A stretch of DNA of 64,000 nucleotides from Daphnia pulex (Eukaryota > Arthropoda > Branchiopoda > Diplostraca > Daphniidae), in contig NC_060025.1 in the NCBI RefSeq assembly GCF_021134715.1, forward strand, positions 8,866,001 through 8,930,000. Reading direction: 5' to 3'. Made by a program: the position numbers and the translations under genes. The notes under the pieces are model-generated. The model made no database searches and was not told where the DNA came from. It was given only the letters and a program-made list of their open reading frames with translations. Shown here piece after piece: positions 1 through 64,000 of this stretch (its first letter is position 1; each line of letters begins with the position of its first letter).

Positions 1-757
1 GTCCTGTGTCTGAATTCAAAATCAATGATCGAGCATTTGATTGTCCTTGACTGTTGTTGAATCTTCTTTCTTCCCCAACAATGCGAGCACGCAGTGCTTC
101 CATTGTTCTATCAGCGTCAGGGAGATTGTCCCAAATGGACGTCAGATTGGCAAATCGTTCAGGAAGGCTACACAAAATGGTAGTGATGAGGTGGTGTTCT
201 GACACCTAGATTAACCAGAAATGGAGATCAACAAAGACTGCATAAGACACAACTCAGAAAACAAAGTGATAAAGATATGTATCAGTTACCATCACTCCAA
301 GATCATTGAGTTCAGCGGCTTTGGATTCTAATTCAGTGATGTGAATCATGATATCTTGGTTGTCGACTGGTCTCAGATTCATGAAGTCTCTGTGTAAGAG
401 ATGTTTGTTGTCTGCAGCCCGTTGAAGATATTGGGTTTCCAACCGAGTCCACATGTCGTAGCTAGTTCTACAGTTGAGAAGTGCCAACTTTCTAGTCTCA
501 TCACAGCAATTGAATATGAGAAATCTGCCGTAGCAATCAGTTGTCTTCCATTGATTGATCAATTCCTGGTTGGTGACTACACGAAGATCTCCTTCACCAG
601 CAAAGATTTCTTGAGGTTCGTTGTCTTCTCCTTGAATGAATTGTCTCAGTTGTTTGAGAGTAAACAACATTTCCATGTTGTGTTTCCACGTAGTGAATTG
701 AGTTCCATCAAACTTTCTTAAATGCTTTATAGCATCCAAAGAGTAGTTTTGAGCCAT
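1..757 (-). mobile_element. Copia-type retrotransposon gag region (partial, runs off window)
   Basis: The minus-strand frame starting at 757 reads as a Copia-family Gag N-terminal region of the UBN2/DUF4219 type, with the typical order F-D-G-T-x-F-x-x-W then a Trp/Leu-rich helix and L-E-x-x-Y. In the family, Gag forms the RNA-containing capsid of the element. The frame is interrupted at 206-289 by an 84-bp stretch with GT...AG ends; the same family resemblance resumes at 205 and continues to the window edge at base 1, so pol and the 3' LTR are not visible here. Immediately upstream on the minus strand are a primer-binding site and an LTR. Whether the copy is active cannot be judged from this part. 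An alternative is a domesticated gag gene, but the LTR and primer site argue for a retrotransposon. Confidence 0.85.
206..289 (-). other. Candidate intron inside Copia gag
   Basis: On the minus strand the codon ATG is followed by GTAACTG at 289 and the segment ends TCTAG at 206. Removing 84 bp joins two gag-like segments in phase 0. Without removal the frame ends in a stop codon within the segment. It may be a true intron, since splicing is used by some Copia elements, or a small insertion that mimics one. Confidence 0.55.
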
Positions 758-787
758 TCTGATAAGTTCGTTAACGGTATGGCGAAA

Positions 788-802
788 CCTGGGCCCATAA
801 CC
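788..802 (-). promoter_or_regulatory. Retrotransposon primer-binding site
   Basis: Read on the minus strand this is GGTTATGGGCCCAGG, lying directly after the LTR end that finishes in TTAACA. It matches the form of primer sites in Copia elements that pair with an internal part of initiator methionine tRNA to start reverse transcription. Its position between LTR and gag is the expected one. Confidence 0.7.
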
Positions 803-855
803 TGTTAAGACACAAATTATCAGAGAAGAGTTTTGTCAGTTTGAATACTCGCGTA
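803..855 (-). repeat. Copia 5' LTR, downstream fragment
   Basis: This is the 3' end of the element's 5' LTR on the minus strand, ending in CA next to the primer-binding site. It is cut at 855 by the foldback element; the rest of the LTR resumes at 8676. The last eight bases, CTCGCGTA (848-855), are repeated at 8676-8683 as the target-site duplication. Confidence 0.7.
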
Positions 856-1336
856 GGCATGTAGACACTAGAACGTATTACCACTAGAACTTTAAGAATC
901 CGACACTAGAACGCGACACTAGAACTACAAATTTTTTAACGCGTCACTAGAACGCGGCACTAGAACTTCAAGATTTTAGGGCCGACACTAGAACTTATCA
1001 ACCCCGACACTAGAACGCGACGCTAGAACGGCGACACTAGAACGGCAACAGGGCCGACACTAGAACGGCGACATTAGAACGCGACGCCAGAACGGCGACA
1101 CTAGAACGCGACACTAGAACGGCGACACTAGAACGGCGACACTAGAACGGCAGCCGGGCCGACACTAGAACGGCAGCCAGGCCGACACTAGAACGGCAGC
1201 CGGGCCGACACTAGAACGGCAGTCGGGCCGACACTAGAACGGCGACACTAGAACGGCGACGCTAGAACGGCAGTAATTTCAGGGCCGACACTAGAACGGC
1301 GATAATATTAACGGCGTCACTAGAAAAACGTCACCC
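856..1336 (+). repeat. Left terminal inverted repeat of foldback element
   Basis: Made of about 25 imperfect copies of the core ACACTAGAAC separated by short GC-rich linkers such as GGCG, GCG or GGCAGCCGGGCCG. The inverse copy is at 8195-8675. The inner boundary at TCACCC (1331-1336) is sharp: beyond it the two sides diverge completely. Confidence 0.93.
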
Positions 1337-1581
1337 TAAAAGAGGATGTTGCGATCGGTTGTTAATATAAATAGAGGGAAATTTACAAAAAGAATCCAAG
1401 ATCGGATGAAATAAAAACAAAAAAAATCATCTTTCTTGAATGTGGATTAAGTAACATCAACAGTTTTTTTTTTACTCTTTTGATTGTATTTAGGCCTACA
1501 TCATTACACATCATCGTTTTTGTTGGGCAAAGTATCAGGATTAATAAAATAGAATGAAAAAGAAGTTTCGATTGTGCAGAA

Positions 1582-2586
1582 TTGTTTCTCAGTAAATGGT
1601 CTTCTGTAGAATTGCTTTATAGCATAGTTGAGAAAATATCCGAGATACTTCGGCGCCCATTAAACTCGATTCCGGAAGCAATCATTATTTTCACTGGACT
1701 TTTGTCCACAGCTTTCCTAGGGAGGCTTTTAAAAGCGCATGAATGGCTTGGAATGTTAACCGTCATCATGGGTCTGAGTGTGGTGGGCTCTTCCGATTTC
1801 ATCTTTGGCTCTGGTAGCAGCAACAACTCAATCAACAGCATTATCACTGGTGATCTGCTGATTGTTATGGCGCAAATCGTTACAGCCAGCCAAATGGTAT
1901 GGGAAGAGAAATTTGTTACCAAACACAATGTGCCATTGTTGCAGGCCGTCGGCTGGGAGGGTAATTTTGGTTTTGTAACCCTGTCCCTCTTGCTTATTCC
2001 TATGTATTTCCTTCGTGTGGGACCTCCATTTAGCTCTAATCCTCGTATGCTCCTTGAAGATGCTCTGGATGGTTTCATCCAAATGCGTAATAACCCAATG
2101 ATTATTCTCGCCATGTCAGGTATTTATTTTCTATTGTTTTTCAGCCTTCAATCCCTCATTGTCATTTCTTTCTAGGTACTGTGATAAGTATCGCATTTTT
2201 TTATTTCGCTGGTGTCAGCGTCACAAAGGAATTGTCAGCGACCACTCGTATGGTTCTGGATTCGGTACGAACGCTTGTTATTTGGAGCGTAAGTCTATCT
2301 CTTCAATGGCAACAATTTTATTGGCCTCAGGTATGAATCATATATAAATTAGTTTTACCGATTAAATACTAATCAAAACTTTGTAAAGAAAAATCTAATT
2401 AATGTGACGCTTTTATTACAGATTATTGGATTTGCTTTGCTTGTGATGGGCATGGGCTTGTACAATAACATTATCAACGCTTCGATTTGCAAGTGCCGCC
2501 GCGGATCGGACTCGGAGCCACTTTTAGGGGTTAATGAAGACCAATCCATCAATGAGGAAGAAGGAAGACCTAGTGTTATCCACTAG
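1582..2586 (+). pseudogene. SLC35F6-like transporter, captured 3' part
   Basis: Three exons (open frame to 2119, 2176-2330, 2422-2586) with GT-AG introns of 56 and 91 bp encode the C-terminal two thirds of an SLC35F6 (drug/metabolite transporter superfamily) protein. Family-like landmarks are IIIFTGLLSTAFLGR, ITGDLLIVMAQI, EEKFVTKHNV, VTKELSATTRMVLDS and a final IIGFALLVMGMGLYN helix, followed by a short acidic tail and stop at 2584. In the family this is a multi-pass membrane protein reported in lysosomes and mitochondria. Resemblance starts only near 1671, so roughly the first hundred residues and the normal start are missing. The remaining frames carry no stop or frameshift. It lies inside the foldback element, so I read it as a captured fragment; a short expressed protein cannot be excluded. 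Confidence 0.75.
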
Positions 2587-3068
2587 TCTCGCAATATTAT
2601 TTTTCTCTTCGTCAAAGTTTCTCTATATGCTTTTCTCAATTCATAGCGGTAACTCCTCATATTTTTTTTCCTTTTTTCCTCCAAACGACGGAAAATTTGC
2701 AATCGTTTCGTTACTAGTGCAGTCTCGTTCAGCAAAATTAATGCGTATTTTAAAAAAATGAATTGGGACGAGAATTATTTCCTGTTGGTTTCATATCGTG
2801 GAACTACCAGATTCTCTTTCATCGTCTGTCTTTCATTAAATGGCGGGTCTTCCTTGATGAAAATTAACAATAGATTATCGTGTGTAGGCGATTGATGTTT
2901 ATCTTGTTGATTATCTCCTTATAAACAATGAAAAAATTAGGAACTACCACGTCGGGTTTATTGTGGAAAAGACTAGACAATACTAATTATACGAATGCAC
3001 AGATTTTACAACCATCCTAACTGTTGTTACTTTTTGTCCAACGAACACGTCCGATAATCCTTTATAGT

Positions 3069-4676
3069 TTAGGAAAAGAAGAAGAAGTAGACCGAGTCGA
3101 GAACAAGGCGCAAATCAAACATACCGCGTCTAGGCACTTCACTTATAATTTGATTCAATCTGTGTCTTGCAAGTCCTTTGGGCGTGTCATCGTCAGCATC
3201 GGCACCACTTAAAAAAAATATAAATTTAACAACTGAAGTGTGAGCAATATAGCAAATCTATTATTAAATACCTCGCTCGGACGGCAAACTGTGAGACCAA
3301 AAACTTTGAAAGATCTTCCAAAATAGGCTGAGAGTGGAGAGAGACGAATTGTTGTCGGCAGATCTGAAATTTAAAAAAAAAAAAAATACAGGGGAAAGAT
3401 GAATAAACAACAAATCTGGAATTCAAGGTTTTTTAAATATCACCTTATTCATTTCTGCCACAGTGCAAGGGTGAGTCCAGAAACAATCGTGAATGGACGC
3501 AACAGTGATGCCTTTTCGTTGGCAATAGAGCGCCGTTAGCATCATGTGGCTCGAGTCCGAGGAGTGAATAAAGTTTGGTGGGAATGCGTTGCGTTGTTTA
3601 ATCGCATTCGGTCGACTGTCAACATAAACTATTAGAATTTCTGGGAATGATAAAAAAAAAATACCCAATTTACATTGCTTCGTAAGGATTATTGTTGTAC
3701 GACTGCACAACTGGTAACCCAATCGGAGTGATCCATTCGACACTTTCTCCGGCGACGGTTGAAATCAATTTAGCACTTTCAGTAAACCAGTCTTGAATAT
3801 CTTTAGCCGACGTAAACCTTGTAAACTTTGAAATGTTTTGTCAGCTAAATAAACAGATTCAACTTGAACTTGTTCAGGTGTTAGATTCGGTAGTTCTGTT
3901 TAGGCAGAAGCCAATGAAGTTAGTAATTTACCCAAAAATATCAGAATCGTGTACTGTACACCACAAAAATTATGTACCTTTAAGCTGTTTGGAAATTTGT
4001 AATCGGGCACCGTATTACCGCGTGACACCGTATACTGTCGTCATTACTGTTTGCTTGATGATCTTTCGATTAATCAGTCCAGCAAGAAGTTGAGCAATTT
4101 CAACATTATTCGCAGCATCTTTGGAACGTTCCCTTTCAACCTATATTTAAAAAACAAAACAAAAAATTAATTCTCTATGTAAAAAGCAAACAATCGAAAG
4201 TATTGTGTACTATAGATTGGCCACGTTGCTGTAAACGTCTTGTGGTCTATCAGTCGGTGTTAAATTGACGCTTTCGGCTCCAACTGTATCTCGCCCTAAA
4301 GCTGCATAATGTTGTAATCCATTACACGATCCGTCTTGATGGATAGGTAAGTGACAAACATAAGCTTCCGGTCCTTCTGGACATCTTAATGCATTTGCGA
4401 CTTCCATACAAGCTGCTAAGGTTTGCCACGGTTCATCTGAATTGACCCACCATTGTCTTCCCTGTATTGTTGTTAAAGTTTCAACAGTTAAAAAAAAATA
4501 AATGATAATAAATCTTGGCAAGTCTAACCGTTAAAGGATTATCAGCTGAGTCGAGAATTTCCGGCATTATTTTCTCGGCATAGGCATGACGTTCACTAAT
4601 CGGCTCCCTTTTCTTCGTACCAGTCAAATATATCACATGCAGTTTTAACCAGTTGAAACCGTCAGCACCCAAAGGT
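3069..4676 (-). pseudogene. Mitochondrial RNA polymerase (POLRMT) C-terminal part, captured and broken
   Basis: Minus-strand exons encode the single-subunit (T7-like) polymerase domain of POLRMT, which transcribes mitochondrial DNA. Visible pieces in order are FNWLKLHVIYLTGTKKR (near 4640), WWVNSDEPWQTLAACME, HQDGSCNGLQHYAALGRD (motif A, catalytic Asp), KQTVMTTVYGVTR (fingers/motif B), GLPVVQSY, NAFPPNFIHSSDSSHMM, HDCFWTH (motif C, second catalytic Asp, near 3500) and the true C-terminus DSVYFFFS with stop at 3069-3071. The copy is damaged: an in-frame TAA at 4015-4017 splits the fingers motif and the frame slips near 3825. The N-terminal half is absent; upstream the frame runs directly into M13 peptidase sequence at about 4676. 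Several introns remain. It sits in the foldback element and is best read as captured cargo. Confidence 0.8.
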
Positions 4677-6960
4677 TTACGGGTTTCATTGTCCATCCAC
4701 TCGAGTTCGTCGATTATTTCCGAGAAAACGCTGCGGATATTTTTGACCATCTCGTTCATCGATTGGCGCCGCCTCTTCAAAATATTCGCGGACGTACATG
4801 GCGCCAACGGCATTGCCAAAACTGTAAACGAAAAATAAAAAGAGGACACGAGTTTAGTCCGGGTTAGTCAACAAGAAATAAACAAACAGAGAAAAGAGCA
4901 AAGGACAAAATGTGGCGGAATCAAATAAAAATGGGCGTGTCTTCTTCATCTTACATTTTGCCTTTTGATTTTTTGGCTCTGTGCCAGACAACAAACACAC
5001 AAAGAGGGATATGCAAATATAAAGAAAAATAAAATAAAAGACAAGTTTTGAATTAACGAGTTTCTTTTGGGATGAGGAGGAAGATTTGGTTACCTGCCGG
5101 ACACGAGGTAAGTGCACTCCTCCCAGTGGGGTTTTCGTTCAGTTGTGCAGGTCAAGACGGCGGAATATTTCAGCTGCAGATTTCTAGCAGCTTCGTTCAA
5201 GTAGCCGACAGACGCCGAGGAAACGCGCCACATCTAATAATTGACCAAAGTCCTTGAGAAAATCAAATCAAAATGTTGTGTTGTTAATGAAAAACCTCGT
5301 GAAAAACGCTGGATGATGATGGATGTTGTACCCTCTCAGGAGTTTTGGCCAGCAAATCAACCAGCTTGGGGAAATAGTCGGGCACATCGACAACGACGCG
5401 CTCGTTTTCCGTCAGGACGTGATGCGGGGCCAGGATCGTGTTCATGTAAGACCAGCCAAGGGATTTCGGGTAATTTGAGGCTCAATTCTTTAATAGTCAT
5501 GGGATTGTAAAGTTTGTTGGCATCACGGCGCTCCACCCTCGGCAAATTGATCTGTTTTTATTTTCGGTCGGGAAGGGTATAGCAATCAAAATTAATGATC
5601 CCGCCATTTTATTTTACTACGTACACAGCTTAGAGGGAGAAAAGGGAGAAAAGAGGCTTTGAAATAGAAGAATTACATTGGCATGCTTGATTTCAAATTC
5701 CAGCGCTTCCGTCTGTTGCTTGGTTGCGGTATCCTTATCCTTATCGCTCCCAGAAGTTGGCTAAACCGACTTGATAATCGAGGTAAGCTTTGACGTCCTT
5801 GTCTCCGAGACCTTTGATCAGATATTCCCGGCTCAGTCCCAGAGTGGCTTGATCCAACTGTCCCAACGAAATAATAAGCGAATCATCAACCATTCAATAT
5901 TTCTGACGAGGTGAAATGATGGCAATAGGGGCGAAATTATTTACGTCAATAATACGCGAAGTCGAGTTCTTCAGGTCGGTCGTGACGGAAAAGTCGACAA
6001 AGTAGTCGATCGAGTAGCCGGCCAGACGGAACTTGTAAATCGTCGTCGCCCCAGCTGTCGCCAACGACGACCGGCCAGCCGCCAAACTGGTCAAGGACCT
6101 CCTTGAGCGGCGCCAGGCCCACCTCCTCCGCCCGGGTCTTATTGTTCAAACACGACTGGAAGAGCTGCGATTCAAAACGGAATTATTTATCCATCCAGGC
6201 CGGCACATCAAAGAAGAAAGAGATGGTTTTAAATACGTACTTTCTTGATCAGCTTGAACGGCTCAGCAGCGTCCGTTTCTTTGGTGGGCCTCTCGATGAG
6301 CGACCGCAGCTGCTCCGTCACTTCGTCGCTAATCAAACTGAAAGTCGTCACGCTCGACTGGTCGTCCGGAATCACGTTCCTCGTTTCGAATCCGCCGCAA
6401 GCGAACGAGTAGAAATCCTCGCAAGGATTCACCGTCTTGTCCATATTTTTCAGGATCTCGGCCGCTATCGAGAATTCAAATTACTTGATTTTCACAAGGA
6501 AAGTAGATGGGACAAGTTAATTTGTACCTGCCAGGACGCAGCCGGAAGTGTTGCAAACGTTGCCGTTGGCGCTTTTGGCCGAAGGATCGGCGTCGGATTT
6601 GGTGGCCTTGTCCAAATCGAGAACTTTGTGACTGCTGACGGTAAAGGCTGCGGCAGAGGACGAGACCATGGCAAGAGTTTCACTATCGAACACTATTTCA
6701 AGATGGCAATGGGGATATTGGGGTTTATAAACAGATCAATCTCATCAAAAAAATAATAATTTAATAACCAAAAAATTGAGAATTGGAAAAATAGCCGAAC
6801 CTTTTGAGGGGTCGTTTTGCTGGCCTCGGTAGATGAAAGCGGCCATGGCGATAGCCAATCCGACGGCCACAAAGACGACGACGGTGGCGCAAAGGGATAG
6901 GCGTCACTCTAGACGAGTCCTGCGCTCCGCAGAAACAGTCAACTGGGAACCCAATTGGAT
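4677..6960 (-). pseudogene. M13 (neprilysin-like) peptidase N-terminal part, captured and broken
   Basis: Minus-strand exons follow the order of an M13 zinc metallopeptidase: a membrane anchor (CATVVVFVAVGLAIAMAAF, near 6850), NVCNTSGCVLA (6540-6570), NMDKTVNPCEDFYSFACGGF (near 6400), a stretch ending FGGWPVVVGDSW (6070), FRLAGYSIDYFVDFSVTTDL, LGLSREYLIKGLGDKDVKAY, NERVVVDVPDYFPKLVDLL, HWEECTYLVS, and FGNAVGAMYVREYFEEAA ending at ELEWMDNETRK. Family members cleave peptides outside the cell. The catalytic HExxH and ExxxD sites lie further on and are missing, replaced by POLRMT sequence. A TGA at 6904-6906 precedes the anchor, and frameshifts occur near 6045, 5765, 5455 and 4770, so no active enzyme can be made from this copy. 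Confidence 0.78.
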
Positions 6961-6999
6961 AAATTTTTCTTTTAATGAAAAGCCATGAGGAACTGCATA

Positions 7000-8194
7000 T
7001 CAGGCATTGGGTGATAGCTCGACGATGTAACAGGATCGATGCGATAGAATTTGCGATCGCAAGTTCCATTTCTGCCATATTTCTTACGTTCTTTAGGCTG
7101 TAGGGCGTAAGCGCGACACACACACACAATTCTTTTCTCCTTTCCAACACCACCACCAAACACACACTCAAATAGTTCGATGGCTTTTTCGGACAGAATG
7201 ACAGTCACAAAATTGTTCAATCACTAGTTGACATCTTGACGCAGTCGAGGTGATCACTTATTCAGGGGGCAAATCAACCATTGTGTGTGAATAGTGTTGG
7301 AATAAAAACAGATGGCCGTAAGACCAAGTCGACGTTTCATCCAGACTCGGTATGAGATTGTACTGAGCTTGATCATCAGTGGGTTTCTTTTTTTTAGGCA
7401 TATCACGTTAGAGAAACGTATTTTCGTTTTTTGCCGTTATATTTCATGGAATCCTCGGAATACATTCCAAGAACTATGTGATGTTTATGCGACGCATGTG
7501 CCTTTGTACAAGGCTTTGAAGACAGTATACTACAATCCATTTATACTTTCGTTATGCTATGAAAGGACATTCGACGAACGAGATGGCACTTGTTGTCTGA
7601 CGATCGAGGAAACATTATTCTCCAATGATTCGACCCGCTTCACCTGAGTGACCTGAAAAACCTTTTCAGAAGTAACCCTTACGTAACCTTTTAAGTCGGC
7701 CGTTCCGCCAATCCAAATTTACGGACTCCATCCTGCGCCTTGCACAATGCCGCCGTCCGACCGACACAGTAGAACCAGCCACTTTGGCCGACTCGGGTTG
7801 CCCTTAATCCCATCGACAACACTCCTCACTGGATAAATGTCGTGCTGAAGCTCACGGCTTGGCAGTTCGTCCAACTGTCCAAGTTGCAGACGGACAATTC
7901 CGATTTCTCACGAAGCCGGCAAAGTGTCAATTCTCCTCTGCTAATTGTTGCTCAATTGTGGTGTTAAGTCATGACAGCTGCCCAAGAATTCGTATTAGTT
8001 AGTTGGCTGGAATTGGTTTAATAAAAACAGTTTCTATTCCCATTTATATACTTGCTAGACTGTTGTTTGGTTTCTTTTGTATATGTATGCACCTAGAATT
8101 AGATTTAAATAAGGTGTTTTGCTGGAATCTAAGGGCGTTGTTTTACTCCCGTACTCTATAACATGCCCTATCTAACATGCCCTATTTTTCTTAC
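7000..8194. other. Unassigned interior of foldback element
   Basis: This holds an AT-poor stretch with a 111-codon plus-strand open frame (7312-7647) that I do not recognise, then about 300 bp (7690-7990) of GC-richer sequence that looks like degraded coding DNA but has stops in all frames. Other gene pieces are possible. No transposase motif was seen. Confidence 0.4.
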
Positions 8195-8675
8195 GGGTGA
8201 CGTTTTTCTAGTGACGCCGTTAATATTATCGCCGTTCTAGTGTCGGCCCTGAAATTACTGCCGTTCTAGCGTCGCCGTTCTAGTGTCGCCGTTCTAGTGT
8301 CGGCCCGACTGCCGTTCTAGTGTCGGCCCGGCTGCCGTTCTAGTGTCGGCCTGGCTGCCGTTCTAGTGTCGGCCCGGCTGCCGTTCTAGTGTCGCCGTTC
8401 TAGTGTCGCCGTTCTAGTGTCGCGTTCTAGTGTCGCCGTTCTGGCGTCGCGTTCTAATGTCGCCGTTCTAGTGTCGGCCCTGTTGCCGTTCTAGTGTCGC
8501 CGTTCTAGCGTCGCGTTCTAGTGTCGGGGTTGATAAGTTCTAGTGTCGGCCCTAAAATCTTGAAGTTCTAGTGCCGCGTTCTAGTGACGCGTTAAAAAAT
8601 TTGTAGTTCTAGTGTCGCGTTCTAGTGTCGGATTCTTAAAGTTCTAGTGGTAATACGTTCTAGTGTCGCTATGCC
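8195..8675 (-). repeat. Right terminal inverted repeat of foldback element
   Basis: Reverse complement of 856-1336 with 478 of 481 bases the same by direct reading. On this strand the core reads GTTCTAGTGT. Followed at once by the target duplication CTCGCGTA (8676-8683). Confidence 0.93.
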
Positions 8676-8683
8676 CTCGCGTA

Positions 8684-8948
8684 GAGTGTATATTTAGACT
8701 CCTGATTAGCATAGGAGATAAGTTGTATATCAGTCTTACCAAATACATCAATTCAATTCACACAGTACTTCAACACACTTGTTCTTTGTCACACGATCCA
8801 CACAGAAAGAGAAGGAAGTATCTTTCAACTTCTCTGAATCAACGTCGAGAGCCACAGCGTCATTCCACCGACGTTGTCTTCAATGTTTTCTCAGTAAAAC
8901 ACAAACACTGCCATCTAGTGCTGAATGAGTTCAACACAAACCTCAACA
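8684..8948 (-). repeat. Copia 5' LTR, upstream fragment
   Basis: Continues the LTR interrupted by the foldback element. On the minus strand it starts TGTTGAGG at 8948 and, joined to 803-855, gives an LTR of about 318 bp with TG...CA ends, a usual Copia length. The 3' LTR is outside the window, so the outer boundary could not be confirmed by comparison. Confidence 0.6.
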
Positions 8949-8954
8949 AGGGTC

Positions 8955-9600
8955 TTATTCGAATTTTCGAATAGAATAACGAATAACGAATAAGAATAAA
9001 GTTTCGAATAAATTTTCGAATAAAAGATAAGAAAATTTCGGATTTTAATCAATTAGTAAAAGGTTTTAAGAGAATGGGTAAACGAAATTGATTTATGAAA
9101 AAACAAAATAAAAGTTTTTCGGTCTTGGCTTCCTACCACATTTAAGATTTAATTGGAATTTAAATTTTTGCAGAACCCAGTTTCCAGTTAATGCCCAACA
9201 TAGCGATTTGTGATGACTCATAGCGCCACTTAGTGTAACTTAGGAATTTGCTACAACACAAATTTCGGTGGTTGAAGCACCACCCTCTAGGCAATTCCTT
9301 TCCCTAGCAATGGGGGTGGAGCTTCAACCCCCTAAAAGTTGTCTTCCTCTGTCTCACCACAGGTGGCGCTGGCGCTAAATGTGCCTTAAACAGTATCCCA
9401 AAATGCAACATTGATTCGAAAGTGATTCGATTTATTTATTCGAAATGTTATTCGCGGACAACGAATAATTTTTTTCTAAAAGATAAAGAATAACGAATAC
9501 GAATAACTGTCATTTATTCGACGAATAACGAATACGAATAATGTTATTCTTTATTCGCGAATAAGGAATTTTATTCGAAAGAAATTATCCGACAGAACAC
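8955..9600. repeat. ATTCG-rich repeat block
   Basis: Two clusters (8958-9035 and 9415-9590) of interspersed CGAATAA and TTATTCG words, often as the palindrome TTCGAA, enclose about 380 bp of unlike sequence. The layout resembles a small non-autonomous element with low-complexity inverted ends, but no clear duplication was found. No gene is seen from 8949 to 9883. Confidence 0.4.
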
Positions 9601-9883
9601 TGGTTGCGTAACGAGCGAGATAGCGTGTGAACGAAGGAAAGTGTTTTTATTTCGATACGTGCCTACAATTTTTACCGATTTTTTAAATATTTTGTCATCT
9701 AATTAAATTTTGAACGATTGAACAATGTTGGTTTAAACATAAACATTGATAATTTGTAATTTCTTTAAGTTAATGTCTAATATTTGTCCAATTAATTCTA
9801 AATAAAAGTTGACAAAATGCAATGCGAAAGAGTTGCAGGAGACTCAGTCTATATATAAGAGATGCAAATTAAGAAAAATAAAG

Positions 9884-10987
9884 ATGAAGTATCACCTCAA
9901 GATGGCATCCAAGTCTTTCTGTGAGGCGAAATCGAACCTACCGAAAAAAATGAATAATGTTTCACTACCAAACATGGAACCAGACTTTTCTAATCCAAAT
10001 CACCAATTGGATATTCCAGATTTTGAACGATTCCGATACCACCTCGATGAAGTTCAGCCAGAGCCAGATATTTCCTGGTACAGAGATCTCTTGCCATTTT
10101 TCGCATTTGGGTTCCTTATATCACTAATACCAACTCTGATATGTGGTCTAATGATCTTACTACCAGATTGCTACACAATGGAGGTTGTGTTCAGTATTTT
10201 GGGGTTTTTGCAGAAATTCAACGGGTCCAACTACGGATCGATCGTGACGATAATTCTGACGTCATACGCTTTTTCTAAGCAAAATGGCAAAGATGAACTG
10301 AGCGATCCGACTTCGTTGTTCAAAAAGGTTTATGTAAGCGAAAAAACACCAGAGACAAAAATAGCGAAGATGCGGGCCCTAACGGCGTATACAAAATTGA
10401 TGATTTATTACGCTCTTCCCAGGGATTTTTACCATGAAACCTTTGGCATCAATTACGAAAGTCTTTTAGTAGATTTGTATCAAAAACAACTTTTACCAAA
10501 AAGAGATTTTATAAGACTCAGAAAATTAGACATGAAACGACACGAACATCAAGTCGTTACGTTCATTGAAGAATTAATAGGAAAATGTGGTCCCGCAGAG
10601 GACGCCTTTTTGAAATTCCATGAGAATTTAAAGGTTTTAAAAAAAATGTTGCAGGATGATTTTCTGAGATATACATACAGTCCTGTTATGAAAATAATTT
10701 TGGTGTTTAGTTTTATAGGTTGTTTTAGCAGTTTTTCGAAGGTAAATTCTCTGCCTGATTTTGTAGACTCAGTTACCCTGAGTAATAATTTATTTTTTTT
10801 CATTTCGTATACGTGTTACTATCTTGGTGTGTATGCACTTGATGTTTTTGGAAAAGGTAATTACTTTTTCAATAAAATAATCAAAAAAAATTTGAATATA
10901 AAAAAGTATTACACGGAAATCGAAATGGATATATGGAACTGTGTGATCGATGGTTGCTGGGATTCAACGAGGGCTCTGGTGAGTTGA
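9884..10987 (+). CDS. Unrecognised intronless multi-pass membrane protein
   Basis: A single open frame of 367 codons from the first ATG (9884); a second ATG at 9902 is equally possible. I do not recognise the family. Hydrophobic segments suggest about four membrane helices: FFAFGFLISLIPTLICGLMI, a weaker pair around VVFSILGFL and SIVTIILTSYAF, IILVFSFIGCFSSF, and NLFFFISYTCYYLGVYAL. Between them lies a long Lys/Arg/Glu-rich soluble loop (about residues 150-270), and the tail is acidic and Trp/Cys-rich. The open frame also extends upstream of the ATG. Its lack of introns and AT-rich codons set it apart from its intron-rich neighbours, which could mean a retrocopy or a lineage-specific gene. 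The end is near a GTGAGT, so a further exon cannot be excluded. Confidence 0.55.
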   Translation: MKYHLKMASKSFCEAKSNLPKKMNNVSLPNMEPDFSNPNHQLDIPDFERFRYHLDEVQPEPDISWYRDLLPFFAFGFLISLIPTLICGLMILLPDCYTMEVVFSILGFLQKFNGSNYGSIVTIILTSYAFSKQNGKDELSDPTSLFKKVYVSEKTPETKIAKMRALTAYTKLMIYYALPRDFYHETFGINYESLLVDLYQKQLLPKRDFIRLRKLDMKRHEHQVVTFIEELIGKCGPAEDAFLKFHENLKVLKKMLQDDFLRYTYSPVMKIILVFSFIGCFSSFSKVNSLPDFVDSVTLSNNLFFFISYTCYYLGVYALDVFGKGNYFFNKIIKKNLNIKKYYTEIEMDIWNCVIDGCWDSTRALVS

Positions 10988-12037
10988 AGATCGTCGGTGA
11001 ATCACGGGATTGATGCCGGGCCAGCCAGCTTTCACGTTCAGGAATTCGGCGACTTCTTCAGCTACGGAAGCGACGCCTCGACTGCCCAACTAATCACTTC
11101 AACCCGACCATGACGGCTCACGGCCAGCGAGCGAATAATTTGCGTAACATTAGTTTAGAGTAATTGCCAGAATAAGAAGTACTTTTCCGTAAGCTCATGA
11201 TGCGTAAGCCTATCTTTAATATACACAAGATGACACCTTCCCCGAATTGTAGTTACATACGATTTTGGTATTTACTAGTGCTAGTAAATGTTCTTGATCC
11301 TGTGGTCACTGGTACTGACCATTTATGACTTTTGCCTTTAATTTGAATAATTCAACTTAACGGCAATAGAGTCTTACATTTTATTTGCTCTTAAATTTAA
11401 GTTTATTTCGCGTCTTGTTCAAAATTTGATTATCAATTCATTCAATTAAAATGTATTGAGCAATTAGCCAATTACATCAGGAAGCATTGCTAAATGGCTA
11501 ACACAAAACAAGGAAGTTCTTTTAGGGGTTTTGTATTTTCCTTTATTTTTCATGCAGTTTGTGTTTGTACACTTTGACAATGTGCAACAAAAATAGACGA
11601 TGGTAAACATCGAAAAAAAAAAACGAAGGCGCAGAGGGGGTATAAGTAGATGCAAGGAAGTTGCTATATGAATCACAACAAAAATAAGCCGTTTTGGTTT
11701 CCTTTTAAAAAAAGAAAGGAAATGTTATAAACTAGCCAGATTCGATGTCCAGCGGGGTTCATTATTCCTAGAAGACAACCCTGTGATGTGGGGAATGAAT
11801 AAACATGAATCATTAAGGTGGAAGAAATAAGCGATGGAGGTGGAGAAAATCTATAGAAACAATCAGCTGAATCTTTTTTAAATCCAGGGATAGACGGAAA
11901 ACACAGACGACATGAGCCGATCTAAATAGCCAAAATTCGATTACAAGGCACCGGATTCACACATGTACAACGGTTGATAAAAAGAGAAAAAAATGAATGG
12001 GATAACATGGAAGGTAATAATGGGACGACTGGCAGGA
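10988..12037. other. Intergenic; EXOC6 3' flank
   Basis: Contains a short GC-rich open stretch at about 10998-11115 (see findings) and then AT-rich DNA. The stretch nearest 12037 is presumably the EXOC6 3' UTR. No other gene is seen. Confidence 0.4.
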
Positions 12038-15000
12038 TCAGGCCGAAGATTGGAGCAGCTGCCTCAACTGACGCAACACCGTTTCCATCAGCTTCTTCTT
12101 GTCTCGCTCGCTCTTTTTCAGGACGGAAAACACCGTCCGCTTGTCAGCCTCACGCAACCTGTTAAACGGGCAACAACAAAGAAACGCAAGGCAATGAATA
12201 TGGGCAGCAGGGACGGTTGAGACAGTTCGAATTACTTTTCCAAAACGGTAATGGCTCGCTGGGGCGAAACACGCAGGTATTTGCTGGTATCCTGACCATA
12301 ATCGTGAAAGTAAGCTGACCAGTCCCAGGACAGCAACAAATCCAGCAGCTGGCGCAGGTCCAAAAATGAAGACAACAAGGTCCCGTCCTCGAACCCCGGG
12401 ACCGGTTCGGAAGCCGCAAATTCTAACATCAAAAGGAACATGCTTTATCGATTAGAATAAGCTCATTAATTGGGTATAATGAACTTACGCTCGCATTGAA
12501 TGACGTCAAGGTTCACTTGCTGAAGGGCTCCCATGGAAATTGACCTGACATCGTCGCTGAGTAGAAGATCCATCAGAATTTCAGCGATGTGACGGCAGGC
12601 CGTCAGACAGGCGTTTTGGGCAACGTGTTCCTTTTGTTTTTTAAAAGAAGAAAAAACAATTGAAAAACGGTTAGTCCCATCCGTCATTGTCATCCGCATT
12701 TGGAAAGAAGAATCTATTAAAACATTTTGCACGAGGACGTGGCCTTATTTGGTCAGATAAGCGCTCCCACTCCAGTCAGGATGAAGCAATTGCCCATCTG
12801 GTTCGAGCAGCCCAAAAAACTTGCCCACCTTGAGATTGGTAAAGGCCTGGAAGGTGCTCTGCAGGAAGGCGATCAAGTCCATCAGGAAAGAAGAGGCTTG
12901 ACCCGATGGCTCATTGAGCTGCCAGTCGTAGTTGGCCAACTCCATAAACTCGTCCATTTTGCGCTTGAGGGCCTCGTAGATCTGCTGCTCGGCGTCGTCC
13001 CTCACGTCGCGGAAGACGGCCCGCCCTTGCAGCCGGGCAATGTGCGACAACTCACGCGAGGCCCCCGTCAGCTGGGCGATAAACTCCTCCAGCCAGCCGT
13101 TGGACTCCTCCAGGTAATTGGTGTTGATCGAGATCTGAATGAGTTGGAGGAGCGACAGCGACGGCTTGCGGATCAGCGTCGAAAGGCATCCGCTGAGCGT
13201 CCGCGTCAGCAGCAAATTGGTGTAGCGCCTCAGCGTGTCGTCAATCTCCTGGTCGGCCAAATTCAGATCCTGCGAGAACTGCAGGCACGCCTGGATGTAG
13301 TTGCGGATCTGCCGGTACACTTTCGGCACCAAACTGCTGAAGGGGAAACGTTTGGGGAACGGAGCGGCTTCTAAATGGCCGTCCCTGTACGGGAAGGACT
13401 CGATTACACGCTGATATTCGGCAGCTGTCGTAACCTTGGCAAAAGAAAACGAGTCAATCGTCGGAATCGGATATAAAACAATTGGTTTGGCCATACTTGG
13501 ATTGGATGGTAATTATCTTCGTCGAAAATATCACGGAAGACGTGGACCCATCGTTGCATCAATACTTCGTTATAGTGGTCACGAATCTCTTGGAGTAATT
13601 CGACCAGTTGAGACACACTGTAGCCATAAGTCTGGTGGGGGGATAAAGTGACAGCCATTAATTGTCATTTCTTAATGGCAGGATACTGGTATTATCGACA
13701 CTTACTCTGAGAGTGCTGCTAAAAAGCATAACGAGATTTTTAATTTTCAACATGAGGGCCGGATCCGTACAATAGGACTGTAAAGATAATTGACAGTCAA
13801 TTAAAAAATTTTTAAAAGTAAAGGATAGGGGCGGATGAGATGACTGACCGAATGAGTGCGAACAGAAGAAGCTATTTTGGAGACGGCAATATTCCAGACA
13901 TCGTCTAGGTAGGAACGATTGACTAAGGTGCTGGCAGTGTTCATGACGTGGTCTTCCACAACGAAGAAGCCGACGATGCCGTGGAAGTATTGACGGTACC
14001 CTTCGATCGTTTCGTGCTGTGTAGGAGAGAAAATAAGATTTTGTAACGACGAGAATTCAAGTAGGGAAGTAACAAATTCACCATGTTGGTAGGAGGTTGA
14101 AGGGCTAATCGAGCCTGCTTCTTCCTCTGCTTCCGGTAATAGTTTTCATACGTTTCTTTGGCGTCTAGCACAGTGTGGATGTGAAGGCAACGATAAACAG
14201 GTGAAAAATCTACCAAATCTTGAGCGCTGAGATCTTCTTCGACGCTATATACGCTTTCAGACTGGGCCTCGTAGTCAAATTCACCTGTAAAATACATTTG
14301 AAAGTTAAAATCCAGTCTCAAAACAAGAAATTAGTGATTACCTGAGACGGTGGGCGACATTAAGCGTTTGATCACCGACGAATTGGCTGAAATGTCAATG
14401 TTGAGCTGCTCTGCCGTCTAGAAAATGTTTAGAAACATTAAAAATAAGGACAAACACAATTGTACGAGTTAAACTTACATGTCTCATGGCCACTTCTCCT
14501 ATTTTAGGTGAATATTTGCGGATGCTTTCTAAAAAGTCTTTCAGATCTATCATAGAGGCCTCTTTGATAGACTCACGCACTTTGGCGAGACTTCTTTTCA
14601 TGTGTTCACTAAATCTATAGTGGGAGATGCTTGGCAAATGAATATGCTCCAGCTGTTCCAGTGTCTTCAGTGCTGGATAGTACCTGCAGGGAAATGAGTT
14701 GTACAACATCTTCATGGATTTATTTAACAAAGCAAAGTCTTACCTTTTTTCTTTCATTTGCTGCTGCAGCTTAATGTAAGCTCTGAGCACAGGTAAACAA
14801 CTTTGAAGCATTTCTATGGTAGTTTTCATGTTTCTTTCTATCCTTCTCGCATCAGCCAATTCTTGTCCTTTTAATTTCAATTGGGTGACAGAATGGCAGA
14901 TGTCACTGTCAATAGTTTGAACCTCACCCTGATGAAAAACGAAATTCAAGAGTTGGTCAGAAATTGAACAACATTTAACTACTCACATGAATTCTGTTTG

Positions 15001-15328
15001 CTAATCCTTTCAATTCCAAAAGATCTCTGATAGATTCTATGAAACCTTGATGGTGAGCGCTGCAGAGCTTTTCAATGTCCCTATCATGGCTGCGTATTCT
15101 GCTCTCCAATTTATCAGCAAAAGCATCACATTCATCCGTGTCGAAAATGGCACTAGGGAATCAGAAATAACGTTGCAATATTCATCATAGAAATATGAGT
15201 AAGACCTTTGCAATGTTTCCACTGTCATTATTTTACCGGAAAGTTGGACCCCAATAATCGTCAATGGCTTCAATTTCCTGTAAAAGGAGATCATGCCTTC
15301 CTTTTCCTTCTTTTGACGATTCATCCAT
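12038..15328 (-). CDS. EXOC6: Exocyst complex component 6 (Sec15)
   Basis: Sec15 is the exocyst subunit that binds Rab GTPases on secretory vesicles and helps tether them to the plasma membrane. Thirteen exons give 785 residues, close to the usual ~800: 15237-15328, 14987-15152, 14744-14928, 14479-14683, 14342-14417, 14082-14284, 13849-14016, 13706-13777, 13497-13631, 12829-13434, 12489-12630, 12236-12422, 12038-12158. Family landmarks are DDYWGPTFRAIFD at the start, HDRDIEKLC, YYPALKTLEQLEHIHLPS, MIDLKDFLESIRKYSPKIGE, the C-terminal helical-bundle motifs CQ/CR-H and ISMGALQQVNLDVIQCE, SEPVPGF, LRQLLDLLLSWDW and KYLRVSP. The start ATG at 15328 gives the conserved N-terminus. Introns are about 55-110 bp. 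It is divergent from NOP53 with 310 bp between start codons. No lesion seen. Confidence 0.96.
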
Positions 15329-15638
15329 TATGCAGAAAAAGGCAGCTGATAGTTAATAGATTAATAAGTAAACACGGACAAGTGACACTTTACGCAGATG
15401 ACATTTCTCACAAAAAACACACCCACCGAAGGGGGCTAAACAGCAATTCTTAAACAACATTAAATTTATTTTTTATTTTGATGTCTTGAAATTACTTCTC
15501 ATATCTTTTAATATTATTCTGGGTTATATTTAAATTTAAAAATATTAAATTTTATGATAGAGTTTTAATTTTATTTAATCAAAACTTTTGTTTTCATGTG
15601 TGATTGCTTCTGCCACCACCACTCTTTTCCACACAGAA
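15329..15638. promoter_or_regulatory. Shared promoter region of EXOC6 and NOP53
   Basis: Only 310 bp separate the two divergent start codons, so both 5' UTRs and promoters must lie here. It is AT-rich (especially 15470-15590) and I see no convincing TATA box for either gene, as is common for housekeeping pairs. Confidence 0.55.
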
Positions 15639-17426
15639 ATGGCGGCCTCCACATTGGGAGCAGCATGGTTAGTGAATGAAAGTGATAAATTAGAAAAGAA
15701 AAAGCCCAAAAGGATTGTTAAACACAAGAAAAAAGCTTGGCGAGTTACTGAAATCGAAGATGTTGAAAGATACTTGGAAAGTAAACGACTCGACGAGCGA
15801 CTTGGGTACGTCAAACTAAAATTCCCCATTTTTAAAGGTTACTAAAAATTATTTTTTTAAAATTGCAGAGCTCCGTTCGAAGAGCGTCCGAGTGACAGTC
15901 TTTTCGTTGTTGACACAAAGGCCATAGCTGACCAACCTGCAAAGAGTGAGCCAACCAGAAAACGAAAACTTAAAGAAATTGGACCTCTGAAATGCTACGC
16001 CATTTTAACACCAAACTCTGCTGTTCAAGATCCTTTAAAGTCAAGGTATAGAAGAAAAATTTAATAAGTCAAGTTCAAGTTAAACAGTTTTACTTTCTTG
16101 ACAGGAATCGTGTACGTCTACCAGAAGAAAGAGGAGACCCACTTCTCAGAAAGGTCATGGAGGAGAGAAGAGCCAGAGGGAAAATTGCAACTCATTTTGT
16201 TCAGTCTATGAAGCATCACCAAGAAAATGTAGAAGCCCTGGCCAACAAGAAGAAACCGGAGAGGCTGAGGACAACTTTTGACTTTGACATTTGGGGGGAA
16301 GCTGGTATGTCATTCAGATTTTCACCAGCAAAAACATTTTAATAACAATTATTTGTTAAATACAGGTGACTATTTGATGATTGGGGACAAGAAAGTTTCA
16401 GCACTGGACCTGTCAGACCCATTGAAAACCTACACAATGGAGAAAATAGGAAAACGAATCTACGGCCGGCCAAAATCTATGTTCTCGAAAACGACTGGCC
16501 TTAAACAAGTGGAAGTTCCCCATCCAGGAACTTCTTACAATCCAACTTTCCAAGATCATCAAGCCTTACTGAAAGAAGCTTACGACGTTGAGGCCAAAGA
16601 GATAAAACAAGAAGTTAAAACCAGACGAAGACTGGGCCCCATGCTGAAGAAGATTCCTATTCAAAGAAAAGAAGTAAACTAAATCCAGAATTTTTCCTTG
16701 TTTGACACATTTACAATAACGCGTATTCAATCTTAGGAGCAATGGTGGTCAGAGATGACTCAAGGATTAGGCGAGGAAGAAGAACCAGCCAATGGAGCGG
16801 AAGTGGAAGTCCCCTGTGTGCGTCCGACCAAGCCCAAAACTCGCAGACAGAAAATCAGAGCCAAGGCGCTCAAGTGGCAAGACATGCGTCGTAAGAAACT
16901 CAAGGAAGCTAAAAAGCGCCTGCTTGAATTTGACCGGTACTTGCCAACCCATTAAAAACAATATCACAAATCAATAATTAATGTTTCATATGTCATTAGA
17001 TTGAGATCGATCCGTCGCGAAATCCGTAAATCTGAAGAACTGACAGTCAAACGAATGGAAACCCGAAAGAAGGAGAAGGAGGCCAAGATGTTTAAGCCGG
17101 CCATGCTTGGCAAACATAAATACGAGCCTCCACAGATTGAAGTCAATCTGAGCGAAGAGATCGTTGGCACATTACGTGGACTCAAAACTGAAGGTATTGA
17201 TTATTGAAAAACACCAACGTTTAGTTCTTTTTTAATTGATTTTTGTTTTTTCTCAGGCCATGTTTTGATCGACCGGTACAAGTCCCTCCAGCGACGCAAC
17301 ATTATCGAGCCGCGTATTCGCCAGACAGTCGTGTACAAGTACAAGCATAAAGTCTTTACGAAGCGCAGCCACTCTGAACCCAAGGGTCTTAAAGTGGGCA
17401 AGCGTAACAACATCCCCGTACAATGA
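15639..17426 (+). CDS. NOP53: Ribosome biogenesis protein NOP53
   Basis: NOP53 (vertebrate GLTSCR2/PICT1) is a nucleolar factor for 60S subunit maturation that docks the exosome helicase Mtr4 on pre-60S particles. Seven exons, 471 residues: 15639-15805, 15869-16045, 16105-16304, 16366-16673, 16737-16936, 17000-17193, 17257-17426. Landmarks are a Lys-rich N-terminus, KKKAWRVTEIEDVERYL, DSLFVVDT, the FDIWGE segment, HPGTSYNPTFQDHQALL, QWWSEMTQGLGEEEE, a Lys/Arg-rich coiled region and the conserved C-terminus RYKSLQRRNIIEPR with KHKVFTKRSH. The protein is highly basic, as expected for a rRNA-bound factor. The ATG at 15639 gives the expected MAAS start. A polyadenylation signal AATAAA lies at 17463. 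Confidence 0.95.
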
Positions 17427-17462
17427 ATCAATTTGTAATGCGAATGACACGGTTGCTATTTC

Positions 17463-17468
17463 AATAAA
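17463..17468 (+). terminator. Polyadenylation signal of NOP53
   Basis: AATAAA 37 bases after the NOP53 stop codon. Confidence 0.75.
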
Positions 17469-18292
17469 GAAAATATGCCGACTGTGTTTTCTTGATTGCT
17501 TCCTTTTTCAATTGTAGCAACACATTAATTACAAAAGGCATCCAAAAAAGTGAAAGAATTTCATTAAGAGATTATAACTTTTAGAATTTGTTGTTTTATA
17601 GTCAGGCTGTACAAGTAATTTCATTTATTCACGGTATTTAGTCGCCCTCTTTCACCGAATTTAATAGAGTGACACTAGATAACCGGAGACGACACCTCGC
17701 GTGAGCGGGGGAGTTGAAATGCTGTCACGTAAATTACAGTGGTGCCACCAACAAAATATTCAAAGGCTCTCTCTGTTCGTCTAGTCTAGTCTAGGAGATT
17801 TAGCATTCTGTCGAGCGAGTGGAGCCTCGTTTATCTAACCGCATTTCCATTTCAAAACAAGCGAATCTGTGAAACAGCGTTATAGGCACGAACACACACT
17901 TGCATAAGAGGAAACAGACATCAATAATCAAATCAAAGTTAACTTTTGAGGCAAAACAAAGTTGCGTTTATTTCCGCATGAACGCGCATGGCTCGCAGCC
18001 AAACAACTTATCACAACAAAAGGGGGAACCCAACAACCTCTCGAATGTGTGCGTGTTAGGCAATCAGACAACAAAAATCCAAAGAAACAAATTGATTAAA
18101 CGGGGTTAAATGAAATCGATAAGATGAGATATCGATAAATTATAGCTTTTTTTTTGTTTTTAAGTTTTGAATTAAATTAAATGAAATAACTGGACAAGAT
18201 AGATAGGATCAATTAAAGGAAAGGCGGACCTGTAAGGCGCAATGAACGAAATTCATCAAATTGATATTAACATTAAATTCGTTAAGATAATT
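17469..18292. other. Intergenic and 3' UTR between NOP53 and the SAP-like gene
   Basis: About 820 bp between convergent genes. It contains no convincing coding sequence; part must be the 3' UTR of the minus-strand gene. Direct short repeats GTCTAGTCTAG (around 17780) are the only local structure noted. Confidence 0.4.
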
Positions 18293-19865
18293 TCATTGGA
18301 CATAAGAGGCGACTCGGGGCAACATGTTGCAGAACGTGGACAGCGTCAAGCTGCGGCCACTGGGGACAAAGACGGACGTCGGATTACCAGGCCTCTGGAT
18401 GCGGAAGAAAGGGCCGCCCAGTTGGTAGCAGTCAAAGTCATAACAGCAATCGTTGGTAGAGGTCGCATGGGATTCGGATGGCATCGTCGAGCAAACATTT
18501 TGCATAGAGGACTGTGGAAACTGCTGGGCCGATTGCTGGATGAAGGATTCGCACCACGTCGACGTAGAAGGATTTTGTTTTATGTTGACGTCTTGATAGC
18601 CACTGGAAGATTCCAGAGGCACCTCAAAGTCTGTGTTGTAATTGGAACCTGTGACGGGCGACGATATGAAATCATCCGGAGAATAAATGTCGTCGTTGTT
18701 CATAAACATGTCGGGTGCTGGTGTCGCCGGATCAAATAAGCTGCTGGATACATTGGTGGGTAGTGATGTATTCTCCAATCCATTGTTGTTTAACCGAATG
18801 TTTTGGAGGTTTTTCCACGTGTTGAGATCGTAGGAATCGTCTGCTCCCATCCATCCGGAATCGCAGCTTTCAAAACTGCTCTGCGGAAGCGGATAAAGGT
18901 TGTCGCCACTGCCGCCAGACTGCCAACTGCTGGTACTGTTTGCGCTAACGCTGCCCACGCTGCAGCATAGATCCTCGTTGATGGACGAATTTACTCCGCT
19001 CCCGCCACTGTTGCTGCAGTCGCTCAACAAGGGAAGGATCGATAGCTCTTTGGAGAGGTCCGGCAAAGCTTTCTGGTGCATCATGTTGTGCATTGATGGA
19101 AGGCCAACGACCGGGTCGCTTACAATCGGTTGTTGTTGGTCCCATGTGCTGCAACCGCCCATAACTGCTGCTGCTGCTTGGTATTGATGCTCTTTACGGA
19201 TCGTCAGTGAAGTGGGTCCTGTCGTCAACGAACTGAAAGAGAAGCTGGCCGGCCCTCGGGACTGTTGACTCAACGCGGCTGCCAATTTCGAACGCTTGAA
19301 AGTCTCTGCGTTGAAAATGTACGCCGCTGGATCCATTTCACTGGCCGATCGTTTCATTTTCGAACGGGATAGATACTTTGGCGCGCGTTTGCTCTCTGTC
19401 AATAAAAACAAAAACAAATGAACATCGCAGACGACTGTAACAATGAAAAGGGGGTTGGGGGGTTTGTTGATGTAACTTTTAATGAGAAATTTACCATCTT
19501 TAAGCTTCAATAGTTGTTGCTGCTGTGATCGCAGCTGTTGCTCACGTCGTAGGATCTTCCTTTGCCTATTAGCCTCCAAAATCATGGCGACGGCCTGTTC
19601 GTTTTGATTCTGTCGGGCTTTAATGGCTTCCACTAATACCCCTTGCTGTATATAATGAGATAGATAGATGGGTCACACACATGAGACTCAAACAGTAATG
19701 AAGACATCCTTGATCCCAGATCAAGAGCACGAGTGGTGGTGATCAATTACTAACCTTCATCTTTCCGGGGAGACTGAGAGACATTGCCAGTACTTGAAGT
19801 TCCTTGTACGAAAGGGAATCAACAGTGAGTGAGCTTGGCTGATTGCAGGTGGAATCGTTATTCAT
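18293..19865 (-). CDS. SAP-like motif protein, Ser/Gln/Asn-rich
   Basis: Three exons (19755-19865, 19495-19645, 18293-19395) give 454 residues; lengths sum to whole codons. The N-terminus (residues 14-48) reads LTVDSLSYKELQVLAMSLSL followed by GKMKQGVLVEAIKAR, which fits the helix-Gly/Lys-helix layout of a SAP motif, a small DNA-binding fold. After it comes a basic Gln-rich coiled stretch (EANRQRKILRREQQLRSQQQQ), then a basic patch with SRSKMKRSASEMD that could be a nuclear localisation signal, and a long low-complexity Ser/Asn/Gln/Pro region ending SYVQ. This suggests a nuclear regulator, possibly a transcription coactivator, but I do not recognise the family and do not assign a name. Its 5' flank shares intergenic space with the KChIP gene, which is divergent. 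Confidence 0.75.
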
Positions 19866-22363
19866 CGTAGCTCGTGTTTGACGTCAACAACACACTCGTC
19901 ACCGCGGTTGATGAGCACCCAAAACACTCAACCACCACTCTTCTTCTTCAGTTTATATTGTTTGATGAGAAGAAAAGAAGAAAAAAGTTTTGTTCAAGGA
20001 GAAAATGTTGTGAGCTAATCTTTTTCTTTCTTTTGTTTTCGCTATTTTAACAATTGGAAAAAGAAAACAAAAAATTATAATCTCAATTTTGTACGACGAG
20101 CAAAATGAACTTGACCTCTGGTGGCCTAGCTTGTTACGCAGATACTGATAACAATCTCTATTTTTCTCATTTGCATTCTGCTAGTACCACCATCACGCCC
20201 CCTATTGTTTCACCTCAGGGCAATTTGGGTGGTGACGGGAGGTCGAACAGGGTCGTCAAGTCGGCCATTTTGAATTTTATGTGGGTGGTTTTTTCTTTTG
20301 TTTCTTCTGCTTTCCTGACTCATCGACAACTCATTTGTGGGTTCCGGAATAGGAAAACGAAGATGCTAATATCTAATTATGCAAAACCAGACCTGCATGA
20401 GGTGGAAATTGTGGTGTGGGCAAGGACTTTTTTTCTTTCCACCTTTTGGTAAGAGAAAAACCTTTTTTTTTCTTTCGTCTAGATAGAAAAAGTAAAACGT
20501 ATGCAAATCGATGATTCACCTTACCATTCCTTCTCTTTTGCATAGTTTATGTAAATCTTTTAAAACCTGGTTTTTTACTGCAAACTCATTTAAATATTAG
20601 TGTTCTACAAGGTTAGATTTTTGGTCAGTTCGGTCCAGACTGTTGGCCACGCCACATGTTGGAATGACCTAGCTGCAGATAATTGATTTGATAATTTAAC
20701 CTCGTGTGTCGTTTGACTTAACTTTAATAGCAATTTAATTGTTTAGAGTATGAAATCAAGTGCCGTGAAACTCTTGCAACACGTGGTTGTTTGAAAAATG
20801 GAATTGTTGAGTCATATCGATCGGTAAAAATTCACTTCATCGATCTCTGCCAGACTTTGTAGATTCACTTTGGATCGATCGTTCATATTCTTTTCACATC
20901 CAGTGGTGAAAAATTGTCGTTGACGTGTGTGTTTATTATCGATTAGAGCTGTTTTGATCCTCCACGTATAAAGTTCATCATTCTTTACATTCGATCCACT
21001 CTGTTGATGAACGTCATCGATCGTCTTCAAGTCCGAGCTTTTAATACCGAGCTCACGTTTGCCGTGTAAACACACTGTACAGAGTAGCACAGCTGGGGTA
21101 ATAATATCTTATCTCTTAAATTGCTTTTTATTGTTGAGCCATATAAGCCCCCTGATGGAATTGGCTACATGTGTGTGGGGAGACCAATATCTTTTCTGCC
21201 GGTTGCAATCACAAACGTGCCCGAGTTGTAGACGTAAACACATGTTGCACACACACACGCAGGATAAATGTATCAAAGTGTAACCAAAAGTTTTCTTTCT
21301 TGTTTGTATTATTTCTCTCAGGATATGTTATGGCCGGATTCTATTCCCGTGACCCCAAAACTCTACACGAGTCACACAGACTATACACACATCCATCATA
21401 GAGATACGAAAGTTATAAGGAAGAAGAAAAGGAGCTTAATCCAAGTCGACAGCTGTTCACGGTAGAGCTGTCACAAAAAGAAAGAAAAAAGATCCTGATG
21501 GAAACTTTTACTCCGCCGGAAGAGCGGCTACCCAATTTAATTTGCCATGGAATTATTATTAGATCATTTCTTTTTTCTTCTTTTTAAAAGGTACAATATA
21601 AGTTGTTGTTGTTGTTGTTATGGTAACCTAAATCTTAAAAGAGAAACTATACAGGATCAAAAGGAGAGTCTTGGCGCAGAACAAAAAGCGGAGGAGAGGA
21701 CAAACCTCCCACATGTGTACTCTACTGGTGTAGTATAGTATGGAGAGGCCAATCATCCGCGGGGGACTCGGCAGTCCGCGTTTGGCTTCCGTTCTTGCTG
21801 GTATCACGCAAAACATATTCCGTCGCTGCCGGGCAAAAGAGTGAAGAAAGTTTTCCCCTCCTATTTTGCCCGGCCGCCTTTCCTGCTGGGTAATATCGTT
21901 TTAAAATAACATTTTGGTGTGTAGGTGATAGTTTTGGCCAAACTTTTGGCGGGGGTTCCATCACGCGAATATCTCGTTTTTTTTTTTAAATTCTAAAGTT
22001 TGTTGATTCATTTCCACCGGCTTTAATTGAATTAGTCGCTCTGATTAGAGGGGACGAGTCTACAGGGACTAATGCAAGGATTTGTCTCACAGCTCAGACA
22101 GTTGGTGAAATTTGGGTAAATTCACACACACACACACAAACATAATTAGTTTGTTGTTTCCCCCCGGATCTAACGCATGGATACTCATTAGTTTCTCTCC
22201 CCCCCTTTTGCAGCCGTGTTATTGGTCTCTACACAACAACCAACAACTCTGTGCATTTAATCCTTTTTTTTTCTTTTCTTTAAAGATTTTTATTCCTGTT
22301 ATTATTTTTACAACTGCCAAAAGTCACGCAATTTTCGCTAACGCCATCTTTGTTCCTTTTCAG
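19866..22363. other. Intergenic between divergent SAP-like and KChIP genes
   Basis: About 2.5 kb containing 5' UTRs and promoters of both genes. No convincing coding exon; several short microsatellite runs such as GTT repeats at 21603-21620. An acceptor-like tract ending CTTTTCAG at 22363 may open the first KChIP coding exon. Confidence 0.4.
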
Positions 22364-22426
22364 GAGCCTCGCCGGAATCCATCCGGAAGCAAAGCGGAAG
22401 AAATTAATAAGGAAAAGGTGGGAAAA

Positions 22427-25400
22427 ATGACCTCGGTGATGGCTGTGGACAGTGTGGTGGTTTTGAGGGTAGGAGAGGCTCATCGGTGTCGACGTCCGCC
22501 TGGAACGACATCGGTGCCTAGTAGCGGCAGTAACAACAGTAGGACGAAATTGTTGCCGTTGACCGGCGTCGGCGCAGCAAGCGGACAGCAGCAGCAGCTC
22601 ATACGAAACAGTAGCGATGGGACAGCAGTGCCGCCGTCGTCTCCTACCAACGCCGACGTCGTCGTTAGTTCACATCACTCGACGCAGCGCTTGCATTTCT
22701 TGACACACTGCGGCACCGTTTGGGTCGGCTGTTTACGCGATCAAGTCAGACATTGCTGGACAATGTTCACCAAACGAAAAAAAGGTTAGTCTTATTTTAA
22801 TTTTTTGAAAAATTTGAGCGGGAAAAAGGGAATTTTTTGAATAAAGTTTCGGTTACTTTTTTGAATCCGCAGTCCCCGAGGAACTGTGCGCCGCCCGTGT
22901 CACTTTTCAAAAAGTTTTGAAGCGTTTGAGGAAACTTTTCGTTACGAGTTAGACGAACGTCGAATGTGGAAAATTGGGTATCCCTGGGAAAAGAGTTTTG
23001 ATCGTGGGAGTTGTGTCTTAACTTTGATTCGATAATAGAGAGATCGTTCCTAACTTTATTAGATACAGTTTTTGAGTTGGCAACTTTATTTTAGTTTTAA
23101 CCTGATTGGGTTATATTCCCCGAATGGTTTAGATGGATCCCGAAGGATCCATTTCGTTCAGCCATGGAAAATGGGAGGGTGGAGGATCGATCGGAATTTT
23201 TCTTTTTATTATATTTTTCTTCTTTTAGTTTCTTAGTAAATCATCTGAAAAAGGCACTCGTGTTTTTTGCTGATTTCTCGTCTGTTTTTTATTTATTTCC
23301 AACAAGCGCAGGGCGGATGTAGCGCGTTTTTCTATTTCACATTGGTAACGAGTTTTTTTCCTTCTCTTCTTCCGAGGGTGGAGCTGCGGATTATTGTCGA
23401 TGGCCGCAAACCGCAGCGATCCATCATTGTCTGTCTGTCACGGTGTATATATTTCATTGGAAAATAATAACGCGAGCTCTAAATCCCCGCGCGTCCGCTA
23501 TTCAAACATTGACACACACACTGAAGCCACGCCTCCTGGCGCAGGGGGGCTATGAATTATGCTCGCAACTATCAACCCGCTCGTGTGATAAATGCGACAG
23601 TCCGACCATCGATTTCGATTATTTATTTATACTTTCAACAGACTATTCGTTATTTTTCCCATTTTTTGAAAAAGGAAAGGAAGGAAGGACCGGATGGAAT
23701 ACTCGGATGTGTGTCGCTCTTTCCTTCCGCTTTTGTTGTTAGTGGGTGGAATCTTTTGATGTTGTTGAGAGAGCAACAACCGGTCGTCCTCATTTGGTTC
23801 CGCGGGATTATCTGTCCTGTGCTGTGCTGGGCGGGAGCGTATCAAAATATGTTTTTCCTTCTTCTTGTTCCCACGACCAACTTATTTTTATGTGTCAAAA
23901 GGATTGGCTCGAGAGAAAGGAAAGAGCATCTTGTTTCTGTGTTATTCATAAAGTGGAGAGACTAAGGATCAAAAAGTTTCCCCCCGGCGGGACTATATTT
24001 GATTATGGACCTTTTGGCGCCGTCCGTTTTTATTTTAAAAAAGAATAAAAAGAGGAAAATTGATGGGATTCGCTGACAGATAAAATAAGAAAAAGTTTTA
24101 CGTCGACGATATTTTAACGATCCTTGCTTCGTGGGAGGGTATTTATTTATCCCTTAAGGGCAAGTAGAAACAAGAGACCCCCGTCAATGTTTGAACGCCC
24201 AACGGACATTTCTGGCCAATTGTCTTGTGTGATGGTTCAGTTGTTATGTGATATTATACAAGTCTGTAGGCCTTTAGATGTACACCGGTCCGTTTTCTCT
24301 CTCTCTTTACCCTATTATTTTGTGTCCCGTTTTTCTGCCCCTTTTGTCTTTTCTAGTTGTTATGGAATCGCTAGTCCCGCGGGAATGGGGCTCCCGACCA
24401 TCAGCTGCTCTTATACACACACAAAGGGGGGAGCGAGCGATCTATTGAGTTGAAATGAAACAAGAAAACTACTGCTACTACCGTACGGGGATCCTTGAAA
24501 TGTGCAAGGAGCTGATATGTTATTCAGGCGGAATAAGCGGCTAAGTGGAGAGGAAGAGTTTTTATCCAAGGTATAATAATAATTATTATTCTCATCACGT
24601 ACTTATATACCCAGCATACTAGGAGTCATGATCCAATAATCTCTTTTGAGAGGATGTAACTTTATATGTATGCCTTTATTAAGGCAACTTTAGGATGTTC
24701 GCGGAAGCTGTGAATAGGATACAGATTGGCCGGGGGATTTTTATTTATTTTTTTTTACACTTCTTTGTGTCGATCACGTGAGTTATTCAGCGTGTCTAGT
24801 GCTGGATTATGCGTCAAGTAGTAGCCGGGAAACCTTTTCAAAAATTCCTGTCATCCCAGTTTTCGGTGTTGGGTTGTTGGGTGGACTGGGAGGTAAATCG
24901 CAGCTGCAGGCCAGGGCACTTGCAATGAAATGGAATCTAATGGGACGGCCTGTAACTCGCCAACTTCATCCCGGTCCCGCAGTACGATACAACGTTTGTG
25001 GAAAGTTAACTTTTCCATTTTCCAACCCCTGAAATTAGTGGTGGATTGTTTCTTGTGGATTTTTTGAGGGTTGTGCGGTGCGTAGCGCCACCTAGCGGTC
25101 GGCGGAGGAACTAGACGCTGGAAACGCCCAAGAACGGAAAAAAACAACAACAAACGCACAGAGCCACAGATACAAACAAGAACACACACAATCAGGCAAT
25201 CCTCAATTCCCCTTCTGCTCTCCGGATGGATTTTGTTTTCTCTTTCGCCCTGCATCCGCTGGCTTTTGTTTTGTTCATTCGCCCAGCCAGTCACAGACAG
25301 ACAATAACAGCAACAACACATTTCCCCCTTGTATACTGTGCGATGCCTCGCCCGGGACACATCCGACGTCAGCGACGTTTTAGATAATAGACGACCGTGT

Positions 25401-28400
25401 TGCGTGAGCGTGTGAGGGGGTGGGTGGGTGGTATGGCTGTATAGAGGAGCGGGGGGTGGTAGCGAAACAAGAAGAGCGAAATGGAACAGTCTGGACTGAC
25501 TGAGAGATGGCCATTATTGATTTTTACACAATTTGAGTCTAGTCAGGAGTCGCGCTCCTTCGCAAGACGGGCCCGTCCGTCACACACAGACACTCTCACC
25601 TTACGTGCAAATGCGTCTGCTAAGGCCCTACTCCTTTTTTCTTTATTTTCTTTATTTTTTACTTTGTCTTGTTGATGTTTAGAGAGAAAGAGAGTGGGGG
25701 GTTCGGGTGGCATCCTAATGCTATTTGAAAGATGATCCTCGCTTATACTATCCGATCCCCCCCTCGCTCCTCTTCACCGTCGACCGCGTGAACGAGTTAT
25801 TCCCGCGAAATCTTCGTCCCCATAAACGGCCCTCGAGGATGTTGTAATCCATTCAAATGAGATTTTTTCCCGGAAAGACGATAAATGTCCATCATTTTCT
25901 CACGACAAAACAAAATGGCGAGGAAAAATGTTCCGTGCCATTTGACCCAATTTCCCATGTCCCATTGTCTTTCTTTTTTTACCTTCCAGCACGCCGGATA
26001 TTTATAGAAGAAGAAACGGGAATCTTAACGCGGATCAAAATTCCTCCGGCGGACATGTCCTTTTTGTCATTCCTTTATCCGTCCGTCCAAATTGGCACTT
26101 GCGGAATGTCCCCGATGCGCAGGTATGAAAAGCGGCGCGCGTTCGCAAGAGAAGAAAATCCCGCAGTTCTTTTTTAACACAAAAGGTGGTCTGACCTTCC
26201 TTTTCTTCCCTTCTAGATATAGTACCACACACACACTGTGTGTGTGTGTGTTGTGTGTGTGTAGAGTTGTTGTACACTCCTCCTTTGGTAGAGCGTGTGT
26301 GTGTATAAGACCGGGACTCCAGGGCCGGCTGGAGTGGCATTCCGCCTCTGTCGCTCCCGCAGTGCAGTACGGCATTACAATCACTCTTGATTCGGTTATT
26401 TATTATTATTATTATTATTATTATTTTACAGTTTTGTTGTTGTGGACTGTGTGTGTGTGTGTGAAATTTCAAAATTTTGCGGCGGTGTGCGGAATTATAA
26501 TTTTTTTTTTGTTTTCGGTATTGTGCGGATGGGACCGTTTTTGTGTTGGCAGGAGACAGAGGAAGGGGGGCGGAGTAAATGTGATTAGCTGATTGATAAA
26601 AAGGCAAGAAGAAAAGAAAAGAAAAAAGGGGGGAAAACGTTTTCTGTTGTTTCCGGTCGGTGCGTTCTGTTGGTTCACGTTTTCTTCATTTGCGTGAGTG
26701 CTCGTTGTCCCCGTCATTTGCCCTCGAGTCAAAAGTTTTCACGCGTGAATTTTCGCCGTTCCCTCTAATTCAAAAGTGAAATTTGTGATTTTTAAAAAAT
26801 GTCGAAAAAGACGAAAGAAGCTCAACTGGGTACATCAAATCTCAAATTTAATTTGACATTTATGTGGTACTAATTTTATTTAATTTTTAATTTTATTTGT
26901 TTTTAAAACGCAGAGGAAGATTTGGATGATGTCATGTTTGGTAAAACAACACGCCACCGACCGGAGGAATTAAAATCATTGGAACGGTCAACTAAATTCA
27001 CCCGGAAGGAGATCCAGCTGATTTACCGCGGCTTCAAACAGGTTATATTTCTTTTCCATCCATCTTCTTAATATTTTCAAAGTTGTACTGCTTCTTTCTT
27101 TTGACACACAAAAATGTTTATTTTATTCTTGCCATCATTTATATGTACGCGCATGATATCCCCCCTTGCTTCACATTTTCTCCTTTTGTGTGTGTGGGTG
27201 AATCCGGCGGACGCCTTGCGGGAAGGATCATTATGAAAAATTTCCCTTTTGCAGAGCTCTCAGAATATTTCCTTTTTTTGCCTTTCGGGGTTTCGGTCGA
27301 GAGAGTCCACGAGGAGAAGAGAAGTCCTTCTTTTCTATATCGTCGTAATGATCCTTCAACTCTCTCTGCTTTTTCCACCCTCCACCCGACTATCTTTTGT
27401 GCGCTCTGTGTCCTGTGCAGATAGATAGATATATATTCTTGTGTGCCATTGCTGAATTGACGCTAGGAAAAGTAGAAAGGCTTATGTATAAAATATCGAT
27501 CCCATGGCCGAGAGAGCAAAAGTCTTGTGAAAGCGGATTGAGACGAATGGGGAAATATTATTTCGGCCTCTTTTGTGTTGTGCGTGTGCCATTCCTTTTT
27601 ACATACACACAAGTTTTTGATTTGTGTTAGTAGTATTTCAACAGCCACTTTGGCTAGTGACCACTCTGCTTCTCCCCCCTTGGGCTATTTGATCTTTTTG
27701 AAGAGGGAGAAGAATTTGACTATCATCAAGTTTGTACACACAAATTCCTCCCCACCCACTGGGCAGTCACAAGGAGTGGGTGGACATGATTCATTCAATA
27801 CTCTTCTTGTTCTTCCATTCGTCGCTTTAATTCAAAGTGCCTGTGGCTTCCGATGGGGCATTTGCGGGTTTGATCCGAGATGAGCCGTTTGGGAAAGGTC
27901 GAAAGTGCTTTCAGATCTGATTCGATCGGGATTAAGGAGAACGTGGATAAATCTTTTAGAAAACACGCCCACACTCGCGTTGCGTGCTGCTGTTAAAGGC
28001 AAACGCGTGTACCGTCCGTTTCTCTCTCCAGGGGGACAGCAATAACAAAAAAGGAACCAAAATTCTTAGCTTCTAGTTGACTAAAAAAGAAGCCGCTCTC
28101 TCAGTGACCAGCTGCTGCTGCTGCTCTTTTCGGCTTTCAAAAGACAAGCCCAGCAGCGGCTATAAAACAAAATACCAAAGTTCGGATAGGCAAACGAGCG
28201 GGAAACTTAAAAGGATAAATTTAATTTTGGTCCAGTGAATTAAGACGAATATTTCTTTTCTCTATCCAGGTCCTCCGCGTGTAGGATCGATAAAATTGGC
28301 ACCCATCGTCTCTACACACTACCGTCGCCTCCCTTTGTGTTTCGCGTGTGAAATTTACGAGGTGGAGGGGGGTCGAATCATAAATTCCGTTTTTCCTCCG

Positions 28401-31400
28401 GGTGCCCAGTCAGTTGAGCAGGTCAATAGATCTTAACTAAAAAGGAGAGTTAAGAGAGAGAATCCTTGCCCGTCTTCTTATACGCTCATAACAAAATCCC
28501 TCCGGTCTCTCATTTTGTTGTTTAAAAAATCTTTTTGGATGTTGTGTGGTTTTGGGAGGTCCTTCGCTCTCTCTCGCCGCGCATATAAACATATGCGGCG
28601 CGTCTAAATATAAAACTTTTTGTGGGCAACGGGGTTCCGGATTTCTCTTTCAGCAGCTTTCTCAACGCGGATGAGAACATGGGTGGGGGGATTCGGTAAT
28701 AAATCCTGTCGCATTGTAAAACAAAAAACAAAAATATTAGTTCATGTAGAAACTTTGGCTACAGTTGTTGGCCACGGATCTGGCAGCCAAAATTGAAAAC
28801 AAATTCCTCTGAGGAATTGAATTAAAATCCAGAAAAAACAAAAAATATAAAATTGGATATCAAAATTTCTTATTTTTATTTTTATTTTTTTGCAGGAATG
28901 TCCCAATGGGGTGGTTGACGAGCAGTCCTTCAAGGAAATCTTCGTCCAATTCTTCCCGCAAGGAGGTGATACATTTTTCTATTTCTTTTTATAAGCGCGA
29001 AATTTGAATAGTTATCCCGTAGAGGGAGAGAATGTGAACCAAATGTCATCTTGTCAATATTATTGATCCGACTGGAGTTTTGGGAGGGGGTACAATTTTC
29101 TGAGAAGAAGGGGGTTACGCAACACAATAGTCGCCTTGATTGGCGAAAATCTTTTCCCCCTCCCCATTCATCGGATGTTGCGCGAAAATCGGATCTTCCA
29201 GGAAGGAAAGAAAAAGTTTATTTTGATTGTTATTATTTGTGATGACGATGATGATACCTCGGACGTATAAATATGTCCGTTGCATTGAAAGCGAATTCCG
29301 ACTCACGCCATCCGCTCATCCGGCGTGTAAACCCACTCATCCGTATGTGTATGCCTCTACCTTTATACACTGGTAGGGAGGTTGTACCGTGTATTGCACA
29401 CACACACACTGTCGTAGTAGTAGTAATCATATCGTTACAATATTCTTGGCGTGTCCCAGTTAAGTCGCAGTATAAAACTACTACTACTACCCCGCTGCTC
29501 ATGTTTTTGACATGGACTGTCCTTATTATCCATGTGCCGGAATAAGAAGAAGAAAGAGAATAAGACTCTTTTTGGCGCACGTATATCAAATTCCCTCTTG
29601 TTTTTCCGTGTTGTTTATACCTTCAGGGAGTTCAATATCATTATTCAGCCAATCGTCATACAAGAAAGAAAGAGAAATAGTAAAATTATTCTATAAATAA
29701 AATAACCCAAAACGGATGAGACTCTCTCACGACAGGTCGCCATCCGTTTATATTTAGACCGCCCAAGTTTTTGACAAGGGACAGATTTAGGTAGGACCGA
29801 TCGAGTACTATTGTATTGTATAGTATCGGGGCTTTAGCATGCATCATTGAAAAAGGGGACCATCTGAAATCGAATCGAAAAAGAGAAACTTTTCAAAAGA
29901 GAAGAATGGGTTTGGCGCCGAAATAAATCAAAAAAAGTTGTTGTTGTCTGAGAGTGCCAACAGCAGCAGCTCTCTGAAAAAGGAAACATCCAGCCAGTCA
30001 GTAGCTCCTTTATAGTACTGAGAGGATTATTGATCCTGGTAGGAGAAGGGAGGGAGGAAGAAGAGGGTGGACTTTTGGGGTGGGAGATCCTATATGCCCG
30101 TGCTGGATAATGGATGATATGGTGCAACAGCGTAGACTCTCACTCTCTCCAGTTGTATTCTATACATGAAAATGATGTGAGAGAAGTCTGTGGGGCTATA
30201 CATCTGAGGGAATTGTGTGTCTAGAATGACGTCAAACCCAAAAGTGACCTCCTCATTTCTCTCCTCTCTAAAGCTTATGATTACCACACACACAGACAGA
30301 ACAACATTTTCTCGGTAGGAATGAACATAAAAGGGAAGGATATTTTTATATAATACCGCGCCATTGTCCCATTTTTTTGCTTTTACACACACATCCTAGA
30401 TGCCAGCCAGTACGCTCATTACGTGTTCAAGACTTTCAAGAATGGCGGCACTGGTACCATCAAATTCGAGGTATTATGATTAGAGTGAAATACATTTGGC
30501 AATTTTTGAAATTTGGATTGATTTTGGAAAAACAGGATTTCCTCCAGTCGTTGTCGCAAGCCTCTCGCGGGACGATCCAGGAGAAGTTGAGGTGGATTTT
30601 CGGTCTCTACGATCTCAACGGCGATGGATACATTAGCAAATCTGAAATGACTAGCGTGTAAGTTGTTTAAATTTTCAAATTAACTATTGCAATTGTTTAT
30701 ATTTTTCGCTTATCCCCCTCAGGGCTATGGCCATTTTCGACATGCTGGGTAGACACGCAGCCCCGGCCGTCGACGATCAAACAGCGTCCAAGCACATCGA
30801 TCAGATCTTCCACGTACGTTGTGTTATCTCATCTCGAATGTCTTTTTCATTTCCTCTCGATTGTGTTTGTTGACATCGTCGTCGTCGGGAGATTGTTGTT
30901 GGCCAAACCCCTTTTTAGGAGTTAAAGCAATCAGAGATGATGTAGCTAAAAAGGATAAAAGCGCTAAAGCTGTATTTATAGACACCCAGAGGCTGTGATT
31001 TGTTAATGAGCTTCATAAGTAAACTTTTTAGACGGAGAGGGGGAGTCGACCGGATCAGTTGCAAATCAAATCAAAAACAACAGAAATAACTAGTGGCTCA
31101 CTCTACTGTGTTAACCAATTAAGTGACTTCATTAAGCCATTCGCATGGCGCTGATGTTGTATAACACACACACCAATCGACAAAAAGGAAAATTTCCTTT
31201 TAGCCCCCCACTTAAACGTGTAGGAAAAATAAGTTCGTTTAGGTCGTCTAGTCTCTTTATGCTCAAGAGTTGCTGGACCGTGTGTTCATCTCTCCGACGC
31301 TTCTTTTATTTATTTTTTCTTATTTATATTGACAATGAAAGATGAACCCAATGATCTCATCGTTCTCTTTTTTTCCACCTCACTTTCATTAGTGTATAAA

Positions 31401-31744
31401 TACAAGGGGGAACTATGTGTGAGGATGACGTAAGATGATATTGGGTGGAGACTATTGATGGTCTGTCGTTGGTTCGCTTATGGTTGATATTAACGCACTC
31501 AATCCGCCAAAAAACTTATATATTTTACTATTTTACTTTCTTTAATAAAGCCAATGTGTCTGCGAAAAATATATTAACTTGCCTTTTTTTTTGTTCGGTG
31601 GGTGTCGGTCGCTCTGCTTGATTGATGATACAGAAAATCGATGTGAACCATGACGGCCTTATCACTTTCGAGGAACTGAGCCAGTGGTGCACGCGGGAGG
31701 AACGCTTCGTCAAATCGCTTGGTATGCTCGACACGGTGCTCTGA
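22427..31744 (+). CDS. Kv channel-interacting protein (KChIP), EF-hand calcium sensor
   Basis: KChIPs bind the N-terminus of Kv4 channels and tune A-type potassium currents in neurons and muscle. Exons: alternative first exon 1a 22427-22784 or 1b 26799-26829, then common exons 26914-27041, 28896-28965, 30400-30470, 30536-30657, 30723-30813 and 31634-31744. Isoforms are 316 and 207 residues; both first exons end in phase 1. Core motifs are [20 protein letters not shown], then [16 protein letters not shown] and FVQFFPQGD, typical of the family. EF3 ([12 protein letters not shown]) and EF4 ([12 protein letters not shown]) are complete calcium loops; EF2 ([12 protein letters not shown]) lacks the first Asp, and EF1 is degenerate as in all KChIPs. 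No N-terminal myristoylation glycine is seen. Large introns (up to about 4 kb from exon 1a) contain microsatellites. Confidence 0.92.
26226..26262. repeat. Self-complementary CA/TG microsatellite
   Basis: A CA run followed at once by a TG run, able to form a hairpin. Flanked by a second short TG run near 26295 and another at 26450. Confidence 0.8.
26397..26425. repeat. ATT trinucleotide microsatellite
   Basis: About nine ATT units in the intron upstream of KChIP exon 1b. Confidence 0.85.
27042..28895 (+). other. KChIP intron 2
   Basis: 1.85 kb of non-coding sequence, T-rich, with GT-AG ends between EF-hand exons. No further exon is supported. Confidence 0.6.
28966..30399 (+). other. KChIP intron 3
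   Basis: 1.4 kb with GT-AG ends. Contains short TAG/CTA triplet runs (29414-29425 and 29476-29490) that are complementary to each other. No exon seen. Confidence 0.6.
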
Positions 31745-33738
31745 AAAATGAAACTAAACACCAAAACATAATTTTAACCAACCAGAAAAGAAACTTTGCA
31801 TCGTCGTCTTTTATTAGTCATTTTTATTTTTTCAAATAATTCAAACCAAAATTTTCATCTTTCAAAACAATTTGATCATCAAAATATTTCTACCCCTCCG
31901 CGATGGTGATGGAAAACAAATTCTTTCATATTATTTTGGAAATATTATTATTATTTAATCGAGCAATAAATAAAATAAATAGTTTGTGTTTCTAGGTTGA
32001 AGATGTTGAATGATGAGTGCGCATTCCCCCCACCCACCCATTGAATTTGTTGTCCCTGAGAAATTCAAATTTTTCACAAAACATTTTACTTGTAATAATA
32101 ATCCTCTTATCAATATTTACAAAACCATCAATTATTATGAATAATTATGTAAATTGTTGTGATTTCATCATTCGAGAAAACTCATCTTCTTTATTTTTCG
32201 ATCAATCCGATAAACGATTGATTGTTTAATTATTATTTTCTCAGCAAATCATCTTTCAATGTGTGAATTCTAAATTCTTATATACAGTCCTCCGAATCTC
32301 TTCCAAAAAATACAAAATTGTTACTCGCATAGATTTTAAAAGAAACAAAATCCTCCTTAATTAATCGCTTGGTTGATCTAATCGTTTTAATTAAAATCTC
32401 GGCAGATCTCGTCACGGGAGTAAGAAGCACAAAAGTGGAAAAGCAGAGAGACAGCACACCCAGCAACTTTGTGAAATATTATTCAATAAGAAAATGTCTC
32501 ACGGATGGCTGGTTTGTTGTGTAACTTAAACCCAAGACTCCTGCCAACCGGAAATTCAACTGCCTATCCCTTTAGAGACTCGATTCAATTTCCGTTTTCT
32601 TCGTGAGTCTGGCGTCTCTTCTTTGACGTGATTTTCTTTTCTCAACAAGTTTCGCAAACCTTTAAAAACATTTTCAAACAGTTGTCTATGAATAACGCAG
32701 TTGCTAACGTGTGTGGGTAGTAGCTCCTTTCATTGAAAGCCTCTCAACGTCCGCACACATTCCTCTTCTGTCTGGGTGTACCGTTAGAGTCCCGGCAACT
32801 CACGGCCGGGGCACCAAGGTATCGATCAAGCGTCTCGAGGCACTTTTTATAGGCGAAATAGGAACCCTCTACTACTTGTATACGTGCTCGACATTCAGCC
32901 GATTTCCCAGCAGACTTTCCTTTTTTTTTCGTTTGTGTTTTATTTCCGTCACATGAAATAAAAACTAGGTGGAAAAGAAACAAAAAGTTATACTCCCGGC
33001 TATTTGACGCTAGCGAAAAGTGTTGAGACTTTGGGTGGTGGGAGCCGGTGGGGAATGCAATTCTTTTTGCTAAAACAATAAAGCGCATATTTTTATGTCA
33101 TCCGAGCAAGGGGTGGAAAAAATGGTTAAGAAAAGTTGATACTCTTATATTATATAACGACAGTTGCGCGCCGAGATAGCTATTTTGTGTGTGTCATCCC
33201 TGGGGGTATTTACACGCTAGACATTTCACCGGTGCAGTGCAGATATGCTATAGGCCTATATAGCTGAAACTGCGTTGAATTTATGGGAGTGAAAGCTGTA
33301 GACTTATATATTTTTGTACTTGTTGTCATGGCGATTTTCAACAGGTGCAACGCTGTGTGGAAAGAAACTGATCGGCTTAATGTGTGGGAAAAATAACAGC
33401 AGGCGAATTTTTCTAAAGGTCAACAGAGACATCAGGCGGAGTAAATAATAAACTTGAGAATTATATGAATAATTTCACTCGACTGATTTTCATTCGTTGG
33501 GGTAGGTTGAGAAAAGCACGAGCAATTTCCTCACGAAATGTCTAGAACTAGAAGAAGGTAGGATACTTTGATCATTTGATATGCAAATGTGCGAGTTGTT
33601 GGAAGCTTCAAGGAATATCAAATATTTTAGCTCTAGAAGGAGACAAAGTTTTAAAGTTTTTCTGCTCAATTATTCCTTGTCTGTTTTTCTTTTTTTTTAA
33701 ACAAAATAAAAAGATTTTATGTTATATGCCCCAGAGCC
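31745..33738. other. Intergenic between KChIP and QDPR
   Basis: About 2 kb. The KChIP 3' UTR, with AATAAA at 31965, takes up the first part. The rest holds no convincing gene; several short open frames have no coding character. Confidence 0.5.
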
Positions 33739-34978
33739 ATGGCAACGTCCATTGCCGCCAAAGAGGAAACGTCGAATGGCCGTCGGCTGCTACAGACCCA
33801 TAATAATAACCCTTGGTGGCTCCTCGCAAGGAATTTATTTTGTCTCTTTCTTCTGAGTTTAGTAACAACGGTTGCGCTGGTCAAATTCTTTGCCTTCATT
33901 CAACATCAACCAGCGTCCAACACAAACGCCATGTCGTCAAGCGCATCAAAAATCATAGTTTACGGAGGTACAGTATCACTACACATATGCCGGGTGTGTT
34001 TTTATTCAATCTTTTCAATTAATCACATAGGTCGTGGAGCCCTTGGAAGTGCCATTATCAAGCACTTTAAAGCCAAGAACTATGTAAGTGTGTCTTGAAT
34101 TAAAAATGACTCGTCTGAATGTTAAATTCACACCTGAACATTTTCCCTTTTTTGTACCGTGTGTGGGTGCAGTGGGTTGGAAGTATTGATCTGGCAAATA
34201 ACGATGAAGCAGATGCCAACATCCTGGTGGCTCCTGACTCTTCCTGGACTGAACAGGTATATGGTGTCATACTTTATGATTAGCTCGGCCTCATTCTTTT
34301 AATTTCTTGATTTGTAGGAGAAAGCTGTTTTGGAGGATGTGGCCAAAGTGCTCGATGGTCAATCCCTTGATGCCATTTTATGTGTGGCTGGCGGGTGGGC
34401 AGGAGGCAATGCTGCTCATGCTGATTTTGTCAAAAATGCAGACCTCATGTGGAAGCAGAGTGTCTGGTCCTCTGTCCTCGCTTCAGCCATTGCCTCAAAG
34501 CACTTGAAGGAAGGTGGACTGCTAACCCTAACTGGGGCTAAACCAGCTTTGGAAGGTGTGACTATTCATGTCTCATAAATATTGGCCGAACAGAGTTCAT
34601 TAAAATTGGAAATATTTAAAGGCACTCCCGGCATGATTGGATATGGAATGGCTAAAGCAGCTGTGCACCAGCTCACAAAGTCCTTGGCTGCAGGGGATGG
34701 TGGTCTACCCAAAGACTCTTCTGTTCTGACCATCCTCCCAGTCACCTTGGACACGCCAATGAACCGTAAATGGATGCCTAAAGCTGATCATTCCACTTGG
34801 ACTCCTCTTGAATATGTTTCAGAGTAAATTAGCATTAAATTTTCATAATGTTTTTTTTTAATACTTACGCCATTGTAGGATGATGGAGAAATGGGCGAAC
34901 AAAGAGGATAGGCCTGCAAGTGGCAGCCTAGTTCAACTACTTACCGAGACTGGCGCAACTAAATTGGTGTGTGCTTAA
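33739..34978 (+). CDS. QDPR: Dihydropteridine reductase with N-terminal membrane-anchor extension
   Basis: QDPR reduces quinonoid dihydrobiopterin to tetrahydrobiopterin with NADH, recycling the cofactor of phenylalanine, tyrosine and tryptophan hydroxylases. Six exons (33739-33967, 34031-34083, 34173-34256, 34318-34555, 34622-34823, 34879-34978) give 301 residues. From Met65 (33931) the protein is a standard short-chain dehydrogenase: KIIVYGGRGALGS dinucleotide fold, AGGWAGGNA, the YGMAK catalytic Tyr-x3-Lys, and [18 protein letters not shown]. That part alone is 237 residues, the usual length. The upstream 64 in-frame residues contain a hydrophobic helix ([20 protein letters not shown]) and have no counterpart in ordinary QDPR. 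Start choice is therefore open: 33739 gives a membrane-anchored form, 33931 the cytosolic one. AATAAA is at 35164. Confidence 0.94.
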
Positions 34979-36100
34979 ATTCCATTACAGGGCACGATGA
35001 CAAGCAGCTACCAAACTTATTCATTCTATCTAATCTTGCCAAAAAGGTATTACTGCATGTGAGTTAATGTGATGCTTGCGTAGTTTTGATTTATCGTGGT
35101 GTTTTATGGGGTCTTCTAATTAATGTTGTCTACATATCTACATTTTAATGATGTTTGTTATGGAATAAAAATCACTCAAACGCTCAAGATTTTATTTATT
35201 TTTTTTTTAGTTTGTGTACTGAATTAGTGACCCATTCATGCCAAAGTCATTAAGATTGATGAAGACACGTAGCCTCATTCTTAACGCTACTGATGTCTTA
35301 ATTTTCCAAAATTTGTGATTGAGGACTAGAAACTAGATTCAAGACAAAAGCAAAACTGGGCCATAATTTTCCGCTTTATCGCCCTATGGGTTTTTCTTTT
35401 TGGTTATGTGATGAGATAAAGCACAGCTGCTTTGCTGACAGCCTGACACGAACATTTCAGAGTATAATAATACTCTATGGCTGGCCTTCAAACGACGAAA
35501 AACGAAATGGTTCTAATTGCGGTTAATTCAAAGCCTGCTGCCATACTGTTGCTGCGGTTTTTTTTCTTTCTTTCTTTTCAATTTCGCCAGATTGAAGGGA
35601 AACGGGAAACGACTCGGAACGGAAACCTAATTTCCGCTCTTTTTTTTATAAATAACAGTTTGTTACTGAATTTCAAACAGAATTCTTCTCGCTATCTCAT
35701 TGGGTTTTTTTTCTCTGTTTCTTTTCTGAATTTGACAGATTCACTCGTGTCGTGAATAGTACGTGCAGTTGCTTTAAAAAAAAAATTTAATTTCTTTAAT
35801 TGGCTAAAATTTATATCCTGGTGAGAAGAGGGTTCGTGTGAGTTTCGTTGGCGCCACAAAAAAAAGCAACGCGTTGTTATGCGGGGGAGCGAGTCGCGTA
35901 TCATCGTCTGCTGCTGTCACCACCACCACAATAATCGACAGACTGTGGAGAAACCAACACAGCAATATGATCCGCTTGAAGACTTTTTCCGTTTCTTTAC
36001 TACTACTACTGTGTTGACGACGCTGAGAAAGTTGAGATTGTGCTAGCAACTATTTATTTAATAAAAGTCAGTCGTCGGTTTTTCGCGTGAGCTTTGAAGG
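34979..36100. other. Intergenic; QDPR 3' UTR and DOCK 5' UTR
   Basis: 1.1 kb between two plus-strand genes. QDPR poly(A) signal AATAAA lies at 35164-35169. The part after about 35900 probably holds the DOCK transcription start. No other gene is seen. Confidence 0.5.
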
Positions 36101-39100
36101 ATGACGCAGTGGATTCCAACTCCAGAGAAGGATCGCTTGGGTGTTGGTCAGTTGACACACACTTTTTTTTGTCTTTACTATTTACTTTTTATCTTATCTC
36201 TCTTTAGCCTCTAACCGTTGATGCCCTGCATTATCTCTTGGTGTCAATCTGTTGCTTTTTTGAATGAATTTTGGCAAAACTTTGCAACTCGGCTAGATTT
36301 ATCTAAAAATAGTTTGCCTAGCAACTGGTGTCTGCCGTCTCAAGGTTTCGCTGACCTAATTGTACTTCATTTGCATTTCGTTTGATTCCAGTGACTTACA
36401 ATGTGCAGCACGATGGAGAGTACTGCCTCAAACTCGAAGTGGGTGATACAGTTCACAACTTGTGCCAGGAGGAATTCTGGTACTTTGGCTACAGTGTCAG
36501 AAATCGAGCTCTCAAAGGCATTTACCCCAAGAGCTTCATCCACATCCAGCCGTCTTTCATTGAGAAGACAGCCATAGGAGAGCAAGTGACAGCCTGCCAG
36601 TCACCCGTCGTTCAGGAAGTGACATCCGTTCTACGAGAATGGGGTCAAATCGGCCAGGAACTTTATCGAACTCACGATCACAAATGGCGTGCCGTCTATT
36701 TACTAATGAGAGACCTCATGTCCAACCGAAGCAAAATGCTCACCGGGACGTTGACGCTGGACGAACTGCGCGAGCTCACGCACGCCCTGACATCGCAAAT
36801 CGATTTCGGCAACAATTTGCTCGGCCTCGACATGGTGGTGCGTGACGAGTTGGGGAGCATTCTCAATCCAGACTCGGCCTCTGTCGTCCAACTCTACAGA
36901 CATCACGAACAGGCCTCGCAGCGAATCAAGAAAGCCGTGGCCTCCAGTAACAACATGAACGGCATTACCAACACCATCGGAATGGGACCGATGAACCCGA
37001 CCAAAATCAAACTGGCCAATCGTCACTCGCACATGTTTTTCGTCGCCGTTCGCAATTTCGTTTGCCGAATCGGTGAAGATACGGAACTGTTACTCTGCCT
37101 TTACGACGCCAAGGAATGGAAGCCGTTGACGGAGAACTACGTCCTCCGCTGGAGTCGAATGGGACTCTCGATGGATCTGGATTTACTCGGCAACATGCGA
37201 GTGCTTTACACAGACCTGGGAAGTCGAGATTTAGCCCGCGAGCGCGTCTTCCTTATCTGCTACGTGATCCGGGTGGGCAATATGGACATCCGGCCGGAAG
37301 ATCCTCGACGACAGACGACAGCAATGGGATCAACGGCCGGTGGATCTTCACGGCGGACAATCAGCGGGGCTTTGGCTAACAACTCTCCTCCTCCCGAATT
37401 CCTTCGCCGGCCCTGCGGCGTCGCCTACATGGACGTGACGGATTACCTCAGCGGTCGACAGGAGACGGACGAAGAGAAGCAGCATTTCGTGCCTTTCATT
37501 TCCTGCAGCGAACGGGACTCGCTAGACGTAACTCTGCGGCGATTGATCGTCTCAGGCCGTGAGATCAGCCACAAGGAGCACAAAAATCAAGGACTGTGGG
37601 TCAGCCTGCGACTCCTTCACGGCGATATGAAACAGGTCAGCGAGGAGCATCCCGCCCTGGTCCAGGTGGCCCAGGTGGCCGTCAGCCGCAAATTGGGTTT
37701 CCCCGAAATTATCCTGCCCGGTGACGTCCGTCACGATCTTTACCTGACCTTATCGTCGGGTGAATTCAGTCGAGGAGCCAAATCGGCCGATAAAAACGTC
37801 GAAGTGACGGTCCGCGTCTGCAACGAGAAGGGCGTACCTATTCCAGGCGTGATGCACCTGGGCAGCGGAGTGACGGCCCAGGATGAGTACCGTAGCGTCG
37901 TCTACTATCACGAAGATAAGCCGCGCTGGAGTGAAACGTTCAAGATCGCCATTCCCATCGACGAGTTCTACAGGAGTCACCTGAAATTCACGTTCAAACA
38001 TCGGTCCAGCAACGAGGCCAAAGATCGGACGGAGAAGCCGTTCGCATTGTCTTACGTCAAACTGATGCAGGACAACGGGACGACGCTGATGGACACCCAA
38101 CATGAACTGCTAGTCTACAAAGTGGATCACCGTAAATTAGACGAGAATGAAACGGCCTATTTGGGACTTCCGTCCACCCGGGCCGAATTGGTGGAACACG
38201 GGTCCTCCAAGCCGTCGGCTCCTGGCCTGACGGTCAACTCCAAAGACTCGCTGCTCATCGGCACCTGCCTCTGTTCGACTAAATTGACACAAAACGTCGA
38301 ACTCCTGGGATTGCTCAAATATCACTCGTCCCAGTCGCAGCAGTTGCCGGCCATTCTGAGTGCCTTGATGAAGGTCGACGGCGAAGAGGTGGTCAAGTTT
38401 CTCCAGGACGTCCTCGACGCTTTGTTCAACATTCTGATGCTCAATTCCGATTCAAACATCTTTGATCACTCCGTTTTTGATTGTCTAGTCTTCATTATCG
38501 GTCTGGTGACGGACCGAAAATACGAACATTTTAAGGTAAAATGTCATTTGAGTTTCTGTTTTATTTTCACTAATTGAATGACAATTTTCATTTCACACAG
38601 CCGGTGCTCGATGTTTACATCAAAGACAATTTCAGCGCCACTTTGGCCTACAAGAAGCTGCTGGTCGTGTTGAACGATTGCGTCCAGTCGACTGTGATGA
38701 CTAAATTGCAAGGCGACGATCTGCTGCGGGTGATGAAAGCCCTTCAGTACCTGTTCAAGTTTGTGGTGCGATCCCGTCAGCTGTTTGTCAACCTGTACGG
38801 CGATGTCGAAGAAGGTGCCGACTCGGATTTCGAGAGCCTCCTTCTCAATTTGTTTGCCAGCATGTCGGATTTTATGAGACGCAGCGATGGATTGGTACTA
38901 CTAGCCCAAGGGGCATGTCTCAAGTACATTCCCTGCGCCATTCCCGATCTTTTATTGGTCATTGACGATCAGCAGCTGAGGTTTGTCAACGACTGTACAA
39001 AATTTTATATTTTCATCAACGCTCCAATTTTCTGTTTTATTATTTAGTACGTCATTGGCTGATATTGTTACGAGCGTTCCAGCCGGCCGGCTCAACAATC

Positions 39101-42100
39101 AGAAGATGATGACGCTCAACGATATAGTGCACAGCCAACTGTTTCTGAAACCTGAATGCCGTGCTATTATCCTACCGGTGGTAGTCAAGCGCGTCAAAGA
39201 GTTGCTCACTGGTCCGCAGGAGGTACGTCTACGAGTTGGCATTGATTGAATGTACACTAAAAATACTTGGGGGTGTGTGTGTGGTACTACTAATAATGCA
39301 CTTACCATTACCGATCATAACTTGATTTTCTTGGTGGATGGGTTTCTTCCTTACTCTTGATCTGTCGTTTGGGTTCTTTCTGGTTGAATGTTCTTCCACA
39401 GCTGTCCTCAACAGACTTAATTGGCACCTAACCTAACCGACAAACTAACTAAAAACTAACAGGGTGGATGGGGAGGCTATAAAGTGGAACTGCGCCACAT
39501 CGAGAGGTCCAAGAGCAAAGCGGCTCGGCTCCTGGGCGAACAAGTCGATCAGAACGCATTGTCTCAAAAAGCCGCCGTCGCCGGGGAGACGAGGGCCCAA
39601 GAGGTATAATCATGTCGTGGCCATGCGCAAAAACTTTTTCATTGGCCAACTCAAAATCCGGCTGTGACTTTTTAATTTATTTCTTGGCTTATTTGGTTTT
39701 GCCTTTGGCTTTTTTTGTTCTCTGCTTTTTTTAATTTATTCGGTTCTGCATGGAGAAATCCTTTTTTTTTAATGAAAAGATTAAAATTGATAATTGCTTT
39801 AATCGATAATTATGTATTGATTGGTGGCAGGTTGAGATGAGCGTGACTGTCATGTGCGACGTGATGCAAATTCTCTACCGGAAGGATGTCGGTGGGACCC
39901 ATAACGACGTTGCCGAAGTGATGGCCAACGGATTGCGGACCATCATTCAGACCATCATTTCTATCGACCGTGAAGATCCGTTTGTCGGTCCCCTGGTCTC
40001 GGTCATGCTGTCCATCTTCCGTCAAATGACCCCGCATCATTATCGCAATTATTTGGGACACTTTGCCACTCGCTCCGACCTGTTGGATTTCCTCATCGAG
40101 ATTCTCATGGTCTTCAAGGATCTCGTGGCCAAACACGTCTACGCTCCTGATTGGGCCCAAATGATTCTCCTGCAGAATTCCATCATCCTGAAAGCTTTGC
40201 GCTTTTTCTCGCACACCATTCGGGATCGATTCTCCAATCCCTACGAGGGCCAGCTCTGGAATAATTATTTCTTCTGCGCCATTACGTAATAATTCCATTA
40301 CATAAAACAATTTTTTAATATTCAAAAAATATGTTTATCACTTACTCAGGTACGTGTGTCAGCCGGCCCTTCAACTGGAATCGTTCACCCAAACGAAACG
40401 GCGTCAAGTGCTGGCCAGGTACCGGGACATGCGACGCGAGATGGGCTTCGAAATTCGAACAATGTGGTTCAACCTCGGCCAGCACAAGATCAATTTCGTT
40501 CCAGCCATGGTGGGCCAGTTCCTGGAAATGACGTTGCTACCCGAGACGGAATTGCGCAGAGCGACGATCCCCATCTTTTTCGACATGATGCAATGCGAAT
40601 TCTACTCGCCTCGACTCCAGGGCGAAGCTTACAGTGACACCAAGCGCGACTCGTCTCACATCAAAGTAAATTACGAGTTGATGACGTTGGAAATTTTAGC
40701 GAACGCCCCCTAATCCCCTCATTTAAAATGGCCAACTTTGTACTCAAACTCAATTTGAGCGAAAAGTTTTCCAAAAGATCAAAGGCTTTTGGGATTATAA
40801 ACATTTTTCCAGCCGAACCCTTTAGTTTTGGGCAATAAGGATCAACGCGCCAACTTTGTACTTTTAAAGTTCATAATTGAAATGTCCTTTGATTATTCAG
40901 GATTTTAATTGAAATCCTATTTGTGCCCTTTAGCTTGTGAACGACAAAGTCTTTTTTTTTGCTGATACATTTTCGTTCCTAATTGAATTGCATCCTCTTT
41001 TGCAGGGCAACTTTCAAGAAGTTGAAAATAAATTGATCACCCAACTGGACGTCCTGGTGGAGGGCGGAAGGGGAGACGAGCACTACAAGGATCTCTTCCA
41101 GTCGCTGATGACGGAACTGTGCGAGAAACACTCTACGATGCGCGACCAGGGCCTGAAACTTGTCCGCACAGTCACCCGGTTGATGGAGCGGCTCCTCGAG
41201 TACCGATCCATCATCACGGATGAGAACCGCGAGAACCGGATGAGCTGCACCGTCAACTTGTTGAATTTCTACCAAGAGATCAGCCGCAAGGAAATGTACA
41301 TCCGCTATCTCAACAAGTTGTGCGACTTGCACTTGGAATGCGACAACTTCACAGAGGCCGCCTACACGCTCCAGCTTCACGCCCAGCTGTTGCGGTGGAG
41401 CGACGAGCCTCTGCCGACGCTTCTCCTCACCTCTAGGCATCCGCACATAACGTCGCACCGCCAGCTGAAGGAAGCCCTCTACCTGGACAGTATCGATCTC
41501 TTTGACCGCGGTAAAATGTGGGAATGCGCCCTGTCGCTCTGCAAGGAGCTGGCCCGTCAGTACGAAGAAGAAACGTTCGATTACGGACGTCTGGGCGCCT
41601 TGCTCAACCGGATGGCCACCCTCTATGATCACATTATCCATCAAGTGCGTCACGAACCCGAATATTTCCGAGTGGCCTTCTACGGTCGCGGATTTCCGGC
41701 TTTCCTTCAAAACAAAATTTTTGTCTTCCGGGGTAAAGAATACGAAAGGTTGAGCGAATTCTCCAACCGGATCATGCTGCAATTCCCCAACGCCGAGACG
41801 ATGAACCGGCTGACTCCGCCCGACCAGGAGATTATGGATTCGCCGCAGCAGTACTTGCAGATGAACAAAGTCGATCCGATGCTCAGCGCCGAGGATCAGG
41901 AGCGATTCGCCAGCAAACCCGTCAGCGAGCAGATTTTGCGCTTCTACCGGGTCAACCGCGTCCAGCGTTTCAGCTTCTCGCGGCCGTTCCATCGAGGCCA
42001 GCGCGACTCGGACAACGCCTTCTCGACCACCTGGCTGGAGCGGACCATTTTGACGACGTCCCACCAATTGCCGGGCATCCTGCGGTGGTTCCCGGTGGTC

Positions 42101-43877
42101 GAGTCTCACGTCTTTGAACTGAATCCCATCCAGTTCGCCATCGAGACGATGGAGAAGAGCAATAAATCGCTGACGGAATTGATCCTGTCGCACCGATCCG
42201 ATCCCAAACTCACCCTGCATCCGCTGACGATGAAGCTCCAGGGCATCGTCGACGCTGCCGTCAACGGCGGCATCAGCAACTACGAGAAGGCCTTTTTCAC
42301 CGATCGCTATCTGCTGGAACACCCGGAAGACGCCGATTCCGTGTCGGAGCTGCAGGAACTGTTTGCTCTGCAGATCCCGCTGGTGGAAGCGGCTCTGGTC
42401 GTCCATCGATCGCGAGTCAACCAGGCCTTGCAGCCACTCCAGCAGCGGATAGAAGAGTGCTTCCAGGAGATGCGGGTTCATATTGAGAGCAAATATGGCA
42501 GACGGGATGTGGACCCGCAACTGGAGCGTCAAATGGAGCAGCTGACTCGGAATCAGCGGCAATCGACACACAGTTCCGGTGGCGGCGGAGGCTTGGGAGT
42601 GGGTCCTTACTCTCTTTACAACCGGCTGAGTACCAACAGCACAGGAGATGCCAGTCATCCGGATTCGGTCCATCATCATCTCTCCTCTCCGGCGAATTTG
42701 ACTTCCAGTGTGAACATTGCGGCGTCTCGATTGTCATCCGTCACGCTCCAATCGCCCGGCGGCTCAAGTGGAGGATCGTTACATAATCCATCGATAACCA
42801 GGCACCAATCCAGCTTGTTTTCTCGCACTTCCTCCCAAGCCGTTCTGTCGTCGCTGAGTTTTTCACTGCCCAGCAGCAGTTCCTCTTCAGCCAATCCATC
42901 GTCATCCGGCAGTAGTATCTCTCCCGTCAAGATGCTCACGACTGGCCATCGATTCCGTTCCAACAAATCCGGCACCGACAAGAAATTGCGAGACAAGGAG
43001 AATAAACAGCATCGAGATTCATTCCGCCGGCTGAGTTCCAGTTCGATTGGTGGCCGTGGATCGCATTTCCCCAGCTTGTCGCTGGCCGGATTCGGATTAG
43101 GTGGAAGCAGTAATTCGGTCCCGTCAAGCCCTGCCGTAGTGGTGAATTCTTCCGGCAACAGCAACAGCGGTAGCACCAGCGCTCTGGGTGAGTTAATCGA
43201 GTTTGCACAGCAGTCGAATCGATCCCGATTTTCTCGGCGGACACATTGGCAATTACGTTGCGTCCTGGGACGTCCCCCTAAACCTTGAACTCCGGTCTGG
43301 CGATCGATCGGATGTGTGTCCGTTGCCCTTCCTCCCGTCACCTTTTGATCCATCCAATTATTCTCTACTTCTTTCCTGTTTCGAGTGTTCACATTTTTCC
43401 CGTCTGAATGTTGTTTTTTTCCTTTTGCTTATAGGTTCGAGTGCTCATTCGCTGGATGCCTCGTCGTCGTCTGAAACGGTGGGCCAACTAGCCTTGTCGG
43501 AATCGACGTCTTCGCCGACGGTTGTCATCGAATTGACGCAACAATTGACGGCCAAACGGCCACTCAGGTCCGAGGCCAGACGATCGTCGACCGTCAACCG
43601 ACCGTCGTATAACGGCGATGGTCTCGGTGGCGTTTGCTCCTCACCGTCGCAGAATAGCGTCGCATCGACGCTGAGTTCATCGTCCGGCGAAGACCTTCCG
43701 CCACCTCTTCCGGCTAAACAGGGGTGCTCTACTAGCGTCGGAGGTTGTGGCGATGTACCTCCAGAGAAGCCGCCGTTACCCGTCGTCAATTTGTCGGAGA
43801 TCAAAGAGGGTGGAGAAAATGGAGGAGCTCCACCCCCTCCACCCAAGAAACCGGCACGCCCATTACCTCCCATCTAG
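36101..43877 (+). CDS. mbc: DOCK1/myoblast city-type Rac guanine-nucleotide exchange factor
   Basis: DOCK1/2/5-family proteins (fly Myoblast city, worm CED-5) act with ELMO and Crk to activate Rac in cell migration, myoblast fusion and engulfment. Nine exons (36101-36146, 36392-38535, 38601-38980, 39048-39222, 39463-39603, 39831-40285, 40350-40665, 41006-43187, 43435-43877) give 2,093 residues. Domains in order: N-terminal SH3 (about 16-75, YNVQHDGEYCLKLEVGD), the lipid-binding DHR1/C2 region (about 445-595, from FPEIILPGDVRHDLYLTL), a helical middle, and the catalytic DHR2/DOCKER (about 1305-1720, from YLNKLCDLHLECDNFTEAAY). The tail is Ser-rich and ends in proline motifs (PPPLPAK, PPPPPKKPARPLPP) fit for Crk SH3 domains. 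Exon 5 is a 141-bp phase-0 cassette absent from the family core. Longer than the typical ~1,870-1,970 residues mainly through the tail and the cassette. Confidence 0.95.
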
Positions 43878-46310
43878 TTAAAAAAACAAACATCCCCTCC
43901 ACATTCAACAGCAAAAAGTTAGTGCAAACACTCGTAACACTTGACGCAAAAAAAAAACCACCACCACACTATGTTTGTGGTTCTTTTTTCTTTTTATTCT
44001 TTTACAGAAATTCATTTGTTTTTAAACACTCTCTTTTTACAAATTGCTCCAACTTCAAGTGACCTTTGACTCTTGAGATCTTTTGATTTAAACATATAAT
44101 CATGATTTCTCAAATCTTTTTCCCTTTTTTTAATTATCCTCTCCTTATTCTTTTGTTTGATTGTTTATTGAGCGAGTCACCAGTTTTCTTTTTTTTTTAA
44201 TCTTCGTGTCTTATTCTCGTTCTTGTTTGTGTGCCCTCTTGACTGCGAAAACCTCAACCACACTTATTTCCCCCCTCCCGCTTTATAGGGAAAAAAAATA
44301 TTTCTTTTCCAATTTGTTTCTCCTATTGTCGTCGTCGTTTTTATTTTTAAATCTCGGAGCAATCGGCCCTTTTCCAACAACACAAATAATGGAGCACATG
44401 TACAACTAGTCGTGAATAATGATGAAAATGAAGCACATGAAAAAGAAAAAAAAAACATTGTGGTTGATCAAATACGATGTGTGCCTTGATAAAAAGAAAT
44501 AATACAAAATAACCAGACTCGTTTTAGTGAAACGTCAATTTTGTACTACCCGCCTTTTTTTTTTTAAATCTTTTTGGCGCTTTTTTATTATTTAGAAATC
44601 AAATATTTGCGAATGTTTGGCAATGTCGGCAGAAAAATGGAACCCATTTCCTTTGAAGTTTCAAACGTGTGAAAAGCATGTCCAGACTTGCAGTTTTCAA
44701 TTGTTTAACTGAGTCTGTGATTTGATTAAAAATTACGTTTCCTACTTTTGTTTGACTGTGTGTGCAGGACATGAAAGCCAGTTTTATTCTATAGTGAATC
44801 GCCAATATACTTCACCGTTGTTCATTAGCCAAAAACTCTTTTGTACCATGTACGTTGACTTGACATGCTGAGCACATTGAGAGGCTGTAAGGCTACAATA
44901 CTACATCAGTTCATTTTCTAGACCCCCAAGTTTCTGCATGTGTGAGCATTCCCTTTGTGTGGAAACATGTAATTGTTAGCAAAGGGTTTGTCAAGCATAA
45001 AAACCTTGACGCTGACTTTTTGTCTGGATCTGCAACTTTTCTGGGAGATGCACACCGACTCTGAACATCACCAATTCTTTATGCAGCCTGCATCTTCCCT
45101 TTTTGAGATGAGTGTCATCATTTTCAGCCAAGGCAAAGAAAATCCCACCAGCCTATCATCACCATTGACATGTTGGACAGAAGCTTTGTCAACTTGTTCC
45201 CATTGCAGATGACTACGATCCACCAAGCCAATCTTGAGAGCCAAGTTTTCCTGAGAGATGAGCCTCCCCCGTGAAAGGATCTTCTGCATGAATATCTGAA
45301 GGTAAGTCAGCAAAACAACTTTGCCTCATTAGTAGCCTGTGTGCACCTTTGCCTTCGTAGTCGACCAAGTCTTTGAAACTCAAGTTCAGGGAGTCTGATT
45401 ATAACTAAAAGTCTCCTGTGATTCCCACCTCTTTTGCTCTTTGATTACGATTACGTAATTGCGCCGAATTTCCCGAAAAGTTTTTAATCATTGCCTTAAA
45501 CCGAACATAACTTTGAACAAAGACTCTGTGATCACAACCCCCAGGTTTTCTCGCCTTGAATTTCGGCCTAAGTTTTTCTTAAAATTGAATGACGTTTACA
45601 TCGAACATTCGATTTGCATGTGGGATACCGAGAAATACTATTATATAATCCCTTTCTACCATTTTTTACTTTTGAGCTCTTTTATGGGTCTTGATGGGCT
45701 GCTGGTTCCATCAGAGCCTGTGTATATCCCTTTGGCAAAGACGGAAATCCCCACACGAGAGATCGAAGGAATGAGATCGGTTGCAGTTTTCCATTGTCGA
45801 GCACACAAAGATTATCACGAATGTCGAGAGGAAATCCCGCAAAGAAACAAAGCCCCATATCGATCCTTGTATACAATGTGTACACGGCTGCAGTTTTTTG
45901 CCAGGATGCTCACTGGCGAAAGGAGCCAAGTCATTTGATTGCTCCTTCTTTTTTTTCCTGCACGATCGAACGCCCGTGTGTGTGTGACCTTTTGTTTGAC
46001 ACGAAGCAAGTCCCGTTCTCCATTCTTTATATCCCAAGTTATCGATCCCTTATTACATTAAGGAGCGAACCCCAGTAGACATTGTATTTCTCTCTGCCTG
46101 GTGACACTGGTGACAGGTACATTATATTTACACACAGAGACACATGCAATTGTCATTTGTTTTCCAGTAAGTTACTTTTTTATTTTTTTTACTTTCGTTT
46201 CCCTGGAGGTAAAATAACATTAAACGTTCAATCATGTGGAGGATATCGCGGGTGGGAATCGAATGACACAATATTTATAAGAAAGGATGGGGTTATGTTG
46301 GAAGGCGTAA
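43878..46310. other. Intergenic between convergent DOCK and Dop1R2
   Basis: About 2.4 kb including both 3' UTRs. Long T-rich runs; several open frames of 80-160 codons lack family resemblance or splice context and are not called. Confidence 0.5.
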
Positions 46311-47525
46311 TCACATGGGAAAAGAGGTCGAGTGATGACACAGAGATGCAAAAGTGGGGCTGTCCGTCAACGGACTCAGTTGGGAGCCACTCGTTGCGGC
46401 CAGCACGATACTGGCGTGGGAATGCGGCCGGCTGCTGGCCACCGTCGACATGGAGGAAATCGTGGCTGTTGTCGCCGATCCTCCGAGATTGTGGTGATGC
46501 TGCAACCAACAAATAATCCCTTATACCGTCCGTCCTTTTTCCCCGTATTAGTAATAACAACCGTCTAAGCAATAATAGATCTCGGCAGCGTCATCTGTCA
46601 TGTCTATCCATCCCCTACACGATCCTGGCCGTGATGGATCTTTTATCTAATTCGACATGTTTTGGACCCTTGCAAGGAAAAAGTTTGGTCTCGTTCACTA
46701 CAACGTGATCTCACAACCAAACTTTTTCTTGGTTATTTCCGTTTACTTGACTTCCGGTTATGCCCGCGGGGGAGGTGCGGAGTTTGACTGGAACCCAAAC
46801 ATCATTTTTGCCGATCGATGTTGGTGTAATTTGTGTTGCCTACGTCAATGTCTAAAGTCAACGATATTCTCGTACGTGACTGATTTCTTCCCTATTTTTG
46901 TGTTTTTTAATATTACGAGAAACTATCCGTCGATTGTTGTTTGAGAGCATAGAGTAACATGAATGCAACTTGAGAAAAGGAATCAATACGCCCGTAGATA
47001 TACTAGTAGATATCTATCTATATGGATTTCTTAGCGTATATATACATAATTACGTCTATATCGCGTAACTCACGTTTAGGGCGTTGTTGCTCCCGCTCTT
47101 GGCGCTGTGCCTCTTCCAGCGATGAAACAGACGTGGGCAGCATCCGCACAGGATTCTTGCGAAAGCCCTGTTGAATAATTGATATATACATGTCGAAATG
47201 CATCACATTTCTTGCCACGATCATTAACGAATAAATTCCTCTTGAATTGAGAACGGGAAAATATTTTCTTCTTTTTTTTGCTTCCGGCGGAATCCGGAAT
47301 CGGCAAAAAATTATTTTTCATTATATTGTACACGGCTTCTTGTCACTGGAATAAAAACAACTCTCATTTCTTTTCCTCAATTTATGGGGAATCTTTTGTG
47401 TCCCGATGACTTGGTGGATATCTCACGTTTTCTTCATTTCGTTCGGGCTCTCCCGTTTTATTTTTAGGCTGACGTCAGCCTTATACATATTCCCTTTTAT
47501 AAACGGACAAATACCCAGTGCCCCT

Positions 47526-47557
<32 letters not shown>

Positions 47558-50500
47558 GACTTTACTCTGGTTTCAGCTCCCTGTTTGCTATGCATAGGCA
47601 AACACGACTCTCGCTCAACTTACATGGCCGCAGGGGAGATAAGAACGAGATGCGCAACTTTCCTCTTTTCTTTTTTCGTGAATCACCACCGTGTGTGTGT
47701 TTGCAACATACCGCCGACAAAATGCCGCTGCATGAAACCGATTTATTCTTGCCGTAGTTTCACTTGGTTCAACTCACGTACGCCATCCACTTTATACTCT
47801 TTTTTCGTGATTTCTTCTGCGTTCGAGTTAAACTAAATCGAGACAACACCCGGACAACACCCCCCACCCAGTTGAATGGGTAACGCACTGCTGGAAGGCA
47901 ACTACAACGACATTTGACAAGAGTCAAATTTGATCAAAATGTCATATATTTTTTTCCTTTCTCTTTCACGATTGAACGAACGATCGTATCGATCCATCTC
48001 AAATCGCATTTGAACAGTATGGGACTATTTCCTTTTTTCTGGTAGGAGAGAGGGCCTGCAAGGGAGAGAGGGGGGAAATATGTGGTGAATCTACTAATCA
48101 GACAACTTCAGGTCGACGTAGAGAGCCGAGAAAAATCAATTGAAAAGAGAAAATGGAATTTTCGGCAGCGCAGCAAGTTAAAATAAAGAAGTCGAGAAAG
48201 AAGAAAAAAGAAGAGATGGAAAAGCTTGTTTATCGACGTGCTGTTTGCTTCTGACTTCGTCAGTCAAAGACCCGGTCTGTTCTTTCTTCTTTTTTTTACA
48301 TTTTGTTGGCGTCTGTTATGTTTTTCTGACGTGTATATTGTAGCACAGTCACCTAATCAGACGAATCTCTTGGGTTCTAGCACACATTTTTGCTTATTTT
48401 TTTTAAAAAAAGGGGGAGGGAGAGCGCGGGAAAGTAAAATTTTTTAAAAAAAGAAGAGAATCAATAAACTGAAAACTGGGGAGAAAACCTTGCTCCGCTT
48501 CTTGATTATCTTTGGCCCCCCCCCCCTCAGAATAAAAAAGGCGATATACATCGTCTGGGATGGTAAGAGATGCTGCTGATTGAAATATAGATATCAACGC
48601 CGGTCCTAGATTCCTATTTCCCCTGCATGCACAGCCGAGGAAGCTATTTCACGGTGAGATTGGATAAAAAATGAATTTCTTCTTTTTATTTTTTTTTCGC
48701 GGGAAATTTGAAATGCGTTCAATTTTTTAAATCTTGTCTCTTTTAACTATTTATCAATCCCCAAGAGCTACGTGTGCTATCGGCTTAACTAATTGACAAT
48801 CGACCAACATCGCTGCAATCTCTCAGCCATTAGTAAAATTGGAAGTTTGGAACTGCTGGGAAATCGGCTTTTTTTATTCTTTTAAGGAAAAGGTAATGAA
48901 TTCAAATACCTCGGCTCGAACCTTATATCGGCCAATTTATCTGGAATTCCTTCTCTATTCGTTTTAATTTCTCTATTACTCCCGTCTTTTATATTCGATC
49001 GGTTAACGAGAGGAATGGAGGATGAAAGAAGGGGCCGGGAGGGCGGGTTGATTGATCAACACTGGCTATATAAGAATTAGTTATCACGCATCACCATCTC
49101 CCTCCAAGACAAGAAGAAGGAGTCGGGAGTATTAGATGGGTGTGTCTCATCCTTCATCCGCAGTTCATCCCGGCGTCTAGTAACTTAGATATATATAACA
49201 CGTGCCAGTCTATCCAGGGCTTTGCAGTCTATACATCAAACGATAGATCCAGCTGCCGGAGGGGAGGAGAAAAAAGGGAAGGGTATACACACACAGCACA
49301 GGACGGCTGTTGTTGGACAGACAGATTCTCGACACGCAAATCCAATCACCCGTGGAACGGACACAAGTGTCGAGTAAGTCTCTTTTCCCTCTTCTTGTTT
49401 TCTTCTTCTTCTTCTTTTCTTTATTGAGACTGGGCGCTGGATGTTAATATCCTGAAACGGAGCTGCAGGAACTCGTTCTCACTCGTCTGCTCTTGTTATC
49501 CATCATTTGATTATTTGCTGGGCGTTGGCCGCTGATGTTATATCGAGACTGACGCGCAAATGCGGATTGAGTTGAGATTCTCTTGTACATCACTGAAGAT
49601 TCCACTTCATCCGCTTTCTTGATCCTTCATTATATTCCGGGATCGCACCCCGACTCGGTGGACGTCTCTGCCAGATGTCGTTTCATAATGGAATCGTCGA
49701 GATTCGAAATGCGTTTTCCTTCTTGAAATTTTGGCGCAAATTAAGCCGGAGAACTTGGAACTGCTTTTCCTTGAATTTTCATGCGCCTCGTCGTTGGAAC
49801 AAAAACAGACTGGGGGGAAACGGAACTGCTGTCGGAGATACAAAGAATTTTACTGTACCTTCTGAAATCGCGAGACCAGCAAGCGTAGATGACGGGGTTC
49901 ATGCCCGAGTTGATCCATCCGAGCCAAGTGACGACGGTGACGACCCGTTCCGGGTTGTGGATGCACGACTGACAGAAAGCCGAGAGCAAATTCGTCACGA
50001 AGAAAGGCAACCAACACGCGATGAACACGCCCATCACGATGCCCAGCGTCCTGTTTATTGGGGTTCAATCGGGAACGAAATATTTTTTTGTCAATTGTTA
50101 ATTTTTATTCAATCGGAAAATTATCGCCAATTTGCAAATGGGGGAAGAAGAAATTTGAAAAATTGACATACTTGGCCGCTTTGCGCTCCTTGGCGATTTT
50201 AGCCAATTTTCGACTCAAATTCATTTTGGCGATTGGCAAACGTCCCGATCCGCCGTCGCCGTCGACCGACGAGGAAACGGACAGGCCGGCAATCGTCGCC
50301 TCCGTTTGTGAATGGCGCCGATCGATTGCGGATTGTTGTCGCTGCAAAGTTGACGGTTGGGAAGCGTCGGCGATTTGCAGGACGTTGTTGCTGGTGCTGG
50401 ACGTCGATGAAGGATCGATGGGCAATTGGTGACGATTGGCCGCCTGATAAGTCAAAAGGGCGGCGGCCGCAGCGCATCGCCGATTGTCGGAAGCGACTCG

Positions 50501-52390
50501 ACCTCCGCGGTGGATGCGCAAAGTTAAAAGTTCGACCGTTTCGGCCGATCCTGACCCACCGGATCCCGACCCCGATCCTCCCCCTGTTCCTTTTCCCATT
50601 TCACCTGTCGAGGCCATGACGACCTGTTTGATGCCCAGCCGAAGGGACCGTGACTGGGCCACGGCCGCCCGGTAGATTCGGTAATAAGTGAAGACCATGA
50701 CGGACAAGGGGCCGTAGAAGGAGACGGTCGAGGAGAAGACGAGGTATCCGATGTCGTCGGTGAAGACGCAATGCTCCGGCAGCGGATGGATCCGCTCGTT
50801 CATGTCGGATGTGCTGGACGAGGAGGAGGAGGCCATCAGGTGAGTGGCGCCGTCGTGGACGAGATCGACGGCGACGGCCCTCCACCAGGCGATGGCCGGG
50901 AAACTGATGAGACTGGAACAAACCCAAACGAGGGCAATGAAACAAGCGGCTCGTTTGGGCGTCATCCGACTCGGATAAGTGAACGGGTCCGTTATGGCCT
51001 AAAGAATAAAAGACAAAGGAAACGATGGCGAATGAAGTTGAAGGTGAATTTAAAGTTGATCAAACGAATTTTGAACTTTTGACGATTTTGAACTGAATTT
51101 TGGAACTTTTCGTTATTGAAATTTTTATGGATGGCCCAAAAATTCTTTTTTTTTACGATTCTCATTTTCTCATAACTTTTTTCCCATTTCATTTCCGGGC
51201 GGATGATTAACGTCCAGGGGAATCAGAAGAACAGATCTCATCGCCATTTGGTTCTGATGTCATTTGCATATTCGGATGGGGAGCGAGTAGGGCGAGGATT
51301 TGCGATGTTAATTACGAGGCGAATTGTCAATGAGTCGGTCAAGATTTTTCCTTCCCCATCGGAAGTGGAAGGAGGAAACTGCAGTGCGACGCGCATTCAT
51401 TGACATTCTTTTGATCTTCATTCCCTTCCCGTTATTATTATTATTTCCCCTCAACTTTTGGCATCTGCCTCTTCTGCGATTCTTTTTTTATTTGCCAGAA
51501 AAAAATACGAGTTGCCGTTCTGTTAATTCGAAAAGTTTTTTCCTGATCTTTCACCGAGTTTTTCACTTCCGACTTGAGAAATTGAGCAGGTGGGAGGACC
51601 TTTTTGTCAGAAAAACTTTTGGGGTAGCGCAGGATTTTTTTGTTATAATGAGCGTCCAACTTGCGTGCACAAATATTTGAAACTTTTGAGACTCTGTGAA
51701 AAGAGTCGAGTGGAAAGTACGTCGTTATTTAGAACGTGCCAAAGGGCGACCGGATCTTTTTGTTACATCAGTTCACGTTTGACTCCCCCAGTCAAGTCGA
51801 GCATAGAATCCCATATTTTTAAAGTCAGAGGGGCTATTATTGAGCTGCTGCTGTTTAAATAAAATTTTGTTTGTTACCCAATAACGATCCATGGAGATGA
51901 CGCAGAGGTTGAGGATGGATGCGGTGCTGGCAAGGACGTCGAACGAATGCCACACGTCGCTATCAATAGAAAATTCAATCAGGAAAAAAGTCAATATTTG
52001 AATGAATATTTAAACGGGTAAATTTTTAATTTTATACCAGAGATCGCGACCGAATAACCAGCGCCGGTCTGATTGCATTTCGACGGCGGCGCTGAATGGC
52101 ATGACGATGGATCCGACGAGACAATCGGCCACGGCCAGTGACATGATGAAATAATTGGTGACGGTGTGCAGGTAACGTTCCCTGGTCACCGCGGCGATGA
52201 CCAAGGCGTTGCCCAGGACGGTGGCCAGACAAAAGGAGAACAACACCAAAGCCAAAATGGGATTGCCGTCATCCCAATCTTTTTCCTCCACCAGCACCGG
52301 CCATACTGCTGTAGTATTCTCTTCTCTTGCGGTTGAATTATTGTCATCCCACTTAGTCAAATTTAATGTCACTCGGTTCACCACTTCCAT
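46311..52390 (-). CDS. Dop1R2: D1-like dopamine receptor 2 (Dop1R2/DAMB type)
   Basis: A seven-helix amine receptor; the fly ortholog couples dopamine to cAMP and calcium signalling in memory and arousal circuits. Six exons (52038-52390, 51878-51959, 50172-50998, 49859-50050, 47074-47167, 46311-46499) give 578 residues; phases all agree. Landmarks: glycosylatable N-terminus (NLTK, NNST), TM1 [11 protein letters not shown]2 [10 protein letters not shown] with its sodium-site Asp, TM3 [20 protein letters not shown], the arthropod-specific FPAIAWWRA before TM5, long third loop (about 50720-50180) with LRIHRGG and [22 protein letters not shown]6 [11 protein letters not shown]7 [21 protein letters not shown], then a CGCC palmitoylation-type cluster and a His/Ser/Thr-rich tail. 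The last two exons were found from splice phase. TM5 serines for catechol binding are present in FSSTVSFY. Confidence 0.95.
47168..49858 (-). other. Dop1R2 intron 4
   Basis: 2.7-kb intron between the TM6-TM7 exon and the cytoplasmic-tail exon. Contains a TTG run (47526-47559) and poly-C/T tracts. No extra exon with supported splice phase is seen. Confidence 0.55.
47526..47559. repeat. TTG trinucleotide microsatellite
   Basis: About eleven TTG units within intron 4 of the dopamine receptor gene. Confidence 0.88.
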
Positions 52391-52844
52391 GATGAGATTT
52401 TTGCCGTTGGAATTCAAATTTCCTGCTCACTCCAATCTCGGAAATTTGAATATATTCCCACTAGCACGGTTTCCTTTTTGTTTGTGTGTTTTTCGGGTGA
52501 GGGAACGGGACGATCCGCGTCCTACGGGTTCCGTCTGAGACTGTCGACTGTTAATATCTCGGTGAGCACTAGTCATCTTGCCGTGCGGAGCGGTTTCAGT
52601 GTCGAGTGCCCGCCCGACGCGCAATCGCTTTCGCGCACATCTTTTCCCCGTCTTCTTCTTCTTCCGAGTAATTAAATCTTCTCCTTTTTGGCAACGGCGA
52701 AATCGCGGTAGTGCATTTGAAATTTGATTTCGCCGAAACTTTGAATTACGTATCGGTTTCCGTGGAAAATCGAGCCCGAAAATTTGCCCATTCCTATCGT
52801 AATCGCTGATTTAATTTCGTTATTTTTTTTATTTTGAAACAAAA
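52391..52844. other. Dop1R2 5' flank
   Basis: Upstream of the receptor start codon; it should contain the 5' UTR or a non-coding first exon. No coding gene seen. Confidence 0.4.
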
Positions 52845-54818
52845 CTGATTCATTTTGTAAATGAACTAGTTTGTTTATGAAATTGGTTAACCGAGACACT
52901 ATTAATTTTCAGTTGATTTCGTGTTTTTATTTACGATTATAGTTGTTTGAAGTTAGACAGCAATACCATCGGGAACAGAGAGAGTAATTTTTTATATTTT
53001 CTTTTACTATTTAATGATTAAAATCAGAACCCAAGTCATGACCGTATTTCTTAAACTACGTTGGACGTTAAATGAGTTGGCCATGTCCGGACAACCGTTT
53101 TCCGAACAAATTTAGAAATTGTCGTGACCTTTTAAATAATGGAAGTTCTTCCAAAACAATAAATGTGTTTTAATCTGAATAGCAGCTGATTCTCAGTTTT
53201 GATTAACACTGAGCAGTTCATGAAGTTTTTGAACGACAAAAAAAATATTTAATTTGGTTGTGACAATCATAATTACTTGTACCGTGCTCATGAACGAAAT
53301 TGTGATTATTATTATTAACAGCAGGCATTTTTCTATAATCTAAAATAATTAAACTGTTACAAATAAAAATAAAGTTGTTACGAGAATGCCCATTTGTTTT
53401 GGCAAAAAAATGTTAACGACTTTATGGAATTCAGCGTGTGAAGAACAAAAGAGCGCATCCTTATTTGTTCATGTTTTTCCAAATTTTACTTTTATTCGGA
53501 AACATTTTTATTTTGAAACAAAACTGATTCATTCTGATTAATGAACAGGTTTGTTTACGACAGAGACGAACCGAGAGACTATTTTAATTTAATATCAGTG
53601 TTTTACATTTACGGATAAAATTAATAGAAATAACATGTAATACTAACGGAATATGAGATAGTATCTCGTTTATATTGTTTAAATTGTAGATTTTAATATT
53701 GCAGAATTTACACCATCAACAGCTTTAATCCAAACCCTGAATTCTATACACAGTTTTATGCTGTTAGAATACGGCGCAATTGAAGTAGTTGTTGATCCAT
53801 AAAAAATTGAAAATTGGTCCAAAACTTTAACAGGTCTTAAACTGAACAGTAGCTGATTCTCAGTTATTACTAATACTTCAGCACTTCATGAAGTGTTAGC
53901 TCGACATAAAAATTTTTAAACAGATATTGACGATCATAACTACTTTAACCATGCTCATGAACGACATTGTTATTATGATTATAAACACCGACAAACGATT
54001 GAAATATAAAATTATTAATCGATTGCAAGTATAAATAATGTTGTTACGAGTGAGCCCATTTTTTAGGCAAAAAAAGTAAAAGACTTTATGAAATTCAAGC
54101 TTGTAAGTGTGTTTGTTGTCGAACAAAAGAGCGTATTCTTTTTTTAACTCATAATTGATTCATTCTAGTAAATGAACATGTTTGTTTTCGACAGAGATGA
54201 ACCGACAGACTAATTTTTATTTAGTTTTCATGTTTACATTTACGGATGTAGTTAGTAAAAGTGAGACATTATTACCAATGGGTAATGAGAGTAATTTGTA
54301 AATATTGCTTTGAGTTCACTTTTAGTTTCTAAATCCATATTGCAATGTCATTAATCCAGCGATATATTCATTACAATTAATCATGTTCCGTGAACCCCAC
54401 CAATCAAGACTTTCTTAGATAAATTGTAATGAAGCCTTCTGGATCTTGGAATTAATGGAACTTGTTCCAAAATATCAATGTGTCTTAATCTGTTAAGTAG
54501 CTGATTTTCGGTTGATTCAAACTCAATTAAACAACATGTTAAGTGACACATCGACCAAAAAACATTTGATTCCTGTATGATGACCCAAATTATCTTAAAC
54601 ATGCTCATGAAAAAAAATTGCGATAATGATAATAAACAGCGGACAATTGATTGACAAATAAAAATAATTAATCTGTTGCAAGTAAAAATAATATTGTTAC
54701 AAGTATGCCCATTTGTTTAGGCAATAACAAATGTAAACGGCTTTATGAAATTCAAGCGTGTGACGAACAAGAGAGCTTATTCTTATTTTTCTTTTCAAAT
54801 TTTACTTTTATTTAGCGG
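52845..54818 (+). repeat. Tandem array of three ~650-bp AT-rich units
   Basis: The word TGATTCATT followed by AATGAAC.GTTTGTTT recurs at about 52845, 53524 and 54155 (spacing 679 and 631). Each unit then carries CAGCTGATT.TC near its middle, CATGCTCATGAA, TGTTAC.AG...GCCCATTT, and near its end CTTTATG.AATTCA followed by GAACAA.AGAGC. Units are diverged but collinear. No coding potential. Confidence 0.8.
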
Positions 54819-55752
54819 TGTCAGGTTGCAGCAGCTACACAAAAACGGATGTATCATCGTTGCAGTTGTTTGCTTTTTGTTGCTGTCATGGAGAACGATG
54901 TGAATCTTGGACCATGAAGTTCACGGCTCCTCGGTGGACTTGCTTCTGTGTTGCGTAAGTTGGTTTTATTTTCTCGATTCCCATATTTTGACATTTAATT
55001 AATTCAGCGATTTGTTATTCGCTTTGATCTAGGATTCCTGTCACCGCGATCCTTCACTTCACACTCGACTGACTTGTGAACCGCATCCCCTCCACCTGAC
55101 CCCCCCCCCCCCTTTTCTCTCATTCACCTTGTCATCGTGTACGGTCATGTGAATGTGAACGTATTCACGTGGAGGGTGATTCACTCCTTCTACCCCCCTC
55201 CCCTCTCGACTCCCATTCATAGTCATCAGCAGTTTGGTCGTCAGTTAGCCGCGGTGTCAACGGTCAAGGTGGGACGCAACTTTTTTTTCTTTCGTTCAAT
55301 TGGGTTTTGTTGGTTTGGCGGTTCTTGGAAGGCGCATGTTGGCTAACGTGATCCCGCGCCCCAAGGGCTTTTGGCTATGCTTCAAGAAGCCCCTGCCTGT
55401 GAGCTGTGACTGTTGAATTCCGTGGCAGGCAGCAGTAATAAAGATTGCTGCCCGTTAGGATCGGCGAGAGGGCTCTTTGATACTTGGTGAATCAAGCGAC
55501 AGTTGAGCACGTGCGTCGTCAGGGCCGGCTGAGCCGGGCGCCACATAACTTTGTCCCGCTGTTAAACAAGGATGACGTCAACGTCTAGTGCAGCCGCTAG
55601 CGACCTTTAATAATGATTCGCGGGGGAACCTACAAAGGGGCGACTGCTGGGGGTTTATAGTTTGTTCGCCGGGCGATGTTGACGTATCAACATTACGCGT
55701 CATATCGTTTACATCTCATACGCTTTGTTGAGCCGCTGTCGCGGGCCATGTA
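54819..55752. other. Spacer between tandem arrays, possible first exon
   Basis: A transcript start is possible here: ATG at 54914 begins a 41-base open segment that ends in a good donor GC|GTAAGT at 54955. The rest (55100-55750) is GC-richer with a poly-C run and no supported gene. Confidence 0.3.
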
Positions 55753-58700
55753 GAAGAATCTATTTCCAGCTATTTCACTTTTGAATTTTTTTCACTTTTG
55801 ATTATTTTTTAACGCCTGCTAAATAATCCAACAAATGAGATTTTCTCCAATATTTTTCCCAGCTTGTCAAAGGAATAACAAGAATAGCCAAAGTTTTCTT
55901 ATTAATATCAGCGGATTAATCTACCCATTGGCAGGTCACTGTTTTTCGCGAGCCATATTGGTTTCTCTAGCTTGGATTTGCCCAATCTATCGTGAATGAT
56001 GTCATCTGACAGTCGCATCGCCATGCCCGCTTTGTTTACCAAATTGACCGGACTGTAAATAGTTAATACCATCAAGAAGAAGCCTTGAGTTGATGTGTGT
56101 AACTTTACTCAACTTCGCGCAATGAAGATTTGTTCACCGTCGTTTAATTTTCTGTTGTACTCTGATAAATAATCGTTTGGACCCTGCGTTTTGAAAATTT
56201 TTGTTAGTGAGCTTCGTTTATTACGAACTTTACAACAGAAATCGTATAGTTACATTTCATTCAGTTTTTTAAGTTTCAACATCCACTTATTTGAAGATGT
56301 GCCTACTTGTCAGAAGTCTACGTTTGGCTTATTTGTTTATTAGGTCGTGTATTTCATTAATTGTTTAGAGAGTCGAGCACATTCTGTGAAAGGGTTAGAC
56401 TGAACTGTTGAATGCGTTCCCTCGCTGGACACTCTGTGTCTGGAGGGGTAACACTTCTTCAGTCTTTCTTTCCGATAAACAGAATGTGCTGTTGATTGTT
56501 GTACATTTAACTGACAGTCCGGTCAGAATATTAAGCCTTCACCTCTATAGTTTGAGATGGTGGGCTTACAAATCAACTTCCTGTTGTAAATATACTCATT
56601 ATTAGAAAGAGGCAGGTACATGTATATTAAAAAGTCAAAGTTTGTCATCGTAAACAATGTTCGTTAGTTCGAAATTATTTCCCTTCGCCTTAAATTGATG
56701 TTGGAAACAATAATATCGAGACCGAATGTTAACCCCATTATACTTTAATTGCAATCCGTGTTGAAGAATTTATTTCCGGCTATTTCAGTTTTGAATTTTT
56801 CTCTTTTGATTATTTTCAACGTCGGCGCACGTCGGCTAAATGATCCAACAAATGAGATTTTCTTAAAATTTTTCCAAGCTTATTAAAAGAATAATAAGAA
56901 TCGCCAAAGTTTTCTTATTAATATCAGCGGATTAATCTACCCATTCGCAGGTCACTATTTTTCGCGAGCCATATTGGTTTTTCTAGCTTGGATTTGCCCA
57001 ATCTATCGTGAATGATGTCATCTGACAGTCGCATCGCCATGCCCGCTTTGTTTACCAAATTGACCGGACTGTAAATAGTTAATACCATCAAGAAGAAGCC
57101 TTGAGTTGATGTGTGTAACTGTACTCAACTTCGCGCAATGAAGATTTGTTCACCGTCGTTTAATTTTCTGTTGTACCCTGATAAATAATCGTTTGGACTC
57201 TGCGTTTTGAAAATTTTTGTTAGTGAGCTTCGTTTATTACGAACTTTACAACAGAAATCGTATAGTTACATTTCATTCAGTTTTTTAAGTTTCAACATCC
57301 ACTTATTTGAAGATGTGCCTACTTGTCAGAAGTCTACGTTTGGCTTATTGGTTTATTATGTCGTGTATTTGTTATGATAGTAAGTAGAGCATATTCTAAA
57401 ACGGATAAGGGTTGAACGATCCAGTGCGTTCTCTCGTTGAATTATCTGTACCTATTGGGGTAACATTACTTCAAACTATCCGCAGATTAGAATGTGCTGT
57501 TAATTGTCATAAATGATAACTGACAATCCGGTCAGAATATTAAGTTTTCACTTCTTTAACTTGAGATGGTGGGCTTACACATCAAACTCCTTTTGATAAT
57601 ATACTCGTTATTTGAAAGAGGCAGGTACATGTGTATTTTAAAGTCGAAGTTCGTCAGCGTAAACAATGTTCGTTAGTTTGAAATCGTAACGGTATATCCC
57701 TTCGAGTTAAATTGATGTTATAAACAAAAATATCGAGATAGAATGTTCACCCCCATAATAACTTAATTGCATTCCCTGTAGAAGAATCTATTTCCGGCCA
57801 TTTCAGTTTTGAATTTTTCATTTTTTAATTATTTTCAACATCGGCTAATCGCAAAAGTTTTCTTGTTATCATCAGCGGAAGTATTTTTATCCACCCATTA
57901 GCCGGTAAATCTTTTTCGCGTGCCATTTCGGTTTCACTAGCTTTGAGTTTTCCAATGTATATCGTCATCTGATCTGACAGTCGCATCGCCACCCTCTTTT
58001 TTCTTTCTTAAATTGACTCACACGTTTTTAGCGCGGTATTTGTGTAGTCAGTTAGTCATCTGCAAAATATCTATACTGTTCACCGGACTGTAAATATTCA
58101 ATACTGTCGAGAAGAACCCTTGAGATTATGTGTGTAACTTTTCTCAAATTCGCTCATCGAAGATTTGTTCGCCGACGTGATTTCCCTGCCGTACCATGAT
58201 AAATAATCGTTTGGGCTCCGCGTTTTGCAACTTATTGTTGGTGAGCTTTGTTTATAACAAACTTAACAATAGAGATCGCTAATTTAAATGCCATTAAATA
58301 TTTTAGTTTTTTCATTTGCTCATTTATAGATGTGCTTCTTTTGTCGGCGGTCTACGTCCAGTGAAATCGTTTATTTTATCGGTTATTTGACCGAGTTACA
58401 TGAAAGTCTGTCAACACATTAATTTATCATGGATGAAGGTGTAACGTGGATCAAATTCTGGATGAAGTTGAACTCATTACAGACAGACAGATTTTAATGC
58501 CACTCAGCCTTACATCACTTAGAATAGAATGTGCTGATTGTTGGATACTGACACTTGGGTCAGAAATTAAAGTTCTCATATCTCAGACGTTAGTTGGTAA
58601 GCTTGTGCATCTTTCTCCTGGATTAAATCGAAATGTGATGCAAAAGAGATGGTTTTAAATGTAGTGAAAATTCGAAGCTTGGCTTTGTAAACAAAGTTCG

Positions 58701-59860
58701 TCAGTTAGATATCATAACGGTATATTCTCCCTTGCGTTAAATTGATAAAACTTAACTGCATTCCGAATAGAAGCGTCCATTTCCGGCTATTTAAGTTTTG
58801 AATTTTTCACTGTTGATTATTTTCAACATCGGCCACATAGTCCAAAAAATGATTCCTTTCAAAGATTATTCCCAAAGTATTAAAAGAAAAACAACAATCG
58901 CAAAAAGTTTTCTTGTTAATATTAGCGGAAGTATTATTTACCCACCCATTAGCCGGTAAATCTTTTTCGCGTGCCATTTCGGTTTCTCTAGCTTGGAGTT
59001 TCCCAATGTAGCGTGGATGATGTCATCTGATCTAACAGTCGCTTCGCCACCCGCCTTTTTTTTTCTTCTTAAATTGACTCACACGTTATTAGCGTGGTAT
59101 TTTTTTAGTCAGATAGTCGTCTGTAAAATAGCTTTATTTTTCATTTGACTGCAAACAGTTTGGCTCTCGAGAAGAAGGCTTGAGTTGATAATGTATGTGT
59201 AACTTTTTTTCGAATTCGCGCAATGAGAATTTGTTCGCCGCTGTAGTTTTCCCCTTCTACCCTGATAAATAATCGTTTAAACTTTGAATTTACAAATTTT
59301 TGTTAGTGAGCTCTGATGATAAAGAACGTTACGATAGAAAGCGCTAATTTAAATCTCGACAAATATTTTTGTTTTTTTGAGAAACTATTTACCCCCAGTG
59401 ATTAGTTATCAGCGGTGTCTGTCTGACGAAGTCGTATATTCCGCCGTAATTTATTTGTATTAATATACATCGTCAACAACACACCTAGGACAGAAGTTGG
59501 AAATCCTAGACGTTCCATAGAATTACATGCCTCTTACATGTAATAATATGGAATGTCCTTCATCACGATTTCACTTCACGTCACACTACGTGTGCGATTG
59601 ATCTTTCTGTCTCAAACTGACACTCTGTTCAGAATATCAAAATATCTCACATGAAAAACTAAGTGACGTGCTTAAAAGATAAACTCCTGGCGATCAAATG
59701 ATTATTATTTATAAATAATATGATTTTATGTGGGTAAAAGCCGAGTCTCACCTATATGAACACTGTTCGTTAATATGAATTTGTAATTTAATAATTTCTC
59801 TCAAATTTATGTTGAAAAATCTAAATAACGACGCCAAACGTTAACCAATTATGGAATGAC
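55753..59860 (+). repeat. Tandem array of four ~1.0-kb units
   Basis: The anchor GAAG.....ATTTCC.GC.ATTT recurs at 55753, 56763, 57781 and 58770. Each unit then has TTTTGAATTTTT, TTTTCTT.TTA.TAT.AGCGGA, a stretch with GCCAT.T.GGTTT..CTAGCTT, ATGATGTCATCTGA, GAGAAG..GCTTGAG, GATAAATAATCGTTT and a terminal T.AATTGATGTT.. segment. Units 1 and 2 are almost identical over several hundred bases; units 3 and 4 share an extra ~80-bp block near the middle (TTAAATTGACTCACACGTT) missing from 1 and 2. No open frame is conserved between units. Confidence 0.88.
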
Positions 59861-62800
59861 TATAGAGAGACGTTGCTACACATTTGCCGAGGGTCTCGAC
59901 ACACCCAATAATAAAGGATAATTTATTAGACTTTGGGGATGTTGACACACTTCAAATAAAGTAGGGGATCGGTGCGTGTTTGACGGTTTTCCCGCAGTAC
60001 CGTTAATCGGCTTTGGACTGTTACGTGCCAAGGCATGCAGTGAGCGCCGGTCGTTGGGAACGGGGGTGGCCTATCCTAAAAAAAAATCTCCCGATCCTTT
60101 ATTTGCTCTCTCACCCGCTGTATTTAATGGCCGGCTTATTTTTGTTTGTCTTTCATTTGGTCGAGTCTGTTTTATTTTGTGTGTTTTTTTCGTCCCCACC
60201 ATCACTTTGATTGAAATTCGAGGTGCACCGTTAGGTAACCAACGCTTTGCGTCGACAACTGCGCCAATTCCCAAATCGAATCAAACTCTTCTGGCGTCCA
60301 ATGGTGGGTACACATTAGCCAGACGCGGCCAGGCGTAATTGAAAAAAACAGCCCAGAGGTTTTTGCTCAATTGGAGTCTCCATCACAATGTTGACGTGTC
60401 GAAACTTCTCGTGGTGTCTAAGGCACAATTCCATTATCATTTGCAATTCTGAACTGTACCGAAAAAAAAATTGTTCCTACAGCGTATTCCTTGAATCACT
60501 TTTATTTTGTTTCCTGTCGTTTTTACTCTGATTGTCCATGAAATTGTCATTTACACTCGGGGACTAAGTGTTGGTTGTTTTAATTTTTCAAACACCCGAA
60601 GGCTTGTTCGCTCTGGGAGGATCAATTTACCTATGCGACATGAACGATCGAACGCACTGAGGCGGCCCGGCGCTCCGAAATATTTCATTTCATTTTCTCT
60701 TGCCTCGGTGTATTTATAGATAAGCTGGTAAGGTGGCTGATTGACTTGGATTGTAGTATACCCGGTTGCTTTGGCATTTTCCCTCTTGACTCTGCGGTTA
60801 AATGGCAAACGAAAATGTCACGTCTTTCCCGTGATTGATCTCCCCGGAGTTTTTGCGGCCGCAACGGGCCTCGCACGTCAGCAAAGTGGCAAATTGTTAC
60901 GATTTCATGTCTCTCCATTAAGAAAATTGGAATAGCCCCAACGCATTCGTCGTCAAATTCTTAATGGTATACTCGAGTCGATAGTTGTTGTACATTTGAC
61001 CTTTCCCACTTAGTGTTTTTCCAACGAGAAAAAATCCAAATGTCAGTAACTTAGAGTTAAATAATTAACGAAAGTTTCCCGCCGCTGTGATTGGGTCGTG
61101 GGCGTTTTATTCTGGATCTGTTGTGCTATCAAAGTTGGTTGCTATGGAATTTCAAGAGTTGTGTAAGCATGTAATTAAATTGGATATCTCCTTTGCTATT
61201 TTGAAAAAGATTCCCGTCGTTAATTTTCTCTTCTTTTATTACAGTTTTCTGCCTGATGCTGGGCTGGCCGGCCCCCGGAACGAATTCCAGTCAACAAGCC
61301 CATAACTTCGCCATCGTCATAAAGTAAGTGATGCCCTCCTCTTTTAACTAAATGGTTGCGAATTGACCCTAGCCCTTTTTTATTGTGTTACGTTGATTTG
61401 GATTGTGCCGTGACTCGTGAAACTCTATAGCGTGATTTGTTGTTGAACTTTGCCTTTTTTGTGGCAAGAAATCGATTTTGAGTGTAGTAACATGTATCGA
61501 TACCGTGTCCAGTTGTATACAGGTCTAAGCTTCGCCTTGCAGGTCCCAGTTGGAGTTTGAGAGGTATTGAATTGCGGGTACAGTTGACACGATAAAATTT
61601 TTTCAATCGTCTGATTTACTGGTATTGTACTCATGTTCCACACTTCCGTTTGTGCGGATTTATTGCAAAGAATCAGACGAAAAGTTTAATTTATTTGAGT
61701 TAGCGGAACCATTCTTTTATTGCGTACAGAATAGAAGATTAGGTGAGAACTGACACTTATTTTCCGATGAAATTATTAGAGTTGCTTGCTACGTGCTGGA
61801 AGCTGCTACCTGTCGTCCTATCCACATGTTTCCCATGTGGCCGACTGCCATTATTTCCGAGAAATATTGCCCTGAGATGGATTGATTCCCTCATTTCTGA
61901 CCGCACCCAGAGAATGTGATCTCTTTTCTGTTGTGGTTAGGTTGTCTGCCCTCCCCCCATGTCCCATTGCTTCACAGGAAGCCATGTAGTTACACATTTG
62001 ATATTAACGTTTGAATTAACAAGGAATCATGTTTTTTTTCTGATTTGATAGTCCTCAGGGAACTTTCGTTAAACGAACTTTATTGAACCTATCAAGTGCG
62101 TCTAGTTTTGGTGATTCGATTACTGATCGTGCACATTCAGGTTGTAAAAGTGCGACATTGTTAATTACAAAAATGCCATGCTATATTTGTGGTAGCATTA
62201 TTTAAATACTGATTGAATTTTAATTAAGAGATAGTTGGAATGCTGAGCTGCATTGAATTCCCGGCTCTTCATTAAAATTTAGTCGAGGACTTTTACGTTG
62301 TGAACTGGATGTTCAAATGCATCAGTCTGACTAATTGAAATGGACAGCAATTCCAATTGAAATGAAAATTTATTCCAGATGTAAAGTATTTGTTACTTCT
62401 AATTAGTATGGTGCTTTTGTGAAATTAATCTACGTTCACACACATGGGTGGGATGAAGTGAACTTCATATATGACGCTATACATCTTCGTGACACGCCAA
62501 TGCAACCAGTTCATTTTCCCAATTATGATTATCTTGTTTATTTAACGACCATTATTAAAAATCACCCTCGTCCAAACCGGGATAGTCGAAATGTTTTAGG
62601 GACAAAAGCATGTAGCTCGAGGCCATCCAAGAATCACACGTCCTGTTTTGACTTGAAAGTGTTAATAACGAACGACATTTATTGAACTTTGCCTTTTTTT
62701 CCGAATCCTGGATCTGAATTCTCGAAGCAACTGCAATCTGATCTGAAAGAAAGTTACTTGTTGCCTGTTAACAAGGGAAGTGGGCTTATTGTGCGTTTAA

Positions 62801-64000
62801 CTTTAGCTGGCGTAACAATCTAGACAGAGTGCCTCTGCAGTATGCAAATTTATTTGCATGCCTTGGCTTAACGCAAGTTCTTTATTAGGTGCAACTTGTA
62901 TGAATCTTGAGGTTGCTCAACTGATTAGCGTATGTCGCCGGTATGTCGTATGTTTTTTTTATTTGCACTATTTTACAAAATATGTGATTCAGCATTTCTG
63001 CTTGTTAAATTTTTGGTAGGTATTTCGGGTTTGACATGGGTCGTTTTTTAAAAGTCAAATTATTATTTGTTTATTAAACAAATAAAAGTTTGGATGGCGT
63101 TGCCCACAAATCCCTGAATTTTTCATTTTTACGATTTCATTTTAATGAATTCGCAAGCATGCTGACGCTTGCTGATTAGCATAAAATTGGACAAGTGTCG
63201 TCTGCTTTTTAAATTTCGAAAAAGTCAGAGACACAGTTAAAGATTGATTTGTTTTTGATAACCGTCATACTCCATGCTATTTTGCAGGTAAACAAAACTC
63301 TGCATAAAAATAGAATGATTCTGCTTAAATAGAAGAGTTAAACCTGTTTCAAACTCGTGAAATGTTAGTTTCTAGCTGGCATTCATCACATATGCTTCCT
63401 ATCAATGCTGGCAGTTTGTTTGTACTATGTGTAACCGTTTTCTTTTTTTTTTGCAGATTTGAGGCCAAAGAGCAGCCATCATAACCACACAATTTGCAAG
63501 TTTTTCTTGTGCAGGTGTTATACCTGTCATCATCAACAATCTCAGGATCATCGCTTGGGTAGAATGATTTCCTTTGTTTTTATTAACCTGTTACATAATA
63601 GATATTTTTACGCTGCATTACCTGCATCAAGGCAGTGTATTACATGTAAACCTTTAATTCTCCCAATTTATAAACAATTAGGGTTTACCCAGTGTTTCAT
63701 TTTTAACTTTTCCTGACTTGTTCTTTCTGTCGGTTTCTGTCAATTTTTTTTCTAACCCATTTTCTATTTTTATTTAGATAAAATGCATCCCATCGCATTG
63801 GGAAATTATCTACCGATGTCAATGTCTTCGTGTACGGCTGTACGTCCATGTGAATGTGGGTTCGCGAGGACACCCTTTATACCCTATCCCGTCTGGTGGA
63901 ATTCAACTCTTCATCGGGTGGATGGAGCAACTGTAAATGCCTGGCTGTATTTCCCAGTCATAAAGGTAGGACAAAATTTCTTCCTTTATTTGGCAATATT
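59861..64000. other. Gene-poor right end
   Basis: No gene can be called with confidence. Splice-like segments at 61245-61323 (acceptor ACAG, donor AAA|GTAAGT) and from 63457 (acceptor TTTTTTTTGCAG) may be 5' exons of a plus-strand gene continuing beyond the window. Short open frames elsewhere show no family resemblance. Confidence 0.35.

Follow-up and report, generated by a model that had tools for sequence, protein, structure and literature searches.

Gene shuffling by transposons is familiar in plants and has rarely been documented in animals. Plant Pack-MULEs and Pack-TYPE elements are non-autonomous terminal-repeat elements that carry gene fragments, fuse pieces of several genes and occur in multiple copies; the element described here differs from them in its animal host, its longer cargo (an interior of 6,858 bp) and its foldback-type ends. 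The closest known animal case comes from Drosophila melanogaster: the multicopy Pack-TIR (Pack-MULE) Ssk-FB4, which is polymorphic in fly populations. A survey of 100 animal genomes reported only four multicopy Pack-TIR cases (PMC8277862). Ssk-FB4 has long repetitive foldback-type ends, encloses host gene DNA with introns, exists in several copies with distinct target site duplications (TSDs), includes one tandemly duplicated locus and has no identified transposase, all of which is true of our element as well (PMC8277862). Tm1, a Mutator/Foldback element of root-knot nematodes, has ends made of a ~14-bp tandem motif with short unlike tips outside the inverted repeat, one kind per end, and is mostly non-autonomous, again as here; host sequence within it is only suggested (a histone hairpin) (PMC3169594). 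Turmoil-1 of C. elegans likewise carries host protein-coding sequence inside an animal transposon, although there the host sequences sit in the terminal repeats themselves (PMC2572040).

The window analysed here comprises 64,000 bp of the Daphnia pulex genome (GCF_021134715.1, contig NC_060025.1, positions 8,866,001 to 8,930,000) and contains an element that spans positions 856-8675 (Table 1). As originally noted, its 481-bp inverted ends are near-identical (478 of 481 positions alike, three mismatches), and an 8-bp duplication lies flush with the element on both sides. The inverted arms at 850-1336 and 8195-8681 are 99% complementary. Mostly 14- and 23-bp tandem units with the core CGACACTAGAACGG make up the left repeat, which is the structure by which foldback-type elements are recognised: long ends composed of tandem sub-repeats. 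Once joined, the flanks of the element align straight through the joint, for 675 bp, with a Copia copy on C7 that has no insertion there and so represents an empty paralogous site.

Table 1. Features of the window element and its immediate flanks.
Feature	Position	Strand	Remarks
Copia gag ORF (flank, outside element)	254..835	-	belongs to retroelement hit by element insertion
TSD, left copy	848..855		CTCGCGTA
Left terminal repeat	856..1336	+	A-type tip GGCATGTA
Captured INTS2 3' end	1461..1682	-	donor C11:804014-804224; 13.9% substitutions
Captured block, SLC35F/POLRMT pair	1682..4678		donor C2:540993-543969; 2.8% substitutions
ORF with in-frame fusion of M13 and POLRMT exon pieces	4481..4867	-	joint at 4678-4680
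Captured 5' part of M13 (neprilysin-type) peptidase gene	4680..6928	-	donor C11:431539-433812; 5.6% substitutions
Captured DNA upstream of CAF17/GCV_T-domain gene (presumably IBA57-like)	7116..7357	+	donor C12:2208632-2208876; 4.5% substitutions
Captured teneurin exon piece	7694..7874	+	donor C12:8664785-8664965; 10.9% substitutions
Captured piece from C11 locus	7897..8171		donor C11:812725-813014; 9.0% substitutions
Right terminal repeat	8195..8675	-	B-type tip GGCATAGC
TSD, right copy	8676..8683		CTCGCGTA

The same cargo is found at two other places in the genome, on C8 and C10, each with an 8-bp duplication of its own. The C8 copy (TSD GAAAGTAA) differs from the window element by 10 substitutions in 7,753 positions and is 99.7% identical in the interior. 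C10 holds a tandem pair (outer TSD GTAACATG) that is 96.8-98.9% identical to the window element in three blocks; no flush duplication was found around either member of the pair taken singly. In substitutions, the copies are closer to one another than to their donors. That these ends enclose this cargo again at other loci, between different duplications, goes beyond chance and disposes of the case, raised at the outset, that the end might occur nowhere else. Could the unit nevertheless be an ordinary segmental duplication, or an assembly artefact, with inverted repeats arisen by chance? The C10 tandem pair, whose members differ at 1 of 7,685 positions, might be read in this way, but given distinct flush duplications, an empty site, precise ends and a chimeric joint that recurs in JGI-sourced proteins on other contigs, we find this explanation scarcely credible.

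Searching by the tips, we located 12 two-ended elements with the same ends, every one of which carries host-gene DNA. They fall into four interior types; besides the cargo of the window element, these comprise Argonaute, receptor guanylate cyclase together with an FkbM methyltransferase, and neurofibromin. The original prediction of a mobile gene-capture family, with the same ends around different interiors, is thereby supported. Each of the 12 pairs a GGCATRTA (A) tip with a GGSATAGC (B) tip, A+A and B+B combinations being absent (0 of either), and 3.0-kb copies with these ends have also been mobile. At 11 insertion sites of two-ended elements the flush duplication measures 8 bp in seven cases and 9 bp in one (L025), while none was found at three (L018, L019 and L024); the corresponding figures are 9-10 bp for Ssk-FB4 (PMC8277862) and 8-10 bp, mostly 9 bp, for Tm1 (PMC3169594). 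The middle 2.2 kb of L020 is a separate repeat nested inside the element. L021, a one-ended relative, might be taken for a full element because it shares a 98% identical stretch with a region at C8:463510; that stretch, however, begins only at query position 2263 and contains other repeats as well, resembling a segmental duplication.

What does the window element carry? Donor loci were recognised through DNA identity, introns included, and by this measure the cargo is a mosaic from at least six loci, each still present elsewhere in the genome, to which ~6.1 of the 6.9 kb of interior can be assigned; no donor was found by DNA identity for 6929-7115 and most of 7358-7693. Ssk-FB4, in comparison, involves one gene and one lineage (PMC8277862), whereas the present family has four cargo classes and a single element draws on six donor loci or more. 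The family ends have no match at donor loci L029-L035, and none of the ends listed falls at the other donor coordinates. Host DNA thus lies between the two terminal repeats of one element, the parental loci lack such repeats and contain introns (so that the cargo is not a retrocopy), and duplications accompany mobility after capture, the combination by which a Pack-TIR is defined. Three cargo pieces had been proposed initially, from SLC35F6-like, M13 and POLRMT genes. All three are supported by Pfam matches above cut-off (SLC35F at 1558-2175 on the plus strand; RNA_pol at 3423-3764, 4210-4530 and 4481-4867 and Peptidase_M13_N at 4481-4867 and 6229-6480, all on the minus strand) and by DNA identity to donors, introns included, although more than three pieces are present and the evidence for the first stops at the level of the SLC35F family. 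Nor are the SLC35F and POLRMT pieces separate: the C2 block (C2:540993-543969) is one 3-kb unit holding the 3' parts of two convergent neighbours, the SLC35F gene (sense +) and the mitochondrial RNA polymerase gene (sense -), along with introns and intergenic DNA. Positions 1337-1682 were at one point considered an element backbone common to L016, L033 and L034; this was rejected, and since L033 turned out to be the INTS2 gene, 1461-1682 is cargo too.

Frameshifting gaps break three of the seven captured exon pieces in the window copy, and the parents' proteins are therefore probably not produced from the cargo. In the M13::POLRMT fusion, a 2-base gap upstream of the joint disrupts the M13 part in the window copy; the same in-frame joint is present in two JGI-sourced proteins, P0050 and P0051, on other contigs. 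Despite the gaps, the way in which the exons differ from those of the donors suggests constraint (15.5 N and 24.5 S differences; pN/pS 0.18). This pattern, together with the lower divergence among copies than between copies and donors, would fit a scenario in which a sister lineage acquired the cargo and hybridisation then introduced it into this genome, much of the donor divergence predating capture. However, constraint on the donor branch alone accounts for part of the signal, and we consider such an origin unlikely.

In keeping with the initial remark that no transposase was visible, Pfam scans of 12 of the 19 ORFs of at least 80 aa in the window element detected no domain of a transposase, and 2 ORFs of L018, 5 of L019, 7 of L020 and 3 of L025 likewise gave none. 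These scans covered selected ORFs in the window element, L014, L015, L016, L018-L023 and L025, leaving out L011-L013, L024 and L026-L028. The sole transposase-like hint is a weak HTH_Tnp_4 match in the one-ended L021 (19.8 bits against a cut-off of 27), a possible transposase remnant. Among the matches listed, neither the MULE domains (at least 55 genomic places) nor the P-type domains (at least 77 places) fall on the inner side of a family end at distances up to 15 kb; on the outer side, one MULE place is 9.1 kb from an end and two P places are 3.9 and 13.0 kb away. For Merlin, an IS1595-type transposase (at least 20 places), no listed match comes as close as 15 kb to an end on either side. 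Looking for an autonomous copy with a transposase, as proposed at the outset, thus yielded none, either among the selected ORFs or by way of these three transposase families. The element might instead be autonomous and belong to a little-known superfamily whose transposase, split among exons and escaping recognition, lies in the interior parts that match no donor or in the other seven ORFs, and Pfam scans can miss intron-split transposases; yet host loci make up most of the interior, the scanned ORFs of five elements yielded no domain, and the 3.0-kb copies moved as well, which makes this alternative very improbable.

Elements of the hAT superfamily produce 8-bp TSDs with an nTnnnnAn preference and have tips of the CAG/TAG type. 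Three of the seven 8-bp duplications fit both positions of that motif (chance ~0.016 at 0.29 per base); the tips GGCATRTA and GGSATAGC are of a different kind, and no hAT transposase was seen in the ORFs scanned. The architecture is most like that of Tm1/Foldback Mutator-type elements, and, as a diverged MULE partner may exist although no listed MULE domain sits between the ends, we liken the family to them (it works like them) rather than filing it as a MULE member; Tm1 differs in its tip and motif sequences and has a known Phantom-type MULE transposase (PMC3169594). The ends, the 8-bp duplications flush with them, the empty site in a paralogous sequence, the extra copies and the donor loci where such ends were not found are all observed, and with high confidence we regard the unit as a Pack-type DNA transposon that is non-autonomous, was active recently and has foldback-like ends.

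How might the cargo have been acquired? A transposase supplied from elsewhere would recognise the unlike A and B tips and the 14-bp repeats, excise the element and insert it with a stagger of ~8 bases. While the element is replicated or excised, its repeat-rich ends may stall or break, in which case repair by template switching would copy host DNA in, leaving near-blunt joints, and later transposition would multiply the new composite. This proposed route is based on two joints read by eye, one with 1 filler base (C2/M13) and the other with a 1-base overlap (at 1682). Divergence is unequal from donor to donor, which points to host DNA having entered in several rounds. Fork switching coupled to transposition has a serious competitor, if one we place somewhat short of probable: gap filling, independent of transposition, may have brought the cargo into a terminal-repeat element already in place, transposition following only later. 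Two near-blunt joints are consistent with it, and INTS2 sequence in L016, L033 and L034 extends beyond the position of the changeover to the C2 block in the window element, as though a newer capture had been inserted into an older one; a cargo-free element, on the other hand, was seen at none of these sites. Tan et al. attribute most single-copy animal Pack-TIRs to gap filling but put multicopy cases down to fork switching plus transposition (PMC8277862).

The suggestion that the unit might be a previously undescribed vehicle for gene fragments has to be qualified: animal Pack-TIRs, including the Foldback one Ssk-FB4, have been published (PMC8277862), but among open-licence PubMed Central papers we found none describing such elements in Daphnia, nor any follow-up work on animal Pack-TIRs. 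The unusual part is the multi-donor, multi-lineage, multicopy cargo in a crustacean host. A bolder and rather doubtful reading, offered tentatively, is that an ends-only family adds host DNA in repeated rounds, every complete member found being a gene collector, and makes exon-shuffled chimeras such as the in-frame M13::POLRMT that spread through crustacean populations, with part of the cargo perhaps derived from a sister lineage via hybridisation.

The wider question is how terminal-repeat transposons acquire host genes, and whether animal genomes have been shaped by them as plant genomes have. Here, the same ends carry four cargo classes in one compact genome. Since the donors are extant and some copies near-identical, the captures are open to study as regards their order, age and joints, and living populations could be examined for new insertions.

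The element at 856-8675 is real and mobile. Its left inverted arm (850-1336) is 99% complementary to the right one (8195-8681), the two 481-bp ends proper differ from each other at three positions, and the 8-bp target site duplication (TSD) CTCGCGTA lies flush on both sides, all much as the original prediction had it. The ends consist largely of 14- and 23-bp tandem units with the core CGACACTAGAACGG, and we therefore call the element foldback-type in structure. It sits inside a Copia-type retroelement; its flanks, joined with one copy of the TSD, align across the joint for 675 bp (89.5%) with a Copia copy on C7 that lacks the interruption; this empty site (L015) is paralogous rather than orthologous. 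A 393-residue open frame (9806-10987, plus strand), membrane-protein-like by eye and without a Pfam match, lies some 1.1 kb downstream.

Host of the insertion and cargo of the window element, with donor contigs of the same genome; divergence counts substitutions only, element versus donor locus
Feature	Position in window	Donor	Substitutions/aligned bases	Divergence
Copia-type retroelement gag (host of insertion)	254-835			
INTS2 3' end	1461-1682	C11	29/208	13.9%
SLC35F and mitochondrial RNA polymerase, 3' parts	1682-4678	C2:540993-543969	82/2,960	2.8%
M13 peptidase gene	4680-6928	C11	125/2,217	5.6%
DNA upstream of CAF17/GCV_T-domain gene	7116-7357	C12	11/242	4.5%
Teneurin exon	7694-7874	C12	19/175	10.9%
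Host piece	7897-8171	C11:812.7 kb	24/268	9.0%

Pieces of SLC35F6-like, M13 peptidase and mitochondrial RNA polymerase (POLRMT) genes had been predicted as the cargo. All three are there, the first of them as an SLC35F-family gene, but the cargo does not stop at three, for it also holds INTS2, CAF17/GCV_T-upstream, teneurin and C11:812.7-kb pieces. SLC35F and POLRMT are convergent genes at the C2 donor, and one captured block covers both. Segment 7566-7646 matches C5 more weakly (84%), the genome comparison found no donor for 6929-7115 and most of 7358-7693, and no family end has a match at loci L029-L035, donor loci among them. The spread of divergence suggests that host DNA was captured in several rounds, the order of capture being a mere suggestion because exon and non-coding rates differ. 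A second INTS2-like region (L034, C10:7395001-7405000), which shares 86.6% identity with the C11 gene along 3.1 kb, may be a pseudogene or belong to another element. The INTS2 ORF of this genome is 91% identical to a Daphnia pulex protein (P0022) along 44% of the query, and its best hit reaches 95%; this fits a Daphnia-like host.

On the minus strand an M13 exon is fused in frame to a POLRMT exon (...DNETR/KPLGADG...); this chimeric exon is open in the C10 copy and broken in the window copy by a 2-base gap upstream. The same joint occurs in two JGI-sourced proteins and is therefore not peculiar to this assembly: P0050 (longest contig 1,543 bases) is identical at 105 of 106 residues and matches both Pfam families, while P0051 (longest contig 4,254 bases) is a variant diverging downstream. 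Their sources are likely metagenome samples of other individuals. Three of seven exon pieces carry frameshifting gaps in the window copy, as do two of seven on C10, so that intact proteins from the captured exons are unlikely. Despite these gaps, the seven pieces of the window copy show 15.5 non-synonymous against 24.5 synonymous differences from the donors (pN/pS 0.18), and much of the cargo divergence therefore probably arose before capture or along the donor branch. One reading of divergence and coding state is that the cargo was introgressed.

Searching the genome (133.19 Mb, 13 contigs) with the left end, a check proposed at the outset, gave 38 matches, many partial. The whole interior recurs on C8 at 99.7% in opposite orientation (10 substitutions in 7,753 aligned bases) and twice on C10 at 96.8-98.9% in three blocks (1.5% difference from the window copy). 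These copies have other TSDs, GAAAGTAA on C8 and GTAACATG on C10, which bears out the predicted mobile family. The C8 copy's tip lies upstream of a core-histone ORF (L011:802-1230, minus strand; H2B-like by eye), 35 bases from its ATG. The C10 copies (L012, L013) form a tandem pair at C10:6611317-6626696 with one mismatch in 7,685 bases; ATGAAATGAA joins the two across a 10-base spacer. The 8-bp duplication lies outside the pair, and neither copy taken singly has a flush duplication; the tandem arose either by duplication after insertion or by joint transposition.

The ends have two tip types. Exact searches, which elements with altered tips escape, placed the A tip GGSATRTAGACA at 62 sites and the B tip GGSATAGCGACA at 36 (reversed-pattern control 11 for each). 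Convergent A-B pairs less than 12 kb apart number 14, two of which are extra B ends beyond L019, leaving 12 two-ended elements; one-ended relatives (L014-L017, L021-L023) were examined and left out of this count. There are no convergent A-A or B-B pairs, no same-strand A-B pairs, and two divergent A-B pairs, one of them formed where the two C10 copies meet. Flush 8-bp TSDs are present at 7 of 11 insertion sites, the C10 tandem counted once (CTCGCGTA, GAAAGTAA, GTAACATG, TTGGAAAC, CTAAAGAA, CCTCCATT, CTTGGAAG); L025 has a 9-bp flush duplication (TTTTTCCAG), and L018, L019 and L024 have none. At and past the right-hand end of L019, three B-type ends (C8:7157970, 7160074 and 7162177) point the same way at intervals of about 2.1 kb and may form a tandem array that takes in an element end. 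A separate tandem array of a ~779-bp unit (L016:1-4577), copies ~98-99% alike, lies beyond the one-ended element that carries INTS2.

All 12 two-ended elements (the window, C8 and two C10 copies, L018-L020, L024-L028) carry host-gene DNA, and the anticipated copies with the same ends and different interiors are among them. L018 holds Argonaute PIWI exons (86% to C6:5186217); L019 holds parts of two genes, one for a receptor-type guanylate cyclase (87% to C2:11404801) and one for an FkbM methyltransferase (78% to C7:11835618), both domains having been found on the donors. Neurofibromin-gene DNA is carried by L020, L024, L025 and L026 (86.9-92.0% per aligned piece to C12:6958578-6959893); L027 and L028 were assigned to this cargo through their identity to L024 (99.2% over 3.9 kb) and L025 (96.8% over 3.05 kb).

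We found no account of this element in the open-licence literature; its predicted novelty as a vehicle needs qualifying, animal Pack-TIRs being known already. Tan et al. 2021 (PMC8277862) report 370 in 100 animal genomes, only four of them multicopy and none in insect reference genomes, with Ssk-FB4 from fly populations as an additional case. To enter their pipeline an interior had to measure 100 to 5,000 bp and have a unique parent of 80-120% of the length; a 6.9-kb mosaic like the window element would therefore have been screened out. An arthropod MULE survey (PMC13359780) treats capture in general terms and, in the main text available, does not mention Daphnia.

What moves the family? As predicted, no transposase is visible: none of the selected ORFs scanned has a transposase domain. 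A weak HTH_Tnp_4 match below cut-off in a one-ended relative (L021:6129-6515, plus strand) may be what remains of a transposase, or may come from an unrelated transposon next to that relative. Genome-wide, transposase domains occur at no fewer than 55 MULE, 20 Merlin and 77 P-type places. Within 15 kb of a family end none of these is on its inner side; on the outer side there are one MULE and two P places. The proposed search for an autonomous copy, made in the selected ORFs and with these three families, found none. The P-type domains are many (for example C2:9420344), one of them in an 829-residue open frame, and suggest a genome with abundant P-type transposons. The TSD preference of hAT elements is fitted by three of the seven 8-bp TSDs (chance ~0.016), but the family tips have no hAT-like look. 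With its ~14-bp repeats, its short unlike tips and, where present, a TSD of 8 to 9 bp, the family resembles Tm1 (PMC3169594; TSD 8-10 bp), whose transposase is a Phantom MULE. We consider it most likely that a MULE-type transposase moves the family in trans, with no claim that the family itself belongs to the MULEs.
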